Shown: positions 1 to 64,000 of the stretch, one piece after another | Position numbering within the stretch: the first letter of the stretch is position 1 | How the letters are laid out: every line of letters starts with the position of its first letter | Assembly (NCBI GenBank): GCA_017656385.1 | Contig: JACDNX010000001.1 | Span: 124,001-188,000 of the forward strand | Source of the DNA: Thermodesulfobacterium sp. | Lineage (GTDB): Bacteria > Desulfobacterota > Thermodesulfobacteria > Thermodesulfobacteriales > Thermodesulfobacteriaceae | Length of the DNA: 64,000 nucleotides | Reading direction: 5' to 3' | The notes under the pieces: model-generated | The model's database searches: none | What the model saw: the letters and a program-made list of their open reading frames with translations, nothing else | Told to the model about the DNA's origin: nothing | Program-made: the position numbers and the translations under genes

Positions 1-1079
1 GGATGTTTACTGCAAATTCTATGAACTGCCTTTCAGAAGCTATAGGACTTGCCCTTCCTGGAAACGGCACAATTCCCGCTGTATTTGCTGACAGAATAAG
101 GCTTGCTAAGGAAACTGGAAGAAAGGTGATGGAGCTTGTCAAGAAAAACTTAACCCCTAAAAAATTGGTTACTAAAAAATCTTTTGAAAATGCTATAGCT
201 GTTGATATGGCTCTGGGTTGTTCTACAAATACAGTTCTTCATCTCATGGCAATTGCCAAGGAGGCAGAAATTGATATTGATTTGAAAACCTTTGATAAAA
301 TTTCCAGAAAAACTCCTGTTCTTGCAAAACTTATCCCTGCAGGAGAACACGGAGTCGTTGATCTCCATTTTGCAGGAGGAATACCAGCAATAATGAAGGA
401 ACTATCTAAACTGGGAATAATACATCTTGATGTAAAAACCGTTACAGGAAAAACTTTAAAAGAAAATCTTGAGGGAGTAGAGGTTTTTGATCGAAATGTA
501 ATAAGACCGGTTGAAGAACCTTATCATAAAGAAGGTGGAATAGCTATTCTTTACGGAACTTTAGCACCTGAAGGAGCAGTTGTAAAAACAAGTGCTATAG
601 TTCCAAAGATGTTAAAGCATACTGGACCAGCAAAGGTTTTTAATTCCGAGGAAGAGGCTTATGAAGCTATTTTGAAAGGAAAGATAAAGCCGGGTGATGT
701 AGTAGTTATAAGATATGAAGGCCCAAAAGGTGGACCTGGAATGAGAGAAATGCTTTCTCCTACTTCTGCAATTATAGGAATGGGATTAGGTGATTCAGTT
801 GCCCTTATAACTGATGGAAGATTCAGTGGTGGAACGCAAGGTGCCTGTATTGGGCATGTTTCTCCAGAAGCAGCAGAAGGAGGTCCAATTGCACTTGTAA
901 AAGACGGAGATATCATAGAAATAGACATTCCTCAGAGAAGACTTGATTTGAAAGTTTCTCAGGAAGAACTTAAAAAGAGAAAAAAAAGCTGGAAACCTAA
1001 GCAGAAAAAATTAAAAGGAATATTGAAAAAATATTACAATTTGGTACAATCAGGAGCCAAGGGAGCTATTTTAGAATGA
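1..1079 (+). CDS. ilvD: Dihydroxy-acid dehydratase, C-terminal part (5' end outside window)
   Basis: IlvD makes the 2-oxo acid precursors of valine, leucine and isoleucine by dehydrating 2,3-dihydroxy acids, using an Fe-S cluster and Mg2+. The visible 358 residues begin in the conserved [13 protein letters not shown] segment, so the preceding cluster cysteine lies just outside the window. Also visible are [22 protein letters not shown] and, near the C-terminus, [13 protein letters not shown] followed by [12 protein letters not shown], all IlvD hallmarks. Roughly the N-terminal third is missing because of the window edge. The stop overlaps the start of mlaE (ATGA), so the two genes are probably co-transcribed although functionally unrelated. 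Confidence 0.95.
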
Positions 1080-1843
1080 ATCCTTTCTTTCTTTTAGGAA
1101 GAGGTTTTCTTAAAATTCTTAGTGATTGTGGTGGAATTTTTCTCTTTTTCTTAAAAAGCCTTATCTATTCCTTTTCTCCTCCTTACAGGTTTAGGCTTCT
1201 TATAAAACACATGGAATTCATTGGAGTAAAATCCTGGTTGGTAGTGATTTTAACTTCTCTCTTTTCAGGAATGGTTACTGCCTATCAGGTAAATATAGCC
1301 TTATCTAAGGTAGGGTCTCAAAGTATTCTTGGAGGAGTAGTTGCTCTAACTCTTACAAGAGAGCTGGGTCCTGTGCTTACAGCAGTTGTTGTTATTGCAA
1401 GAGCAGGTTCTGCTATCTCTGCTGAACTTGGGAGTATGAGAATAACAGAACAAATTGATGCTCTTAAAATTATGGCAGTAAATCCAATTCAGTATCTAAT
1501 GAGCCCAAGACTGTGGGCTGCTATTTTTGTTTTGCCTCTTTTAACTGCTATTGCAGATTTGGTAGGTATTGCAGGAGGTTATTTTATAGGAACATTTTTA
1601 CTCCATATAGACCCTGGGCTTTTAACTGCAAGAATGATTGATATGGTGGAGTTTAAGGATATTATGAGCGGAATAGTTAAATCTGTCTTTTTTGGTGCCT
1701 ATCTGGTAACGGTTTGCGGTTATAAAGGCTTTTATGCTTCTGGAGGAGCAGAAGGAGTAGGAAAGGCAACTACTGAAGCTGTAGTTATTTCTACAGTAGG
1801 TATTTTGGTGTCTGACTATATTTTAACTACTATATTCTTTTAG
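1076..1843 (+). CDS. mlaE: MlaE family ABC permease (phospholipid transport)
   Basis: MlaE is the inner-membrane permease of the Mla/MCE system, which moves phospholipids between the inner and outer membranes. The 255-residue protein has about five hydrophobic segments and the family signature [29 protein letters not shown] at about residues 92-120. Three genes in the order permease, ATPase, MCE protein (mlaE-mlaF-mlaD) form a compact operon with gaps of 5 and 18 nt. The start codon overlaps the ilvD stop, implying translational coupling. No mlaB or mlaC is seen downstream; they may be elsewhere or absent. Confidence 0.95.
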
Positions 1844-1848
1844 AGCCT

Positions 1849-2577
1849 ATGATTACTATAAAAGAACTTAGAAAAAGTTTTGATGGTTTTGAGGTTTTAA
1901 GAGGGGTTAATTTAACTATTCCTGAGAATAAGATCACTTTTATAATGGGGCAGAGTGGAACAGGTAAAAGTGTATTGTTAAAACACATAGTAGGACTCTT
2001 AAAACCAGACAGTGGAGAAATCTGGTTTAAAAATAAAGATATTACGAAACTTTCCGAAAAGGAATTACAAAAAGTAAGAAGGAAAATAGGATTTTTATTT
2101 CAAGAGGGTGCACTTTTTGATTCCATGACAGTAAAGGAAAATATTATGTTTCCTTTAAAAGAGCATTTTAAAATGTCCAAGAGGGAGATGGAAAAGGTTG
2201 CAGAAGAACTTCTTTCAGTGGTTGATCTTTTACCTGCCAAAGATAAATATCCTTCCGAGCTTTCAGGGGGAATGAAGAAAAGGGCAGCTTTGGCAAGAAC
2301 CCTTGCTCTCAAACCCCAGATAGTGCTTTTTGATGAACCAACAACTGGTCTTGATCCAATTTTGCAGGTTTCTATTTTAGAACTCATAAAAAGTCTTAAA
2401 GAAAAATACAACCTTACTTGTGTAATAGTAAGCCATGACCTTGGTCTTGCTTTTAAATTTGCAGACTATATTGCCTTTTTACATGGAGGAATTATTATAG
2501 AAATAGGGACTCCCGAGGAAATAAAGACTTCTGCAAATGAATTTATAAAAAAGTTTATAGAAAGTGCTTTATTATAA
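1849..2577 (+). CDS. mlaF: MlaF ABC transporter ATPase
   Basis: This is the ATP-hydrolysing subunit that energises the MlaE permease. The Walker A motif GQSGTGKS lies near residue 34, followed by the Q-loop (FLFQEGALFDSMTV), the signature LSGGMKKRAALAR, Walker B (IVLFDEP) and the switch-loop histidine in VSHDL. At 242 residues it is a complete single ABC domain. The LSGGM signature and the FQ-GALFDS loop are typical of Mla/Ttg2A ATPases rather than of other ABC importers. It sits 5 nt after mlaE and 18 nt before mlaD. Confidence 0.95.
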   Translation: MITIKELRKSFDGFEVLRGVNLTIPENKITFIMGQSGTGKSVLLKHIVGLLKPDSGEIWFKNKDITKLSEKELQKVRRKIGFLFQEGALFDSMTVKENIMFPLKEHFKMSKREMEKVAEELLSVVDLLPAKDKYPSELSGGMKKRAALARTLALKPQIVLFDEPTTGLDPILQVSILELIKSLKEKYNLTCVIVSHDLGLAFKFADYIAFLHGGIIIEIGTPEEIKTSANEFIKKFIESALL

Positions 2578-2595
2578 TAATTTAGGAGGATAAAA

Positions 2596-3612
2596 ATGGC
2601 TGTTAAAGGGTCAACAGAGATAAAAGTTGGTATATTTGTGTTCATAGGGATTTTAGCTTTTTTATATCTTACTTTTAAGCTGGCAGAAGAGGCATTTACT
2701 CCTAAGGATGTTTACAGGGTTTATGCAGTATTTGAAAATGTTTCTGGTCTTACAAAAGGGGCTAAGGTAGAAATGGCAGGAATTCCTATTGGAAAAGTGG
2801 GAAATATTGAGTTAACTTCAGAAGGGAAAGCCAAAGTTGAACTTTTGATTTATAAAAATTACAAAATTCAGGAAGATGCTAAGGCAGTTATAAGAACTTA
2901 CGGAGTATTGGGAGATAAATTTGTAGATATTAAGCCAGGAGTTTCAACAGCATACTTAACACCTGGTTCAATGATAGTTTATACTGAAGGAGCAGTATCT
3001 GTTGATGAGATTTTAGCAAGTATCGGTCCTGCTGTGGAAGGTTTAAAAGAAATTCTTAGCACAGAAGAAGGTAAAGAAAATTTAAGGATTTTGGTAGCTA
3101 ATATTAGAGATGCTTCCCAAAGTTTTAAAAATATTGTAGAAAAAATAGAAAAAGGACAAGGGATTTTAGGTAAACTTGTAACTGATGAGAAGCTTTATAA
3201 AGACTTAACTGAAACAGTAAAGAGTTTAAAAGTTATAGCTAAACAGATTGAAAGTGGAGAGGGGACCCTTGGGAAATTGGTTAAAGATGAAGAATTGTAT
3301 AGAAGCTTAAAAAGCACCATAGCCAATTTAGAGAGTGTTTCAAAGAGACTTGAAAGAGGTGAAGGAACCCTTGGTAAACTAATGACAGACGATAAGCTCT
3401 ATAAAGATTTGAAAGCCATTGCAAGTGATTTGAGAAAAATTACAGCTCAGATTGAAAGCGGACAGGGGACTCTTGGGAAACTCTTGAAAGATGATTCTCT
3501 TTACATTGAAGCTAAGAAGACTTTAAAGAGCGTTAACAGAGCAGCTAAGGGTGTGGAAGAGCAGGTTCCTATTACTGTTCTTGGTACAGTGGCTGGAGCT
3601 GCTATGCAGTAG
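2596..3612 (+). CDS. mlaD: MlaD-type MCE protein with four C-terminal 34-residue repeats
   Basis: MlaD binds phospholipid in the periplasm through a hexameric MCE domain anchored in the inner membrane. Residues 9-30 form a transmembrane anchor (EIKVGIFVFIGILAFLYLTF) and residues about 38-116 are the MCE domain (VSGLTKGAKVEMAGIPIGKV). Residues about 140-325 are a helical tail carrying four copies of a GxGTLGKLxxDxxLY unit that start near residues 187, 221, 255 and 289, a period of exactly 34. The MCE domain is the family standard; the regular tail is an elaboration that could form a periplasmic tube or coiled coil. A good ribosome site (AGGAGG) precedes the ATG. Confidence 0.93.
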   Translation: MAVKGSTEIKVGIFVFIGILAFLYLTFKLAEEAFTPKDVYRVYAVFENVSGLTKGAKVEMAGIPIGKVGNIELTSEGKAKVELLIYKNYKIQEDAKAVIRTYGVLGDKFVDIKPGVSTAYLTPGSMIVYTEGAVSVDEILASIGPAVEGLKEILSTEEGKENLRILVANIRDASQSFKNIVEKIEKGQGILGKLVTDEKLYKDLTETVKSLKVIAKQIESGEGTLGKLVKDEELYRSLKSTIANLESVSKRLERGEGTLGKLMTDDKLYKDLKAIASDLRKITAQIESGQGTLGKLLKDDSLYIEAKKTLKSVNRAAKGVEEQVPITVLGTVAGAAMQ

Positions 3613-3615
3613 AAT

Positions 3616-4068
3616 TTACACTTCAAAAACTGCTTTTACTTTAAATTTTTTTAGAGCAGGAAATTTTTTGATCTTAATTTTAAAGGTTTTTTCTAATTTC
3701 TTACAGAGTTCTTCTAATTCTTTTTGAGATCTGGTTACAGTAGTAAACCAGAAGTTTAATTTGTGTTCTCTTAAATAGGCATGAGTAATTTCTGGAAGTT
3801 CAGCTATTTTATACGCTATTTCTTCTTTATTTTCAGGAATACTTGTTGCACAGAGACAGGTTATATAGCCAAGTTTGTGAGAATTTATACTTGCTCCAAA
3901 ATGTCTTATAACACCCCTTTCTTTTAACTCTTTTAAAATATTTATAACTTCTTCCTCTGTTAATCCTGTTTTTTCAGCTATTAATTTAAAAGGTTCTGAA
4001 ACCAAGGGAAAATCTTCTTGGAGAATGTTAAGAAGTTTCTTAATTTTTTCTTCAGGGTATTTTTTCAT
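3616..4068 (-). CDS. ahbA: AsnC/Lrp-like siroheme decarboxylase subunit (AhbA-like)
   Basis: AhbA and AhbB together convert siroheme to 12,18-didecarboxysiroheme in the alternative heme pathway of sulfate reducers and archaea. The 150-residue protein has an N-terminal winged-helix segment (about residues 5-50), the IRHFGASINSHKLGY motif, and a ferredoxin-like domain ending with HAYLREHKLNFWFT, the pattern typical of the decarboxylases rather than of true Lrp regulators. The start chosen is the ATG at 4068, because it gives the usual short N-terminus; the frame is open 12 codons further but without a ribosome site. It converges on mlaD with a 3-nt gap. The assignment to AhbA over AhbB is by resemblance only, and no partner subunit is visible nearby. 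Confidence 0.75.
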   Translation of the reverse strand: MKKYPEEKIKKLLNILQEDFPLVSEPFKLIAEKTGLTEEEVINILKELKERGVIRHFGASINSHKLGYITCLCATSIPENKEEIAYKIAELPEITHAYLREHKLNFWFTTVTRSQKELEELCKKLEKTFKIKIKKFPALKKFKVKAVFEV

Positions 4069-4075
4069 GTAAAAT

Positions 4076-4104
4076 AAAATAGCATATTTACAAATAGCTT
4101 GCAA
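4076..4104 (-). promoter_or_regulatory. Candidate leaderless promoter of ahbA-like gene
   Basis: On the minus strand TTGCAA (4099-4104) and TATTTT (4076-4081) are separated by 17 nt, and the ATG follows 7 nt after the -10. No Shine-Dalgarno sequence is present. Each hexamer matches only 4 of 6 consensus positions, so this is a moderate candidate. Confidence 0.4.
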
Positions 4105-4300
4105 TTGTGCTATATATAATCCCCTATTGTTAAGAAACTCAATTTTTTACTCAAGTATATTGAGTTTAATGGATTCGTAAAACCCAAGCAAAGTTTTTGA
4201 AGAACTTTTAAATCAAAAATAATTTACTTACTAATCTTTTGGTTGAGAAAAGATATGATATTATAAGAAGAAATTAAGATCTTGAAAGGAGGTTAAAAAA

Positions 4301-4762
4301 ATGAAAAGGGAAGAGATGGGAATAGAGTTTATTAAGAATATAATTCCTCATAGATTTCCTTTTTTAATGATCGATAAAATTGTAGAGATAGATAAAGAAA
4401 AGGAATATGTAAAAGCTATTAAGAATGTTACTATCAATGAACCCTTTTTTGTAGGGCACTTTCCAGATTATCCCATTATGCCAGGGGTTTTAATAATAGA
4501 GGCTATGGCTCAAGCAGCTGCAGTGGGAATGAAAGTTATTTTTCCTGAGTATAAGGAAAAACTTTTTGTGCTGGCAGGGATTGATAAGGTAAAATTCAGA
4601 CAGCCGGTTTATCCAGGAGATACTCTTATTATTGAAGCTCAGGGCTTTAAGAAAAAAGGCTACATTATCAAAACCAAAGCAACTGCCAAAGTAGGAGAAA
4701 AAGTTGTAGCTGAAGCAGAAATTACTGCAGGCATTATAAATAAGGAGAAAAAAGATGAGTAA
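4301..4762 (+). CDS. fabZ: 3-hydroxyacyl-ACP dehydratase FabZ
   Basis: FabZ dehydrates 3-hydroxyacyl-ACP in type II fatty acid synthesis and shares substrate with LpxA. The 153-residue hot-dog protein shows IPHRFPFLMIDKI at about residues 15-27 and the catalytic region GHFPDYPIMPGVLIIEAMAQAAA, with the active-site His in GHFP and the Glu in IEAMAQ. AAGGAGG precedes the ATG at good spacing. It opens the classic fabZ-lpxA-lpxI-Gfo/Idh-lpxB lipid A operon and overlaps lpxA by 8 nt. Confidence 0.96.
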   Translation: MKREEMGIEFIKNIIPHRFPFLMIDKIVEIDKEKEYVKAIKNVTINEPFFVGHFPDYPIMPGVLIIEAMAQAAAVGMKVIFPEYKEKLFVLAGIDKVKFRQPVYPGDTLIIEAQGFKKKGYIIKTKATAKVGEKVVAEAEITAGIINKEKKDE

Positions 4763-5567
4763 GATTTTTTCTAATGTTTATATAGATCCTTCAGCACAAA
4801 TAGAAGAGGATGTGGAAATAGGACCTGGTGTGTATATAGGACCTAATGTATATATATGTAAAGGAACAATTATAAAAGCTAATTCCTATATTGAGAAAAA
4901 CACCAGAATAGGCAGAAACAATCAAATAGGTCCATTTGCTGTGATAGGGACTTCTCCTCAACATCTTGGTTATAAGGGAGAAGAGACTGGTGTGGAAATA
5001 GGTGATAATAATATAATTAGAGAATTCGTAACCATTCACAGAGGAACCACTTTTGATGATGGAATTACAAGAATAGGAAACAACTGTTTACTTATGAGTT
5101 ATGTTCATGTAGCTCATGATTGTAAAATAGGAGACTATGTAATTATGTCAAACAATGCAACCTTAGGAGGACATGTAAGAGTAGAAGAAAAAGTAGTAAT
5201 GGGAGGTTTTTCTGCTGTTCATCAATTTTGTAAAATAGGTGCTTATGCTTTTGTAAGTGCTATGAGTGGAGTAGATAAAGATGTTCCTCCTTATGTAAAA
5301 GTGTTTGGTATTCCAGCTAAAATACAAGGTATAAATTTAGTGGGATTAAGAAGATCAGGTTTTACTAAAGAGGAGATTCGCAAGATTTCTCAGGCAATAG
5401 GTTTTTTTCTGGATGCTCCTTCTACTATTAAAGAAATCATTGTAGAATTAAGGGATATTTTTGGTGAGGATCCTGTTGTGAAAAGACTTATTGAATTTTT
5501 GGAAAACCCTTCAAAACAGGGTATAATGAGAAGGAAGCCCTTTGAAGGTGAGGAGGCATTTAGTTAA
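4755..5567 (+). CDS. lpxA: UDP-N-acetylglucosamine acyltransferase LpxA
   Basis: LpxA starts lipid A synthesis by moving a 3-hydroxyacyl chain from ACP to UDP-GlcNAc in the cytosol. Hexapeptide repeats ([IV]G-type turns) run through about residues 10-190, forming a left-handed beta-helix, and the catalytic His lies in HVAHDCKIG. The helical C-terminal domain (about 195-270) is complete. At 270 residues it is slightly longer than E. coli LpxA. Its presence next to fabZ and lpxB shows that the organism makes lipopolysaccharide or a lipid A-like glycolipid. Confidence 0.96.
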   Translation: MSKIFSNVYIDPSAQIEEDVEIGPGVYIGPNVYICKGTIIKANSYIEKNTRIGRNNQIGPFAVIGTSPQHLGYKGEETGVEIGDNNIIREFVTIHRGTTFDDGITRIGNNCLLMSYVHVAHDCKIGDYVIMSNNATLGGHVRVEEKVVMGGFSAVHQFCKIGAYAFVSAMSGVDKDVPPYVKVFGIPAKIQGINLVGLRRSGFTKEEIRKISQAIGFFLDAPSTIKEIIVELRDIFGEDPVVKRLIEFLENPSKQGIMRRKPFEGEEAFS

Positions 5568-5575
5568 GAGTAATT

Positions 5576-6406
5576 ATGGAAGTAGAAGATAATAAAATAG
5601 GCTTGATTTCAGGAGAAGGGGAATTTCCTGTTATTTTAGCTCGTAGTTTAAAAGATAAAAATTATGAAATTATTGCTGTTTGTTTTTCTAATGGGCAAAA
5701 AGAAAGGTTAAAAAAGTTTGTTTCTGAGGTTTTTAAGATTTCTATAGGACAATTAGGAAAGCTTATAAAGATTTTTAAAGAAAGAGAGGTAAAAAACCTT
5801 GTTTTTCTGGGGAAAATAGACAAGAGCTATGCTTTAAGGGTGGGTATTCCTGACTTTAAAGCTCTGGCTTTGTGGAAAAACCTCAAAAATAGAGAAGACA
5901 ATTCAATTTTAAAGAGCGTGATAGAAGAGTTAGAAAAAGAAGGTTTTGTGGTAAGAGGGCCTTCAGAATTTTTGCAGGAGTTTTTGACTCCTGAGGGAAT
6001 ATTTACAAAAAGGGCTCCCACAGCAGAAGAGTGGGAAGATATAAAATATGGATTTAAAATTGCCAAAATTATCGGTTCTCTTGATGTAGGGCAGTGTGTG
6101 GTAGTAAAAGATAAAATGACCGTAGCTGTAGAGGCTATGGAAGGAACAGATGCAACCATTTTAAGAGCTGGTAGACTTAGAAAAAATACGGTTGTAATAA
6201 AAGTTGCTAAACCTATTCAAGATCTGAGAATGGATTTGCCTGTAGTTGGCCTTAAAACTGTAGAAACTCTTGTTAAGTCTAATGCTAAGGTCTTAGTTCT
6301 GGAAGCAGGTAAAACATTTTTTTTGCAAAAAGAAGAAGCTGTAAAGTTAGCTAATAAACACAAAATTTCTATAGTAGGATATAATAGCAAGGAAGAAAAT
6401 GAGTAA
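5576..6406 (+). CDS. lpxI: UDP-2,3-diacylglucosamine hydrolase LpxI
   Basis: LpxI (DUF1009) cleaves UDP-2,3-diacylglucosamine to lipid X, the step done by LpxH in enterics, by a mechanism unlike LpxH. The 276-residue protein has the N-terminal GLISGEGEFPVILARSLK segment, a central FTKRAPTAEEWEDIKYGF stretch, and the C-terminal block VAVEAMEGTDATILRAG followed by KPIQDLRMDLPVVG, the region carrying the catalytic Asp in the family. It overlaps the next gene by 8 nt. Confidence 0.93.
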   Translation: MEVEDNKIGLISGEGEFPVILARSLKDKNYEIIAVCFSNGQKERLKKFVSEVFKISIGQLGKLIKIFKEREVKNLVFLGKIDKSYALRVGIPDFKALALWKNLKNREDNSILKSVIEELEKEGFVVRGPSEFLQEFLTPEGIFTKRAPTAEEWEDIKYGFKIAKIIGSLDVGQCVVVKDKMTVAVEAMEGTDATILRAGRLRKNTVVIKVAKPIQDLRMDLPVVGLKTVETLVKSNAKVLVLEAGKTFFLQKEEAVKLANKHKISIVGYNSKEENE

Positions 6407-7355
6407 AGTAAGAGTAGCTGTTATAGGAGTAGGGCATTTAGGAAAGTTTCATGCAAAAAAATTTGCAGAGATTCCTTCTGCAGAGCTTTTAGCTATAGTT
6501 GATATTAATCCTGAAAGAATTAAAGAAGCTTTAAACTTATTGCAGGATAGGGAAAATTCACTTAAAGTTTTTACTGATTATAGAAAAGTTATTCCTTTGG
6601 TTGATGCAGTAAGTATTGCTACTCCAACTATTACTCATTATGAGATTGCTAAGAAATTTTTGGAGGCAGATAAAGCAGTATTCTTAGAAAAACCCCTTGC
6701 TCATGATTTGAAGTTAGCAGAGGAACTGGTAGAAATTTCCACAAAGAGAAACCTTCCTTTTCAAATCGGTTATATTGAAAGATTTCAGGTTCCAGTCAAA
6801 AAACTTTTACAAAGTGTAAAAGAGCCGCTTTTTATAGAGGCTCACAGGTTGTCTTCATTTGCAGAAAGAAATCTTGATATAGATGTGGTTTTAGATCTTA
6901 TGATACATGATCTGGATCTTGCTTTACTTTTAAAAAAACATAAAAAAGTTGAATTTATTCATGCTGTAGGAGCTCCACTTTTTACCAATCTTCCTGATAT
7001 AGTAAATGCAAGAGTAGTATTTGAAGATGGCACTACCTGTAATTTTACAGCAAGTAGAATTTCTCTTAATAAACAGAGAAAATTTAGGGTTTTTTCCAAA
7101 GGGACATATTATGTGGTTGATACAATAGAAAAAAGTTATTTAGAGGTTAAAGTAGACTTGCAGAATAGAGAATACAAATTAGATAAAAAATACTTTCCAG
7201 AAAGCGATCCTTTGAAAGAGGAGCTGGAACTTTTTATTAAGAGCATTGTTAATGGAAACAGAGTTGAGGTCTCAGGAGAAGAGGCCATTAAGTCTCTTGA
7301 GCTTGCTTTTAAAGTAAAAAATCAGGTAGAAGAGAACCTTAAAAAATTTCTATGA
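6399..7355 (+). CDS. Gfo/Idh/MocA family NAD(P)-dependent oxidoreductase in the lipid A operon
   Basis: The 318-residue protein has an N-terminal Rossmann fold with VIGVGHLGKFHA (about residues 7-18), the family motif EKPLAHDL (about 97-104) carrying the catalytic Lys, and the LDIDVVLDLMIHDLDLALLL segment of the substrate domain. Such enzymes oxidise or reduce sugars or sugar nucleotides. Its overlaps with lpxI (8 nt) and lpxB (4 nt) tie it to lipid A synthesis. One known relative, GnnA, oxidises UDP-GlcNAc at C3 to allow amide-linked lipid A, but that route needs a DegT-type aminotransferase that I do not see here. The substrate is therefore unknown. Confidence 0.85.
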   Translation: MSKVRVAVIGVGHLGKFHAKKFAEIPSAELLAIVDINPERIKEALNLLQDRENSLKVFTDYRKVIPLVDAVSIATPTITHYEIAKKFLEADKAVFLEKPLAHDLKLAEELVEISTKRNLPFQIGYIERFQVPVKKLLQSVKEPLFIEAHRLSSFAERNLDIDVVLDLMIHDLDLALLLKKHKKVEFIHAVGAPLFTNLPDIVNARVVFEDGTTCNFTASRISLNKQRKFRVFSKGTYYVVDTIEKSYLEVKVDLQNREYKLDKKYFPESDPLKEELELFIKSIVNGNRVEVSGEEAIKSLELAFKVKNQVEENLKKFL

Positions 7356-8509
7356 ACCATCAGACATCACCTCGTATTTTTATAATAACTGGTGAAATAT
7401 CAGGAGATGTATATGGTTATTTATTAATTAAAAGGATAAAAGAGCTGAATTCTGCTTTTCAATTTGTTGGGATTGGTGGACCCAAGATGAGAAGTCTGGG
7501 GATAGAAATACTTTTTCCTGCTGAATCTCTTGCTCTTGTAGGATTGCCAAGTTTTTCCGAGTTTAAAAAATACTGGTTTGTTTATAAAAAGGTTAAAGAA
7601 TTTTTAGAGAGAAAGAGAGTAGATGTAGTGATTTTGGTAGATTTCCCAGGATTTAATTTAAAGGTGGCTAAATTAGCTAAAAAGTTAGGATATCCAGTTA
7701 TATATTATATAGCACCTCAGGCATGGGCTTGGAACAAGAAGAGAGTTCATATCTTGAAAAAATATGTAGATAGATTATATGTAGTTCTTCCCTTTGAAAA
7801 GGAGTTTTTTTCTTCTTATGGGATACCTACTGTGTATTTGGGACATCCTATTTTAGATTTGATAAAAACGAATTTGTCAGAAAAGATTTTTTACGAGGTA
7901 TATCAATTGGATAGTTCCCAACCATTAGTAAGTTTTTTCCCAGGAAGCAGAGAAAAGGAAGTAACTCGCCATATACCTATTTTTTTGAAAATTTTTGAAA
8001 ATTTAAAAAAGTCTAATCTTTCTGTTCAAGGGATAATGGTTAAAGCACCAGGACTTAAGGATTCTTTTTTGTGGGATAAAGCAAGATCTCAACTCAAAGT
8101 TATAGAAAATACTCAGCATGAAGTTTTAAAATACTCTACAGTTGCCCTTCTTGCTTCAGGAACCATTACCCTGGAGGCTGCTCTCCTTGGAACCCCTGCT
8201 ATAGTTACTTACTCTTTACCTTCTTGGATGTATTTTATTGCTAAAAAATTGGTAAAAGTGCCTTATATTAGTCTATCCAATTTAATCTTGCAAAAAGAAG
8301 TATATCCAGAGGTAATAAAAGAAAAAAACAAAGTTAATATTATCACTCAAAAGATAAAGGAACTTATAGAGGATGAGAAAAAAAGAAATAAAGTAAAAAA
8401 AGAGCTTGAAAATGTAAGGAAAATTATTGGGTCCTTAGGAGCAAGTTGGAGAATTGCTGAAGATATGATAAAGTATATTTTATATTTAAAGAGATCTAAT
8501 ACTTCATAA
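7352..8509 (+). CDS. lpxB: Lipid-A-disaccharide synthase LpxB
   Basis: LpxB joins lipid X to UDP-2,3-diacylglucosamine at the inner face of the cytoplasmic membrane. The 385-residue GT-B glycosyltransferase shows ITGEISGDVYG at residues 7-17, GIGGPKMRSLG, a membrane-binding segment, YYIAPQAWAWNKKR, PGSREKEVTRHIP at the nucleotide-sugar site, and ASGTITLEAALLGTPAIV near the C-terminus. All are family hallmarks. Its ATG overlaps the stop of the preceding oxidoreductase gene. Confidence 0.96.
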   Translation: MNHQTSPRIFIITGEISGDVYGYLLIKRIKELNSAFQFVGIGGPKMRSLGIEILFPAESLALVGLPSFSEFKKYWFVYKKVKEFLERKRVDVVILVDFPGFNLKVAKLAKKLGYPVIYYIAPQAWAWNKKRVHILKKYVDRLYVVLPFEKEFFSSYGIPTVYLGHPILDLIKTNLSEKIFYEVYQLDSSQPLVSFFPGSREKEVTRHIPIFLKIFENLKKSNLSVQGIMVKAPGLKDSFLWDKARSQLKVIENTQHEVLKYSTVALLASGTITLEAALLGTPAIVTYSLPSWMYFIAKKLVKVPYISLSNLILQKEVYPEVIKEKNKVNIITQKIKELIEDEKKRNKVKKELENVRKIIGSLGASWRIAEDMIKYILYLKRSNTS

Positions 8510-8534
8510 TGAGGTTGAGTTAAGGAGGTTAAAT

Positions 8535-9827
8535 ATGAGTGAAGACCTTAAAAAAATGTATAGAACAATTGTGGAAGACTCTTTTCCTTCAGAGTTAAGG
8601 ATTACTTTTGGGGATCAGACACTTATTTACAAGAAAAAAACTTGGGAAGTTGAAGTAGAGCCTGGTGTTTTTGAAAAGAGAGGTTTGAGATATGGAGAAA
8701 ACCCTGATCAGGAAGCAGCTCTTTATGAATTGGTTGCAGGTAACTTGATTTTGGGAGAATGTGAGTTTATCACACCAGGGCTTGGTCTGATTTCAAGATT
8801 AAAAGAAGCTGATTTTATTCAATTTGGTAAACACCCGAGCAAAATCAATTTGACAGATATAGACAATGCCATTGGTATTTTGAGATACTTGACTGAAAAA
8901 CCGGCTTGTGTAATTGTTAAGCACAACAATCCTTCTGGAGTAGCCTATGGGACAACCATAGAAGAGGCTTTTTTAAAGGCTTACAGGGCTGATAGAATAG
9001 CAGCCTTTGGCGGTGCTATAGCATTAAATAGACCAGTGGATAAAGCCTGTGCAGAGGCTATAGCAGAACAATATTTTGAAGTTCTGGCTGCTCCAGAATA
9101 CGAAGAAGGTAGCATAGAGATTCTTAAAAAGAGAAAGTCTTTGAGAATTATCAGGATTAAAAAATTGGATAGACTGGAAGAATACGCCAATTACCGAGTG
9201 ATTGAATTCAAAAGCCTCATTGATGGTGGTTTAATTGTTCAGGTCTCTCAATTAAACAAAATCAGAAAAAAAGAGGATCTTATACCAGCCACAGCTGTTA
9301 AAGATGGAGTAGAATACAAGTGTATTAGAGAGCCTGACAAAAGAGAAATAGAAGACATGATTTTTGGCTGGGCTGTTGAGATGGGAGTAACTTCAAATTC
9401 AGTATTATTTGTGAAAAATGAATGCACGGTAAGTATTGGAACAGGGGAGCAGGACAGAGTAGGGTGCACTGAAATAGCTGTGTTTAAAGCTTATACCAAA
9501 TACGCAGATCTTCTTTGCTATGATAAATACGGGATTCCTTATAAACAGTTGGAGCTGGAAATAGAAAAGGGGCTAAGACCCGGGTCTCAAAAAGAAGAAA
9601 TTGATGAAGAAACAAAGGAGAAAAAAGGAGGACTTATAGGGGCAGTTATGGTTTCAGATGGATTTTTACCTTTTAGAGATTCTGTAGATGTAGCAGTAAA
9701 ACATGGTATTACAGCTATTTTACAACCAGGAGGTTCTGTAAGGGATTGGGAAGTAATTCAGGCTTGTAATGAATACAATCCACCTATTGCTATGATGTTT
9801 ACAGGGCAGAGGGCATTCAAGCATTAA
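8535..9827 (+). CDS. Stand-alone AICAR formyltransferase (PurH formyltransferase domain only)
   Basis: This protein should transfer a formyl group from 10-formyl-tetrahydrofolate to AICAR in late purine synthesis. The catalytic KHNNPSGVAYG motif lies near residue 135, AFGGAIALNRPV follows, and the C-terminal DGFLPFRDSVDVA and LQPGGSVRD motifs complete the site. The usual N-terminal IMP cyclohydrolase (MGS-like) domain is absent: the 430-residue chain starts directly with about 55 residues and then GLRYGENPDQEAA. A separate cyclohydrolase would be needed elsewhere. GGAGG precedes the ATG. greA follows after 25 nt. Confidence 0.88.
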   Translation: MSEDLKKMYRTIVEDSFPSELRITFGDQTLIYKKKTWEVEVEPGVFEKRGLRYGENPDQEAALYELVAGNLILGECEFITPGLGLISRLKEADFIQFGKHPSKINLTDIDNAIGILRYLTEKPACVIVKHNNPSGVAYGTTIEEAFLKAYRADRIAAFGGAIALNRPVDKACAEAIAEQYFEVLAAPEYEEGSIEILKKRKSLRIIRIKKLDRLEEYANYRVIEFKSLIDGGLIVQVSQLNKIRKKEDLIPATAVKDGVEYKCIREPDKREIEDMIFGWAVEMGVTSNSVLFVKNECTVSIGTGEQDRVGCTEIAVFKAYTKYADLLCYDKYGIPYKQLELEIEKGLRPGSQKEEIDEETKEKKGGLIGAVMVSDGFLPFRDSVDVAVKHGITAILQPGGSVRDWEVIQACNEYNPPIAMMFTGQRAFKH

Positions 9828-9852
9828 ATTTAAAAAACACAGAGGAGGTTAT

Positions 9853-10323
9853 ATGGACAAAATACCTTTTACTCCTGAAGGTTTGGAAAAACTTAAAAAA
9901 GAGCTTGAGTATCTTATTAAGGTTGAAAGAAGAAATGTATTAAAAGCTATAGAGGAGGCAAGAGCCCACGGAGATCTTTCAGAAAATGCTGAATATGAAT
10001 CAGCCAAGGAGAAGCAGGCTTATATAGAAGGTCGTATACAGGATTTGTCAGGAATTTTAGCCAATGCAGAGGTAATTCCCGCTCTTAATAAAAAGCCTGA
10101 GAAGGTTCAATTTGGAGTAACAGTAAAATTGTTGAATTTGGATACTGATGGGATAGTTATCTATAAGATTGTTGGTCCCTATGAGGCAGATCCGTCAAAT
10201 GGAAGTATTTCTATATATTCTCCTATAGCAAGAGCTTTGATAGGAAAAGAAGTGGGAGATGAGGTTCAGGTTAGCACCCCTTCAGGGGTAAAGAATTTTG
10301 AAATTTTAGACATAGAAGTTTAA
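9853..10323 (+). CDS. greA: Transcription elongation factor GreA
   Basis: GreA rescues backtracked RNA polymerase by stimulating cleavage of the 3' end of the transcript in the secondary channel. The 156-residue protein has the coiled-coil N-terminal domain with the tip EARAHGDLSENAEYESAKEKQ (about residues 35-55), including the two acidic residues that hold Mg2+, and the FKBP-like C-terminal domain ending in SPIARALIGKEVGDEV. The length is the family standard and AGAGGAGG precedes the ATG. Confidence 0.96.
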   Translation: MDKIPFTPEGLEKLKKELEYLIKVERRNVLKAIEEARAHGDLSENAEYESAKEKQAYIEGRIQDLSGILANAEVIPALNKKPEKVQFGVTVKLLNLDTDGIVIYKIVGPYEADPSNGSISIYSPIARALIGKEVGDEVQVSTPSGVKNFEILDIEV

Positions 10324-10345
10324 ATCTTAAAAAAGGAGGTATAAG

Positions 10346-11506
10346 TTGAGGTTTTTAAACAAAAAGTATCTTTTTACTCCTGGACCTGTTTCAGTTGCAC
10401 CAGATGTGTTGTTATCTATGGCACAACCTATAACCCATCACAGGCTACCTGAATTTTCTGAAATTTTAAAAGAGATAAGAGAAAATTTGAAATATCTTTT
10501 TCAAACCCAGAAAGAAGTTTATTTTTTTGCTTCTTCTGGAACAGGAGCTATGGAAGCAGCTATTGTCAATCTTTTTTCTCCAGGAGACAAAGTTATTGTG
10601 GTAGTAGGAGGCAAATTTGGTCAAAGGTGGTTAGAACTTTCTCAAACTTATAACTTAGAACCAGTGGTTATAGAAGTTCCTTGGGGGAAGGCTGTAAAAC
10701 CTGAAGAGGTAGAAAAAGCCTTAAAAAATAATTCAGGTGTTAAAGGAATTCTGATACAGGCTTGTGAAACCTCAACAGGTGTAAAACATCCTGTTAAAGA
10801 AATTGCAGAAATTGTTAAAGAAAACGAAGCAGTAATTGTAGTTGATGCCATTTCTGCTTTGGGAGTATATGAGCTTCCTATGGATGAGTGGGGGCTTGAT
10901 GTAGTAATTACCGGGTCTCAAAAAGCTTTGAGTTTACCTCCTGGCTTATCCTTTATTGCCTTTTCAGATAAGGCGCAGGTTCTGGCTGAAACCTCAAAAC
11001 TTCCTAAGTATTATTTTAATCTTCAAAAAGAAAAAAAGGCTTATGAAAAAAACACCACAGCATTTACTCCTGCTGTAAGTCTGCTTATTGGTTTAAAAAA
11101 AATGCTAAAGCGCATAAAAGAAATTGGTCTTGAGAGACTTTTTAAACACTACCAGACCCTTTCTCTTGCCTGTAGAAAAGCGGTATCAGCACTTAATTTA
11201 GAGATATTTTCCGAAGTGCCATCTGAATCTTTAACAGTAATTAAAGCCCCAGAGGGATTAAATACAGGTGAGCTTTTGAAGTTTTTGAGAAATAAATTGG
11301 GAATTGTTTTTGCTGGAGGTCAGGCTCATCTTAAAGGAAAGATTTTGAGAATTACTCATATGGGAGACCAGTCTCCCTTTGATCTCCTAATAGCTATTTC
11401 AGCTTTAGAGATGGGGTTTAATCTTTTTGGATATCCGGTTTCTTTGGGTAAAGGAGTAAAGGCAGCTGAAGAAATTTTATTTGACTATATAAAAGAAAAA
11501 CAATAG
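10346..11506 (+). CDS. Class V aminotransferase (serine-pyruvate / alanine-glyoxylate type)
   Basis: The 386-residue PLP enzyme begins with FTPGPVSVAPDVL and contains THHRLPEFSEIL, ASSGTGAMEAAIVNL (phosphate-binding), VVDAISALGVYELPMD with the ring-stacking Asp, and TGSQKALSLPPGLSF with the PLP lysine. This is the AGXT/SGAT branch. The start is TTG with AAAAGGAGG upstream. It lies 14 nt before serA. In several bacteria and archaea such a pair makes serine, with this enzyme taking the place of SerC phosphoserine aminotransferase; that role is inferred from context. Confidence 0.85.
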   Translation: MRFLNKKYLFTPGPVSVAPDVLLSMAQPITHHRLPEFSEILKEIRENLKYLFQTQKEVYFFASSGTGAMEAAIVNLFSPGDKVIVVVGGKFGQRWLELSQTYNLEPVVIEVPWGKAVKPEEVEKALKNNSGVKGILIQACETSTGVKHPVKEIAEIVKENEAVIVVDAISALGVYELPMDEWGLDVVITGSQKALSLPPGLSFIAFSDKAQVLAETSKLPKYYFNLQKEKKAYEKNTTAFTPAVSLLIGLKKMLKRIKEIGLERLFKHYQTLSLACRKAVSALNLEIFSEVPSESLTVIKAPEGLNTGELLKFLRNKLGIVFAGGQAHLKGKILRITHMGDQSPFDLLIAISALEMGFNLFGYPVSLGKGVKAAEEILFDYIKEKQ

Positions 11507-11520
11507 GAGGTAGAAGAAAA

Positions 11521-13101
11521 ATGAAGGTTTTAATCTCAGATCCTGTTTCAGAAGAAGGTGTGCAAATTTTGAGAGATGCAGGATTAGAAGTTTTTTACAA
11601 ACCAGGTCTTCCACCAGAAGAGCTATTAGAAACAATTCCTGAATTTGATGCAATTATTATAAGAAGTGCAACCAAGGTTACAAAAGAGGTGATAGAAAAA
11701 GCGAAAAACTTAAAGGTTATAGGAAGGGCAGGGACAGGGCTTGACAATGTGGATTTACAGGCTGCAAATGAAAAAGGTATTGTGGTAATGAATGTTCCTG
11801 GTGGGAACACTTTATCTGCTGCTGAGCATACTTTGGCGTTGCTGTTTTCACTTGCAAGAAAAGTTCCCCAGGCTGTAGCGTCCTTAAAACAGGGAAAATG
11901 GGAAAAGAAGAAGTTTATGGGTGTTGAACTTAACAATAAGGTTTTAGGGATTATCGGTTTGGGAAGGATAGGAAGCATTGTGGCAGATAGAGCTCTTGGA
12001 ATGAAAATGAAAGTAATTGCCTTTGATCCTTTTGTTTCTCCAGAGGCAGCAGAGAAAAAGGGAGTTGAACTTGTTAGTTTAGAAGAACTTTATAAAAGAT
12101 CAGACTTTATTACCATTCACACACCTTTAACCAAGGAGACCTATCATCTTATAGATGAAAAAGCCTTTTCTCTTATGAAAGATGGAGTTTATATCATTAA
12201 TTGTGCCAGGGGAGGGATTATAGATGAATCAGCACTTTATAAAGCTATGGTGTCAGGTAAGGTTGCAGGTGCAGCTCTTGATGTTTTTGAAAAAGAACCA
12301 ATAGATCCTGATCATCCCTTACTTTCTTTGCCAAATTTTATAGGAACTCCTCATCTTGGAGCTTCAACAATAGAGGCTCAGAAAAATGTAGCTGTAGAAA
12401 TAGCAAAACAGGTGGTTGATTATTTATTAAAAGGAATAATAAGGAATGCAGTAAATGTGCCATCCTTGCCACAAGAAGTTTTGAAAGCAATTACTCCAAT
12501 TTTGACCTTAGCAGAAAAAATGGGTTTACTTGCTGTTCAGATTGCAGAAGGAGCTATTAAAGAGGTAGAAATTACTTATAAAGGTGAGATTTCCCAGCTT
12601 GACGTTAAACCTGTAACCCTGGCTTTTGTAAAAGGACTTCTTTTTCCTTTTTTGAAAGAGGATGTCAACTATGTTAATGCCCTTATAAGAGCAAAAGAAA
12701 GAGATATAAAAATAACAGAGTCTAAAACCGAAATTTCAGAAGACTTTACTTCACTTATAAGTGCAAAAGTTAGACATACTGAAGGTGAGACAATAGTTGA
12801 GGGAACCATTTTTGGAAAGAAAGAGCCTCGTATAGTGAGGATTAACGGTTTCAGACTTGATGCTTTACCAGAGGGGCACATGCTTTATATTTTTAATGAG
12901 GATAGACCAGGAGTAATAGGGAAAATAGGTACCATTCTTGGAAGTCACAATTTAAATATTTCAAGAATGTATGTGGGTCAGGATCCTATGAAAAAGACAA
13001 ATGTGATTCTTCTCAGCCTTGATCAACCTCCCACACCATCTGCTTTAAAGGAGTTAAGTGAGCTTTCCACAGTTTATTTAGTAAAACCTTTGGAAATTTG
13101 A
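11521..13101 (+). CDS. serA: D-3-phosphoglycerate dehydrogenase
   Basis: SerA oxidises 3-phosphoglycerate as the first step of serine synthesis. The 526-residue long form has the split substrate domain, the NAD-binding fold with GIIGLGRIGSIVA (about residues 142-154), ARGGIIDESAL, the catalytic His region TPHLGAST, an intervening allosteric substrate-binding domain (about 325-445) and a C-terminal ACT domain (MLYIFNEDRPGVIGKIGTIL) that usually senses serine. Feedback control by serine is therefore likely. It is paired with the upstream aminotransferase gene. Confidence 0.96.
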   Translation: MKVLISDPVSEEGVQILRDAGLEVFYKPGLPPEELLETIPEFDAIIIRSATKVTKEVIEKAKNLKVIGRAGTGLDNVDLQAANEKGIVVMNVPGGNTLSAAEHTLALLFSLARKVPQAVASLKQGKWEKKKFMGVELNNKVLGIIGLGRIGSIVADRALGMKMKVIAFDPFVSPEAAEKKGVELVSLEELYKRSDFITIHTPLTKETYHLIDEKAFSLMKDGVYIINCARGGIIDESALYKAMVSGKVAGAALDVFEKEPIDPDHPLLSLPNFIGTPHLGASTIEAQKNVAVEIAKQVVDYLLKGIIRNAVNVPSLPQEVLKAITPILTLAEKMGLLAVQIAEGAIKEVEITYKGEISQLDVKPVTLAFVKGLLFPFLKEDVNYVNALIRAKERDIKITESKTEISEDFTSLISAKVRHTEGETIVEGTIFGKKEPRIVRINGFRLDALPEGHMLYIFNEDRPGVIGKIGTILGSHNLNISRMYVGQDPMKKTNVILLSLDQPPTPSALKELSELSTVYLVKPLEI

Positions 13102-13107
13102 TATATT

Positions 13108-14196
13108 ATGGATAAGCCTGATTTAAGAAATTATAGTATAGAAGAGCTAAAAGACTTAATGAGTTCCTTAGGAGAACCATCTTATAGAGGGGAGCAAATT
13201 TTTCACTGGATTACTTGTAAAAATGCCATTACCTTTGAAGAGATGACTGATCTTCCTAAGAGTTTAAGAAGCGAACTCTCTTGGAAATTTTCTCTTAATC
13301 TTCCAGAAGTAGTTGAGAAAGAAAAAGATGTAGATGGCACAGTAAAATTTGCACTGAGATTGAAAGACAGCAATTTAATTGAAACTGTAATAATCCCTGA
13401 AAGGGATCATTATACCCTTTGTGTTTCAACTCAGGTGGGGTGTCCTATTGGTTGCAAGTTTTGTGTTACAGGAAAAATTGGTTTTAAGAGAAATTTGGAG
13501 GTTTCTGAAATAATTTCTCAGGTTGTTTTGGCAAGAAGATATTTGAAAGAAAAAGGGGAAATACTTCCTTTGAGAAATATAGTTTTTATGGGTATGGGAG
13601 AGCCCCTTTTAAACTTGCAAAATCTTATAAAGGCTTTAAAAATACTTGCTCATCCTAAGGGGTTTAATTACTCCAGAAAAAGACTAACTGTTTCAACTGT
13701 TGGGCTTGTTAAAGAGATGGAGATACTTTCCAAGGAGTTTCCTGTGGCTCTGGCTCTATCCCTTCATGCTCCTACAGATGAAATAAGAAAAAGGCTTATT
13801 CCTGTAGCAAAAAAATACTCTGTAGAAGAACTTATTTCTGTGTGTAAAACATTTCCCCGTATAAAAAATGGCAGAACCACCATAGAATATGTGATTATAA
13901 AAAATGTAAATGATAGTATGGAATGTGCAAAAAAACTGGCAGAGCTTTTAAAAGGTTATCCTTTTAAGGTTAATCTTATTCCTTTTAATCCTCATCCTGA
14001 ACTTCCTTTTGAGAGACCCTCTCAGGAAGATGTAGAGAGATTTCAAAAATATCTTTTATCAAAAAAAATACTTACTACCGTTAGAAAAAGTAAAGGACTT
14101 GGAATAGAGGCTGCTTGTGGACAACTTGGAGCAAAGTTTTTAAAATCCTTAGCTCCAAACTCCATGTATAAAAAATCCGCACTTGGGACAGGTTAA
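13108..14196 (+). CDS. rlmN: 23S rRNA/tRNA adenine C2 methyltransferase RlmN
   Basis: RlmN is a radical SAM enzyme that methylates C2 of A2503 in 23S rRNA and A37 in tRNA. The 362-residue protein has the CPIGCKFC cluster motif (Cys112, Cys116, Cys119), the GMGEPLLN SAM-binding motif, SLHAPTDEIRKRLIP, and the C-terminal RKSKGLGIEAACGQL with the cysteine that takes part in catalysis. Its last 48 nt overlap tail to tail with the convergent radical SAM gene on the other strand, so both C-termini are encoded by the same DNA. Confidence 0.95.
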   Translation: MDKPDLRNYSIEELKDLMSSLGEPSYRGEQIFHWITCKNAITFEEMTDLPKSLRSELSWKFSLNLPEVVEKEKDVDGTVKFALRLKDSNLIETVIIPERDHYTLCVSTQVGCPIGCKFCVTGKIGFKRNLEVSEIISQVVLARRYLKEKGEILPLRNIVFMGMGEPLLNLQNLIKALKILAHPKGFNYSRKRLTVSTVGLVKEMEILSKEFPVALALSLHAPTDEIRKRLIPVAKKYSVEELISVCKTFPRIKNGRTTIEYVIIKNVNDSMECAKKLAELLKGYPFKVNLIPFNPHPELPFERPSQEDVERFQKYLLSKKILTTVRKSKGLGIEAACGQLGAKFLKSLAPNSMYKKSALGTG

Positions 14197-15165
14197 GTCA
14201 GGTTTAATGTCTATTTTTAAAATTCTAAATCCATATCTTTCAATAATTAAATGGTTGCACTTTGGACAATAGGTATTTTCATACTGATTTCCCGGCAAGT
14301 TACCCAAATAGATATAATATAACCCCTCTTCTTTTCCTATATAGTAAGCTTTCAATAAGGTTTCTTCAGGAGTAAAAGGTTTATTAAGAAGTTTGTAATT
14401 AGGAAAAAAGCGGGATATATGCCAAGGAACCTCTGGACCAAGTTCATTTCTTATAAATCTGACAAGTTCTCTTAATTCAACTGGATCATCATTTTCTTCT
14501 GGGATAATAAGAGTGGTTACTTCTACCCAAATACCCTGAGATTTTAAATATTTTAGATTATCCAGAACAGGCTGAAGTTTAGCCTTGCAGAATTTTTTGT
14601 AAAATTTCTCTCGAAAAGCTTTTAGATCTACATTTATTCCGTGAAGATAGGGCTTTATGTAGTCAATGGCTTCTTTTGTCATATAACCATTTGAAACAAA
14701 AACATTTTTTAATCCCTCTTTTACAGCAAGTTTGGCACAGTCATAGGCAAACTCAAAGTAGACAGTAGGTTCAGTGTATGTGTAGGAAATGCTTTTTGCA
14801 TTTTGAGATTTTGCAGTCTTTACTACTTCTTTTGGAGAGGACTGTTTTCCTGGAATACTGCCATAAATATGAGGATATTGAGAAATTTCCCAGTTTTGAC
14901 AAAACTCACAACGAAAATTGCATCCCACAGTCGATATAGAGTAGCTCCATGATCCTGGCAAAAAGTGATATAATGGTTTTTTTTCAATAGGATCTAAATG
15001 TTCGGCAACAACCTTTCCATAAACCAAGGAAAAAAGAAAACCGTTCTGATTTTTTCTAACTCCGCAAATTCCTGTGTGGTTTGGATAAATAATACAGTGA
15101 TGATTACAGAGATTACACTTTACTTTTTCATTTTCTAAATGTTCATAAAACAGAGCTTCTTTCAT
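14149..15165 (-). CDS. amrS: AmmeMemoRadiSam system radical SAM protein (PflA-like)
   Basis: The 338-residue protein starts with a cysteine-rich segment (CNLCNHHC, then GICGVRKN) followed by the radical SAM motif CNFRCEFCQNWEIS. The YTEPTVYFEFAYD, INVDLKAFREKFYK and PWHISRFFPNYKL segments are those of the AmrS family, once annotated as pyruvate formate-lyase activating enzymes. The C-terminus has a zinc-ribbon-like pair (CPKCNH and CPKCGFF). The natural substrate of the family is not well established. The ATG at 15165 is chosen because of the adjacent promoter and the family N-terminus. The 3' end overlaps rlmN by 48 nt. Confidence 0.85.
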   Translation of the reverse strand: MKEALFYEHLENEKVKCNLCNHHCIIYPNHTGICGVRKNQNGFLFSLVYGKVVAEHLDPIEKKPLYHFLPGSWSYSISTVGCNFRCEFCQNWEISQYPHIYGSIPGKQSSPKEVVKTAKSQNAKSISYTYTEPTVYFEFAYDCAKLAVKEGLKNVFVSNGYMTKEAIDYIKPYLHGINVDLKAFREKFYKKFCKAKLQPVLDNLKYLKSQGIWVEVTTLIIPEENDDPVELRELVRFIRNELGPEVPWHISRFFPNYKLLNKPFTPEETLLKAYYIGKEEGLYYIYLGNLPGNQYENTYCPKCNHLIIERYGFRILKIDIKPDLTCPKCGFFIHGVWS

Positions 15166-15171
15166 ATTAAT

Positions 15172-15200
15172 ACTATAAGTCAGCACTTCATTTTATTCAA
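15172..15200 (-). promoter_or_regulatory. Leaderless-type sigma70 promoter of amrS
   Basis: On the minus strand TTGAAT (15195-15200) is followed after 17 nt by TATAGT (15172-15177), and the ATG starts 6 nt later. No ribosome-binding sequence lies between, so the transcript would begin at or next to the start codon. Confidence 0.55.
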
Positions 15201-15310
15201 CTACTCTAATTCTAAAGTTCTTTTAATTATCGTAATTACCCCTTTATCTCTCCTTTTAAAAATCATATTAAATCATAGCAGTTTTTTAGCTTCTTCCCCC
15301 CTTTTTAAAC

Positions 15311-15364
15311 AGGGCAGGTTTTAATACACACCTCACCCATTAAAAACTTTTCAAAACCTACCCT
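15311..15364. other. Imperfect inverted repeat in a 286-nt intergenic region
   Basis: AGGGCAGGTTTT (15311-15322) and AAAACCTACCCT (15353-15364) pair at 11 of 12 positions around a 30-nt spacer. The region 15166-15452 contains no gene that I can support. It lies between two minus-strand genes, so the element could be a terminator for nothing upstream, a protein-binding site or an RNA hairpin. I cannot decide. Confidence 0.35.
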
Positions 15365-15452
15365 TTAGCGCTACTTAATTTTCAAAGAACTAAATTAAAT
15401 ACACATTCCTTTTAAAAATACTATTATAATCAAAACTTTAAAAAAGACAAAT

Positions 15453-16199
15453 TTAGCTTACACTTAAACACTTTTTACTCAAATATTTTTTTATCTCTTC
15501 TGTATAACTGCCTTTTGGGGAATCGTATATGTAAAGGGGAGGGAGTATTCTTGTTTCTTCTCTGGCGTTTTTAATAGCTGATAAAAGAACAAGTTTTGCC
15601 TCTGAAGATGGATAGGAATGGACTAATCTTAAAAGTTTTGGCTCAAGCTTGTGTCTTTTCAGAAAGTAGATCAATTCTGCAAGCCTTAAAGCTGTAAATA
15701 CAAGAAAAAACTTTCCTCTATTCTTGAGAAGAGAGCTGACATTTTTCAAAAATTCGTTTAAATCAAATTCTTCGTTTCTTCTTGCAATATTTTCAATTTC
15801 ATAAGGACTTTTTCTCCCCGCTCCACTTTTAAAATAAGGAGGATTAGAAAAAATCACATCAAATATCCCTCTTTTAAGAGGAAAAGTTTTAATGTCTCCC
15901 TGAATTACAAAAAGTTTATCTTCCATCTTATTTCCCAATACATTTCTTTTGAGACATTCCACAAAAAGATTTTCAAGTTCTAAGGCAAAAATTTTGCACT
16001 GAGGAAATTTTTTTAAAGCAATAAGAGAAATGATACCAGATCCTGCTCCAACTTCCAAAATCAAATCCTTTGGTTTTAAACTTAAAAAATTAGCCAGCAA
16101 TACAGAATCTATGCCAAATCTAAACCCTTTTTCAGGTTGATAAACAGTTATAATACCTTCCAAAAAGGGAGTAGGGACTAATTGCATAAACTTTCCCAC
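15453..16199 (-). CDS. TrmN6/YfiC-like methyltransferase
   Basis: The 248-residue protein is an N6-adenine-type methyltransferase. It shows KGFRFGIDSVLLANFL at about residues 24-39, the SAM-binding VGAGSGIISLIAL, and the catalytic NPPYFKSGAGRKSP motif, where NPPY marks amino-group methylation. The IENIARRNEEFDLNEFL segment is typical of tRNA1(Val) A37 methyltransferase TrmN6. The exact RNA target is inferred from family resemblance. It overlaps hemW by 22 nt and lies downstream of it. Confidence 0.82.
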   Translation of the reverse strand: MGKFMQLVPTPFLEGIITVYQPEKGFRFGIDSVLLANFLSLKPKDLILEVGAGSGIISLIALKKFPQCKIFALELENLFVECLKRNVLGNKMEDKLFVIQGDIKTFPLKRGIFDVIFSNPPYFKSGAGRKSPYEIENIARRNEEFDLNEFLKNVSSLLKNRGKFFLVFTALRLAELIYFLKRHKLEPKLLRLVHSYPSSEAKLVLLSAIKNAREETRILPPLYIYDSPKGSYTEEIKKYLSKKCLSVS

Positions 16200-17344
16200 A
16201 AAAAAGATGTTACCTGATTGTGAAGAAGTTTTCCTTCAAAAGTTAATCGTATTCTCTCTTTTTTCTTTTCTATCACTTTCTTTTTTATCAGAATGTCCAG
16301 TTTTACCTTGGGTATATTATAATTAAATTTTTCTTTTAATACATTTAGACTAACACCTTCTTTTAACCTTAAGCCCATAAATATGTATTCCTTAGCAAGT
16401 TCGTAATTATCAAGGGATTCCACTATTTTAAGGGGAAGTTTAAATTCTTTTAAAAGAGTATTGAGATAATGATTAAAATTTTTCGGATTTTCCCATCTCA
16501 GATTTTCAATTCTTGATACCGCAGAGGGACCTAAACCTAAATAGGGTTTGATTTTCCAGTAAATAAGATTGTGTTTGCATTTAAATTTTGGAAAAGCATA
16601 ATTTGAAATTTCATATCTTTCATATCCATAGGCTTCTAAAGTGTTTTCAATTAATTTATAAAACTTTATCAATTTTTTATCTTCTATCCAATATTTTTCC
16701 CCTTTAAAAGTTTGGTAAAAGGGCGTGCCTTTTTCTAAGGTTAATTCGTAAAAAGAAAGATGGGTAGGTTTAAATTCTAAAGCTTTTAAAATTTCTTTTT
16801 CTAATGTTTTTTCCCCTTGACCTTTCCATCCAAATATAAAATCTAAAGAAAAATTTTTAAAACCAGCTTTAAGAATGTAATCTAAAGCTTTTAAATTATC
16901 TTTCACACTGTGAAGTCTTCCTAAGAATTTTAATCCCTTTTGAGAAAAGCTTTGCACCCCGAGACTTATACGATTAAATCCTGCCTTGTAAAAAGCTTTT
17001 GTTTTTTCTAAAGTAAGGGTTTCGGGATTAGCTTCTAAAGTCAATTCTTCTGGAGAAAATTCAAAATTTTTAGCTAAGAAACCGAAAAGATTTTCGTAAA
17101 AATGAGGAGAAAGGAGTGATGGAGTCCCACCTCCTGCATAAAAGGTTATAAAAGATATTTTTTTTATATCAAATTTTTCTTCCAGAAAAGATTTTAATAA
17201 AGTTAGCTCAAAATTTAGAGCATTTAGATAATTTTTTTCCAGAGATGTGGAAATTTTTACAGGAATAGAATAAAAATCACAATATGGACACTTTCTTAGA
17301 CAAAATGGAACATGAAGATATAAACCTGCATTTAAATTTTCCAT
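16178..17344 (-). CDS. hemW: HemW-like radical SAM protein
   Basis: HemW is a heme chaperone related to coproporphyrinogen III dehydrogenase HemN but lacking that activity. The 388-residue protein has the cluster motif CLRKCPYCDFYS (Cys15, Cys19, Cys22), the YAGGGTPSLL motif, LEANPETL, ISLGVQSFSQKGLKFLGR and, in the C-terminal part, ARYEIS-like YERYEISNYA followed by KHNLIYWK. It lacks the N-terminal extension and fourth cysteine of HemN. It is divergent from lptF; the 44-nt gap must hold promoters for both. Confidence 0.87.
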   Translation of the reverse strand: MENLNAGLYLHVPFCLRKCPYCDFYSIPVKISTSLEKNYLNALNFELTLLKSFLEEKFDIKKISFITFYAGGGTPSLLSPHFYENLFGFLAKNFEFSPEELTLEANPETLTLEKTKAFYKAGFNRISLGVQSFSQKGLKFLGRLHSVKDNLKALDYILKAGFKNFSLDFIFGWKGQGEKTLEKEILKALEFKPTHLSFYELTLEKGTPFYQTFKGEKYWIEDKKLIKFYKLIENTLEAYGYERYEISNYAFPKFKCKHNLIYWKIKPYLGLGPSAVSRIENLRWENPKNFNHYLNTLLKEFKLPLKIVESLDNYELAKEYIFMGLRLKEGVSLNVLKEKFNYNIPKVKLDILIKKKVIEKKKERIRLTFEGKLLHNQVTSFLWESLCN

Positions 17345-17388
17345 TAAAGTTTCTTCAAATTTATCAAAAAGATTTTAAAATTAGATAG

Positions 17389-18486
17389 ATGAAAACTTTT
17401 TGGAAATACCATCTTAAAGAATACTTTTTCTACACTCTGACATTTTTTACAGTATTTGGTGTTATTATAACTCTTGTTCAGGGAATAATCAAATTACAGG
17501 AATTTTTGGAATTAACCTCATCTTTTAAATTAATTTTTCAATTTTTTCTCCTTATATTTTTTCAGCTTTTATCTTTTATTTATACTTTGTCAGCTTTTAT
17601 GGGAGTTCTTTTTGCTATACACCGATTTAAATACGAAAGAGAAGTTTTTGCTTTTTACTCTTTAGGTTTTTCTTTAAAAGACCTCTTCAAACCACTCTTA
17701 CTTTTTGCTTTAATAAGTTTAGTAATAACTTTTTTAATGCATTTTTTTCTCTTACCCTGGGCTAAGAAAAAGGCAAAATTAATTCAGATAAATCTTTTAA
17801 AAGTCCAACTTGAAAAATCCTTTCCTGAAAAAAAACCTGTTTCTTTGGGTAAAAATTACTATCTTTATGTAATGAAATCCAAAAAAGTGGATAACACATA
17901 TCATTTTAAAAGCATATTTCTTATGGAAAAAAGGCAGGAAGGGAAAAAAGGGTTTTTTATTTCTCAAAACGGAAGCTATTTTCCTAAGGAAAATCTATTT
18001 ACTCTTATAAAGGGATGGGGATTTTTTGTAGATCCTCAGCGAAATATAGAGGTTTTGAAATTCGGAGATTATAAGTTTAAATTAGATGTGAAAAACCTGG
18101 GAAAGGAACTTTATTTCAAAAGAGGAGAAAAAAGTTTTTCAGAACTAAAAGAAGAGATAAAAAAGCTTAAACCAGGCACTTCTCGTTATTTCAAATATTT
18201 TAAGGAGTATTATCAGAGGTTTTTCTTCCCTCTTTCGGTTTTATTTCTTATTTTTCAGGCTTTTTTTCTTGGTATTTATGTTAAAACCTCTCACAAATTT
18301 TTACTGTTTTTTATAGGGATTACAGTTTTTTTGATTTTTTACATTTTATATAACTTTTTTTCTTCCTTAGGGGAAAATGGAAAGATTTTTCCTCTGTGGA
18401 GTTTCATCATTTTTTATCTTTTGATAAGTTTTCTGCTTGTTTTTCAGTATTTTGGATTTAAAAAGAAGAAAGAGTTTTACTTATGA
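17389..18486 (+). CDS. lptF: LPS export ABC transporter permease LptF
   Basis: LptF pairs with LptG in the inner membrane to extract lipopolysaccharide and pass it to LptC/LptA. The 365-residue YjgP/YjgQ protein has three hydrophobic helices near the N-terminus (about residues 15-120), a periplasmic beta-jellyroll region (about 120-265) and three further helices. The motif FAIHRFKYEREVFAFYSLGFS is characteristic. A weak promoter (TTCAAA, 16 nt, TAAAAT) ends 7 nt before the ATG, with no ribosome site. Confidence 0.9.
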   Translation: MKTFWKYHLKEYFFYTLTFFTVFGVIITLVQGIIKLQEFLELTSSFKLIFQFFLLIFFQLLSFIYTLSAFMGVLFAIHRFKYEREVFAFYSLGFSLKDLFKPLLLFALISLVITFLMHFFLLPWAKKKAKLIQINLLKVQLEKSFPEKKPVSLGKNYYLYVMKSKKVDNTYHFKSIFLMEKRQEGKKGFFISQNGSYFPKENLFTLIKGWGFFVDPQRNIEVLKFGDYKFKLDVKNLGKELYFKRGEKSFSELKEEIKKLKPGTSRYFKYFKEYYQRFFFPLSVLFLIFQAFFLGIYVKTSHKFLLFFIGITVFLIFYILYNFFSSLGENGKIFPLWSFIIFYLLISFLLVFQYFGFKKKKEFYL

Positions 18487-19547
18487 AGATTTATAAAAAA
18501 TACATTTTAGCGGACCTTTTAAAGATAAATCTTCTTTTGTTATTTATTTTTTCTTCTTTTTACTTCTTAATAGATTTTTTTGAGAAACTGGGAGATTTTT
18601 TATCTTATAAAAAGCCTTTCTTTCTATTTTTGACTTATATTTTCTGGAAATCATGGGTAAACTTGTATGAATTTTTTCCTTTTATCTGTGGATTATCAGG
18701 AATAATATTGCTTTTGTGGTTAGCAAGAACCGGAGAACTAATTGCTTTTCTCTCTCTGGGTTTTACTAAAAAGGAGTTGATCAGTATTATAGGAACGGGA
18801 ATTTTTAGTTTTGCCTTGTTAGGAGGAGGAGTTATAAATGTGATATTTCCCAGAGCAGCATATTTAAGTCTTTATACTTGGGAACACAAAATAGCAGAAG
18901 AAAAAGAGCAGTATTTAGTATTTAACGAGCAAATATTTCTCAAGGGAGCGGATTTTTACTTAATAGCCAAACCTTTAGAGCCTAAGGGAGAGTATTTGCA
19001 GGATATTTTAATAGTATTTTTAACTGGAGAAGAACCACAAGAGATTATATGGGCTAAAAAAGCTTACTATAAAGCCAAACATTGGTTCTTCAAAGATGTT
19101 ATTTTTCAGAAAAAAGAGAAAAATTTTTCTCCTGTTTTTTTAAAAAATTTTAAAGCCGATATTTCTTTAAAACCTGATACTTTGGTAGTGGTGGAAAAAC
19201 CATTAAAATTTCTATCTTTTAAAGAGCTATTTGAAAGGTATAAATTTTTAAAAATGGTTGAGAGACCCTATAAAGAAGTATTATCAGAAATGTTTTTAAA
19301 AATAGTTTATGTTTTTATTCCTTTTTTCTTAGGATTTTTTCCTTTGGTAGTATTTTTAAACAATTATACACCTTCACAAATTATGAGGCCATTTTTAAAG
19401 AGTTTGATTTTATTTTTTACTTTACTAATTGTTTATTTCTTTTTACAAACAATTTTAAGAAAAGGTATGCTATGGGCAGGTATTTTGCTGTCTTTTTTTG
19501 TGTTAAGTAGTTTTTTAAATTTTATACTGTTTTTAAAGAAGAAATAA
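18483..19547 (+). CDS. lptG: LPS export ABC transporter permease LptG
   Basis: LptG is the second permease of the LPS export complex. The 354-residue protein has the same six-helix plus periplasmic-domain layout as LptF. WLARTGELIAFLSLGFTKKELI (about residues 80-101) is the coupling-helix region typical of the family. The start overlaps the lptF stop by 4 nt. LptB is not in this window. Confidence 0.9.
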   Translation: MKIYKKYILADLLKINLLLLFIFSSFYFLIDFFEKLGDFLSYKKPFFLFLTYIFWKSWVNLYEFFPFICGLSGIILLLWLARTGELIAFLSLGFTKKELISIIGTGIFSFALLGGGVINVIFPRAAYLSLYTWEHKIAEEKEQYLVFNEQIFLKGADFYLIAKPLEPKGEYLQDILIVFLTGEEPQEIIWAKKAYYKAKHWFFKDVIFQKKEKNFSPVFLKNFKADISLKPDTLVVVEKPLKFLSFKELFERYKFLKMVERPYKEVLSEMFLKIVYVFIPFFLGFFPLVVFLNNYTPSQIMRPFLKSLILFFTLLIVYFFLQTILRKGMLWAGILLSFFVLSSFLNFILFLKKK

Positions 19548-19616
19548 AATATTCTCTTGTTTTTTTAAGAAAATCTGGTAAAAAGTAAGGAAAAATTTTT
19601 CGTAAGGAGGGTGTTT

Positions 19617-19856
19617 ATGTCTATAGAGGAAAAAGTTATAGATATTATTTCTCAGAAGTTAAACCTTTCTAAGGATCAAATTAAACCTGAGGCTTCCTTT
19701 GTAGATGATTTGGGTGCTGATTCTTTAGATCTTGTTGAGCTTGTTATGGCAATGGAAGAGGCTTTTGGAATGGAAGTTCCAGACGAAGAGGCAGAAAAAC
19801 TGAGAACTGTAAAAGATGTTATAGAGTATGTGAAAGCTAAAACAGGAGAGCAGTAA
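19617..19856 (+). CDS. acpP: Acyl carrier protein
   Basis: The carrier of growing acyl chains in fatty acid and lipid A synthesis. The 79-residue acidic helical protein carries the GADSLD motif with the phosphopantetheine serine at residue 36. AAGGAGG lies 7 nt before the ATG at 19617; an upstream in-frame GTG at 19611 is too close to that site. fabF follows, and acpS, which attaches the prosthetic group, is 1.7 kb downstream. Confidence 0.97.
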
Positions 19857-19871
19857 ATCAGAGGTGAAGCT

Positions 19872-21110
19872 GTGAAAAGAAGGGTAGTAGTTACAGGGCT
19901 TGGAGCTGTTACTCCCTTAGGAATAGGGGTAGAGGATACCTGGAAAAACATAAAGGAAGGTAAGTCCGGAGTAGTTAAGATCACCAAATTTGATGCTTCT
20001 AATCTTCCTAGTCAGATTGCAGGTGAGGTAAAAAATTTTAAGCCTGAAGAATTTATGCCAGCTAAACTTACTTCTCGCATTGATACCTTTATTCAGTATG
20101 CTATAGCAGCAACAAGAATGGCGTTGGAGGATGCTGGGCTGCCTTTGAGTGATCTTGGAGATGAAGTAGGAGTTATAATAGGTGTTGGAATGGGAGGTGT
20201 TGGTTTAATTGAGCATTATACAAGAGTTCTTGACGAAAGGGGATATAGAAGGGTAACTCCATTTTTTATTCCCATGATTATTCCTAATATGGCTGCAGGG
20301 CAGGTTGCTATTTTATTTGGAGCAAAGGGTCCAAATACAGCAGTATGTACTGCATGTGCAGCAGGAAATCATGCTATAGGTGAGGCTTTTAGACTTATAA
20401 GAGAAGGAAAAGTTAAAGCAATGATATGCGGGGGAACTGAGAGCATAATTACGCCTCTTTGTGTAGCTGGTTTTTCTGTAATGAAAGCACTTTCTACACG
20501 AAATGACGAGCCTGAGAAAGCATCTCGTCCTTTTGATGCAGAAAGAGACGGATTTGTTATTGCAGAAGGTTGCGGAATATTGATTTTGGAAGATTTAGAA
20601 AATGCTCAAAAAAGAGGAGCAAAAATTTATGCTGAGTTAATAGGATATGGGCTCAATGCAGATGCCTATCACATGACAGCACCTCCTCCTGATGGTGAAG
20701 GTGCTGCAAGGTGTATGGAAATAGCACTCAAGGACGCAGGTATATCTGCTAAAGAGGTGGATTATATAAATGCTCATGGCACAAGCACCCCACTTAATGA
20801 TGCAGCTGAAACAAAGGCTATAAAAAAAGTTTTTAAAGATCATGCTTACAAACTGATGGTCTCTTCTACCAAGTCCATGACAGGTCATTTACTCGGAGGT
20901 GCAGGAGGGTTGGAGGCTATTATAACTGTTTTGTCTCTTTATGAAGGAATAGTTCCACCCACTATAAACCTTGAGAATCCTGATCCAGAATGTGATCTTG
21001 ATTATGTTCCCAATCAAGCTCGTAAAGCAGATATTAAAGTTGCTCTTTCCAATGCATTTGGTTTTGGTGGAACAAATGCTTGTTTGGTGTTTAGAAAATG
21101 GGAAAAATAG
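19872..21110 (+). CDS. fabF: 3-oxoacyl-ACP synthase II
   Basis: FabF elongates acyl-ACP by Claisen condensation with malonyl-ACP. The 412-residue protein shows [14 protein letters not shown] at the N-terminus, the catalytic cysteine in [13 protein letters not shown], and the two histidines in [19 protein letters not shown] and [15 protein letters not shown]. The C-terminal [15 protein letters not shown] is standard. The start is GTG with GAGGTG upstream. It lies 15 nt after acpP and overlaps rpiB by 13 nt. Confidence 0.97.
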
Positions 21111-21541
21111 TTATTGCCTCTGATCACGCAGGTTTCTATCTGAAAGAAAAAGTAAAGGAGTTTCTTCAGAAAGAGAATCACAAAGTAATAGATGTGGGTT
21201 GTTTTTCTGCCGAATCTGTGGATTATCCGGAGTACGGAGCCAAAGCTATAGAAAAAATTCTTAATAAAGAGGCAGAATATGGTATTCTTATTTGTGGAAC
21301 TGGTATTGGAATGAGTATTGTTGCCAATAGATTTCCTGGAATAAGAGCAGCACTTTGTCATGAACCGTTTTCAGCTAAGATGTCAAGGCTTCACAACAAT
21401 GCTAATGTCCTTGTTCTTGGTGGAAGGATTATAGGGGAGGGTATAGCCTTAGAGATTGTGAAAACATTTTTTGAAACACCTTTTGAAGGAGGTAGACACG
21501 AAAGAAGGATTAATCTAATAGAAGATATAACTAAAAAATAA
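21098..21541 (+). CDS. rpiB: Ribose-5-phosphate isomerase B
   Basis: RpiB interconverts ribose 5-phosphate and ribulose 5-phosphate. The 147-residue LacAB/RpiB protein shows [14 protein letters not shown] at residues 5-18, [31 protein letters not shown] with the catalytic Cys, and [15 protein letters not shown]. The length is usual. It sits between fabF and acpS in one operon. Confidence 0.95.
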
Positions 21542-21928
21542 ATGGATCTTATAGGCATAGGCGTTGATTTAGTTCATATCCCGAGAATTGAAAATCTGCT
21601 TAATAAATACGGTGCAAAATTTTTAAAAAAAGTTTTTTCAGAAGAAGAAACCGAATACGCTCTTAAGAGAAAAAACACGGCTTTTCATTTAGCTTCCTCT
21701 TTTGCTTCCAAAGAGGCTTTTTTTAAAGCTGTGGGAGGATACAGCCCTTTTTCTTTTAAAGAAATAATTTTAAAAAGAAACCCTCAAACAGGTTCTCCTT
21801 TTTTAGAACTTGTTGGTAAAGCAAAAGAGGTATTTCAAAAAAGAGGCGGAGAAAAAATTTATCTTGCCTTATCTCACGAAAATGAATATACTATCAGTAT
21901 AGTAATAATTTTAGGTAAATCTAAATAA
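21542..21928 (+). CDS. acpS: Holo-ACP synthase
   Basis: AcpS moves 4'-phosphopantetheine from CoA to the serine of acyl carrier protein. The 128-residue protein has IGIGVDLVHIPRIE at residues 4-17, FSEEETEYA, and the Mg2+-binding FHLASSFASKEAFFKAVG motif, in which LASSFA replaces the more usual LAARFA, then LALSHENEYTISIVI. The ATG directly follows the rpiB stop. Confidence 0.94.
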   Translation: MDLIGIGVDLVHIPRIENLLNKYGAKFLKKVFSEEETEYALKRKNTAFHLASSFASKEAFFKAVGGYSPFSFKEIILKRNPQTGSPFLELVGKAKEVFQKRGGEKIYLALSHENEYTISIVIILGKSK

Positions 21929-21958
21929 AGTTTTTAATAGCAATCCAAGATTGTAGTT

Positions 21959-23527
21959 ATGAAAGTAGTTACAGGCTTTGAAATGCAAGAGCTTGATAAC
22001 TTTATTATTCATTCTCTTGGTATTCCTGCTGAGGTTTTGATGGAAAGAGCCGGGCTTGGGGTAGCAGAAAATGTTTCCAAATATTATCCCTTAGAAAGAT
22101 ACAAAAAAGTTCTTGTTGTTTGTGGACCAGGAAATAATGGCGGGGATGGAATGGTTTGTGCAAGATATCTCTGGGATAAAGGATATGAGGTAAAGGTTAT
22201 CTTGCTTGCTAAAGAAGAGAGATATAAAGGAGAAGCTCTGATTAATTTAAAAATTATTAAAAATATGGATCTTTCCTTGGAAAAAGCCGAAGAAATTTCT
22301 CAGTTCAAGAATTTGCTTCAATCCTACTCACCTGATATTGTTATTGATGCCATTTTTGGAACAGGACTTAAAAGAAATGTGGAAGGTTTTTTTAAAGATA
22401 TAATTGAAGAGATAAATGAGTCTAAGTTTAAGAAAGCGGTTAAGCTGGTGGCAGTAGATATATCTTCTGGAGTTTGTGCTAATACCGGACAAATTCTTGG
22501 GACTGCAGTAAAAGCTGATTTAACGGTAACTTTTGAACTTCCTAAAATAGGGCACTTATTTTATCCAGGAAAGGAATGCACAGGAGTGCTTGAAATTGTG
22601 CCTATTGGTTTTCCTAAAAAAGTTGTTGAGGAGAGAGGTCCAGAAAGAGAATATCTGGATTTAAAATGGGCTAAAAAAGTTTTTAAACCAAGAAAGGGAT
22701 ACACTCATAAAGGCACATTTGGTCATGTGCTTGTTCTGGCTGGAAGCAGAGGTAAAAGCGGGGCAGGTGTTCTTTCTGCTCTTGGTGCTTTAAGAGGTGG
22801 TGCAGGGCTTGTGACACTTGCTTCAACAAAAAAACTTCAGAAAATATATTGCTCCATGGTCCCTGAAATTTTAACTGCTGGATTTGAAGAAAATGAATAC
22901 GGAGAAATTTCTTATAAAAGCTTAGCTGAAGTTTTAGAAATAGCTAAAGGTAAAAGTGTTCTTGTCATAGGACCAGGCTTGGGATTGAGTGAGGAAGTCA
23001 AAAAGTTGTTTTTTGATTTAATATCTCAGCTTGATATACCTTTAGTTGTTGATGCAGATGCTTTGACTCTTCTTTCTGAAAATCCAGAAGCCTTAAAAGC
23101 TTACAAAGCTCCTAAAGTTTTAACTCCACATCCAGGAGAAGCAGTAAGGCTTCTAAAGATTTCAAAAGAAGAAGTTATGAAAAATCGGTTAGAGTGTAGT
23201 AAAAAGCTTTCTGAGATGACAAATTCTATAGTAGTTTTAAAAGGTCCGCATAGTGTTGTATATTCTTCTGATGGAAGGTGTGGTATATCCTCAATTGATG
23301 AGCCTGGACTTTCTCAGGGAGGGCAGGGAGATGTTCTTTCAGGTCTCATAGGAGCTTTTATTGCTCAAAAGTATGAACCATTTGTTGCAACTTGTCTTGC
23401 AGTTTATTTACACGGGGAAGCAGGAAAATATTTAAGTAAAAATAAGGGACCTTTTGGTTATACTGCTACAGATGTAGCAGTAACTATACCAACAGTTTTA
23501 AGGGAGCTAAAAAATGATAGACCTTAG
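21959..23527 (+). CDS. nnr: Bifunctional NAD(P)HX epimerase/dehydratase
   Basis: This enzyme repairs hydrated NAD(P)H, which forms faster at high temperature. The N-terminal YjeF_N epimerase domain (about residues 1-215) has VCGPGNNGGDGMVCARYL and DAIFGTGL. The C-terminal ADP-dependent dehydratase domain (about 230-520) has HKGTFGHVLVLAGSRGKSGA, VVDADALTLL, LTPHPGE and GGQGDVLSGLIGAF. The 522-residue fusion is the bacterial standard. Confidence 0.95.
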   Translation: MKVVTGFEMQELDNFIIHSLGIPAEVLMERAGLGVAENVSKYYPLERYKKVLVVCGPGNNGGDGMVCARYLWDKGYEVKVILLAKEERYKGEALINLKIIKNMDLSLEKAEEISQFKNLLQSYSPDIVIDAIFGTGLKRNVEGFFKDIIEEINESKFKKAVKLVAVDISSGVCANTGQILGTAVKADLTVTFELPKIGHLFYPGKECTGVLEIVPIGFPKKVVEERGPEREYLDLKWAKKVFKPRKGYTHKGTFGHVLVLAGSRGKSGAGVLSALGALRGGAGLVTLASTKKLQKIYCSMVPEILTAGFEENEYGEISYKSLAEVLEIAKGKSVLVIGPGLGLSEEVKKLFFDLISQLDIPLVVDADALTLLSENPEALKAYKAPKVLTPHPGEAVRLLKISKEEVMKNRLECSKKLSEMTNSIVVLKGPHSVVYSSDGRCGISSIDEPGLSQGGQGDVLSGLIGAFIAQKYEPFVATCLAVYLHGEAGKYLSKNKGPFGYTATDVAVTIPTVLRELKNDRP

Positions 23528-23921
23528 AAGATATCCCAGATGTTTAACTAAGCTCAATGCTTATTTTCCTGATGAGGAAGATCCTTATGAAGTCTCAAAT
23601 ATATCTTACAAAGGGTGTTTTATAAAAACTGAGAAGAAAATTCCCATTAAAAAACTGGTTTATGTTGAGATTGAAATTCCAGATGTAGGATTAGTTCCTA
23701 TCTACGGAGTGATTATTCATCACGGAACTCCGGAAAATCCCGGTCTTGGTATAGAAATAGTTGACATAGATAAAAATATGCGTCCTGTGTGGAATTATTA
23801 CCTAAAGGCACTTCTTTACATAGAGGAAGCAAAAAAGGCTTACAAAAAAGCTCTGGAAGAAAGCGGAAAAGAAGAAATATCAGAAGAAACAAAATCCGAA
23901 GAAGGCTCAAAGGAAAGTTAG
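23514..23921 (+). CDS. PilZ domain protein
   Basis: The 135-residue protein starts DLRRYPRCLTKLNAYF, which matches the start of PilZ domains, and continues with a predicted beta-barrel and SYKGCFIKT (DxSxxG region), which suggests binding of cyclic di-GMP. The first motif lacks the full RxxxR arginine pair (RRYPR), so binding is not assured. The tail after residue about 105 is Glu/Lys-rich and disordered. It overlaps nnr by 14 nt and lies just before prepilin peptidase, hinting at a pilus or motility link. Confidence 0.7.
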   Translation: MIDLRRYPRCLTKLNAYFPDEEDPYEVSNISYKGCFIKTEKKIPIKKLVYVEIEIPDVGLVPIYGVIIHHGTPENPGLGIEIVDIDKNMRPVWNYYLKALLYIEEAKKAYKKALEESGKEEISEETKSEEGSKES

Positions 23922-24003
23922 AGAATCTTTTTTAAATTTTGTGTTAAAATAGCTTAAAACTGTATCCACTGCAGATGCGTTAATTTGCTTAGCTTAAATT
24001 AAA

Positions 24004-24780
24004 ATGGTTTTCTTGATTTTTATTTTTGGACTCTGTATAGGGAGTTTTTTTAATGTATTGATTTTCAGATGGAGCAGGGGATTATCTATAAAAAATCCCA
24101 TATTTTCTGTATGTCCTAAGTGCGGAAAAACTCTCAAGTGGTATCACAACATACCTCTTATCTCTTTTATTCTTTTAAAAGGAAAGTGTGCATATTGCAA
24201 AGAGCCTATCTCTCTTATGTATCCTTTTGTAGAACTTTTAACAGCCTCTCTTTTTGTGTTAACTTATTTTAAATTTAAACCTTACGGATGGATACCTTTT
24301 TTGGGTTTTTCTTTTTTTGTACTAAATCTTGTTCCAATCTCATTTATAGACTTAAAAATAAAGGAAATTCCTGATATGTTAAGTTTGAGCCTTATTTTTG
24401 TAGGATGGATTTTTTCTTTATTTGGTTTTAATCCTTTTGTAAATTTTGAGACAAGTATTTTATCTGGTTTAGCAGGTATAGGACTTTTGTTTTTAATAAA
24501 CGAAATTTATTACCAGTTTTCTAAAAGAGACGGCATGGGAATGGGAGATTTTAAGCTTATGGGAGGAATTGGAGCTTTTTTGGGTTATAAAAGTTTTTAT
24601 ACAATTCTGATTGTAGCTTCTTTAACTGGTATTTTGGCTTATTTAATTGTTTATTTTTGGTATAGACTTAGAAAAATTCCTAAGGAGTTTGATTTTAAAA
24701 CTGAAATCCCCTTTGGTCCCTTTTTAGCTCTTGCAAGCCTCCTCTATCTTTTCAACATTCTACCACTTCCGAAGTGGTAG
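24004..24780 (+). CDS. pilD: Prepilin peptidase PilD (type 4 leader peptidase)
   Basis: PilD cleaves and N-methylates prepilins in the inner membrane and should process the pseudopilins encoded downstream. The 258-residue protein has the two CxxC pairs (CPKCG and CAYCK, about residues 39-70) and the two catalytic aspartates, in FIDLKIKEIPD and in the GMGMGDFKLMGG motif, with about seven membrane helices. The last codons (Leu-Pro-Leu-Pro-Lys-Trp-stop) are formed entirely by a 21-bp REP-type hairpin, so the C-terminus was set by insertion of that element. Confidence 0.93.
   Translation: MVFLIFIFGLCIGSFFNVLIFRWSRGLSIKNPIFSVCPKCGKTLKWYHNIPLISFILLKGKCAYCKEPISLMYPFVELLTASLFVLTYFKFKPYGWIPFLGFSFFVLNLVPISFIDLKIKEIPDMLSLSLIFVGWIFSLFGFNPFVNFETSILSGLAGIGLLFLINEIYYQFSKRDGMGMGDFKLMGGIGAFLGYKSFYTILIVASLTGILAYLIVYFWYRLRKIPKEFDFKTEIPFGPFLALASLLYLFNILPLPKW
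24760..24780. repeat. REP-type hairpin, copy 1
   Basis: Arms CTACCACTT and AAGTGGTAG around a CCG loop give a perfect 9-bp stem. It is identical to two copies beside the REP-associated transposase gene (49941-49961 and 50650-50670). It forms the 3' end of pilD, lies 8 nt from the convergent pilX-type gene, and may also act as a transcription barrier between them. Confidence 0.85.
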
Positions 24781-24788
24781 TTAGGTAG

Positions 24789-26582
24789 TTAGTAGGAGCT
24801 GTGAAGTGTTTGTATGGTTTGGGCATAAGGCAGAGGATCATCTTTAATGCATTCAAATTTTCTAACAAACCAATAGTTTTGATTTAAAGTATTAATAATT
24901 CCATAATCAAATTGGAGAGAAACTCCACTTCCAAAGTTTATATCAAGAGATTCTGAATAAGGAAAATTTCTCACAAGAATTCCTCTATAATTTTGAGTAT
25001 CAACATTATTCCAGGTTAAATAAGTTACCCCTTGTCCAAAAAGCACAGCATTAATATTTACTGTATCAGTATTTCTTATATAGGTAGCGGAATTTACTAA
25101 GAAGAGAAGAATGGGATTGTCAGCGGTTCCTATATTTGCTGATCTTAAATTTCTTCCTATCCATGCACAATCACTGTTGTACCAGCATCCATTGAGAACA
25201 GTATCATTTTTTCTATCGCTATCTGCAAGAGTGTAGAGATACAGCATCCCACCTCTGATATTTATTCTTGTATCTGAACCAAAAAGGATTCTTTTTGCAA
25301 ATATATTTACATTAGTTAAGTTTAAAGTATTGCTATTATTTACTATATCCTCCTCAGTAATCAGAGTGGAATCTTCAACATTAGGAAAAATTATGTTAAT
25401 GTCGTTTAAAGAAACTACCCTTATATAAGAAACATTGTTTAAAGTTACTTCTCCTCTTGAATATACAACAAAAGGATCAAAACTGCTGTTTATCTCAACT
25501 TCAGATGTAGCATTGTTAATTAGTGTTCCATTTTCAGCTCCACTTATATTTATTCCGCTGTTGTTTGTAGTGTAAATATATTTTATTTGAGAGGCTTTAC
25601 CATTTATGTTTAAAGTTCCTGTTCCTGAGTTAATCAAAAGTTCTGTGCAATTGCTCAAATCAAAATTTTCACCAGATCCAGATACAGTAACCTTCATAGT
25701 TGTTAAATTGAGAATTAATTTTTCATCTCTTTCTATTCTACAAGATGGAGAAATATTATTTGGCACTTCAGGAAAATCTATACTCATATCTCCCATTATT
25801 AATTCCGCTTCATCAACTTCTTCTGGATTTGGACAACTTGTTAAATTGCCTTTATCAAATACTATATCCTGTCTTGATGTTCCATTTACATTTTTCCATA
25901 AAGGATTGCTTCCAAGACCCATGGGATATCCTTTCCAAGAGTCTTCAGTTTCGAAAATTGTAAGAAGTTCATAAAAACAATTGGCGTTGAATGCTAAAGG
26001 TACAAGGTCATAAAACTTAACATTTGGTTTTGTAGGAGGAATGCCATAAACACCAGAAGAACTTGTTTGTGGGCAGTTTTTTTGTATAGTATTAACACTT
26101 ATAGAACCTGATACAATGAAACCAGGAATTGAGCAATCATTATCACTATCGCATCCAGAGACCAGCCCTCCATATATATTTGCATCAACCTGTCCCTTAA
26201 CCGTATATGTTCCTATTCCGTAAAATCCTTGCGTTGCGGCAACGAGAACTGCTTTAGCATTACCTAAGGTCGCTTCGGACCTTATAGAACAAACTAATCC
26301 TCTTCTCGAGGTTGTAACATTAACGGCAACCCCACCCACATTAATCGTATCTTCTATTATACCTTCCTCGCACAATCCACCTCCTTCCACGATCCTTCTC
26401 GTAGCTTCCATTATTCCATAATGGGCAGCTTTCTGAACTTTATTAAAAAGTACATTCGCTCTCGTTGAGAGAAAACCAATTTTATTCATAACCGCAAGCC
26501 CAGCTCCAACAAGAGCTATGACCACAGAAATAATGATAACGATTAGCAGAACATATCCTCTATCTTTTTTTATTTTTTTCAT
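24789..26582 (-). CDS. Large PilX/ComZ-type minor pseudopilin, set A
   Basis: The 597-residue protein has a short leader ending RG, then the hydrophobic YVLLIVIIISVVIALVGAGL helix. The prepilin Glu5 is replaced (position 5 is Ile), as in tip pilins of the PilX/GspK class. Residues about 260-460 are rich in Asn, Ile, Val and Gly with short repeating strands, suggesting a beta-solenoid inserted in the pilin fold. Thermus ComZ has such a domain and binds DNA. The start at 26582 is chosen because GGGAGG lies just upstream and it gives a normal leader. It is the last gene of a fimT-pilV-pilW-pilX operon. The function as a pilus tip or DNA receptor is inferred. Confidence 0.75.
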   Translation of the reverse strand: MKKIKKDRGYVLLIVIIISVVIALVGAGLAVMNKIGFLSTRANVLFNKVQKAAHYGIMEATRRIVEGGGLCEEGIIEDTINVGGVAVNVTTSRRGLVCSIRSEATLGNAKAVLVAATQGFYGIGTYTVKGQVDANIYGGLVSGCDSDNDCSIPGFIVSGSISVNTIQKNCPQTSSSGVYGIPPTKPNVKFYDLVPLAFNANCFYELLTIFETEDSWKGYPMGLGSNPLWKNVNGTSRQDIVFDKGNLTSCPNPEEVDEAELIMGDMSIDFPEVPNNISPSCRIERDEKLILNLTTMKVTVSGSGENFDLSNCTELLINSGTGTLNINGKASQIKYIYTTNNSGINISGAENGTLINNATSEVEINSSFDPFVVYSRGEVTLNNVSYIRVVSLNDINIIFPNVEDSTLITEEDIVNNSNTLNLTNVNIFAKRILFGSDTRINIRGGMLYLYTLADSDRKNDTVLNGCWYNSDCAWIGRNLRSANIGTADNPILLFLVNSATYIRNTDTVNINAVLFGQGVTYLTWNNVDTQNYRGILVRNFPYSESLDINFGSGVSLQFDYGIINTLNQNYWFVRKFECIKDDPLPYAQTIQTLHSSY

Positions 26583-26589
26583 TTTTTTT

Positions 26590-27594
26590 CTACCTCCCGA
26601 AGATTCTTTCAACGGTAACGGTTCTGTAGTTGGGACTGTCCTGAGGCTCAAAGTTCCTGAAAGTTATTCTTATTTTTATAGCTCCAGAAGAACTATTGAT
26701 ATAATTAGCAGAACTCGGATTATTTCTTGAAAAGGTATCATTAATTTCCTCATTTCCTACAATTAAAGTTGCATCAAAATTTTCAACAGGAGAAATATTA
26801 ACAGCTGGCTCATCTTGAGTACAATTTTCTGCCATGTCTGTCAAATCCATTTTTAACCAAAGTCTATTATCAGGACCATTCTCACAGTATAAATGAACTT
26901 TTTTAGGAACTCTTATAATCACATCCCCTCCCTCAAGAAGTAACCAGTTTTGAAACTCTCCTGCCTGATTCATTATGAATCCATTATAAATGGTTGCGTT
27001 TCTGCTACACTGAGCATTGTAGTTAGCAGGGTTAGTATATTTAGGATCTAAACATTCAGCCCTCTGATTGTTTAAAGAGTCCTCATCTAATCCAAAAATT
27101 AATACTTCATTTGTATTATTTGCATTACGGAGAAATCTTCCGTGCCTTAAAATGTGAAAACAATTATTATTATCTTCTGTTTCTAGTCTACAACTCAATA
27201 ATTGAACTTCATCTCTGTAAACATTATTAACTATAGCCATTCCTTCAAAATTAGCATAAAAATATACTTCTGAACATGGATTCCCCTCTCTTATACTTAC
27301 ACAGAGCGTACTTGGAGGAGGATAACTAAAATTTCCATTTATATCACAGGGTCTTATCTTTGTGCAAATATTAGCTCCTGTGGGATCGTTACAGGGCGTT
27401 CCCGTTCCCCACCTGCTGAAAAGCCATTCAAGTTGAGCAAGCCCTGCTCTTTGTATCTCCATTATGTCAGATGTAGCTTTAGCAGGAGCCTGAAGTTTTT
27501 GATGCGCTATATAAAGTCCTGTTACAGCACCTATGATTAAAATTGAAATTAAAATTACTACTAATAACTCAATTAAAGTAAATCCTTTTTTCAT
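26590..27594 (-). CDS. PilW-type minor pseudopilin, set A
   Basis: The 334-residue protein starts MKKGFTLIELLVVILIS: a three-residue leader, the cleavage glycine, and Glu5 of the mature helix. The rest is a globular domain with many cysteines. Conserved stretches LFSRWGTGTPC, CSEVYFYANFEG and LLSCRLETED are shared with the set B homologue. PilW proteins link PilX and PilV in the tip complex. Its final codons carry the ribosome site of the pilX-type gene. Confidence 0.82.
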   Translation of the reverse strand: MKKGFTLIELLVVILISILIIGAVTGLYIAHQKLQAPAKATSDIMEIQRAGLAQLEWLFSRWGTGTPCNDPTGANICTKIRPCDINGNFSYPPPSTLCVSIREGNPCSEVYFYANFEGMAIVNNVYRDEVQLLSCRLETEDNNNCFHILRHGRFLRNANNTNEVLIFGLDEDSLNNQRAECLDPKYTNPANYNAQCSRNATIYNGFIMNQAGEFQNWLLLEGGDVIIRVPKKVHLYCENGPDNRLWLKMDLTDMAENCTQDEPAVNISPVENFDATLIVGNEEINDTFSRNNPSSANYINSSSGAIKIRITFRNFEPQDSPNYRTVTVERIFGR

Positions 27595-27596
27595 TT

Positions 27597-27974
27597 TTAA
27601 GCTCCACCAAATTTACACACCATATCTCTTAAAGTATGTGTAGTATTTCCATACCTTGCAGTAACAGTAACATCTTCACAGTTAGCATCCCAAGTATTAC
27701 TGGGAATTGTAATTGATGAACAATCTGTATTTATGTTTATACTTATATTTAAACCCCCGCAATTGAAACTACTTGTATTTTTTCCACCTCTACAGGCTTC
27801 TATAGCAGAATTTGCAGCATTAACAAGACACTCATAAATTATTCTCTTTCTTGTTGAAAAAACAGATTCAGTAATTAAACTTGAAATACTTACAATTACA
27901 ATAGATACCAGAAGAATTGCTATGAGAGCCTCAATAAGTGTAAATCCCTTTAATTTTTTATTATTTTTTAACAT
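27597..27974 (-). CDS. PilV-type minor pseudopilin, set A
   Basis: The 125-residue protein has the leader MLKNNKKLKG and the mature helix FTLIEALIAILLVSIVIVSISS with Glu5. It has cysteines in ECLVNAANSAIEACRGGK and CGGLN, closely matched in the set B homologue (AAxSxIxACxGG). It overlaps the upstream fimT-type gene by 7 nt, and GGAGG abuts the ATG, so it probably relies on coupled translation. Confidence 0.82.
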   Translation of the reverse strand: MLKNNKKLKGFTLIEALIAILLVSIVIVSISSLITESVFSTRKRIIYECLVNAANSAIEACRGGKNTSSFNCGGLNISININTDCSSITIPSNTWDANCEDVTVTARYGNTTHTLRDMVCKFGGA

Positions 27975-28456
27975 CCTCCACTTCCTTTTTCTATCCTTTG
28001 AGTCCCTCTACTGATTATAATTTTATAATAAGTGTTAAATTCATCATGATGAATACACACATTCCCTTCGCTATTCTCTTCCTCATCCACCGGTATCCTT
28101 AACCCTCTTGGATCAAAAATTATCGTTCCAGCAGAAGAGATAGAAATATTTCCACTTTCAGGAGTTACAGTAAAAAGAAGAGTTCCTGTGCAAGGGTCAG
28201 TGCTTCTTGCATATCCAGTGTCATAGATTAAAATCTGGTTGTCACTTATACAAACCCCCACATTTGTGCTTTTTTCCATAGCAACTATTTTTGCCCGGTT
28301 TATAGCATTTTCTACTGCCATAATAAAATTATTATATCTGTTTATTTCAAAAAACCTATTCCATGCAGGAACAGCAAAAGTAGAAAGAATAACAATTATA
28401 CTGAGAACCAGAAGAAACTCTAATAAACTGATACCCTTTTTATTTTCTTTCTTCAT
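27968..28456 (-). CDS. FimT/GspH-type minor pseudopilin, set A
   Basis: The 162-residue protein starts MKKENKKG, then ISLLEFLLVLSIIVILSTFAVPAW with Glu5, followed by a GspH/FimT-like domain (NRAKIVAMEKSTNVGVCI, then IIFDPRGLRIP). It would begin the tip complex as the FimU/GspH equivalent. The frame is open 21 codons further to a TTG, but the ATG at 28456 gives the normal short leader. It follows mscS after about 100 nt. Confidence 0.82.
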   Translation of the reverse strand: MKKENKKGISLLEFLLVLSIIVILSTFAVPAWNRFFEINRYNNFIMAVENAINRAKIVAMEKSTNVGVCISDNQILIYDTGYARSTDPCTGTLLFTVTPESGNISISSAGTIIFDPRGLRIPVDEEENSEGNVCIHHDEFNTYYKIIISRGTQRIEKGSGGC

Positions 28457-28558
28457 ACCAGATTTAATTTTTAAATCATCTATAAATTTTATTATAAAAC
28501 ACTTTTTAAAATCAGACAAAGATTTAAATCCTAAAATAATTTTTAAAAAATCAACTTA

Positions 28559-29581
28559 TTATTGTCTTAAATAAACTGTTCTTATAGGGAATGGAATTTC
28601 AATTCCTTCTTCTTTATATCTTTTGTGAAGTCTTTTTATAAATTCATGAGTTACAAGATACCTATCAACATAGCTTTGAGCTCTAAGAATAACTGTAAAA
28701 TTAATGCTAAAGTCTCCAAAGGTATGATATCTAATAAAAGGCTCGAAATTTGGCACTCCACCAGGAACTTCTTTCATAACTTCTTTAGCAACTTCAATTG
28801 TTACTCTTTCTACTTTCTCAAGATCACTATTATAACTAACTCCAACCTGAACTAATACTGCAAGTTCCTTTTCAGGAAGATAATAATTAGTAATAATTGA
28901 AGAAGCTAATTTAGAATTTGGAACAATTACAATATTATTAGGAAGTTGCCTTATAGTAGTATTTCTCCAAGTAATATCTTCTACATAACCTTCTATACCA
29001 GAATCAAGAGAAATATAATCACCTGGTTTAATTTTTTTACTTATTAAAATATAAAGCCCTGCAAAGAAATTACTCAATGTGTCCTGCAAAGCTAAACCTA
29101 CTGCCAAACCTGCGATTCCTAAGGAAGTAATAAAGGGAGTGATGTTAATATTTAGAGTGTTTAAAATCAAAATGAATCCTATAAAAAAGATTACGATTTT
29201 TATAATTATTTCAAAGATAGAAATTTTTGGTGGGACTTTGGTCTTTTTTTGAAAATAGAAATGAAGAATATTTACGATAATTTTTGAAGAAACCCAAGCC
29301 AAGGAGAAGATAAAAAGAATGAGAAGGGATTTATTTATTATGTGTATGATATGATGAAATTTTGCTGGAACTTCAGCTAAGAAAATTGATATGTATAAAC
29401 CAAGTAAAATGATCCACAAAAAGCACACATTTGAAAATGAGGAAATAGCATTTAAAGAGAATCCTAAGTTAAATTTTTGATTAAGATAGGAGAGCCTGTT
29501 TTTTGAAATTAGTTTAATAATAAAGCCAATGAGGATAGAAGCAAAAAATATGAGTATAGAAGACAAGTAAGTTTTAGGCAT
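28559..29581 (-). CDS. mscS: MscS-family mechanosensitive ion channel
   Basis: The 340-residue membrane protein opens under membrane tension to release solutes. Five hydrophobic segments occupy residues about 5-160. The pore helix is FITSLGIAGLAVGLALQDTLSNFFAGLYIL, the classic MscS TM3 with Gly/Ala packing, and the beta domain VEDITWRNTTIRQLPNNIVIVPNSKL follows. A damaged second copy lies at 33636-33860. Upstream on the minus strand TTGACT and TATATT (15-nt spacing) end 8 nt before the ATG, a possible leaderless promoter. Confidence 0.92.
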   Translation of the reverse strand: MPKTYLSSILIFFASILIGFIIKLISKNRLSYLNQKFNLGFSLNAISSFSNVCFLWIILLGLYISIFLAEVPAKFHHIIHIINKSLLILFIFSLAWVSSKIIVNILHFYFQKKTKVPPKISIFEIIIKIVIFFIGFILILNTLNINITPFITSLGIAGLAVGLALQDTLSNFFAGLYILISKKIKPGDYISLDSGIEGYVEDITWRNTTIRQLPNNIVIVPNSKLASSIITNYYLPEKELAVLVQVGVSYNSDLEKVERVTIEVAKEVMKEVPGGVPNFEPFIRYHTFGDFSINFTVILRAQSYVDRYLVTHEFIKRLHKRYKEEGIEIPFPIRTVYLRQ

Positions 29582-29600
29582 AATTTTAAAATATAATTAT

Positions 29601-29921
29601 TTCTTACCAAAGTCAAATTTTTTTCTATTTTGGTATGGTTATTATTTTGCAAGTTAGAAGAAATCTTGACAGTAGAAAAAGGGGTTTATATAATTTTTTC
29701 TATGAAACGGCTTTTTGAAGTGTTACTTTTAGTTTTTATTTTAATTTTCAGTTTATCTGATGCCTTTGCGGATATTTATAAGTGTGTAGATCCAGAGACA
29801 GGTGAGGTAATTTTTACTAATTTTAAAAACGAAATTTTTGGAAAAAAATGTCAGCTTTATATAAGAGAGCGTACAAAAATTAATAAAAACAGAAGCAGTT
29901 TTTACACTTATAGCATTAAGG
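29601..29921. repeat. 321-bp direct repeat, left copy
   Basis: This block matches 33869-34189 base for base by my reading, at an offset of 4268 nt. It contains the 5' end of the divergent mscS promoter region, the transglycosylase promoter and the first 73 codons of the transglycosylase gene. Partial similarity to mscS and the pilX tail extends the duplication on both sides. Confidence 0.9.
29666..29694 (+). promoter_or_regulatory. Consensus sigma70 promoter of the truncated transglycosylase copy
   Basis: A perfect TTGACA (29666-29671) and TATAAT (29689-29694) are separated by 17 nt. The ATG follows 7 nt later at 29702 with no Shine-Dalgarno sequence. It is identical to the promoter of the intact gene at 33934-33962. 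It would read into the antisense strand of the pilX remnant and set B genes. Confidence 0.85.
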
Positions 29922-29933
29922 TGGAATGGTTTG
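29702..29933 (+). pseudogene. Truncated lytic transglycosylase copy
   Basis: The first 73 codons are identical to the intact gene at 33970-34581: signal peptide, then the DUF4124-like DIYKCVDPETGEVIFTN. Then the sequence jumps, at ATGGTTTG (29926-29933), into the tail of a pilX-type gene on the other strand. The frame runs on a few codons to a stop at 29959. The whole catalytic domain is lost, so it cannot be a transglycosylase. Its signal peptide and promoter are intact, so a short exported peptide could still be made. Confidence 0.9.
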
Positions 29934-30300
29934 GGCATAAGGCAGAGGGTCATCTTTAATGCATTCAAATTTTCTTACAAACCAATAGTTTTGATTTAAA
30001 GTATTAATAATTCCATAATCAAATTGGAGAGAAACTCCACCCCCAAAGTTTATATTAAGAGATTCTGTATAAGGAAAATTTCTCACAAGAATTCCTCTGT
30101 AATTTTGAGTATCAACATTACTCCAGGTTAAATAAGTTACCCCTTGTCCAAAAAGCACAGCATTAATAGTTACTGTATCAGTATCTCTTATATAAGTAGC
30201 AGAATTTACTAAAAAAGAAGAATGGGCTCATCAGAGGTTCCTATGTTTGCAGAGTTTAAATTTCTTCCTATCCATGCACAATTGCTGTTGTACCAACATC
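29926..30300 (-). pseudogene. 3' remnant of a set A-like pilX gene
   Basis: This segment matches 24814-25190, the C-terminal part of the set A pilX-type gene, at roughly 93 percent by eye. One base is missing near 30212 relative to set A, which breaks the frame. Similarity stops abruptly at about 30300, after which unrelated sequence leads to the set B pilX-type gene. The stretch 29934-30330 holds no other gene. Confidence 0.88.
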
Positions 30301-30330
30301 AAATCTATCCCAGGCCAGAATAACAAAATT

Positions 30331-31809
30331 TTAATAAGCTCTTGCGGTTGTAGTAATAAAAAGTTTTTTCTTGCTTGCTCCACAAATAGGAGAATTAAGT
30401 AAATTTAAATTTAATTGATTTAAATTTGAATAAAGTCTTTCAAGCACCTTAAAATTAAACCGGATTTCAAAATTACCGATTAAATTTATGCTGTTATTAT
30501 TTAAAGAATTACTTATTATCACTCCATGGATTTTAAAATTTCCACTTCCACTTCCCAAACTAAAATCGTTATTAGCATCCGTTACAAAAATAACACCCCA
30601 AATTTCAGCATCTCCATTTCTTTTTATGTTAATATTATTATCAGATATAATAAGAATTGGATAATCTTTTGTTCCAATCTGTGTATTAGAGTTTACATTT
30701 ATATTCAAATTACCTACCCCAGCCCCTCCACTATAAATTATCCCATTTCCTATAGTTAAATTTTGGGCATCTATATTATAATTTTGGGAAAATATGAAGG
30801 TCTTATAAATATTTATATTGTTTTGAGAAATAGTCGTCTCATTTCTTGCAACCAAAACGAGAGATGAGTCAGAATTAACACTTCCGGAAAAGGTTATATC
30901 CCTTCCCGCTATATAGCCTCCACCTGAAAAATTGTTACTAAAAGTTATTTTAGCATTTTGTCCAAAGTCTATTTTTGAATATTCATTATTGTCTTTATTG
31001 TATTTGTAAACCTTTTTTATTGGATCCCAAGTAAAAACATCTGCATTTTCTCCTGTTCCACAAGTTATAGTATTACCTGAAGCAGTACAGTTATTTACAT
31101 CTAATGATAGTTCAGCATTTTTTAATCCTCTCGGCGTTCCATTGTCAAATTCTACATTAAAATTATTACTTAGACTTTCAAGGAGTTTAGCTCTATTTTC
31201 TGCATTGAAAAGCTTTGAAGTTAAATCAGTTTCACTAAGAGTTTCATCATATATATAAGGGTCTACTGTTGAAACAAGCCCACTTCCAAGATTGTTTTCT
31301 TTAGTGTTACAAGCAATTACGATATTTTTTGGGTTAATGTTGTTTCCTGTAACAAGTGCAGGGGCTATACATGAATTAGGATCGTCGCAACTGTTTTCTG
31401 GACTATCATATCCTATAATAGCAGAATTTCCTCCTAATCCAGACAGATCGCTTAAATTCCTATACATTGCTGCAGCCCAGTTTGAAGCTTTTAAAGGAAA
31501 AATAGAAGTTTTAATAACCTTTGCTCCCAAATATCTCCCCTTTGACCAAACAAAACAATAATTATTTCCTGAATCCTTGATAGCTATAACATTAACTCCA
31601 GTTTCTTGGTAATTTTCACATGTTCCATTTTCCAGAACTTTAAGCAAGCCTTTGTTTGCTCTTTTTTCTGCAATAGTATATTTAGCTTCTGAAGCTATAG
31701 AAAAGTAACCCATCTGGGTAATAATTGCCCCTCCCACACCTAAAACAAGTAAAACCAAAAAAAAGATTAAAACAGTTATTAATGCAAAGCCCTTTTTTCG
31801 TTTATTCAT
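30331..31809 (-). CDS. Large PilX/ComZ-type minor pseudopilin, set B
   Basis: The 492-residue protein has the leader MNKRKKG and the helix FALITVLIFFLVLLVLGVGGAII; position 5 of the mature protein is Thr, not Glu, as in set A. Residues about 270-450 are Asn-rich with solenoid-like strands (for example INIYKTFIFSQNYNI, ILIISDNNINIKRNG). It resembles the set A protein in layout but little in sequence and is about 105 residues shorter. The ATG at 31809 follows GTGAGAG; the frame is open to a TTG at 31842. It is the last gene of the set B operon. Confidence 0.75.
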   Translation of the reverse strand: MNKRKKGFALITVLIFFLVLLVLGVGGAIITQMGYFSIASEAKYTIAEKRANKGLLKVLENGTCENYQETGVNVIAIKDSGNNYCFVWSKGRYLGAKVIKTSIFPLKASNWAAAMYRNLSDLSGLGGNSAIIGYDSPENSCDDPNSCIAPALVTGNNINPKNIVIACNTKENNLGSGLVSTVDPYIYDETLSETDLTSKLFNAENRAKLLESLSNNFNVEFDNGTPRGLKNAELSLDVNNCTASGNTITCGTGENADVFTWDPIKKVYKYNKDNNEYSKIDFGQNAKITFSNNFSGGGYIAGRDITFSGSVNSDSSLVLVARNETTISQNNINIYKTFIFSQNYNIDAQNLTIGNGIIYSGGAGVGNLNINVNSNTQIGTKDYPILIISDNNINIKRNGDAEIWGVIFVTDANNDFSLGSGSGNFKIHGVIISNSLNNNSINLIGNFEIRFNFKVLERLYSNLNQLNLNLLNSPICGASKKKLFITTTARAY

Positions 31810-31831
31810 AGTTATACTCTCACTTATATTA

Positions 31832-32722
31832 TTAACGTGCAAAATATCTTTCTATTTTTAAAACCTTTTCTGGTTTAGATTGGCTTTGAAATTCTATCTC
31901 AAGTTTTAAAGTATGCCCTTGAGCATAATAAACTTTAAAAGAATCCAGGTCTTTTACTTTAGCAACTTTTGTTGTTGAGTTTTCGTATGTAGCCATATCA
32001 GTTTTTTCTAAGTAGAGCCAGTATCCATTATCATTAGAATCTACATAAAGCTTTACTTTATGAGGCACTCTTATTATTATATCTCCTGGTTGAAGGGTAT
32101 AGGTGGATGTTGCATTATTAGCTTGAATAACTGAAGCACTGCTTTTAGCATTGGGGCTCCCGGTATAATTTTTAATACAGTCTTGATTGTCAGGAATTAA
32201 TTCCGAAAGTTTGTATATAGGAGGAGACCCTGTACCATTATAGTTTACTACTTTTTCTCCTTGCCAAATGTAATAATAATTATCCCCTTTATCTGTAGAA
32301 AGTCTACAACTTATAAGATCTGCCTGAGTTCCATTAACATTAACCACAAATCCATATCCATAGAGATTTGCATAAAATTCTATATCACTACATCCTGAAT
32401 TTAAATCCCCGCTATTACATTTTACACAAAGGGGATCAGAGGGAGGATAGGTAGCATCACAAGGTGTTATACTACTGCCTATAGTGCAATTATTATTTTT
32501 GCAAGGAACTCCAACACCCCACCTTGAAAAAACAAAATCTAATGTTGCCATAGCACTCCTCATTTCTTCAAGGACATCGGAGGTGGCTTTCATTTTCTTA
32601 AAAACTTTGTCAGAAGCAAGATAAAGTCCCAAGGCAGCCATCGCAATAATTGCACAAAGAATTATCACTATTAAAATCTCTACTATGGTAAAGCCTTTTT
32701 GTTTTGTAAAAAAATAACTCAT
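31832..32722 (-). CDS. PilW-type minor pseudopilin, set B
   Basis: The 296-residue protein has the leader MSYFFTKQKG and the helix FTIVEILIVIILCAIIAMAALGLYLA with Glu5. It shares with set A the landmarks ATSDxxE, FSRWGxGxPC, CSDIEFYANLYG, LISCRLSTD and DIIIRVPHKVKLY, but overall the two look only about one-third identical. They are therefore old paralogues or alternative alleles, not products of the recent duplication seen in the flanks. Confidence 0.82.
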   Translation of the reverse strand: MSYFFTKQKGFTIVEILIVIILCAIIAMAALGLYLASDKVFKKMKATSDVLEEMRSAMATLDFVFSRWGVGVPCKNNNCTIGSSITPCDATYPPSDPLCVKCNSGDLNSGCSDIEFYANLYGYGFVVNVNGTQADLISCRLSTDKGDNYYYIWQGEKVVNYNGTGSPPIYKLSELIPDNQDCIKNYTGSPNAKSSASVIQANNATSTYTLQPGDIIIRVPHKVKLYVDSNDNGYWLYLEKTDMATYENSTTKVAKVKDLDSFKVYYAQGHTLKLEIEFQSQSKPEKVLKIERYFAR

Positions 32723-32734
32723 TTTAATTTGAAT

Positions 32735-33073
32735 TTAGTCAAAATTACAAACTTTATCAGTTAAAGAAAAGCTCAATCTTTTTACTTTGGAAGTTACTTT
32801 TATTTCTGAACAGGTTCCAGAGGCAGGATTACACTCACCCTCTATCTCTATTTGAACTTTATTACCTCCGCATTCCACATAGTCTATGGTATTTCCACCT
32901 TTACAGGCAGCAATTCCAGAAGAAGCCGCTTCTATTAAGCAGGAGCGAATTATTCTATCTGAAGTTTTAAAAGCAAAGCTTGTAATAACTCCTGAAATAA
33001 TTCCTGCTAAAATGGCAGTAATTAATATGGCAATAAGTGCTTCAATTAAAGTAAATCCTTTAACTTTTAACAT
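32735..33073 (-). CDS. PilV-type minor pseudopilin, set B
   Basis: The 112-residue protein has the leader MLKVKG and the helix FTLIEALIAILITAILAGIISG with Glu5. The IRSCLIEAASSGIAACKGG segment matches the set A equivalent in place and cysteines. It overlaps the fimT-type gene by 7 nt, the same overlap as in set A, so operon architecture is conserved between the sets. Confidence 0.82.
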   Translation of the reverse strand: MLKVKGFTLIEALIAILITAILAGIISGVITSFAFKTSDRIIRSCLIEAASSGIAACKGGNTIDYVECGGNKVQIEIEGECNPASGTCSEIKVTSKVKRLSFSLTDKVCNFD

Positions 33074-33555
33074 CTCCCACTTCCACTCTCTATCTTTATA
33101 GCTCCTCTACCACTTTGTAATTTTGCTTTAAAGTATTTCTCCCCATCTGTAATACAAATACTACCACTGTAAATAGCTAATCCCCTTGGATCAAACATAA
33201 GACCAGATTTATTTAAAGCAACCGAAATACGAGGAATAATCCAGGTATCAGTTATTTTTATAACTTTTAATAATTTTGTGTTTTCACTTTCAGAACAAGA
33301 AGGGTCTCTTAAAGGTCCTTCATCATAAACTCTTATTTCATTTCCATTCAAACAAATAGAAACATTTGAACTTCTTTCCATAGCAGTAATTTTTGCCCAT
33401 TTCACCACATTTTCAAGTTCAAGTGCATACTGATTAAATTTATATACCCTATAAAGTTTTTTAATAGAAGGAAACCCTATGCTTGCCAAAATAGCAAGTA
33501 TTCCTATAACTATAAAAAATTCAATTATGCTGAAACCTTTACGCTTTCTTCCCAT
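33067..33555 (-). CDS. FimT/GspH-type minor pseudopilin, set B
   Basis: The 162-residue protein has the leader MGRKRKG and the helix FSIIEFFIVIGILAILASIGFPS with Glu5. Shared landmarks with set A include WAKITAMERSSNVSICL, LMFDPRGLAI and a C-terminal GRGAIKIESGSGRC. It has exactly the same length as the set A protein. No clear promoter is visible in the 80 nt upstream. Confidence 0.82.
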   Translation of the reverse strand: MGRKRKGFSIIEFFIVIGILAILASIGFPSIKKLYRVYKFNQYALELENVVKWAKITAMERSSNVSICLNGNEIRVYDEGPLRDPSCSESENTKLLKVIKITDTWIIPRISVALNKSGLMFDPRGLAIYSGSICITDGEKYFKAKLQSGRGAIKIESGSGRC

Positions 33556-33635
33556 AATATTTAATATTACTTATAATTTTGAAAAAAGTAAACCTAACAT
33601 TTTGAGACCAAAAATGAAATTTAAATTCCTTCTTA

Positions 33636-33860
33636 TGCCAAACCTGCGATTCCTAAGGAAGTAACAAGAGGGGTAATGTTAATATTTAGAGTATTTAAAA
33701 TCAAAATGAATCCTATTTATAATTATTTCAAAGATAGAAATTTTTGGTGGGACTTTGGTCTTTTTTTGAAAATAGAAATGAAGAATATTTACGATAATTT
33801 TTGAAGAAACCCAAGCCAAGGAGAAGATAAAAAGAATGAGAAGGAGTTTATTTATTATGT
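33636..33860 (-). pseudogene. mscS remnant
   Basis: This segment matches 29102-29343 inside mscS but has a 17-nt deletion near 33717, which shifts the frame, and lacks both the 5' part (about 250 nt) and the whole 3' beta-domain half. The half nearer the transglycosylase gene is almost identical to mscS; the half nearer set B has many differences. The region 33556-33969 contains this remnant and the transglycosylase promoter and no other gene. Confidence 0.88.
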
Positions 33861-33868
33861 TTAATATT

Positions 33869-34189
33869 TTCTTACCAAAGTCAAATTTTTTTCTATTTTG
33901 GTATGGTTATTATTTTGCAAGTTAGAAGAAATCTTGACAGTAGAAAAAGGGGTTTATATAATTTTTTCTATGAAACGGCTTTTTGAAGTGTTACTTTTAG
34001 TTTTTATTTTAATTTTCAGTTTATCTGATGCCTTTGCGGATATTTATAAGTGTGTAGATCCAGAGACAGGTGAGGTAATTTTTACTAATTTTAAAAACGA
34101 AATTTTTGGAAAAAAATGTCAGCTTTATATAAGAGAGCGTACAAAAATTAATAAAAACAGAAGCAGTTTTTACACTTATAGCATTAAGG
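33869..34189. repeat. 321-bp direct repeat, right copy
   Basis: The partner of the block at 29601-29921. It carries the promoter and 5' part of the intact transglycosylase gene. A mismatch at 34190 is followed by 11 further matching bases up to 34201, which include the ATGGTTTG junction motif. Confidence 0.9.
33934..33962 (+). promoter_or_regulatory. Consensus sigma70 promoter of the transglycosylase gene
   Basis: Perfect TTGACA (33934-33939) and TATAAT (33957-33962) with 17-nt spacing. The ATG at 33970 begins 7 nt after the -10, at the expected transcription start, so the mRNA should be leaderless. An alternative upstream ATG at 33898 would place the promoter inside the gene and is not preferred. 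Confidence 0.88.
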
Positions 34190-34581
34190 AGGAATGGTTT
34201 GAAGAGGTAGGTAATTCCTATTCTATAGATCCGGCTCTGCTAAAGGCTGTAGCAAAAGTTGAGTCATCTTTTAACCCTAGAGCAGTTTCTCCTAAAGGAG
34301 CTCTTGGACTTATGCAACTTTTACCAACCACAGCAGAGCTTGTAGGAGTAAGAAATCCCTTTGATCCTTTAGAAAATTTAAAAGGAGGAGCGCTCTACTT
34401 AAAAAAGCTCTTAGAAGAGTTTGGAGACCTTTCTCTTGCTCTTGCTGCCTATAATGCAGGTCCTGAAAAAGTGAGAGCTTATGGAGGAATTCCCCCTTAT
34501 CCAGAAACTCAACAGTATGTAAAAGCCGTTCTTTACTACTACCGCCTCTATAATTCGCACTTACGAAGTGCGAAAAGATAG
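33970..34581 (+). CDS. Lytic transglycosylase with DUF4124-like N-terminus
   Basis: The 203-residue exported protein should cut peptidoglycan glycan strands and may open the wall for pilus passage. Residues 1-23 are a signal peptide, 24-40 a DUF4124-like DIYKCVDPETGEVIFTN, and about 75-195 the SLT domain with the catalytic Glu98 in AKVESSFNPRAVSPKGALGLMQL and AAYNAGPEKV. It is divergent from the pseudopilin operons, as is its truncated copy at 29702. Its C-terminal SHLRSAKR is encoded by a hairpin (34554-34574) related to the REP elements. Confidence 0.92.
   Translation: MKRLFEVLLLVFILIFSLSDAFADIYKCVDPETGEVIFTNFKNEIFGKKCQLYIRERTKINKNRSSFYTYSIKEEWFEEVGNSYSIDPALLKAVAKVESSFNPRAVSPKGALGLMQLLPTTAELVGVRNPFDPLENLKGGALYLKKLLEEFGDLSLALAAYNAGPEKVRAYGGIPPYPETQQYVKAVLYYYRLYNSHLRSAKR
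34554..34574. repeat. REP-like hairpin, variant form
   Basis: Arms TTCGCACTT and AAGTGCGAA around an ACG loop form a 9-bp stem. It has the same plan as the CTACCACTT element: CACTT-NCG-AAGTG core, different outer bases. It encodes the last residues of the transglycosylase. A partial copy, ATCGC-GAAGT-GCGAT, lies at 34613-34627 just before the convergent ttcA stop. Confidence 0.65.
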
Positions 34582-34627
34582 AATAAAATTAAAATTATAA
34601 CAATTATAATCTATCGCGAAGTGCGAT

Positions 34628-35380
34628 TTATTTGCGAATGGGTAGATATTCAAACCTGGGATTAAAAATGGCTGTTGCTATGCTTCTTTTGATCTTTGGT
34701 CCCAGAGTGTAAACTTTGTTTTCCAGAAACTCTTCTATTAACTTTCTTTTACTCTCTCCTGCAAAAGGACAGGGATTTTTTACGACCTTCCACCCATTTT
34801 TTTTTGCAAAGCGAGAAATCAAAGCCTTTTCTACCAAAATCAAAGGTCTGATTATATATAGTTTTCCTTTAAACATTTCCTGCACAGGCAATAAAGTAGA
34901 AAGTTCTCCGTGATAAAACATGTTTATAAAAAAGGTCACAATTGCGTCATCCAAATGATGCCCAAAAGCAAGCTTATTGGCTCCTCTCTCCTGAGCCAGT
35001 TTGAATAAGTGCTTTCTTCTGTGCCATGAACAAACAAAACAAGGAGCTTTAATATTTTTTTTATACACCTCCATAGCCTGAATTCCGCAATCAGTTTTGC
35101 TGAAATAAAAATCTATTTCCAAGGATTTGCAAAAGTTTTCCAACCACTTTACTCCTTCCTCATACTCCCTTTCATCCTTAGGAAATCCCATATCTAAATG
35201 CACAGCAAGAATCTTACAATCAATCCTCATTTTTCTCCGCCAGTCATTTAAAAAATAAGCCAGAGCTAAACTGTCCTCCCCTCCAGAAAGGGCAACCACT
35301 ACAAAATCCCCGTTTTTAACCATTTCATAACGAAAAAGAGCCCTCCCAATAAGCCGATTTAATTTTTTATAAAGTCTCAC
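34628..35380 (-). CDS. ttcA: TtcA-like tRNA 2-thiolation protein
   Basis: TtcA thiolates cytidine 32 of tRNA using ATP and an Fe-S cluster. The 250-residue protein has the PP-loop VVVALSGGEDSLALAYFL (about residues 27-44), the cysteine pair APCFVCSWHRRKHLF, AFGHHLDDAIVTFFINMFYHGE and NPCPFAGESKRK with the third cysteine. These are TtcA features; the related TilS lacks the cysteines. It is convergent with the transglycosylase gene. Confidence 0.87.
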   Translation of the reverse strand: MRLYKKLNRLIGRALFRYEMVKNGDFVVVALSGGEDSLALAYFLNDWRRKMRIDCKILAVHLDMGFPKDEREYEEGVKWLENFCKSLEIDFYFSKTDCGIQAMEVYKKNIKAPCFVCSWHRRKHLFKLAQERGANKLAFGHHLDDAIVTFFINMFYHGELSTLLPVQEMFKGKLYIIRPLILVEKALISRFAKKNGWKVVKNPCPFAGESKRKLIEEFLENKVYTLGPKIKRSIATAIFNPRFEYLPIRK

Positions 35381-35389
35381 TTATTATCC

Positions 35390-36772
35390 TTACTCTGGAA
35401 TTTTAATGTGAGGATTTAAAATTCCATCTGGATCAAAAACTTTTTTAAGTTTTTTCATTATTTCAATCTGTAAAGGGCTTAACTCTAAGTTAACAAAATT
35501 TCTTTTTAAGTAACCTATGCCATGCTCTCCAGAAATAGTTCCAGAAAGTTCTATAACTTCTTTTAAAATTCTTTCTCTTATCTTTAAAGCCTTCTTTTCA
35601 TCTGCAGGATCAAAAAGTATATTTACATGAAAATTTCCATCTCCTGCATGTCCAAAGCAAGATATATACAGACCTTCCTCTTTTTCTATGTTTCTGATTC
35701 TAAACAAAAGCTCTTTCATAAATCTTCTTGGCACAACCACATCCTCAGCAAACCTTTTTTCTCCAAGAAGTTTCAAAGAGGGAGAAATGTTTCTTCTTAA
35801 TTCCCATAAGTTTTCAATCTCCCTTTCTTCTTCTGCTTTTTTAAAAGAAATACCCAAATCTCTGTAAAAATTTTCTACAATATTTTTTTCCCTTTCAAGA
35901 GCCTCTCCTTCTCCATCAAGTTCTAAGTAAAGAAGAGAAGCAAAGCTTTTGTCTTTAAATGTTTCTAAAGCTCCTTTCTTTAAAAGGGCGAGAACTGTTG
36001 TTTTATCCACAAATTCCGCACAGGCAGGTGTTATTTTCTTTCTGAGAAGCTCTGAGATTATTTCAAGCGGTTCCTCCTCATTTTTATGCACAGAAACAAA
36101 AAGAATCCTTTTTTGAGGCAGAGGAATTACCTTTAACACTATCTCTGTAAAAACCCCGAGTGTTCCTTCAGAGCCTACAAAAAGAGAGATCAAATTGTAT
36201 GGAACCACACATTTCAAGGTAGAAGCTCCTGTTTTTAAAACCTTACCTCCGGGAAGAACAACTTCTAATGCAAGAACATAGTCCTTAGTAGTTCCGTATT
36301 TTAGACCTCTTGGTCCTCCTGCACCTGTTGCTACATTTCCTCCTATAGTTGAAAATGCATAGCTTGCAGGATCAGGTGGATAAAAATAACCGTATTTTTT
36401 TAAAAAACTTTTAAGCTCACCATTTAAAACCCCTGGCTCAACCCTTACAATTCTTTCTTCTTCATTAAACTCAAGAATTCTGTTCATTTTGGAAAAGCAA
36501 ATTATAACTCCTCCTCTGTGAGCAAGTGAGCTTCCTGTAGTTGCAGTTCCTGCTCCCCTTGAAATAACAGGAACTTTATACTCTTGGGCAAGCCTCAAAA
36601 TCTCAACAACTTCTTCTTTTCTTTCAGGAAGTGCAACAGCAGAAGGAACTCTTATTAAGGAAGAAGAATCATAAGAATAACTTAAAAGATCTTCTTCCTC
36701 AGTTAGAAGATTTCTTTTCCCTAAGATGCTCCTTAGCTTTTTTAAAAATTTAGATGGAAGTTTTTGATTCAT
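35390..36772 (-). CDS. FAD-binding oxidase, GlcD (glycolate/lactate dehydrogenase) family
   Basis: The 460-residue protein has the FAD-binding domain of the VAO family (PVISRGAGTATTGSSLAHRGG, then ATGAGGPRGLKYGTTKDYVLALEVVLPGG) and the C-terminal FAD-oxidase domain (SCFGHAGDGNFHVNILFDP and GTISGEHGIGYLKR). It probably oxidises D-lactate or glycolate with an Fe-S partner, none of which is adjacent here. Its start overlaps the dnaA stop by 23 nt, an odd pairing for this gene. Confidence 0.88.
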   Translation of the reverse strand: MNQKLPSKFLKKLRSILGKRNLLTEEEDLLSYSYDSSSLIRVPSAVALPERKEEVVEILRLAQEYKVPVISRGAGTATTGSSLAHRGGVIICFSKMNRILEFNEEERIVRVEPGVLNGELKSFLKKYGYFYPPDPASYAFSTIGGNVATGAGGPRGLKYGTTKDYVLALEVVLPGGKVLKTGASTLKCVVPYNLISLFVGSEGTLGVFTEIVLKVIPLPQKRILFVSVHKNEEEPLEIISELLRKKITPACAEFVDKTTVLALLKKGALETFKDKSFASLLYLELDGEGEALEREKNIVENFYRDLGISFKKAEEEREIENLWELRRNISPSLKLLGEKRFAEDVVVPRRFMKELLFRIRNIEKEEGLYISCFGHAGDGNFHVNILFDPADEKKALKIRERILKEVIELSGTISGEHGIGYLKRNFVNLELSPLQIEIMKKLKKVFDPDGILNPHIKIPE

Positions 36773-38102
36773 TTACCTTGATATATTCTACTCCAGAAGA
36801 TTGATCAGACAACTCTTTTGAGATCTCATTTTGGAGATAATCCACCTTTATTTTTAAACTAACATCTTTTCTAAGCTTATTTTCCAGAGATTTTAGGTTA
36901 TAGATAATTGTAGAGTGCTCTTTTTTGAAAATCTCGGAGATTTCTTTTAGGGACTTATTCAAGAAATATCTGAGAAAATACATAACTATTTTTCTTGAAA
37001 GAGAGAGCGTCTTTTTTCTTGAAGAGGAAAACAGGTCTTCTCTTGATATTCCGAAAAACTTGCAGGTTGTCTCAATTATCATTTCTACCTGATTGGAATC
37101 CTCCTTTATACCGATCTCACTTACCAGCTCCTTTGCCAGAGAAAGAGTAATTGGCTCTTTAAGAAGAGTTGAGCGAGCAATCAAGCCGAGCACCGCGCTT
37201 TCAAGCTGTCTTATATCTCCCCTTATCTGACGAGCCAAGTATTCCACAACTTCATAAGGAAATTCGTACCCCTGCTTTTTTGCCTTGTATCTTATAATTT
37301 TTTTTCTTGTCGCAAAATCAGGAGCATTAAGTCTTATTAATAACCCAGAAGAAAGTCTTGACCTTAGACTGGTGTCCATTTTCTGAATTTCCTGGGGAAG
37401 CTTTAAAGAGGTAAATACTACAGTTTTCCCTTGATCAAGAAGATAATCTAAGAGAAAAGTAAGCTCACTCTGAGTGTATTCCTTTCCAGATAAAAAGTGA
37501 ATTTCCTCTAAAAGTAGAACTTCGCACTCATGCCTTATCTTTTCCTTAAAACTCTCTATCATTCCAGAGCGAAGATATTTCATCATATAGTTTAAAAAAT
37601 CCTGGGCAGTTAAGTAATAAACTCTTTCAAATCCCCTTGAGATCAAACCATTACCCACAGCCTGTGTTAAGTGGGTTTTCCCCAACCCAAAGTTACCATA
37701 AAGATAAACCAAATATCCCTTAGGTCTTTCTTCAGCTATCTGATAACATACATTAAAAGCAAATTCATTACATTTCCCTACCACAAAGTCTTCAAAAGTA
37801 TATCTGGGACAGAACATTCTTCCTATTACAGGAACAGGGTTATAGGGAATTATCAACTGTTCAGCCTGTGGGTTCTCACTAACAAAAAAATTTATACCCC
37901 TGAGACCAAACTCTTCTAAAACTTGTTTAATTACATCTTTGTAATTATCCTCTAACCATTTTTTAGTAAATTCATTGGGAACTTCTACAATCAATTTATC
38001 TTCTGAAACCTCACCCTTAAGAGAAGAAAACCAAACTTTGAAAATTGATTCAGGAAGAAGTTCCTTAATCCTTCCTTTGATCTTTTCCCAGTTTGAATTC
38101 AT
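36750..38102 (-). CDS. dnaA: Chromosomal replication initiator DnaA
   Basis: DnaA binds oriC and opens the DNA. The 450-residue protein has domain I (WEKIKGRIKELLPESIFKVWFSSLK), the AAA+ domain with Walker A GNFGLGKTHL (about residues 134-143), a Walker B region LLLEEIHFLSGKE, and domain IV with FKKEHSTIIYNLKSLENKL for DnaA-box contact. The Walker B acids read Glu-Glu where most DnaA proteins have Asp-Asp. No dnaN or gyrB is adjacent. Its 3' end overlaps the GlcD-like gene. Confidence 0.93.
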   Translation of the reverse strand: MNSNWEKIKGRIKELLPESIFKVWFSSLKGEVSEDKLIVEVPNEFTKKWLEDNYKDVIKQVLEEFGLRGINFFVSENPQAEQLIIPYNPVPVIGRMFCPRYTFEDFVVGKCNEFAFNVCYQIAEERPKGYLVYLYGNFGLGKTHLTQAVGNGLISRGFERVYYLTAQDFLNYMMKYLRSGMIESFKEKIRHECEVLLLEEIHFLSGKEYTQSELTFLLDYLLDQGKTVVFTSLKLPQEIQKMDTSLRSRLSSGLLIRLNAPDFATRKKIIRYKAKKQGYEFPYEVVEYLARQIRGDIRQLESAVLGLIARSTLLKEPITLSLAKELVSEIGIKEDSNQVEMIIETTCKFFGISREDLFSSSRKKTLSLSRKIVMYFLRYFLNKSLKEISEIFKKEHSTIIYNLKSLENKLRKDVSLKIKVDYLQNEISKELSDQSSGVEYIKVNESKTSI

Positions 38103-38395
38103 AGTATAAAAATTTAAACATCTAAAAAGCTTTTATACAACTCCCAATAGAAGCAATTAAGGACAAATTTAGAAAATTAAACCTCATTTCAAAAAATTTC
38201 AAAAACTCAATAGCTTATAAGTATGCATTGTTTTAAAAGCCTTGTTATTCTTAAATTTTATCCCTTAGAGAATAATAAAATTTTAAACATCATGGTTTTA
38301 TAAAGTTCTTTTTTCTTCTTTTAACTCAAAAATTTTTGATTTTTCTTGATTTTTAATTTTTCACTTCAGATTAATAACTTAAGAGCAGGATGTAT
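38103..38395. other. AT-rich 293-nt intergenic region upstream of dnaA
   Basis: The stretch is very rich in A and T and lies directly upstream of dnaA. I looked for DnaA boxes (TTATNCACA) and found only a loose match (TTATACAAC at about 38133). An origin here is possible from position but unsupported by boxes. It must hold the dnaA promoter. Confidence 0.35.
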
Positions 38396-39355
38396 TTATC
38401 TCTTAAAACAGGATATATAATGAAAGTCGTTGATTTTCCTTAGCTGAGGGATTTTTTCTGAGCAAAATTTTTCTCTTTCTTCACAACGAGGATGAAATTC
38501 ACATCCAGATGGTCTAAAAAGAGCACTTGCAACTTCACCTCTTACTTTTTTTGAAAAGAGATTTTTTGGTGAAAAAGGATCTGGAGAAGCATTAAGAAGC
38601 ATTAAAGTATATGGATGATGAACACTTTTAAAAAATATATCTTTTTTGCAGACTTCAACAATTCTTCCCAGATACATAACAACAATCCAGTCAGAAAGAT
38701 AAATAATCACAGGTAAAGAATGACTTATTAAAAGATAGCTCAGGTGAAATTTTAGCTTAAAATCCTTAAGTAATTCAAGTATTTGACCTGCAAGGGTGGT
38801 GTCAAGTGCTGAAGTTGGTTCATCAAGAACAATAAGGGAGGGAGAAACCATCAAAGCCCTTGCAAGAGCAACCCTTTGCCTTTCCCCTCCACTTAAAGCA
38901 TGGGGATATTTATTTAGAACCTCCTTTCTCAATCCTACTAAACTCAAAACCTCTTCTGCCTTCTCCAGACCTCTTCTTTTATTCTTTTCTATATTTATAA
39001 AATAGGGTTCAAGAAGGATATCCGCTACTTTATACCTTGGATTTAAGGAAAAATAGGGATCCTGGAAAACAGCCTGAATTTTAGCTCTAAATTTCCTGTA
39101 TTCCTTTTTTGAAAGCCTTTTTATATCTTTTCCAAACCAGAGAACATCGCCTTTATCAGGTTTTTCAAGGTCTAAAATGATTTTCCCTAAGGTGGTTTTC
39201 CCACATCCGCTCTCCCCCAAAACACCCACAGTTTCTCCTTTAAAAACAGCAAGGCTAACATCCATCAATGCATAAAAAGATTGCTTTTTAAATCCCCATC
39301 TTTTTATCTCATAACTTTTCCAGATGTTTTTTACTTCTACAACAGCATTATCCAT
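38396..39355 (-). CDS. Oligopeptide/dipeptide ABC transporter ATPase (OppF/DppF type)
   Basis: The 319-residue ATPase has Walker A GESGCGKTTLG (about residues 43-53), Q-loop AVFQDPYFSLNPR, signature LSGGERQRVALARAL and Walker B LIVLDEPTSALD. The C-terminal HPYTLMLLNASPDP and the cysteines in CEFHPRC and CSEKIP belong to the oligopeptide family C-terminal extension, which often binds an Fe-S cluster. It overlaps the OppD-type gene by 8 nt. No permease or binding protein is in the window. Confidence 0.92.
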   Translation of the reverse strand: MDNAVVEVKNIWKSYEIKRWGFKKQSFYALMDVSLAVFKGETVGVLGESGCGKTTLGKIILDLEKPDKGDVLWFGKDIKRLSKKEYRKFRAKIQAVFQDPYFSLNPRYKVADILLEPYFINIEKNKRRGLEKAEEVLSLVGLRKEVLNKYPHALSGGERQRVALARALMVSPSLIVLDEPTSALDTTLAGQILELLKDFKLKFHLSYLLISHSLPVIIYLSDWIVVMYLGRIVEVCKKDIFFKSVHHPYTLMLLNASPDPFSPKNLFSKKVRGEVASALFRPSGCEFHPRCEEREKFCSEKIPQLRKINDFHYISCFKR

Positions 39356-40292
39356 ATCTAAAGCACCTTACAAAATGCCCATCTTTAACAGATACAAGTT
39401 CAGGATGGCTCTTTTCCCCTTCTTTACATGGATTTTCACACCTTTCAAAATACCTACAGCCCCCTGGCTTTTCATAAATGTTAACTACTCCTCCCTTTAA
39501 AATCTTTTTAATCTTGCCCTCCTTGGGATAGGAATTAATGAGGCTTCTGGTATAAGGATGCAGGGGGTTATTAAAGAGTTCTTCTGTATGAGCCATTTCC
39601 ACAACTTCTCCTGCATAAAATACACAAACTTTACTTGCAATCCATCTTATAATCCCAAGATCATGGCTTATAAACACTATGGTTAATCCCTTTTTTTGAT
39701 TGAGTTCACTCAAAAGCTCAAGAATTTGAATTTGAAGGGTAACATCAAGGGCAGTTGTTGGCTCATCTGCTACCAAAAGCTCTGGCTCTCCTGCAAGAGC
39801 CATGGCAATCATAGCCCTCTGCCTTAAACCACCTGAAAGCTGATGAGGATAGCTCTTAGCTCTGATTTCAGGATCAGGAATACCAACTTCTCTTAAAAGA
39901 CGATAAATTCTTTCTTTTCTTTCGTTTTTGTTCAGATTAAAGTGGTATTTCAAAACTTCCTCTATCTGTTCTCCAATGGTTAAAACAGGATTGAGCGAAC
40001 TTAGAGGATCCTGTAAAATGATGGCAACCTTTTTTCCTCTTAACTTTAAAACTTCTTCTTCGGAAAGTTTGTAAAGAGAAATCCCATCTATGATAACATC
40101 TCCCGAATAATGAGCTATTCCAGGAGGAAAAAGTCTTAAAAGAGAGAAACCCGTTAATGATTTACCACATCCACTCTCACCGAGTATTCCAAGAATTTCT
40201 TTTTTCTCTAAGGAGAAGCTAACTTTGTCAACTAAGGTGACATTTTTCCCTTTTAATCCCAGAACTAAGTCTTTAACTTCTAAAAAAGGCAT
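39348..40292 (-). CDS. Oligopeptide/dipeptide ABC transporter ATPase (OppD/DppD type)
   Basis: The 314-residue partner ATPase has Walker A GESGCGKSLTG, Q-loop LQDPLSSLNPVLTIG, signature LSGGLRQRAMIAMAL and Walker B LLVADEPTTALDVT. The C-terminal extension has HPYTRSLINSYP and the cysteines of CRYFERCENPC. The two ATPases should form a heterodimer driving uptake of peptides or nickel through permeases encoded elsewhere. Confidence 0.92.
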   Translation of the reverse strand: MPFLEVKDLVLGLKGKNVTLVDKVSFSLEKKEILGILGESGCGKSLTGFSLLRLFPPGIAHYSGDVIIDGISLYKLSEEEVLKLRGKKVAIILQDPLSSLNPVLTIGEQIEEVLKYHFNLNKNERKERIYRLLREVGIPDPEIRAKSYPHQLSGGLRQRAMIAMALAGEPELLVADEPTTALDVTLQIQILELLSELNQKKGLTIVFISHDLGIIRWIASKVCVFYAGEVVEMAHTEELFNNPLHPYTRSLINSYPKEGKIKKILKGGVVNIYEKPGGCRYFERCENPCKEGEKSHPELVSVKDGHFVRCFRYG

Positions 40293-40338
40293 ATAAACCG
40301 ATGTTTTGCCAAAGTCCTCTTTGGCTTAGAGATTACCC

Positions 40339-40830
40339 TCAACCCCTTTCACAACTGCAGGCTCTAAACTCAGCAGAAAAAATCTCAAAAGATGTTGCAG
40401 GTCTTGCCTCTAAAATTTTAATTTTCATAATTACGGTTTTCCCTGCAGCAGGATGATTGAAATCTGCCTTAATTTTGTCTCCATCAACTTCCAGAACCTT
40501 GAAAGAGATCCTTGAACCGTATTTGTTTATCTCCTCATACCATTCTCCAACTTTGATTTTTTCAGGATGTTTGAGTTCTTTGATATCAACCTCTTTTATC
40601 AGATAGGACAAATGTGGACCATAAGCAGATTCAGGAGGTATAACAACCTCTATCTCTTCTCCCTCTTTTTTCCCAGTTACCGCATCTTCTATTATCTTAG
40701 GAACTGGCTCTCTTCCAAGAATAAAACCTGCTTCCACAGGCTCAGAAAACCAGGAAGGAGCTTTTTCATCTTTTAACTCCAGATGATACCTTATCTTTAC
40801 AAAAAAATCTTTTTTAATAAAGTTTTCCAT
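40339..40830 (-). CDS. SlyD-like FKBP-type peptidyl-prolyl isomerase
   Basis: The 163-residue protein has FKBP elements VKIRYHLELKD, FILGREPVPKIIEDAVTGKKEGE, PPESAYGPH and, after an IF-type chaperone insert (IKELKHPEKIKVGEWYEE), VDGDKIKADFNHPAAGKT, the SlyD signature. It assists folding in the cytosol. The short CSC near the C-terminus is a weak reminder of the metal-binding tail of SlyD. A strong GGAGG precedes the ATG. Confidence 0.88.
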   Translation of the reverse strand: MENFIKKDFFVKIRYHLELKDEKAPSWFSEPVEAGFILGREPVPKIIEDAVTGKKEGEEIEVVIPPESAYGPHLSYLIKEVDIKELKHPEKIKVGEWYEEINKYGSRISFKVLEVDGDKIKADFNHPAAGKTVIMKIKILEARPATSFEIFSAEFRACSCERG

Positions 40831-40874
40831 AACAAAGTCCCTCCTTTAAAAATTTAGTTTTTTATTTAATTAAT

Positions 40875-41786
40875 TTAATTACTTTCTAATAAAAATTCAA
40901 TGAGTGCCATATGAAGCCACATTTTATTTTCTGCCTGATCCCATACTACAGACTGGGGACCCTCAAGAACCTCCTCTGTAATTTCCTCTTCCCTATGAGC
41001 AGGAAGACAATGAAGAACTATTGCAGAAGGAGAAGCCATTTGCAAAAGTTTACTGTTTACCTGAAAATTCTTAAAAGCAAGACTTCTTTTTTGGGTTTCC
41101 TCCTCCTGCCCCATACTTACCCATACATCGGTGTTTATAACCTCTGCATCTTTTATTGCTTCTTCAGGACTGTGGACTATCTCAATCTGAGCCCCATATT
41201 TCTTCTTAGCTGTCTCAACTAACTCCTTTTCAGGCTCAAAGCCCTCAGGACAGGATAAGGTGAGTTTAAAACCAAGCAGAGAAGCTGCCTCAATCCAAGA
41301 CTGAGCCACATTGTTTCCATCTCCTATCCAGACAATTTTGTCCCTGTAAAGGTCTTTGCCCTTCTCCATTACCGTCATTATGTCCGATAAAACCTGACAG
41401 GGATGAAATCTATCCGAAAGCCCGTTTATCACTGGAATAGAAGAATATCTGGCAAATTCCTCTATGGTTTCCTGTTTGTAAGTTCTTAGAACCAGTATGT
41501 CAACATACCTTGAAAGCACTCGTGCCGTATCCTTTATAGGCTCTCCTCTGCTTAATTGCAGGTCTCTTGAAGACAAAAAAACGCTGTCCCCTCCCCACTT
41601 TATAATAGCAGACTCAAAGGAAATCCTTGTTCTCGTAGAAGGCTTCTCAAAAATTAATCCCAGAATTTTCCCCGTAAACTTTCTCTCCCAGGTCTTACTT
41701 CTTTTTAATTCCAGAGCTCTCTCAATAAGCTTTAAGGCTTCCTCTTTTTTTAAATCCCATATTCTTGTAAAGTGTTTTGTTGCCAT
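40875..41786 (-). CDS. argF: Ornithine carbamoyltransferase
   Basis: ArgF makes citrulline from ornithine and carbamoyl phosphate in arginine synthesis. The 303-residue protein has the carbamoyl-phosphate site EKPSTRTRISFE (about residues 49-60), FHPCQVLSD, the ornithine-loop region DVWVSMGQEEE and HCLPAHREEEI. argH, two steps later, is at 50712, not adjacent. It is divergent from flaG. Confidence 0.96.
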   Translation of the reverse strand: MATKHFTRIWDLKKEEALKLIERALELKRSKTWERKFTGKILGLIFEKPSTRTRISFESAIIKWGGDSVFLSSRDLQLSRGEPIKDTARVLSRYVDILVLRTYKQETIEEFARYSSIPVINGLSDRFHPCQVLSDIMTVMEKGKDLYRDKIVWIGDGNNVAQSWIEAASLLGFKLTLSCPEGFEPEKELVETAKKKYGAQIEIVHSPEEAIKDAEVINTDVWVSMGQEEETQKRSLAFKNFQVNSKLLQMASPSAIVLHCLPAHREEEITEEVLEGPQSVVWDQAENKMWLHMALIEFLLESN

Positions 41787-41901
41787 TTTTTTCTCCTTTT
41801 ATTAAAATTATTTTCTGATAAAAAATTTAAAACTTTAATTTTTAACCAATTTTTCAATTTTGCAAATCCGAAAAAAATTAAAAAATTTTTTAAATAACCC
41901 T

Positions 41902-41928
41902 TTAAGTTTTTTTAAAAATATCCGATAA
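41902..41928 (+). promoter_or_regulatory. Sigma28 (FliA) promoter of the flaG-fliD-fliS operon
   Basis: TTAAGTTT (41902-41909), an 11-nt spacer and TCCGATAA (41921-41928) match the sigma28 consensus (TAAAGTTT, N11, GCCGATAA) with two mismatches. Transcription would begin near 41935, about 20 nt before the flaG ATG. This fits the usual late class of cap and chaperone genes. Confidence 0.8.
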
Positions 41929-41956
41929 TATATATCTGAAAAAAAGGGTTTGGAAA

Positions 41957-42373
41957 ATGGAAATAAAAAGGGTAGGTATATTATTTACACAATCTGCGAA
42001 AGTTTCTAACTCTGAAGTTAAAGCATTTCAAAATAAAGTAAAAGTGTCTGCAAATCCTTCTTTTAATGTTAACATTCAGAAAGAAAGGGAAGAAATTCAA
42101 AGGGAGCTTGAAAGAGTTTTTAAAAACCTTGATAGATACTTAGAGAGAATAAATCAGGTTCTCAACCCACTTAATAAGGAATTAAGGGTTGAAATAGATC
42201 AGGAGCTGAATATTCCTATTTTTAAAATCATCAACAAAGAGACCAATGAAATCATAAGGCAAATTCCTCTTGAAGAGATTTTAAAACTTATAAAGAGCAT
42301 AGAAAAATTTTTGGAGTCCCAGAGGGTTGACGAGGAGTATCTCAAGGGTCTCCTGTTGAAAGCGGAGGTGTAA
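41957..42373 (+). CDS. flaG: Flagellar protein FlaG
   Basis: FlaG is a small protein affecting filament length. The 138-residue protein has a variable, low-complexity N-terminus and the family domain LRVEIDQELNIPIFKIINKETNEIIRQIPLEEILKL (about residues 75-110). It is the first gene after the sigma28 promoter and lies 4 nt before fliD, the usual context. Confidence 0.88.
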   Translation: MEIKRVGILFTQSAKVSNSEVKAFQNKVKVSANPSFNVNIQKEREEIQRELERVFKNLDRYLERINQVLNPLNKELRVEIDQELNIPIFKIINKETNEIIRQIPLEEILKLIKSIEKFLESQRVDEEYLKGLLLKAEV

Positions 42374-42377
42374 ATCT

Positions 42378-43685
42378 ATGGCTGACATTTACATGAGCAA
42401 CATTACAGGGCTTCTTGATGTAGATTCCATCATTCAGGGGCTTCTTCAGAGCAAAACCCAGGATATTCAGGACCTGCAAAATGAAAGGGCAATCCTTCAA
42501 GCTCAGTCAAGTTCTTTGAGCAATCTCCTTGGGGCTTTAAATGATCTCAACGATTTTGTGGAAACTTTCAATGTAAGCAATCTTTTTACAGGAAAAAGTG
42601 TTACAGTAGGAGACTCGGACATACTCTCGGCAACAGCAGAAAGTGATACCCCTAACATTGACATAAGGGATTTAACAGTTTCTAAGCTTTCTCAGGAAGA
42701 AATAAGAACTTCTTCAACAGGTGTTACAGATTTAAACTCTACCATTGAGTCTGCAACTTTTACCTTAAGATACTGGACTTCAGATACTACCTATGAAGAA
42801 ACAGAGATCAACTTTTCAGGTGGAACCCTGCAGGATCTTGTTGATGCCATTAACTCATCTCAGGATAAAGTTGAGGCTTCAATTCTTTTTGACGGCACAT
42901 ATTATAAATTGATGTTATCTGAAAAGGGTGTAGGAAATTCTACCAAAGAAACAGCTACTGATAGTTTTGTGATAGAAATAAGCTCTGGAAACCTACCCAC
43001 CCAGCTTAGTTCTCTTGAAACTCTCCAGTCTGCTCAAAATGCAGAAATTCAAATAGGTTCCAATACCTTTTCCAGCCCTTCAAACACCTTTGAAGACATC
43101 ATTTCAGGACTAACCATTACAGTTTATCAAACAGGAACTACCTATATTTCCGTAGAGGATGACTACTCTCAGGTCTCATCAAACTTAAATGACCTTCTGG
43201 AAAAAATAAACAGCGTTATAGACCTTGTAAATTCTCAAACCGCTAAGGGTGGAGTTTTTCAAGGAAACGCAATAATTACTCAGATAAAATCACAAATTTT
43301 TTCACAGATGAGCCCACTTATAAATCTTGGCGTAATAAATATAGATGATGATGGAATGTATTCTTTAAATACCGAGACATTAAACAATCTTATAGAGACT
43401 GATCTTGAAACCCTTCAGTCTGCCATCTCTGAGGTGAAAACCAATTTTTCCTCAACCTTGGAGGGGCTGATAGACACCATAAATACCTATAAGTCTACTC
43501 AGGATCAGCAAATAGAAAGAATTAACGAAGAGATAGAAGAGCTTCAACAGACTCTGATCAAAGAAGAAGAAAAACTGAGGCTTGAATTTTCTAAAATAGA
43601 GGCTTTAATGTATCAAAACGAACAACTGAGAACAAGACTTGAAAGCATGGTAACTCCTATTTCTAAAATTTTAAACCAGGATTAA
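42378..43685 (+). CDS. fliD: Flagellar filament cap protein FliD
   Basis: FliD forms the cap that guides flagellin assembly at the filament tip. The 435-residue protein has the N-terminal SNITGLLDVDSIIQGLL segment, heptad-rich ends that coil together, a central FliD domain with VEASILFDGTYYKLMLSEKGVG, and the C-terminal coiled coil (EEIEELQQTLIKEEEKLRLEFSKIEALM) with a final LNQD. GGAGGTG precedes the ATG. No flagellin gene is in the window. Confidence 0.93.
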   Translation: MADIYMSNITGLLDVDSIIQGLLQSKTQDIQDLQNERAILQAQSSSLSNLLGALNDLNDFVETFNVSNLFTGKSVTVGDSDILSATAESDTPNIDIRDLTVSKLSQEEIRTSSTGVTDLNSTIESATFTLRYWTSDTTYEETEINFSGGTLQDLVDAINSSQDKVEASILFDGTYYKLMLSEKGVGNSTKETATDSFVIEISSGNLPTQLSSLETLQSAQNAEIQIGSNTFSSPSNTFEDIISGLTITVYQTGTTYISVEDDYSQVSSNLNDLLEKINSVIDLVNSQTAKGGVFQGNAIITQIKSQIFSQMSPLINLGVINIDDDGMYSLNTETLNNLIETDLETLQSAISEVKTNFSSTLEGLIDTINTYKSTQDQQIERINEEIEELQQTLIKEEEKLRLEFSKIEALMYQNEQLRTRLESMVTPISKILNQD

Positions 43686-43715
43686 CTTAAAAAAACATCT
43701 TAGGAGGTATTTAAG

Positions 43716-44105
43716 ATGCACATTCAAAGCTATCTTGAAAATCAGGTAAAAAATGCTCATCCCCTTGATCATGTTATCATGCTTTACGGAAAAGCTCTTT
43801 CCTGCCTGAGAATAGCTAAAAAAGCCATAGAAGATGGTCTCAAAGACCCTGAAAACATAAAGAAAAAAGCAGAAAACATAGGAAAAGCTACGGAAATTCT
43901 TGCTTATCTTCAGGGTTCACTAAATATGGAAAAAGGAGGAGAGATTGCAAAAAACTTGAATGAGATTTATGATATACTTATAGATGAGCTTGTAAGAGCC
44001 AACATGGAAAACAACACCGAAATCATCGTAAAAAGCATAGAAACACTTGAAAACCTCAAAAAAGCATGGGAGGACATTAGAAAAACCTCAGATGTTAGAG
44101 CATAA
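43716..44105 (+). CDS. fliS: Flagellar export chaperone FliS
   Basis: FliS keeps flagellin soluble before export. The 129-residue helical protein has SYLENQVKNAHPLDHVIMLYGKALSCL at the N-terminus, ATEILAYLQGSLNMEKGGEIAKNLNEIYD and a C-terminal ENLKKAWEDI, all FliS landmarks. GGAGG precedes the ATG. It overlaps the following small gene by 14 nt. Confidence 0.93.
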   Translation: MHIQSYLENQVKNAHPLDHVIMLYGKALSCLRIAKKAIEDGLKDPENIKKKAENIGKATEILAYLQGSLNMEKGGEIAKNLNEIYDILIDELVRANMENNTEIIVKSIETLENLKKAWEDIRKTSDVRA

Positions 44106-44349
44106 TCTCAGAGAAGAGCTCATAAAAATAGAACTCGCTGTAAAGAAAAATGAGCTTGATTTTGCTTTAAACCTTTTTGAAAAGATAAATCAGAACTGGG
44201 AAGAATACAAAAAGGGTATAAAACAAGAAGAAATAAAAGCCCTTATTAAACTCTCAGAGTATATAGAAAAGCTTCTTTTAGAAAAAAAGAAAAACTTTTT
44301 TGATCGCAAGAAACTTTTTCAGCTCCGCAAAGCCTATTCCAAATTTTAA
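44092..44349 (+). CDS. Small helical protein in the FliT position
   Basis: The 85-residue, charged, helical protein (from ATG at 44092) has no motif that I recognise. Its place directly after fliS, overlapping it, is where the FliD chaperone FliT usually lies, and FliT proteins are small, helical and poorly conserved. The function is therefore a guess from context. The frame is open upstream to 44047 inside fliS. Confidence 0.55.
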   Translation: MLEHNLREELIKIELAVKKNELDFALNLFEKINQNWEEYKKGIKQEEIKALIKLSEYIEKLLLEKKKNFFDRKKLFQLRKAYSKF

Positions 44350-44365
44350 TCATATTTAAACCAGA

Positions 44366-46332
<1,967 letters not shown>

Positions 46333-46477
46333 AATAAGACGCTCACTTAACTTTATAAAGTTAAAATATTTGAATAATAATAAAAGTATTTAAGGAAAGC
46401 TTGATATATTCTATTTATATTATAAAATTTTACATCATAACTTAATTTTTTTAAATGCTTTTTTAGGGGGTGAAGGG

Positions 46478-46933
46478 ATGTTCAAGTTATCAACCAAAGG
46501 AAGATATGCAGTAAGAGCCATGTATGAAATTGCCAAGGCTTATCCCAAAGGAGTAACTCTTGATCAAATCTCTGCCAATCAGCGAATCTCCCGTGTGTAT
46601 CTTGCTCAAATCCTTAACCGCCTTAGACAGGCTCTCCTCATCAGGTCTTTTCGTGGCCCAGGAGGAGGCTATGTCTTGAGAAAAGATCCCTCAGAGATTT
46701 CCCTCTACGATATCCTTGAGCCCCTTGAGGGACCTGTTTGCATTGCATCCTGCATTGATCCCACCGAAGGTTGTGAAGAAGCAGAAGAATGTGTAATTTA
46801 TCCCATCTGGGAAAAAGTGGCTCACTACATCGGATGCCTTCTCAAACAGGTTAAACTCTCAGACCTTCTTCAAATAGAAACCGAAGAAGACAAAAAGAAG
46901 CTTGTTAACAAGATCACTGCAAAGTGTGTGTAA
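46478..46933 (+). CDS. Rrf2-family transcriptional regulator (probable Fe-S sensor)
   Basis: The 151-residue protein begins KLSTKGRYAVRAMYEIAKAYP, the Rrf2/IscR N-terminus, with the winged helix QRISRVYLAQILNRLRQALLIRSFRGPGGGYVL. A cysteine cluster follows at about residues 88-106 (CIASC, GC, EEC), consistent with a [2Fe-2S] or [4Fe-4S] sensor. It could regulate Fe-S assembly, sulfur metabolism or the adjacent fumarase-type gene. No partner cysteine desulfurase gene is near. GGGGGTG precedes the ATG. Confidence 0.9.
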   Translation: MFKLSTKGRYAVRAMYEIAKAYPKGVTLDQISANQRISRVYLAQILNRLRQALLIRSFRGPGGGYVLRKDPSEISLYDILEPLEGPVCIASCIDPTEGCEEAEECVIYPIWEKVAHYIGCLLKQVKLSDLLQIETEEDKKKLVNKITAKCV

Positions 46934-46934
46934 A

Positions 46935-47510
46935 ATGAAGTTGTTAAACTTTGAAAGGTTTAGACAAAAAGCACACAAACTTGTTTTTCCCCTTGAAAAA
47001 AGGGATGTTCTTGATTCTTTGAAGGCAGGTGATTTTGTTTTGATCTCAGGCTGGCTTCTCTGCGGAAGAGATGCCACACACAGAAAACTTGTTTCAGCTA
47101 TAAAAGAAGGCTCTTTTTCCTTTGATTTCACCAATCAGGCAATTTACTATGTTGGCCCAACTCCTGCTCCACCGGGAAAAGTAATAGGCTCCTCTGGTCC
47201 AACAACCTCTGGAAGAATGGATGCCTACATGGAATTTTTCTTGGCTCTTGGACTTTCTGCAACCATAGGAAAGGGCAAACGCTCCCCTGAAGTAAAAAAA
47301 CTCCTCAAAGAACACAAAGCAGTTTATCTTGCCACCTTTGGAGGAGCTGGTGCTTTTTTAAATCAGTTTGTAAAGAAGGTGGAAACTATTGCCTTTTCTG
47401 AACTTGGCCCAGAAGCCTTTTTCAGAATAAAAGTGGAAGACTTCCCGGCAGTGGTTGTAAACTCAATCTACGGTGATGACCTTTACGAAAAAACTTTAAA
47501 GCATGAATAA
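46935..47510 (+). CDS. Class I fumarate hydratase, C-terminal (beta) domain protein
   Basis: The 191-residue protein matches the beta subunit of two-part class I (Fe-S) fumarases: DFVLISGWLLCGRDATHRKLV, IYYVGPTPAPPGKVIGSSGPTTSGRMDAY and a C-terminal DFPAVVVNSIYGDDLYEK. The alpha subunit that binds the cluster is not adjacent and must be elsewhere if this is a fumarase or tartrate dehydratase. The ATG at 46935 directly follows the Rrf2 stop. It overlaps the next gene by 8 nt. Confidence 0.82.
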   Translation: MKLLNFERFRQKAHKLVFPLEKRDVLDSLKAGDFVLISGWLLCGRDATHRKLVSAIKEGSFSFDFTNQAIYYVGPTPAPPGKVIGSSGPTTSGRMDAYMEFFLALGLSATIGKGKRSPEVKKLLKEHKAVYLATFGGAGAFLNQFVKKVETIAFSELGPEAFFRIKVEDFPAVVVNSIYGDDLYEKTLKHE

Positions 47511-48240
47511 ATATTCAGGTATCCCTTTTTACCGCACAATCTCTTCAACCCCTCTTAAGGCTTTCAGAGTGGTTTACAAAGAGACAGACCTTTTTGTCCT
47601 TGCAGAAAAGGACTTAACCTCAGAAACCCTTTCTCTTGTGAGAGATATAAGGCTTCCTCTTGAAGCATATATCCTGAAAAATCCCCAATTCTTAAAAAGC
47701 TTAGAGCCTCTGCCAGAAGATAGCAGAGCCCCAGAGATTGTAAAAACTATGCTTAGAGCAGCTTCTATAGCAGGGGTTGGTCCCATGGCAGGTGTTGCAG
47801 GAGCTATTGCAGAAAAGGTGGGAAAAGCCCTTCTTGAAAAGAGGCTCACTTCTCAGGTTGCAGTTGAAAACGGAGGAGACATATTTCTTGCTTTAAAGAA
47901 AGATGCAAAAGTAGCCCTTTTTGCAGGTGATTCCCCTTTTTCAGGGAAAATTGCACTTGTTATTAAAAGCAAGCTTATGCCCTGTGGGGTGTGTACTTCT
48001 TCTGCAAAAGTGGGTCACAGCCTGAGTCTTGGCACAGCAGATGCAGTAACTGTTGTCCACAAAGACACCGCAACAGCAGATGCCCTTGCCACATCTTTTG
48101 GAAATATGCTAAACACCCCCGATGACTTCAAAAAGGTGGCTACAAAAGCAGAAAAAGTGAGAGACCTTCTTGGTGTTGTTGCTGTGATGAAGGATAAAAT
48201 TTTTGTTTTCGGCAAAACACTTAAGATTGAACCGATCTAA
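47503..48240 (+). CDS. UPF0280 family protein (ApbE-like)
   Basis: The 245-residue protein contains GPMAGVAGAIAEKVGKALL, VAVENGGDIFLALKK, CGVCTSSAKVGHSLSLGTADAVTVVHKDTATADALATSFGN, which define UPF0280. The GGD and TxDALAT elements recall ApbE flavin transferases, so a fold relation is likely, but the family has no settled function. It overlaps the fumarase-beta gene, suggesting a shared metabolic task. Confidence 0.8.
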   Translation: MNKYSGIPFYRTISSTPLKAFRVVYKETDLFVLAEKDLTSETLSLVRDIRLPLEAYILKNPQFLKSLEPLPEDSRAPEIVKTMLRAASIAGVGPMAGVAGAIAEKVGKALLEKRLTSQVAVENGGDIFLALKKDAKVALFAGDSPFSGKIALVIKSKLMPCGVCTSSAKVGHSLSLGTADAVTVVHKDTATADALATSFGNMLNTPDDFKKVATKAEKVRDLLGVVAVMKDKIFVFGKTLKIEPI

Positions 48241-48292
48241 ACTTAGAAAAATAAGCGAAAATACGAAAAAAAGAAAGAATTCAGCAAAAATA

Positions 48293-48322
48293 TTGACAAA
48301 AATTAGTAAAAAAAACTTTAAA
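48293..48322 (+). promoter_or_regulatory. Porin promoter P1
   Basis: TTGACA (48293-48298), 18 nt, TTTAAA (48317-48322). It is the farthest of three TTGACA promoters in the 256-nt AT-rich gap before the porin gene, and the weakest at its -10. Confidence 0.45.
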
Positions 48323-48349
48323 AATGCAAAAATCTGATTAATACAGATA

Positions 48350-48378
48350 TTGACAAAAAGTAAAGAATTTACTATAAA
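48350..48378 (+). promoter_or_regulatory. Porin promoter P2
   Basis: TTGACA (48350-48355), 17 nt, TATAAA (48373-48378): eleven of twelve consensus bases at ideal spacing. The transcript would have a leader of about 110 nt. Confidence 0.7.
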
Positions 48379-48432
48379 TTTCTAAACAATTAGAAAATAT
48401 GTGGGAATTAAAATATTTTGCCAAATTAGGTC

Positions 48433-48460
48433 TTGACAAAAAAAACAAGATGAATACAAT
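48433..48460 (+). promoter_or_regulatory. Porin promoter P3
   Basis: TTGACA (48433-48438), 16 nt, TACAAT (48455-48460). Transcription would begin near 48467, about 30 nt before the ATG, leaving room for the AAGGAGGTG ribosome site at 48484-48492. Confidence 0.7.
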
Positions 48461-48496
48461 TTCAGATTAAAAAGAAAAAAATAAAGGAGGTGTAGT

Positions 48497-49837
48497 ATGA
48501 AGGTAAGCAAATGGAAGGTTTTAGGTATTGCAGGGGCTTTGGTTTTAGGCTATGCAGTAGCAAGTGATGCAGCTCAGATTAAGGTTGATGATGACACCTT
48601 TGCAGACCTCGGCTTCTGGATGAAGGTAAGGTATAACAACTTTGATGACAGAGCTGATAGCTCCGGTAATGGTTTGAAGACTCCTGATTACAGCAGGAAT
48701 GTGTTTGATGTGGTTGATGCGAGGTTCAACATTGAGGGTCAGATTAACAACATTGTTCAATTCTATGGTGAAGTTGTAACAAGTGGTGCTTATTCAAGCG
48801 GTGTGTATGATGCTGTAGGACTTTCCCGTGGTACCAATGCAAAGCTTTCTGAAGGTGGTATCAATTTGGTGTTTTTACCCGAGCTTCAGTTAAGACTTGG
48901 AAAGATTCGTATCCCATTCACCAGAGATCAGCAGGAAGCCCGTTATTCCTACATCGTCCAGACAGACTGGCTTTATGACCCACAAGGTCTTTTTACTTAC
49001 TGGAAGAAGGGACTTTTAAGACTTATGGATGGTGGAGCAGTTCTTCACGGAGAGCTTGCAAAGGGAATGCTTAGATACGATGTCGGTGTATTCAATCAGG
49101 CTTCAGATGATGAGCCATTAAACAGCGTTGCCTGGGCAGCAAGAGTAGAGTTCACACCAACCATGCTCGGCTTTAATCCTGAAACCAAGACATCGGGAAG
49201 GGGATGGTTGCACGACACCTATCTCGGTAAAAAAGGAGACATTTTAAGCATTGGTTTAGGATATTTTACTCAGGATGTATATGCAGCTTATCAGGGCCAA
49301 GTTACCTCCGGATCCGGATCAAAATCATTTGATGCTTTAACAGGTTATTTTACAGGAGGAGCATTGCTTCCATATGATGTCAGTGGTACTCCTGCCTCAA
49401 ATCCTAAAGAGTTGGATGTTGATGCCTGGACCATTGACGCCTTTCTTGAGAAGAGGTTCGGCTGTGCGGTTCTCAACCTTGAGGCGGCCTATGTGAACTG
49501 GGACGACAGCCATTTAGGTACTAATAACAAAAAAGAAGATTCCTACTACTGGTATGCTAAGGGACAGATTCTTTACGATCAGGTTGTAGGAATTGGAAAA
49601 CCCGCTCTTTATGTGAAGTATGACTATATTGAAGCAGATAATATGTATAGCAACGACGACTTTGAGATGACCCGCTGGGGTCTCGGTGTGAACTACTACA
49701 TTGCCGGAAACGCCGCCCGTCTGGTTGTTGGAATGGATAGTGTCTCCTACGACGACGGAGCGGACGATATTCTGGATGAAACCCATCTTGAAGATAACAT
49801 TACTGATTGGTTTGTCCAGGCTCAGATCATGTTCTAA
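48497..49837 (+). CDS. Outer-membrane beta-barrel porin
   Basis: The 446-residue protein has a signal peptide (KVSKWKVLGIAGALVLGYAVASDAA, cleavage after about residue 26), then a long stretch of alternating aromatic and polar residues. Examples are FWMKVRYNNF, DARFNIEGQINN, LQLRLGKIRIPF, ALYVKYDYIE and a final WFVQAQIMF, with C-terminal Phe as barrel proteins require. It lacks an SLH domain. Substrate unknown. GC content and codon use look richer than the neighbours, as expected for a highly expressed gene; three promoters and a strong terminator support that. Confidence 0.87.
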   Translation: MKVSKWKVLGIAGALVLGYAVASDAAQIKVDDDTFADLGFWMKVRYNNFDDRADSSGNGLKTPDYSRNVFDVVDARFNIEGQINNIVQFYGEVVTSGAYSSGVYDAVGLSRGTNAKLSEGGINLVFLPELQLRLGKIRIPFTRDQQEARYSYIVQTDWLYDPQGLFTYWKKGLLRLMDGGAVLHGELAKGMLRYDVGVFNQASDDEPLNSVAWAARVEFTPTMLGFNPETKTSGRGWLHDTYLGKKGDILSIGLGYFTQDVYAAYQGQVTSGSGSKSFDALTGYFTGGALLPYDVSGTPASNPKELDVDAWTIDAFLEKRFGCAVLNLEAAYVNWDDSHLGTNNKKEDSYYWYAKGQILYDQVVGIGKPALYVKYDYIEADNMYSNDDFEMTRWGLGVNYYIAGNAARLVVGMDSVSYDDGADDILDETHLEDNITDWFVQAQIMF

Positions 49838-49870
49838 ATCCCACTCCTAACCCAAAAAGGAGCCAAAAAA

Positions 49871-49904
49871 GGGGCTGGGCACCCCACCCAGCCCCTTTTT
49901 TTTA
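49871..49904 (+). terminator. Strong intrinsic terminator of the porin gene
   Basis: GGGGCTGGG (49871-49879) pairs perfectly with CCCAGCCCC (49887-49895) around a 7-nt loop, followed by a run of eight T. It ends the porin transcript 33 nt after the stop codon. Confidence 0.93.
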
Positions 49905-49915
49905 TTCCCCACCCC

Positions 49916-49961
49916 CTACCACTTCGGAAGTGGCAGATTTCTACCACTTCCGAAGTGGTAG
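49916..49961. repeat. Inverted pair of REP hairpins upstream of the RAYT gene
   Basis: Copy 2 (49916-49936) has arms CTACCACTT and AAGTGGCAG with a CGG loop; copy 3 (49941-49961) has arms CTACCACTT and AAGTGGTAG with a CCG loop. The loops show that they lie in opposite orientations, 4 nt apart, as in the paired REP arrays (BIMEs) of enterobacteria. Confidence 0.88.
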
Positions 49962-49998
49962 GGATAAACAAAAAAGGGTGGTAAGGGAGGTAAAAGAG

Positions 49999-50646
49999 AT
50001 GGAAGAAACCAGAGAAACCAGAATTTACCATGTATTAACCAAAAGCATCGCTGGATTTAAAGTATTTTTAAATGAAAAAGATTACCAAAGAATGTTAGAC
50101 CTTCTAAAATATTATCAATACAATCCCAAAGTGAAATTTTCTTACTACATAACCTTACTAAATCAAAAAAGCAAACTTTACTATGACCAGCTGAAAGATA
50201 AAAATCCCTTTGTTGAAATTATTGCCTACTGCCTTATGCCCACCCACATTCATTTAGCCCTGTATGAGGTATTAGAAGGAGGGATTTCTGAATACATGAG
50301 AAGGGTTTTAGACGGATATACAAGATATTTTAATAAAAAAATCAACAGAAAAGGACCTCTATGGGAGGGTAAGTTTAAAAGAATAGGAGTTACTTCAGAT
50401 GAACAGCTACTACATTTAACTAGATATATCCATCTCAATCCTACTACCGCAGGACTTGTTGAAAAACCAGAAGAATGGATCTATTCATCCTATAGGGAGT
50501 ATATAGGACTTGAGAAAGAAAAAATATGCTCAAAGGAAAACTTTTTTGATTTTTCAGAAAAAGAATACAAAAAATTTGTAGAAGACAGAATAGATTACCA
50601 GAAATCCCTTGCCCGTATAAAAAGTATTATTTTAGAACCAATCTAA
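49999..50646 (+). CDS. REP-associated tyrosine transposase (RAYT, Y1/HUH family)
   Basis: The 215-residue single-strand DNA transposase has the HUH metal site PTHIHLAL (His83, His85), the catalytic tyrosine region YTRYFNKKINRKGPLWEGKFKRI (Tyr107/Tyr110) and LTRYIHLNPTTAGLVEKPEEWIYSSYREYIG, all typical of TnpA-REP proteins. AGGGAGG lies at the right distance before the ATG at 49999; the frame is open upstream through the hairpins, but that start has no ribosome site. Hairpins flank it on both sides. Such domesticated enzymes spread REP hairpins rather than themselves. Confidence 0.92.
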   Translation: MEETRETRIYHVLTKSIAGFKVFLNEKDYQRMLDLLKYYQYNPKVKFSYYITLLNQKSKLYYDQLKDKNPFVEIIAYCLMPTHIHLALYEVLEGGISEYMRRVLDGYTRYFNKKINRKGPLWEGKFKRIGVTSDEQLLHLTRYIHLNPTTAGLVEKPEEWIYSSYREYIGLEKEKICSKENFFDFSEKEYKKFVEDRIDYQKSLARIKSIILEPI

Positions 50647-50649
50647 ATT

Positions 50650-50670
50650 CTACCACTTCCGAAGTGGTAG
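50650..50670. repeat. REP-type hairpin, copy 4, downstream of the RAYT gene
   Basis: Arms CTACCACTT and AAGTGGTAG with a CCG loop, identical to copies 1 and 3. It begins 4 nt after the RAYT stop and lies about 40 nt upstream of argH, where it may also end the RAYT transcript. Confidence 0.88.
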
Positions 50671-50711
50671 ATGGTGTGGTAAAATTTAGAAAATAAGGTA
50701 AAATATTTCTT

Positions 50712-52094
50712 ATGTCAAAAAAACCCTGGAGTGGTAGATTTCAGGAAAACATAGACAAGTTCTTTGAAGACTTCAGCGAATCAGTTTCCTTTGATCACAA
50801 ACTTGCTCCCTACGAAATAAAAGCAAGTCTTGTCTATGCAGAAGCTTTAAAAGAAGCAGGTATATTAACAGATAAAGAATTCAATCTTATTAAAAAAGGT
50901 TTAAAGGAGATAGAAAAGGAGATAAAAAGTGGAAAGTTCATTTTTAGCAAGGAATACGAAGATGTTCACATGAACATTGAAAAGGCACTCTACGAGAAAA
51001 TAGGAGAAACAGCCTATAAACTTCATACAGGGAGAAGCAGAAATGAACAAGTAGTCACAGATCTGAGACTTTACTTAATGGATGAATGCAAAGAGCTAAA
51101 AAAACTTATTAAATCCTTTATGAAAGCTATCATTTCCAAAGCAGAAGAATATTACGGAGTGGTAATTCCTGGATTTACCCATCTTCAACATGCTCAGCCG
51201 GTTTTGTTCTCTCACTGGATAATGGCTTATTACGAAATGATAAGATTTCATCTTGAAAGACTCAGGGACTATGAAAAAAGACTTAAAATTTCACCTCTTG
51301 GAAGCTCAGCTTTTGCAGGCTGTGGATTCAATATTGATAGAAAAAAAATAGCCAAAAAGCTCGGCTTTAAAGACCTAACTAAAAACAGCGTTTTTGCAGT
51401 AAGCTCAAGAGATTTCGTTATTGAGCTTCTCTTCATTTTAACTCTTATAATGCTTGATCTTTCAAGGCTTGCAGAAGAGCTTATTATCTGGATGACCCAG
51501 GAGTTTGGCTTTATAGACCTTCCTGACAGATTTTGCACAGGAAGTTCCATAATGCCTCAGAAGAAAAATCCAGATTCCGCAGAGCTGGTAAGAGGAAAAG
51601 TTGCCTCAGTTGCTGGCAACCTTTTTCAACTTATACTTCTAATAAAAAATTTACCCCTCAGCTATAATAGAGACCTGCAGGAAGATAAGCCTCCTGTCTT
51701 TGAAGCTCTGGAGAATACTAAAAAATCAATAAAGATGATGGCGCTTCTAATAGAAGGTTTAAAGCTTAATAAAAAAAACATAGAACCTCATTTAAAAAAA
51801 GGGTATCTCCTTGCCACAGAACTTGCAGATTACCTTGTTACTAAAGGAATACCTTTCAGAAAGGCTCATCACATTACAGGCGAAATCGTTGTTTACGCAG
51901 AAAAAAAAGGAAAAACACTTGAGGAACTAAAATTAGAAGAATTCAAAAAATTTTCCGAGGTGATTGAAAAGGATATATACCAGTGGTTAACTATAGAAAA
52001 TTTTTTTAAAAGAAGAGAAATTCTTGGAGGAACAGGTTACAACAGCGTAAAAAAAAGACTTGAAGAAGCCAAAAAGGAGATAGAAAGACTTTAG
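50712..52094 (+). CDS. argH: Argininosuccinate lyase
   Basis: ArgH releases arginine and fumarate from argininosuccinate. The 460-residue protein has the fumarase/aspartase superfamily segments HTGRSRNEQVVTDLRLYL, GFTHLQHAQPVLFSHW, and the signature GSSIMPQKKNPDSAELVRGK with the catalytic Ser (about residue 279). TAAAAT ends 7 nt before the ATG and no ribosome site is seen, so the mRNA may be leaderless. Confidence 0.96.
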   Translation: MSKKPWSGRFQENIDKFFEDFSESVSFDHKLAPYEIKASLVYAEALKEAGILTDKEFNLIKKGLKEIEKEIKSGKFIFSKEYEDVHMNIEKALYEKIGETAYKLHTGRSRNEQVVTDLRLYLMDECKELKKLIKSFMKAIISKAEEYYGVVIPGFTHLQHAQPVLFSHWIMAYYEMIRFHLERLRDYEKRLKISPLGSSAFAGCGFNIDRKKIAKKLGFKDLTKNSVFAVSSRDFVIELLFILTLIMLDLSRLAEELIIWMTQEFGFIDLPDRFCTGSSIMPQKKNPDSAELVRGKVASVAGNLFQLILLIKNLPLSYNRDLQEDKPPVFEALENTKKSIKMMALLIEGLKLNKKNIEPHLKKGYLLATELADYLVTKGIPFRKAHHITGEIVVYAEKKGKTLEELKLEEFKKFSEVIEKDIYQWLTIENFFKRREILGGTGYNSVKKRLEEAKKEIERL

Positions 52095-52102
52095 ACTTTG
52101 TT

Positions 52103-53035
52103 ATGGAAGATAAAAAAAAGATAATTCCTCATATACTTATTTGTTATGATGGAAGCCCTGCAAGTTACAAAATTTTATCCTATCTAAAAGAGCTTTTTAA
52201 GGAGGTCGAACTTGAAATAACCTTTTTAAAAATAGTCTCACACCCTGCCTCTTTTGAACCTGTGCAAACCGATGTTTACAAAAAACTTCAGAAGGAAGCC
52301 CTTGTAGAAAAAGAAGCAAAAGAGATATTTCTTCAAGCAGAAAAACAGCTAAGAGAGGTATCTGAAAGAGTAAAAGAAGATATTCCTGCAAAGACTTACC
52401 ATAAAGTGCTTTTTAAATACGGTGATATTGCAGAAAGTATAATAAACTTTTCTCAGGGAAATAATTTTGACGGGGTTCTTGTTGGTAGAAGGGGTCTTTC
52501 TAAAATATCAACTTTTATACTGGGAGGTGTAACTCATAAACTAATTGTCTCAAGCCCCATTCCTATATGGCTTATAAGAGGAAATAGCTGGAACAAAAAG
52601 ATTTTGGTTTGTCTTGATCTTGCAGAAACAGGCTTAAAACTTGCTGATTATGTAAGTTTTATTTTTGCAAATCATAAGGACGCAGAAATAACTTTTTTTC
52701 ATGTTTTTTATCCTTTTTCAGATCTCAAACACTTTAAAGGAAATGTAGAAGAGCTCATAGAAGTTACAAAAAACAAGGAGTACAGGGAATTTTTTATTAA
52801 AATAAAAGACACTTTGGTAGAAAACGGAATGCCAGTTGATAGAGTAAACATTCGGTTTAAAAGAAGTTTATTTGGACCAGCAGGTGAAATTATAAGAACT
52901 GCTAAAAAGGAAAGCTATACCACCATAGTGGTGGGAAGAAGGGGAAGAGGCAAAGCAAGGGAGTTTTTCCTTGGTTCCGTTAGTCAGAAAGTGATTTCCT
53001 ACTTCGAGGACAGGACTGTATGGGTGGTAAACTAA
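52103..53035 (+). CDS. Tandem universal stress protein (two Usp domains)
   Basis: The 310-residue protein has two Usp domains. The first (about residues 8-160) shows HILICYDGSPAS and VLVGRRGLSKISTFILGGVTHKLIVSSPIPIW; the second (about 168-310) shows KILVCLDLAETG and VVGRRGRGKAREFFLGSVSQKVI. Both have the GRRG-9-GS(V/G)-type ATP-binding loop. Role in stress unknown. It lies 8 nt after argH and overlaps yacG by 16 nt. Confidence 0.88.
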   Translation: MEDKKKIIPHILICYDGSPASYKILSYLKELFKEVELEITFLKIVSHPASFEPVQTDVYKKLQKEALVEKEAKEIFLQAEKQLREVSERVKEDIPAKTYHKVLFKYGDIAESIINFSQGNNFDGVLVGRRGLSKISTFILGGVTHKLIVSSPIPIWLIRGNSWNKKILVCLDLAETGLKLADYVSFIFANHKDAEITFFHVFYPFSDLKHFKGNVEELIEVTKNKEYREFFIKIKDTLVENGMPVDRVNIRFKRSLFGPAGEIIRTAKKESYTTIVVGRRGRGKAREFFLGSVSQKVISYFEDRTVWVVN

Positions 53036-53220
53036 AAGTCAGATGTCCCGTATGTAAAAAGAGAGTTTCTTGGGAAAACAATCCTTACAGGCCATTTTGT
53101 TCTAAGGAGTGTAAACTTGCCGATTTTTATCACTGGATTAATGAAGACTACAGAATAAAAATTTCAAGAGAAGACCTGCTTGATGATAAAGAACCTCACT
53201 TTAGAGAAATAGATAAATAG
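53020..53220 (+). CDS. yacG: YacG-type zinc-binding DNA gyrase inhibitor
   Basis: The 66-residue protein has CPVCKK at residues 9-14 and CSKECKLADFYHWINEDYRI at about 27-46, the four-cysteine zinc site and following helix of YacG. In E. coli it binds GyrB and blocks DNA binding. The start overlaps the Usp gene. Confidence 0.88.
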   Translation: MGGKLKVRCPVCKKRVSWENNPYRPFCSKECKLADFYHWINEDYRIKISREDLLDDKEPHFREIDK

Positions 53221-53243
53221 AATAAGTTAAGGGGTTTTGAGAG

Positions 53244-54146
53244 ATGAATTACGATATAGCAATAATTGGAGTTGGTCCTGCTGGAATTCAGGCAGGTATT
53301 CATGCAAGTAGAAGAAAAAATAAGGTAATTCTTTTTGGTAAAGTTTCTGAAAGTGCTCTCTGGCATGCACACTTGGAAAATTACTTTGGTTTTGAGGAAA
53401 AGGTAAAAGGCAAGGAGCTTCTTTCTGCAGGAATTAAACAGCTTGAAAGAGCAGGGGTTACAATTGTGGAAGAAGACATTGTAAAGATAGAGCCTCTGGA
53501 AAAAGGTTTTAAGCTCATTACAGAAAGAGAAAAAGAGTTCACTGCACTTGCACTTATTCTTGCAATAGGTATAAAAGAGGAAAAAATCTTTTTTAAAAGA
53601 GAAAAAGACTTTATAGGAAAAGGAATCTCTTACTGTGTGGATTGTGATGCCTGGTTTTATAAAGGAAAGAGAGTGGTTGTTATTGGAGATGGTAGTTCAG
53701 CTATATGGGGAGCAAAGTTTTTAACTCAGTTTGCAACTGAGGTCTTTTTTTATTTTTCTAAAGGAGAGCTTTCTTCTGAGGAAAAAAAGAAACTTGTAGA
53801 GAAAGGTGTAAAAGTTCTTACTCAGAAACCTGTTGAAATAATTGGAGAAACCGAAGTAGAAGGGATTAAGCTTGATGATGGAAGTGTTTTAAAAGTTGAC
53901 GGAATTTTTATTGAGCAGGGAGCAAAGGGAACTCTTGAACTCCTTGCACCTCTTGGTGTGGAGCTTGATGCCGAAAATTTCAACTATGTTAAAGTGGATA
54001 GAAAAATGAAAACCAGTGTAGATGGTATTTTTGCCTGTGGAGATATCACAGGACCTCCCCTGCAAGTGGCTAAGGCTGTAGGAGAGGGTTGTATAGCAGG
54101 TCTTTCTGCCTCAGATTATATAAACAAGATAAAAGGGGAGAACTAA
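53244..54146 (+). CDS. Thioredoxin reductase-like flavoprotein with unusual NADPH region
   Basis: The 300-residue protein has the FAD motif IIGVGPAGIQAGIHASRR, the redox pair Cys131-Val-Asp-Cys134, a second dinucleotide fold VVVIGDGSSAIWGAKFL and the C-terminal FACGDITGPPLQVAKAVGEG. These make it a low-molecular-weight thioredoxin reductase relative. The NADPH 2'-phosphate motif HRRxxxR is absent (the position reads FFYFSKGELSSEEKKK), so the electron donor may be NADH, ferredoxin or F420. No thioredoxin gene is adjacent. Confidence 0.85.
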   Translation: MNYDIAIIGVGPAGIQAGIHASRRKNKVILFGKVSESALWHAHLENYFGFEEKVKGKELLSAGIKQLERAGVTIVEEDIVKIEPLEKGFKLITEREKEFTALALILAIGIKEEKIFFKREKDFIGKGISYCVDCDAWFYKGKRVVVIGDGSSAIWGAKFLTQFATEVFFYFSKGELSSEEKKKLVEKGVKVLTQKPVEIIGETEVEGIKLDDGSVLKVDGIFIEQGAKGTLELLAPLGVELDAENFNYVKVDRKMKTSVDGIFACGDITGPPLQVAKAVGEGCIAGLSASDYINKIKGEN

Positions 54147-54148
54147 CC

Positions 54149-55261
54149 ATTATCTGGTATAAAAAATTAGAAATAAACCTGAAAAACATCAAAAAAAATC
54201 TGAGAGCGATAAAAAATTTTTTACCTGCAAATACCCAAATCTTGCCAGTTATAAAAAATGACGCCTACGGTCATGGACTTTTGGAGGTGGCTCGTGTCCT
54301 TTCTGAAGAAAAAGTTTTTGGTTTTGGTCTTTCTGAACCAGAAGAGGCTTTTGTTTTAAGAAAAGAAGGCTTTTCTCAACCAATTCTTCTTCTTTCTGGA
54401 TTTGAAAAAGACTGGCTTTCTGAAATGTATACCCTTAAAATCACTCCAGTTGTTACGAGTTTAAATACTTTTGAGTGGCTCAGAAACTTTGTTAAAAACA
54501 GAAATGTTAAGTGGAGATTTCATCTTAAAGTAGATACAGGAATGCATAGGTTTGGGATTGATCTTGAAGAGCTTGATACTTTGATAGAGAAAATGAAAAA
54601 TTCTTCTTACTTTTTTCTTGAAGGGGTTATGACCCATCTTTCCTGTGCGGAAAAACCCGAACACGAATTAACTCAACTCCAATTAGAAAACCTGAAAAAA
54701 GTTTTAGAAAGATTAAAAATTAATGGAATTAATCCAAAGTATGTGCATTTTGCTAATTCAGGTGGTATAATATTTTTAACTGAAAAGGGAAATTTGGTAA
54801 GACCAGGGATAAGCATATATGGAAGTTATCCATCTTTTAAAGCAAGGGAGCTTGTTAAGCTTTATCCTGTTATGAGTCTTAAATCAAGAATAGTTGAGAT
54901 AAAAAAGATTAAAAGAGGAGAGTATGCAGGGTATGGTCCAAATTTCAGAGCACAAAGGGATACAATTCTTGGGCTTGTTCCTGTTGGATACGGAGATGGA
55001 TATCCAAGAATTTTAAGTAACAGAGGGTTCGCTTATTACAAAGGAAAAAAAGTCCATGTAGTGGGAAATGTTTCCATGAAGGCACTTTATTTAGACATAA
55101 CAGAAGTTGAAAAACCACAGATAGGAGATGAGGTTATACTTCTCGGTGGAGATAATGAAGAGGTGCCAGTAGATAAACTTGCAGAACTTGCAGAAACAAT
55201 AAGTTATGAGCTCTTTTGTAGCTTAGGAAAATCCATTCCGAGAGAATACAAATATGCTTAA
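54149..55261 (+). CDS. alr: Alanine racemase, probably with an ATT start
   Basis: Alr makes D-alanine for peptidoglycan. The 370-residue protein has the PLP lysine in VIKNDAYGHGL, the FHLKVDTGMHRFGI segment, HFANSGGI, RPGISIYGSYP, and the second-base tyrosine in YAGYGPNFRAQRDT. The family N-terminus begins just before WYKKLEINLKNIKKNLRAIK; in that stretch there is no ATG, GTG or TTG. ATT at 54149, 10 nt after AGGGGAG, is the best start; the only other is a TTG at 54089 with a 58-nt overlap. It overlaps tatA by 8 nt. Confidence 0.88.
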   Translation: MIWYKKLEINLKNIKKNLRAIKNFLPANTQILPVIKNDAYGHGLLEVARVLSEEKVFGFGLSEPEEAFVLRKEGFSQPILLLSGFEKDWLSEMYTLKITPVVTSLNTFEWLRNFVKNRNVKWRFHLKVDTGMHRFGIDLEELDTLIEKMKNSSYFFLEGVMTHLSCAEKPEHELTQLQLENLKKVLERLKINGINPKYVHFANSGGIIFLTEKGNLVRPGISIYGSYPSFKARELVKLYPVMSLKSRIVEIKKIKRGEYAGYGPNFRAQRDTILGLVPVGYGDGYPRILSNRGFAYYKGKKVHVVGNVSMKALYLDITEVEKPQIGDEVILLGGDNEEVPVDKLAELAETISYELFCSLGKSIPREYKYA

Positions 55262-55535
55262 CATAGGTTTTTCTGAAGCTGTTATTATATTCTTGGTAGC
55301 GTTAATTGTTCTTGGTCCTGAAAAACTTCCTGAACTTGGTAAATTTTTGGGAAAACTCTCCTTAGAGCTAAAAAAAGGAATAGCTGAGATAAAAAAAGAG
55401 CTTGAAATTGAAGATCTGGAAGAAGATATTAAAGAAGCAAAAAAAGAAATAGAAGAGTTAAAAGAAGAACAAGTTGACATTTTTAATCCACTAAAATCTA
55501 AATCAAAGTCTGATGAAAAGAATACTCTTTCCTAA
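55254..55535 (+). CDS. tatA: Sec-independent translocase TatA/TatB
   Basis: The 93-residue protein has a single N-terminal membrane helix (NIGFSEAVIIFLVALIVLGPEKLPELGKFLGKL) with the FGxxE-like GFSEA and LGPEKLP hinge, followed by an amphipathic helix and a long Glu/Lys-rich tail. The LGPEKLPE hinge is closer to TatB. It overlaps tatC, with which it forms the twin-arginine export system for folded proteins. Confidence 0.9.
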   Translation: MLNIGFSEAVIIFLVALIVLGPEKLPELGKFLGKLSLELKKGIAEIKKELEIEDLEEDIKEAKKEIEELKEEQVDIFNPLKSKSKSDEKNTLS

Positions 55536-56226
55536 AATTTTTGCTGTTGATGCCCTTAGCAGAATAAGAAGAGAAATTATTCTCTATATTATAGTATTTT
55601 TTGTCTTGTGGATATTTTTATTTTTCCTTTTCCCTTATATTTTTCCTTACCTTATGTTTCCTTATTTTAAAATTCTTAAAGGACAGCCTCTTGTTTTTAC
55701 AAGCCTTGAAGAAGCCTTATTTGTACTTTTAAGAGCTTCTTTCTACTTAGCACTGATCATATCTCTTCCTCTTCTGCTTATTCGTCTTTGGAAAGCAGTT
55801 TCTCAGGAATTTTTTGAGCCAGAAAAAGCATTTTTTAGAAAACTTTTCTTGATTTCTTTTTTTCTTGGTATTGTAGGTATTTTGGTAGGCTACTTTTTGT
55901 TTATCCCTGTGTTTTTAAAAATACTGCTTTTTTTTGGCAGAAATTTTGAAGCAAATCTAAAAATAAATTATTTTTTATTTTTTGTATTAAGAGTTCTTTT
56001 GTTTTCGGTTTTTATATTTCAAATCCCTCTATTTTTTGCTTTGTTAATAAAAGAAGAACTTATTACACAAGAGTTTTATAAAAAAAGAAGGCTTTATTTT
56101 CTGGGTTTTTTTTATGTGCTTTCTCTTTTTTTATCTCCTACGGATCTTTTTATTCAGCTCTTGTTAACTTTGTGTTTTTTCTTATTTTTTAGATTAGCTT
56201 TTATTATAGCTAAGTTGCTTCAGTAA
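55513..56226 (+). CDS. tatC: Sec-independent translocase TatC
   Basis: TatC recognises twin-arginine signal peptides. The 237-residue protein has six hydrophobic helices, an N-terminal ELxxRI-like LSRIRREIILYII, the FEPEKAFFRKLFLISFFLG segment with the conserved Glu, and the region FRLAFIIAKLLQ at the end. Conservation is lower than average, yet the gene order with tatA supports the call. Confidence 0.88.
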   Translation: MKRILFPKIFAVDALSRIRREIILYIIVFFVLWIFLFFLFPYIFPYLMFPYFKILKGQPLVFTSLEEALFVLLRASFYLALIISLPLLLIRLWKAVSQEFFEPEKAFFRKLFLISFFLGIVGILVGYFLFIPVFLKILLFFGRNFEANLKINYFLFFVLRVLLFSVFIFQIPLFFALLIKEELITQEFYKKRRLYFLGFFYVLSLFLSPTDLFIQLLLTLCFFLFFRLAFIIAKLLQ

Positions 56227-56240
56227 AAGGAGGTAATTAT

Positions 56241-57563
56241 ATGGGAAGAAGAAAAAAGAAAGATAATCTATTTCAGGAAGAACTTTCTCAATCCGAGTTT
56301 TTAAAAAATCTTTCCTCACCACCTAAGGGAATGAAATATGTAATTCTAATTGGAGATGGCATGGGAGATTTTCCTATTAAAGAGTTAGGGAATAGAAGTC
56401 CTTTAGAAGTAGCCATTACCCCTGGAATGGATTTTATAGCATCTTATGGAGAGATAGGAGCATGTCAAACTATTCCACCTGCTATGCATCCAGGTTCAGA
56501 TGTAGCTATTATGGGACTTTTGGGTTATCCACCAGAAGAAAAATACACAGGAAGAGGTCCAATTGAGGCAGCAAGCAGAGGAATTGAACTAAGACCTGAG
56601 GATGTGGCTTATAGATGCAATCTGGTGACCTTAAAATTTGAAAATGAAGATCTCATTATGGAAGATTATTCTGCAGGACACATCTCTACAGAGGAGGCTG
56701 TAGAGTTAATAGAGGCTATCAATAGAAATGCAGGAACAGATAAAATTGAAATAATACCAGGTGTTAGTTACAGACACATACTTATCTGGAGAGGTGGTTC
56801 AGGGGGTCTTCACACCTATCCTCCTCATGATCTCTTAGGAAAAAGCATTTGGTTTGCCTTCCATGCATACGATGAAGAGCCCTATTTAAAAGAGTTTATA
56901 ATTAAAGCCATAGAAGTTTTGGAGAAACATCCTATTAACTTAAGAAGAAAATTAAATAACCTTCCTCCAGCCAATGCAATATGGCCTTGGGGTCAAGGAA
57001 GAACTCCTGAAATAGAGCCTTTTTATGAAAAATGGGGATTAAAAGGAGCAGTAATTTCTGCTGTTGATTTGATTAAAGGTCTGGGAATACTTGCAAAAAT
57101 GACTGTTATTGAAGTTCCAGGAGCAACGGGATATATAGATACAAATTACGAAGGGAAAGTGGACTATGCTTTATCTGCCTTAAAAGAACACGATTTTGTT
57201 CTCATTCATGTAGAGGCTCCTGATGAGGCTTCTCATCAGGGATCACTGGAGCTAAAAATCAAAGCTATCAATGAGTTTGATAGAAGGGTTGTTAGATACC
57301 TTCTGGAGAAGATAAATGAAGTTACTGACAAATATAGAATTCTTGTGTGTTGCGATCATTTAACCCCTATTTCTATAAGAACCCACTCAAGCAAACCAGT
57401 TCCTTTTGCTATTTTTGATGTTACCCAGCATAAAAAGAAAAAGAAAGAGGTAAAATTTTGCGAAAAAGAAGCTTACCAATCTCCATTGATTTTTAAAAGC
57501 GGATCTGAACTTTTGCAATACTTTTTACAGAGAACACCTTCATTAAACCTTGGAGATTCTTAA
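56241..57563 (+). CDS. apgM: Cofactor-independent phosphoglycerate mutase, archaeal type
   Basis: ApgM interconverts 3- and 2-phosphoglycerate. The 440-residue alkaline-phosphatase-fold enzyme has YVILIGDGMGDFPIKELGNRSPLEVA with the metal-binding Asp, the phosphoserine region HPGSDVAIMGLLGYPPEEKYTGRGPIEAASRGI, VEAPDEASHQG and CCDHLTPISIRTHSSKPVPF. The archaeal type is rare in bacteria except in thermophiles and some Deltaproteobacteria. It precedes nadB with a 1-nt gap. Confidence 0.94.
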   Translation: MGRRKKKDNLFQEELSQSEFLKNLSSPPKGMKYVILIGDGMGDFPIKELGNRSPLEVAITPGMDFIASYGEIGACQTIPPAMHPGSDVAIMGLLGYPPEEKYTGRGPIEAASRGIELRPEDVAYRCNLVTLKFENEDLIMEDYSAGHISTEEAVELIEAINRNAGTDKIEIIPGVSYRHILIWRGGSGGLHTYPPHDLLGKSIWFAFHAYDEEPYLKEFIIKAIEVLEKHPINLRRKLNNLPPANAIWPWGQGRTPEIEPFYEKWGLKGAVISAVDLIKGLGILAKMTVIEVPGATGYIDTNYEGKVDYALSALKEHDFVLIHVEAPDEASHQGSLELKIKAINEFDRRVVRYLLEKINEVTDKYRILVCCDHLTPISIRTHSSKPVPFAIFDVTQHKKKKKEVKFCEKEAYQSPLIFKSGSELLQYFLQRTPSLNLGDS

Positions 57564-57564
57564 A

Positions 57565-59160
57565 ATGGATGTTTTCAAAACAGATATTCTCATAATAGGT
57601 TCAGGAATTGCAGGTTTGAGCCTCGCTTTAAAACTTAAAGACTTAGGAGAAATTACCATTCTTACCAAAAAGAGAGCCTTTGAAACATCCACCTCTCTTG
57701 CTCAGGGAGGGATAGCATGTGTTATGGGAGATAATGATAGTTTTGAATTTCACATTCAGGATACCCTTACTGTAGGAGATGGTATTTGTAAAAAAGAAGT
57801 GGTGGAAATGGTTGTGAAATCAGCACCAGAAAGAATAAAAGATCTTATTAACTGGGGGGTGAAATTTGATAAAGACCCAGAAAATCCAAAAAAGTTTCAT
57901 CTTACTCTTGAAGGAGGGCACTCAAGAAGAAGGATTCTTCATGTAGGTGATTACACTGGAAGAGCTATAGAGAATACTTTAATAGAAAGAGCTTTGGAAG
58001 TGGAAAATATTAAAATTCTTGAAAATTTTTTGGTTGTAAAACTCATTACTGAAGATTTATTTAAACCCTCAAAAATATTAGGAGCCTTTGTCCTTGATCT
58101 TATCCATGTAAAACCTGTGATTTTCTTGGCCAAAGTGGTTGTTTTGTGTACAGGTGGGGCAGGTAAGGTCTATCTTTACACCAGTAATCCTGATACTGCA
58201 ACAGGAGATGGAATAGCGCTTGCCTATCAAGCAGGTTGCAGGATTGCCAATATGGAATTTGTGCAGTTTCATCCAACCTGTTTGTATCATCCAAAAGCTA
58301 AAAATTTTCTTATCTCAGAAGCCTTAAGAGGGGAGGGAGCAGTTCTTCTCAATGCAGAAGGAAAAAGGTTTATGCATAAATATGACCCTGTAAAAAAAGA
58401 ACTTGCTCCAAGAGATGTAGTTACAAGAGCCATAGATATGGAGCTTAAGAAAACAGGTGCAGAATGTGTTTATTTGGATATTTCCCATCTTCCTTCAGAC
58501 TATATAAGAAAGCGTTTCCCCTATATATATGAGACATGTTTGAAGTATGGTATAGATATAACCTCACAACCAATCCCTGTTGTTCCTGCAGCTCATTATC
58601 TTTGTGGAGGAATATATACCAACATTTGGGGACAAACAGACATATCCAATTTGTTTGCTATAGGAGAATGTGCTTGCACAGGTCTTCACGGAGGAAACAG
58701 GCTTGCCTCTAACTCTCTTCTTGAAGCTCTGTGCTTTTCTCATCAGGCAAGCCTTAAAATAAAAAAAATGTGGAATGAACTCAAAGAATTAAAATTTAAA
58801 CAACCTTTGATAAAAGAAACAGCTGTTAAAGAAATAAAAGAAGAAAAGGTATTTATCTCTCACAACTGGGATTTGATAAGAAAAATAATGTGGGATTTCG
58901 CAGGTATTGTAAGAAGCCTAAAGATGTTAGAATTTGCCATAAAAAGAATAGAGTTTATTAAAAATGAAATAAAAGAAAACTGGCCAGGAATATATCTGGA
59001 TCTTGATACCATGGAACTGAAAAGCATCACCATAGTGGCAGAGCTGATAGTCAGATCAGCTCTACAAAGATTAGAATCAAGAGGAACCCATTATCTCATA
59101 GAATATCCTTTTAAAAAGGAAAAATATCAAAAAGATACCATAATTTTTAAAAATTTTTGA
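57565..59160 (+). CDS. nadB: L-aspartate oxidase
   Basis: NadB begins NAD synthesis by oxidising aspartate to iminoaspartate. The 531-residue flavoprotein has DILIIGSGIAGLSLALKL, TSTSLAQGGIACVMGDNDS, HVGDYTGRAIENTL, GGAGKVYLYTSNPDTATGDGIALAYQAGCRIANMEFVQFHPTCLY, and VVPAAHYLCGGI plus GLHGGNRLASNSLLEAL. It is complete. The ATG at 57565 is preferred over an in-frame TTG at 57550, with GGAG upstream. nadA and nadC are not seen. Confidence 0.95.
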   Translation: MDVFKTDILIIGSGIAGLSLALKLKDLGEITILTKKRAFETSTSLAQGGIACVMGDNDSFEFHIQDTLTVGDGICKKEVVEMVVKSAPERIKDLINWGVKFDKDPENPKKFHLTLEGGHSRRRILHVGDYTGRAIENTLIERALEVENIKILENFLVVKLITEDLFKPSKILGAFVLDLIHVKPVIFLAKVVVLCTGGAGKVYLYTSNPDTATGDGIALAYQAGCRIANMEFVQFHPTCLYHPKAKNFLISEALRGEGAVLLNAEGKRFMHKYDPVKKELAPRDVVTRAIDMELKKTGAECVYLDISHLPSDYIRKRFPYIYETCLKYGIDITSQPIPVVPAAHYLCGGIYTNIWGQTDISNLFAIGECACTGLHGGNRLASNSLLEALCFSHQASLKIKKMWNELKELKFKQPLIKETAVKEIKEEKVFISHNWDLIRKIMWDFAGIVRSLKMLEFAIKRIEFIKNEIKENWPGIYLDLDTMELKSITIVAELIVRSALQRLESRGTHYLIEYPFKKEKYQKDTIIFKNF

Positions 59161-59239
59161 AAAATTTTTCACTAAATTACCTTTACAAAATTAATTTTCT
59201 TGATAAGATTTTAAATGAATTTTAACCGAGGAGGCAAGG

Positions 59240-59440
59240 GTGAAAGTGATTTTTGACCCTGATATCCCTGAAGATATCAAGGAAGATATACTTAGTGCTA
59301 TAAAAGAGGAAAATATAGGAGAAATTTGCAAATTTTGTGGAGCAGATACTTTATATGTAGCACATTTAGAAAATATTTTAGATGTAAAGTGCTATGAATG
59401 TGGACATTCTTATTTAGAGATAGAAATAGAGGAGGAATAA
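59240..59440 (+). CDS. Small two-CxxC zinc-ribbon protein
   Basis: The 66-residue acidic protein has CKFCG at about residues 30-34 and CYECG at about 54-58, a zinc ribbon, with a strongly acidic end. The start is GTG at 59240 after GAGGAGG-type AGGAGGC. It is probably a metal-binding or nucleic acid-associated accessory; I do not recognise the family. Confidence 0.6.
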   Translation: MKVIFDPDIPEDIKEDILSAIKEENIGEICKFCGADTLYVAHLENILDVKCYECGHSYLEIEIEEE

Positions 59441-59490
59441 TAAATTTTAAATTGGCAGAGCTGTTTTAAAAAGTATATTTTTATAAAAAA

Positions 59491-60132
59491 CTATTTTTCA
59501 GTCAGTAAAACTTTAATTTTTTCAAAAGGGATTATTCCTTCTCTTATCAAAAAAAGCTTATTTTCTATTACAGAAACAACAGTTGAAGGTGCTTTAGCTT
59601 GAAGTTTACCTCCATCTAAAACAAAATCCACTTCTGAAATTTCATTTAATATTTCTTCTGCACTTCTTAGAGGTGCTCCCTCACTTATGTTAGCACTTGT
59701 TCCTGTAATAGGAGCTTCAAACACTTCACATATTTTCCTTACTACAAGAGAGGAAGAAAGCCTAACTCCTATGGTTCCTGTGTTAGCAGTAAGCAGAGGC
59801 GGGATAAATTCTTTAGCTCTGAATATTATAGTTAAAGGACCGGGCCAGAATTTTGAAATTAGTTTTTCAGCTAAAGGAGGAACATCCTTCACTATAAGGG
59901 AAAGTTGTTCTAAATTACCTATAAGCAAAAGTATGGGTTTATTAGGAGGCCTTTTCTTTAGATAAAAGATTTTTTTTACAGCTTTTTCTGAAAAGGGATT
60001 TGCAGCAAGACCATAAAAAGTTTCAGTGGGTATAGCTCCCACTTTATCTTCTTTAAGATAAGAAACTATCTCTTCAGCAATTTCATTAATATTTGAAAAG
60101 TCCTTTGCAAGTTTTAGAATAACAGAACTCAT
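59491..60132 (-). CDS. tsaC: L-threonylcarbamoyladenylate synthase (Sua5/YciO/YrdC)
   Basis: This enzyme makes threonylcarbamoyl-AMP for the t6A37 modification of tRNA. The 213-residue protein has the substrate-site motif GAIPTETFYGLAANPFS (about residues 32-48), YLKKRPPNKPILLLIG, FWPGPLTII and TGTSANISEGAP, all hallmarks. It lacks the C-terminal Sua5 domain, so it is the short TsaC/YciO form. Confidence 0.92.
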   Translation of the reverse strand: MSSVILKLAKDFSNINEIAEEIVSYLKEDKVGAIPTETFYGLAANPFSEKAVKKIFYLKKRPPNKPILLLIGNLEQLSLIVKDVPPLAEKLISKFWPGPLTIIFRAKEFIPPLLTANTGTIGVRLSSSLVVRKICEVFEAPITGTSANISEGAPLRSAEEILNEISEVDFVLDGGKLQAKAPSTVVSVIENKLFLIREGIIPFEKIKVLLTEK

Positions 60133-60141
60133 TAAATTACA

Positions 60142-60912
60142 TTAGGATAGCGAAGCTTCTTTGAGAGAGGATTTGTTTTCCTCTTGGTTAGAATCCTCCT
60201 GAATGTAAATTTTTTTATAATAAATCAGTCTTTTACAATGTGGGCATTCGTAATATCTGTTATCTCTTTGAAGCTCGTTGTAAAGTTGAGGAGGAATAGC
60301 CATGTGACAGCCTTCGCACACATAATTATCTACAGGAGCAATACCAATTCCTCCCTTTTTCTGCTTTAAGGCTTCATACTTTCTTAAGAGATTGGAGGGG
60401 ATTTTCTTTGCAACTTCTTCTCTCTTTTTTAAAAGATTTTCTTTGTTTTCTGAAAGTTTAGCACAAAAAGAGTCAAATTTTTGTTTTTCTTCTTGAAACA
60501 AACTTTCTGTTTTCTCCATTTCCTTTTCAAGTTTTTCTTTTTCTTTCTCTAAGTTTTCTATTTCCTCCATAAGTTTTAAAATTTCTTCTTCTTTTTGTTT
60601 ATTTGTTTTTTTGATTTCTTCAATTTCTCTTAAGAGAAGTTGATATTCTCTTGTTCCTCTGATATGGATTAATCTGGATTGGGTGCTTTTAAGTCTTTGA
60701 TATTCCTGTTTTAATTCTTCTTCAAAAAGATCTTTCTGTTTTTTCTTTTCTTCTACCAGATGATTGAGGTCTTCCAGTTTCTGTATTAGTTGGTCTTTTT
60801 CTTTTTGAACTTTTTTTAGTGATTGGGGAATTTCCTGCATGCTTTTTTCAATTTTAAGCACCTCTAAATCAATTTTTTGTAATTCAATAAGCTTTAATAT
60901 CTCTTCTTGCAT
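60142..60912 (-). CDS. Coiled-coil protein with C4 zinc ribbon (CT398/CdsZ-like family)
   Basis: The 256-residue protein is a long coiled coil (about residues 5-175) followed by a four-cysteine zinc ribbon (CEGCHM and YECPHCKRLIYY, about 205-235) and a charged tail. This domain pair is a widely conserved bacterial family of uncertain function, often found with the NIF3-like gene, as here (5-nt gap). A role in RNA metabolism or folding has been proposed for relatives. Confidence 0.8.
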   Translation of the reverse strand: MQEEILKLIELQKIDLEVLKIEKSMQEIPQSLKKVQKEKDQLIQKLEDLNHLVEEKKKQKDLFEEELKQEYQRLKSTQSRLIHIRGTREYQLLLREIEEIKKTNKQKEEEILKLMEEIENLEKEKEKLEKEMEKTESLFQEEKQKFDSFCAKLSENKENLLKKREEVAKKIPSNLLRKYEALKQKKGGIGIAPVDNYVCEGCHMAIPPQLYNELQRDNRYYECPHCKRLIYYKKIYIQEDSNQEENKSSLKEASLS

Positions 60913-60916
60913 TTAC

Positions 60917-61729
60917 TCACCCCTCCTTTTTGAAAGTGAAAATTTTATAAGGACTTTTATTTTTGAATATTTCTACAGGAATTTTTGTGTTGTGAATTTT
61001 CAGAAATTCCTGTAGTTTTTCTTTAAGAAAAGGCAATACAAAACTTTCTGAAACTCCGTGATCTATTATTATGAAATTAAAACCTTCTTCATAAGCTTCT
61101 TGTGCATTGTGATATTTGACATCAGATGTTATTAAGGTATTGATTTTTAGTTTTTTGAGCTCCTCTTTTAAAAAAGCTCCTGAGCCCCCGCAGAAACCAA
61201 AAGAATCAATCTCGGTTTCTAAATCTCCTACCACCATAACCCAACTATTAGTAAGATCACTAATTTTTTTAACTAAATCTTGCAGTTTAATAGATTTTTT
61301 TAAGTATACAACCCTTCCTAAGCCAAAATTTTCATTTTTTTCTTTAAAAATAAAATCAGAACCTTTCAAGTTAAGGGCTTTTATAAATGCTTCAGAAACT
61401 CCGTCAGAAATCTTATCAAGAGGGGTATGCCAGGAAATTACATTGAGATCCTGCTTGATAAGAGAATAGATAAGACTTCCCTTGTATTCATCTGGAGTGA
61501 TATTTGTAAGAGGTTTATAAATAAAAGGATGATGACTTATTATAAGATTAAGTCCTTTATTGAGAGCATAAGAAATTACCTCTTTTGAAACATCTACAGT
61601 TAAAAGAACACCAGATACCTGATTAAATAAAGATCCTATTTGTAATCCATTATTGTCTTGAGGCTCTGCTATGTGAAGAGGTGCTATAGTTTTTAAAAAA
61701 TTGTAAAAATCTTTTACTAAAAGAGACAT
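60917..61729 (-). CDS. NIF3-like dinuclear metal centre protein
   Basis: The 270-residue protein has ADPxxWDNxGLQIG-like AEPQDNNGLQIGSL, GVLLTVDVSKEVISYALNKGLNLIISHHPFIYKP, WHTPLD and a C-terminal DHGVSESFVLPFLKEKL: the histidines and acidic residues of the NIF3 metal site. The short form without the inserted PII-like domain seems present. ATG at 61729 is chosen; an in-frame TTG at 61741 abuts the tRNA gene. Function unsettled for the family. Confidence 0.85.
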   Translation of the reverse strand: MSLLVKDFYNFLKTIAPLHIAEPQDNNGLQIGSLFNQVSGVLLTVDVSKEVISYALNKGLNLIISHHPFIYKPLTNITPDEYKGSLIYSLIKQDLNVISWHTPLDKISDGVSEAFIKALNLKGSDFIFKEKNENFGLGRVVYLKKSIKLQDLVKKISDLTNSWVMVVGDLETEIDSFGFCGGSGAFLKEELKKLKINTLITSDVKYHNAQEAYEEGFNFIIIDHGVSESFVLPFLKEKLQEFLKIHNTKIPVEIFKNKSPYKIFTFKKEG

Positions 61730-61741
61730 ATATTTTGTCAA

Positions 61742-61815
61742 TGGGCCCGCCAGGATTCGAACCTGGGACCTTCCGGTTATGAGCCGGTGGCTCTAACCAG
61801 CTGAGCTACGGGCCC
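61742..61815 (-). tRNA. tRNA-Met (CAU)
   Basis: Cloverleaf on the minus strand with acceptor stem GGGCCCG/CGGGCCC, D arm with AGCTCAGCTGG, anticodon CAU in CTCATAA and T arm with GGTTCGAATCC; discriminator A. The CCA end is not encoded. Elongator Met is most likely; an Ile2 tRNA (CAU changed to lysidine-AU) cannot be ruled out from sequence alone. Confidence 0.88.
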
Positions 61816-61872
61816 TTTTTTTACGCAATCTTATAAAATAATATAACATTTCATTTTGTCAAGGTAAATGCA

Positions 61873-62292
61873 CTATTGCTTGCCTTTGCGCTTACACTCT
61901 GGACACAAACCAAAAAAGATAATTTGATACTCAGTTAGTTCACAATCCTTTAGCTCTTCAGGAGTTTTTATATTATTTTTGATGGTTCCAACATCTATAA
62001 CCTTTTTACAACTTTTACAGAAGAAATGATGATGTGGATGAGTGAAAGCATCAAACCTTTTCCTTGTGCTTTCTACACTTATCTCCTTTACTAAACCTTT
62101 TTTTACAAGCACTTCCATAGTATTATAAACTGTAGCAAAAGACATGCTTGGGAAACGAGGTTTTAAAGCATTGTAAATGTCTTCAGCTGATGGATGAGAC
62201 CTGTTATTTTCCAAGTATTCAAGAATAGCAAGCCTCTGTGGAGTTAATTTTAATCCTAAGCTCTTGTAAAATTTCAACTTCTCTTCGTTCAT
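61873..62292 (-). CDS. Fur/PerR-family metal-dependent repressor
   Basis: The 139-residue protein has the winged helix LKLTPQRLAILEYLENN and SFATVYNTMEVLVKKGLVKEI, then the metal-binding HPHHHFFCKSCKKVIDVG and a second CPEC pair near the C-terminus (structural zinc). The ATG at 62292 has AAGGAGG at 9-nt spacing and is preferred over the ATG at 62301. The AT-rich dyad TTTTAA-TTAAAA at 62318-62331 could be its own operator. PerR against Fur cannot be decided. Confidence 0.88.
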   Translation of the reverse strand: MNEEKLKFYKSLGLKLTPQRLAILEYLENNRSHPSAEDIYNALKPRFPSMSFATVYNTMEVLVKKGLVKEISVESTRKRFDAFTHPHHHFFCKSCKKVIDVGTIKNNIKTPEELKDCELTEYQIIFFGLCPECKRKGKQ

Positions 62293-62338
62293 TATACTCA
62301 TCCTCCTTAAAGTTTTATTTTAATTTTAAAACATTTTT

Positions 62339-62713
62339 TTATTTATGCAAGTTTTTAAAAAAACTTAATTGTTCCCAACTTATATCTTTGAGAGCTTTAC
62401 AGGAATTTTTTATAATTTCAAAAGCTTGTTTATCTTTAAAAATAGCAGGCACAAGTGGCCATTCTCTACATTTTTCAGGTTTTACAGGATGTATTTTGCA
62501 AATCCTTTTCTTTTCATCAAAAAATATACAAAAACCATTTTTAACTTTTAGCTCTATTCTGAATTTTCCTTTTTTTACGGTATATTTTTTTAAAAATTCA
62601 GATTTAGAAAGGTTTAAAAAAACAGCAATTTTCGAAATATCTTTTTCAGAAAGGCTTATTGTGCTTTCACCCTTACAGCAAAAACCGCATCTTTTACACT
62701 CAAACATTTTCAT
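62339..62713 (-). CDS. YkgJ family cysteine-cluster protein
   Basis: The 124-residue protein has FECKRCGFCCKG at the N-terminus, FDEKKRICKIHPVKPEKCREWPLVP in the middle: the conserved cysteines (CxxCxxCC and C-x-I-H-x4-C) of the YkgJ/UPF0153 Fe-S or zinc-binding family, whose function is unknown. It overlaps the queC end by 14 nt. Confidence 0.85.
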   Translation of the reverse strand: MKMFECKRCGFCCKGESTISLSEKDISKIAVFLNLSKSEFLKKYTVKKGKFRIELKVKNGFCIFFDEKKRICKIHPVKPEKCREWPLVPAIFKDKQAFEIIKNSCKALKDISWEQLSFFKNLHK

Positions 62714-63371
62714 AAGGGACAGGGTCAGGAATTCCGGCTTCTTTAAATGCTTTTAGCCTTAATTTACAGGATTCACATTTTCCACAGGCTTTATCTCCGC
62801 CTTTATAGCAGGACCAGGTTAAGTGAAAAGGAGTCCCCAGTTTCATCCCCAGTTCAATAATTTCTTTTTTAGAAAAATTTATAATAGGTGTTTCTATTTG
62901 AATCTGGGTTTCTGGTTTGGTTCCTGTATTTACAGCTTTATTAAAAATTTCTATAAATTCCTTTCTGCAATCAGGATAACCGGAAAAATCAACTTCATTT
63001 ACTCCTATAAATATCTTTTTTGCTTCTATCACTTCAGCCCATGCTGTAGCAATACTCAAGAAAATTCCGTTTCTAAAGGGAACATAAGTGGAAGGAATAC
63101 CTTTTTCAGAATGTTCGGGAATCTCAAGTTCTTCAGAGATAAGGCTTGAACCGCCAAAAATTTTAAAAAAAGGAAGTTTAACTATTTGAAATTTTTCTGG
63201 TTGAAAAAATTCCACCAATTTATAAAAACATTCAAGTTCTTTTTCCTGAGCTTTCTGTCCGTACTGAAAGTGTAGAAAGGCTAAACGATGATTTTGACTT
63301 GCTATACTTGCACACACTGCACTATCCATTCCCGAGCTTAAGAGAACCACAGCAAGTTTTTTAAAACTCAT
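62700..63371 (-). CDS. queC: 7-cyano-7-deazaguanine synthase
   Basis: QueC converts carboxy-deazaguanine to preQ0 for queuosine synthesis. The 223-residue protein has the PP-loop VVLLSSGMDSAVCAS at residues 8-22, FLHFQYGQKAQEKE, FRNGIFLSIATAWAE, GVNEVDFSGYPDCR, and the C-terminal zinc site CYKGGDKACGKCESC. The loop reads SSGMDS, a common variant of SGGxDS. Other queuosine genes are not in the window. Confidence 0.95.
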   Translation of the reverse strand: MSFKKLAVVLLSSGMDSAVCASIASQNHRLAFLHFQYGQKAQEKELECFYKLVEFFQPEKFQIVKLPFFKIFGGSSLISEELEIPEHSEKGIPSTYVPFRNGIFLSIATAWAEVIEAKKIFIGVNEVDFSGYPDCRKEFIEIFNKAVNTGTKPETQIQIETPIINFSKKEIIELGMKLGTPFHLTWSCYKGGDKACGKCESCKLRLKAFKEAGIPDPVPYENV

Positions 63372-63419
63372 AAATTTAAATATAGATTTTTAAAAGATTT
63401 TTTAGCTAAAATAGAAAAG

Positions 63420-63494
63420 CGCCCCCAAGGGGATTTGAACCCCTGCCGCCGGCGTGAAAGGCCGGTGTCCTGGACCTGGCTAGACGATGGGGGC
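63420..63494 (-). tRNA. tRNA-Glu (UUC)
   Basis: Cloverleaf on the minus strand with acceptor GCCCCCA/TGGGGGC and discriminator G, anticodon UUC in the loop CTTTCAC and T arm GGTTCAAATCC. This is a typical tRNA-Glu. No CCA is encoded. Confidence 0.95.
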
Positions 63495-63510
63495 AACTTA
63501 TTATTAAATA

Positions 63511-63584
63511 TGGGCCGGGTAGGATTCGAACCTACGACTCCCAGCTTAAAAGGCTGGTACTCTGCCAGGCTGAGTTACCGGCCC
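63511..63584 (-). tRNA. tRNA-Lys (UUU)
   Basis: Cloverleaf on the minus strand with acceptor GGGCCGG/CCGGCCC, anticodon UUU in the loop CTTTTAA and T arm GGTTCGAATCC; discriminator A. It lies 16 nt upstream of tRNA-Glu on the same strand, so the two are likely co-transcribed. Confidence 0.95.
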
Positions 63585-63649
63585 TTTATCTTCCCCCTAT
63601 GTTGTGTTTAACAAATATAAATTAAATATTCTCTTTGTCAAGTTCTTTA

Positions 63650-64000
63650 TTAGAACTTAATTTTAATTTCTATATCTTCAATCTTCTCAGGAACTCCTTT
63701 TAAAACTTTTATAAATCCCAGTAAAGGAGAAATCAAAATTTCTTCCACAAAATTCTTCATAGGTATTTTTTTACCGTTCACTCTAAGCAAAACTTTTGGT
63801 TTATATTTTTTTACTAATTCTTCAATAAAATCTGCAAGCACTTCCTTTTCTTCAAAAAGAAAAAATTTTTCCTCAGGATAAAGAGCTTTCCAATTTTCTA
63901 TGTTATCTTTTACAACAAAACCTAACAAGTTTCTTACTTCACTTTTTATCTTTTTCAAATCTTCATTCTTTTCTTTTACCACCCATATCTTATGGAGCAT
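63650..64000 (-). CDS. MobB-like C-terminal region (gene may continue past window edge)
   Basis: The 116 visible residues begin at an ATG on the last bases of the window, so it may be a complete small protein or the tail of a longer one. The segment VNGKKIPMKNFVEEILISPLLGFIKVLKGV resembles a region found at the C-terminus of some molybdopterin-guanine dinucleotide biosynthesis proteins (MobB) of anaerobic bacteria. That likeness is from memory and weak; the function is otherwise unknown. Confidence 0.45.
   Translation of the reverse strand: MLHKIWVVKEKNEDLKKIKSEVRNLLGFVVKDNIENWKALYPEEKFFLFEEKEVLADFIEELVKKYKPKVLLRVNGKKIPMKNFVEEILISPLLGFIKVLKGVPEKIEDIEIKIKF

Follow-up and report, generated by a model that had tools for sequence, protein, structure and literature searches.

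A probable REPtron-like system without the GTAG tag in Thermodesulfobacterium: a RAYT-class transposase gene and low-copy dispersed palindromes

Introduction

RAYT proteins are a model for domesticated bacterial transposases, and the REP sequences that go with them are held to be marked by the tetranucleotide GTAG. In E. coli, GTAG lies 5' of the stem, several protein residues contact it and no mutation of it is tolerated (PMC8266576). The REPtrons of E. coli and Stenotrophomonas (TnpAREP of subclasses 2.2 and 2.5, GTAG REPs and REPIN doublets) combine a single-copy, vertically inherited HUH-Y1 gene, with a Y---NP motif, and gene-flanking hairpins that are also dispersed, in part as inverted doublets. 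The Thermodesulfobacterium locus described here shares these traits, and its short perfect palindromes with a 3-nt loop resemble the REPs of S. maltophilia (PMC8266576). It differs from the REPtrons by the absence of an unpaired 5' GT[AG]G, by the replacement of GTAG-contact residues, by far fewer copies, by outer ACC and GGT motifs on the two sides of the hairpin, and by a C-terminal protein tail of the FVEDRIDYQRSL...IK type.

Three other groups are close. Proteins of TnpAY1 subclass 2.1 (Bertels group 1; Quentin et al. 2018, PMC6006769) have the W[EQ], Y[IV]HLNP and SS tail motifs, all present in the Thermodesulfobacterium protein, which departs from them by PTH[ILF]H (here PTHIH) instead of NH[YF]H or NHVH and by a short tail that lacks the HTH extension. 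Subclass 2.1 yielded no REP-like sequences (PMC6006769), whereas the Thermodesulfobacterium gene is flanked by palindromes. TIRtrons are RAYT-like genes (TIRYTs) lying between dispersed non-GTAG repeats, which are sometimes self-complementary and in part form dispersed families and dimers (Di Nocera et al. 2013, PMC3733652). They resemble our locus in this arrangement, but their repeats are long TIRs with GGGGWSAS, and Thermodesulfobacterium has short perfect hairpins, many of them bearing the tip ACYT-NCG-ARGT. Since non-GTAG RAYT-like systems are thus already known, the present one is not categorically new. Finally, IS200/IS605 elements and their solo-end derivatives have the HUH-Y1 fold and a hairpin at each end, as seen here, but the Thermodesulfobacterium gene is single-copy and syntenic and has Y---NP, not Y---Q.

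In the literature searched we found no description of this RAYT/hairpin system in Thermodesulfobacterium; RepRanger gives palindrome counts for three other Thermodesulfobacteriota and does not use the word RAYT (PMC12306157). We conclude that the locus is probably REPtron-like, that is, a single-copy, vertically inherited (domesticated) RAYT-class HUH/Y1 transposase accompanied by low-copy non-autonomous palindromes. Dispersed palindromes without GTAG, in hairpin variants particular to each species, offer a natural series in which to follow transposase-hairpin co-evolution and GTAG replacement. With so few copies in such small genomes, the entire repeat population is easy to follow, and the thermophilic protein should suit structural work.

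Results

A transposase gene bracketed by hairpins

The window, that is, the whole stretch of DNA analysed, consists of 64,000 nt of Thermodesulfobacterium sp. (GCA_017656385.1, contig JACDNX010000001.1, positions 124,001-188,000, forward strand). An earlier note on it had described a RAYT-type Y1 gene between an upstream inverted hairpin pair and a single downstream hairpin, with another perfect hairpin copy 25 kb away; all of these were found in place (Table 1).

Table 1. Features of the RAYT locus and related hairpins in the window
Feature	Position	Strand	Remarks
Dispersed perfect hairpin copy	24760-24780	+	Between convergent genes
Divergent hairpin family member TTCGCACTTACGAAGTGCGAA, fifth copy in the window	34554-34574	+	Compensated outer stem; overlooked in the earlier note
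Hairpin, left half of upstream doublet	49916-49936	-	CTACCACTTCGGAAGTGGCAG, one foot mismatch (GGCAG); loop CGG on + is NCG on -
Doublet spacer, 4 nt, ATTT	49937-49940	.	25-bp period; spacing identical in G010, G013 and G016
Hairpin CTACCACTTCCGAAGTGGTAG, right half of upstream doublet, perfect palindrome	49941-49961	+	
RAYT/TnpAREP-type HUH-Y1 transposase ORF, 215 aa	49999-50646	+	HUH is H83-I-H85; predicted catalytic Y143 in YIHLNP
RAYT gene 3' end and the 3 nt preceding the downstream hairpin	50620-50649	+	Related sequence beside several solo hairpins
Hairpin downstream of RAYT, perfect copy	50650-50670	+	

A prepilin-peptidase-like ORF ends within the dispersed perfect copy, which provides its final codons and TAG stop. 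Allowing at most one mismatch, CTACCACTT matched the window 30 times, versus 12.7 +/- 3.6 in shuffles. Folded as single-stranded DNA, a single copy gave a 9-bp stem with a 3-nt loop (-6.9 kcal/mol), and the 46-nt doublet gave one 18-bp hairpin (-20.5 kcal/mol, z -10.9). The transposase would recognise the palindromes as such folded single strands, cut them through Y143 and rejoin them. Searches of the RAYT locus in Rfam and of RAYT in PADLOC returned no match; the phage search gave one weak match only, and the plasmid search only matches below 60% identity. The gene adjoining RAYT (window 48497-49837) encodes a conserved 446-aa protein, "porin-like" by look only, for which the Pfam search gave no match.

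The protein is closest to TnpAREP and is kept by selection

Pfam Y1_Tnp matched the RAYT protein (E 2e-6), and NCBIfam REP_Tyr_transpos scored 60 bits, under its cut-off of 80. The E. coli RAYT 4ER8 was the sole PDB match by sequence (E 2.7e-5). It was also the top structural match of the AlphaFold model (pLDDT 92.3), with Z 14.7 and rmsd 2.8 over 147 residues (model residues 5-210); the transposases of IS608, ISDra2 and IS200 ranked below it (Z up to 11.7). Aligning 25 sequences showed H83, H85, Y143, N147 and P148 to be invariant. The protein thus has the HUH and Y---NP motifs of the RAYT/TnpAREP class 2 and a Y1 fold closest to TnpAREP. Among the subclasses of Quentin et al. 2018, motif comparison fits it best to 2.1, from which PTHIH and the short tail deviate.

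RAYT is the sole Y1 gene found in its own genome. In five species (G000, the genome of the window, and G016, G010, G013 and G020) it has the porin-like gene on one side and argH on the other. Compared with its orthologues it has a dN/dS of about 0.10-0.14, dS being close to saturation; this ratio indicates that the gene is kept by purifying selection. Neither Y---Q nor a multi-copy transposase gene, the two marks of IS200/IS605, was seen.

GTAG is part of the stem

The earlier note had read the GTAG at the hairpin foot as the tag by which RAYTs recognise their REPs. This reading had to be abandoned. GTAG here is the paired 3' arm of the stem, not an unpaired 5' tetranucleotide, and it varies between species, being GTAA in G013 and GGAA in G020; of 80 hairpin copies, only 21 have a C-G foot pair. 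Alignment with 4ER8 showed that the E. coli GTAG-contact residues Q95, E100, H101 and R104 (numbering from PMC6006769) are replaced by E, R, I and T. Of the contacts W94, Q95 and R104, the first is kept as W122, and the other two have become E123 and T132; in the alignment of relatives, too, Q and R are not conserved in the columns equivalent to Q95 and R104. Canonical GTAG REPs go with an unpaired GT[AG]G directly 5' of the stem-loop and with conserved W94, Q95 and R104. Because neither the unpaired tetranucleotide nor the full set of residues was found when looked for, we do not count the hairpins among the canonical GTAG REPs. The missing hallmark also counts against the REPtron-like reading. 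Recognition would most likely rely on the hairpin itself (the CACTT-NCG-AAGTG tip with its directional 3-nt loop) together with the flanking GGT.

Dispersed hairpins form a small structured family

Hairpins were counted by pattern searches in the 1.67 Mb of G000 (44 contigs), with the pattern read backward as a control. The 21-mer matched at 11 places with at most three mismatches, and the core CACTTNCGAAGTG (CACTT-NCG-AAGTG) occurred 16 times; both backward controls gave 0. The REP family proposed in the earlier note is therefore borne out as regards dispersed hairpins that match those at RAYT, but the copy number is low for a REP family.

Mapping relative to genes placed 44 of 49 hairpin units outside ORF calls, 14 of the 49 lying between divergent genes, so that the hairpins flanking the gene are also dispersed and mostly extragenic, as in a REPtron. 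Doublets have a 25-bp period, or 42 bp for the older ones. Those of 25 bp are inverted in G000, G010 and G016 and direct in G013; inverted hairpin doublets with fixed spacing are the arrangement of REPINs and BIMEs.

Across the 80 copies, covariation was seen at stem positions 7, 8, 10 and 11, counted from the centre, and the observed pairing was reached in 0 of 500 shuffles, which somewhat overstate the significance, since related copies share ancestry. Positions 2-6 were invariant by construction of the search. Past position 11 pairing was weak (positions 13-14) or no higher than in shuffles. Further out, 31 of 44 units carried ACC in the 15 nt upstream and 33 of 44 carried GGT in the 15 nt downstream, where shifted positions gave about 5.4 +/- 2.2; the two motifs were present together in 22 units (0.65 expected), and none of the 64 trinucleotides was more enriched than ACC. 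Among the outer GGT pentamers GGTAA was commonest in G013, whose foot is GTAA rather than GTAG, but the numbers are too few to claim that they track the species-specific foot. The conserved features of the hairpin are the NCG loop, the covarying stem and the outer ACC...GGT motif.

Eight of 78 solo-hairpin flanks resembled the RAYT 3' end (0.11 expected); some of the eight are orthologous, so that fewer are independent. These solo hairpins look as if they were right-end derivatives.

Hairpins accompany the gene across genomes

Fourteen Thermodesulfobacterium genomes were compared, five with RAYT and nine without. The five carriers had 16 (G000), 23 (G010), 20 (G013), 8 (G016) and 11 (G020) core copies, with backward controls at 0. 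Of the nine RAYT-less genomes six had none, G014 and G018 had one each and G011 had two (Fisher test for the stricter core versus RAYT presence, p 0.003). Judging from argH identity, G011 and the carriers resemble one lineage, and the co-occurrence within the genus may represent a single event. The small number of copies per carrier (8-23) and the old copies in G014, G018 and G011 both count against the REPtron-like reading.

Hairpins also vary with the species, as CTACC...GGTAG in G000, G010 and G016, TTACC...GGTAA in G013 and TTCCC...GGGAA in G020, and in each species the dispersed copies match those at its own RAYT gene. Two further gene/hairpin pairs were found. G003 has a gene whose protein is 46-47% identical, and its hairpin occurs 31 times in G003 and 0-1 times in genus-mates. 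At a more distant Y1 gene, in G024 and G027, stands a hairpin that occurs 14 and 32 times in these genomes, respectively, and 0-1 times elsewhere. The association of gene and hairpin is therefore repeated elsewhere in the family. The earlier note had stated that its proposal would fall if copies did not exceed chance or were unlinked to RAYT genes in relatives; the copies lie far above chance and, with the association across species and the two further pairs, this test did not refute the proposal.

These data bear on whether the palindromes might be host regulatory sites, either transcription-factor operators or terminators, that flank a transposase gene by chance. Perfect 21-bp palindromes, mostly intergenic and with 14 of 49 units between divergent genes, would suit such sites. 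So would the downstream hairpin's weak resemblance to a terminator on the - strand and a T run after several G013 copies. We nevertheless regard this explanation as very improbable: the presence of hairpins tracks the RAYT gene, the variants match the flanks of each species' own RAYT, the doublet periods are fixed at 25 and 42 bp, the stem covaries as a folded structure and the neighbouring genes seem functionally unrelated. The terminator version was rejected, as only one weak terminator match was found at the hairpins.

A decayed hairpin with similar flanks was seen in the RAYT-less G018 (locus L284) and in the carrier G013 (L280). The two are probably one old orthologous copy; if so, the hairpin would have been present ancestrally and RAYT would have been lost.

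Signs of recombination at the palindromes

Comparison of individual sites revealed hairpins of G000 where relatives have an empty site, at C4 (empty in G010 and G011) and at C8 (empty in G010). At a third site, C9, a diverged hairpin is present in G016 and G010, and none in G011. The doublet upstream of RAYT stands in opposite orientations in G000 and G016 (one difference when compared inverted, five when compared directly). The RAYT gene of G013 is itself inverted, at its usual place between argH and the porin-like gene (L023, 1495-2130). In G000, a hepT/mntA-like HEPN-nucleotidyltransferase toxin-antitoxin pair lies between two direct 34-nt copies of the hairpin unit (L015, 1749-2720; G000:C2, about 82.2-83.2 kb), whereas the corresponding place in G010 holds one hairpin; a search of five relatives at the DNA level did not find the cassette. 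Taken together, the empty sites, the inverted doublet and transposase gene, and the cassette point to past recombination at the palindromes. Spread and recombination of hairpins within the genus are supported by the empty sites, the species-specific variants and the inverted doublet.

Host recombination could be involved in any of these events. Template switching at a quasi-palindrome could account for the doublet inversion, and recombination between flanking repeats for the gene inversion, so that both in-place inversions are possible without a transposase. Moreover, in the RAYT tract (window 49963-50709) G000 and G016 differ at one of 645 nt, versus about 90% identity in the upstream genes, which suggests recent recombination between these species. 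All this would suit passive repeats, spread by homologous recombination, gene conversion or template switching during replication, on which RAYT no longer acts. Such an explanation seems to us quite unlikely given the hairpins at sites empty in relatives, the gene-linked distribution in three gene/hairpin pairs and the conserved catalytic residues. Under the REPtron-like reading, the hairpins would instead be copied by the RAYT protein.

Palindromes flank related genes in many phyla

A search of genome contigs gave 56 loci encoding RAYT relatives. Matching palindromes stood on both sides of the gene in 23 of the 28 relatives with usable flanks, from many phyla, and in none of the shuffled flanks; the tip ACYT-NCG-ARGT was common to many of them. 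In the tree the five Thermodesulfobacterium proteins grouped with 99/99 support, amid proteins of Omnitrophota, Patescibacteria, Elusimicrobia and Scalindua, the deeper branches being poorly resolved.

Hairpins so close to the gene on both sides, the solo flanks resembling the RAYT 3' end and the toxin-antitoxin cassette between two direct unit copies are what an insertion sequence of IS200/IS605 type, or a TIRtron, might leave, its transposase and end hairpins being mobile and the solo hairpins being miniature or solo-end derivatives. Set against this are a gene that is single-copy and holds its place next to argH in five species, a tyrosine motif of Y---NP rather than the Y---Q of IS200 (PMC6006769) and the dN/dS of a kept gene. 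We consider this origin unlikely, and retain the REPtron-like reading.

More speculatively, the relatives might form a widespread, undescribed RAYT clade (Thermodesulfobacteriota, Omnitrophota, Patescibacteria, Elusimicrobia, Planctomycetota and others) that recognises the NCG-loop tip and flanking GGT, not GTAG. Its palindromes would then be portable ends, able to invert the transposase gene and to take up cargo such as the HEPN/MNT toxin-antitoxin pair. We put this forward as a tentative idea, about which we are more doubtful than confident.

In G024 and G027 (genus 5), with the different Y1 gene, the hairpin AAATAGGATCNGATCCTATTT often forms doublets about 97 bp apart. In the genus-2 system of G003, an array of six hairpins with a period of about 100 bp lies near a contig end (G003:C13:59-588).
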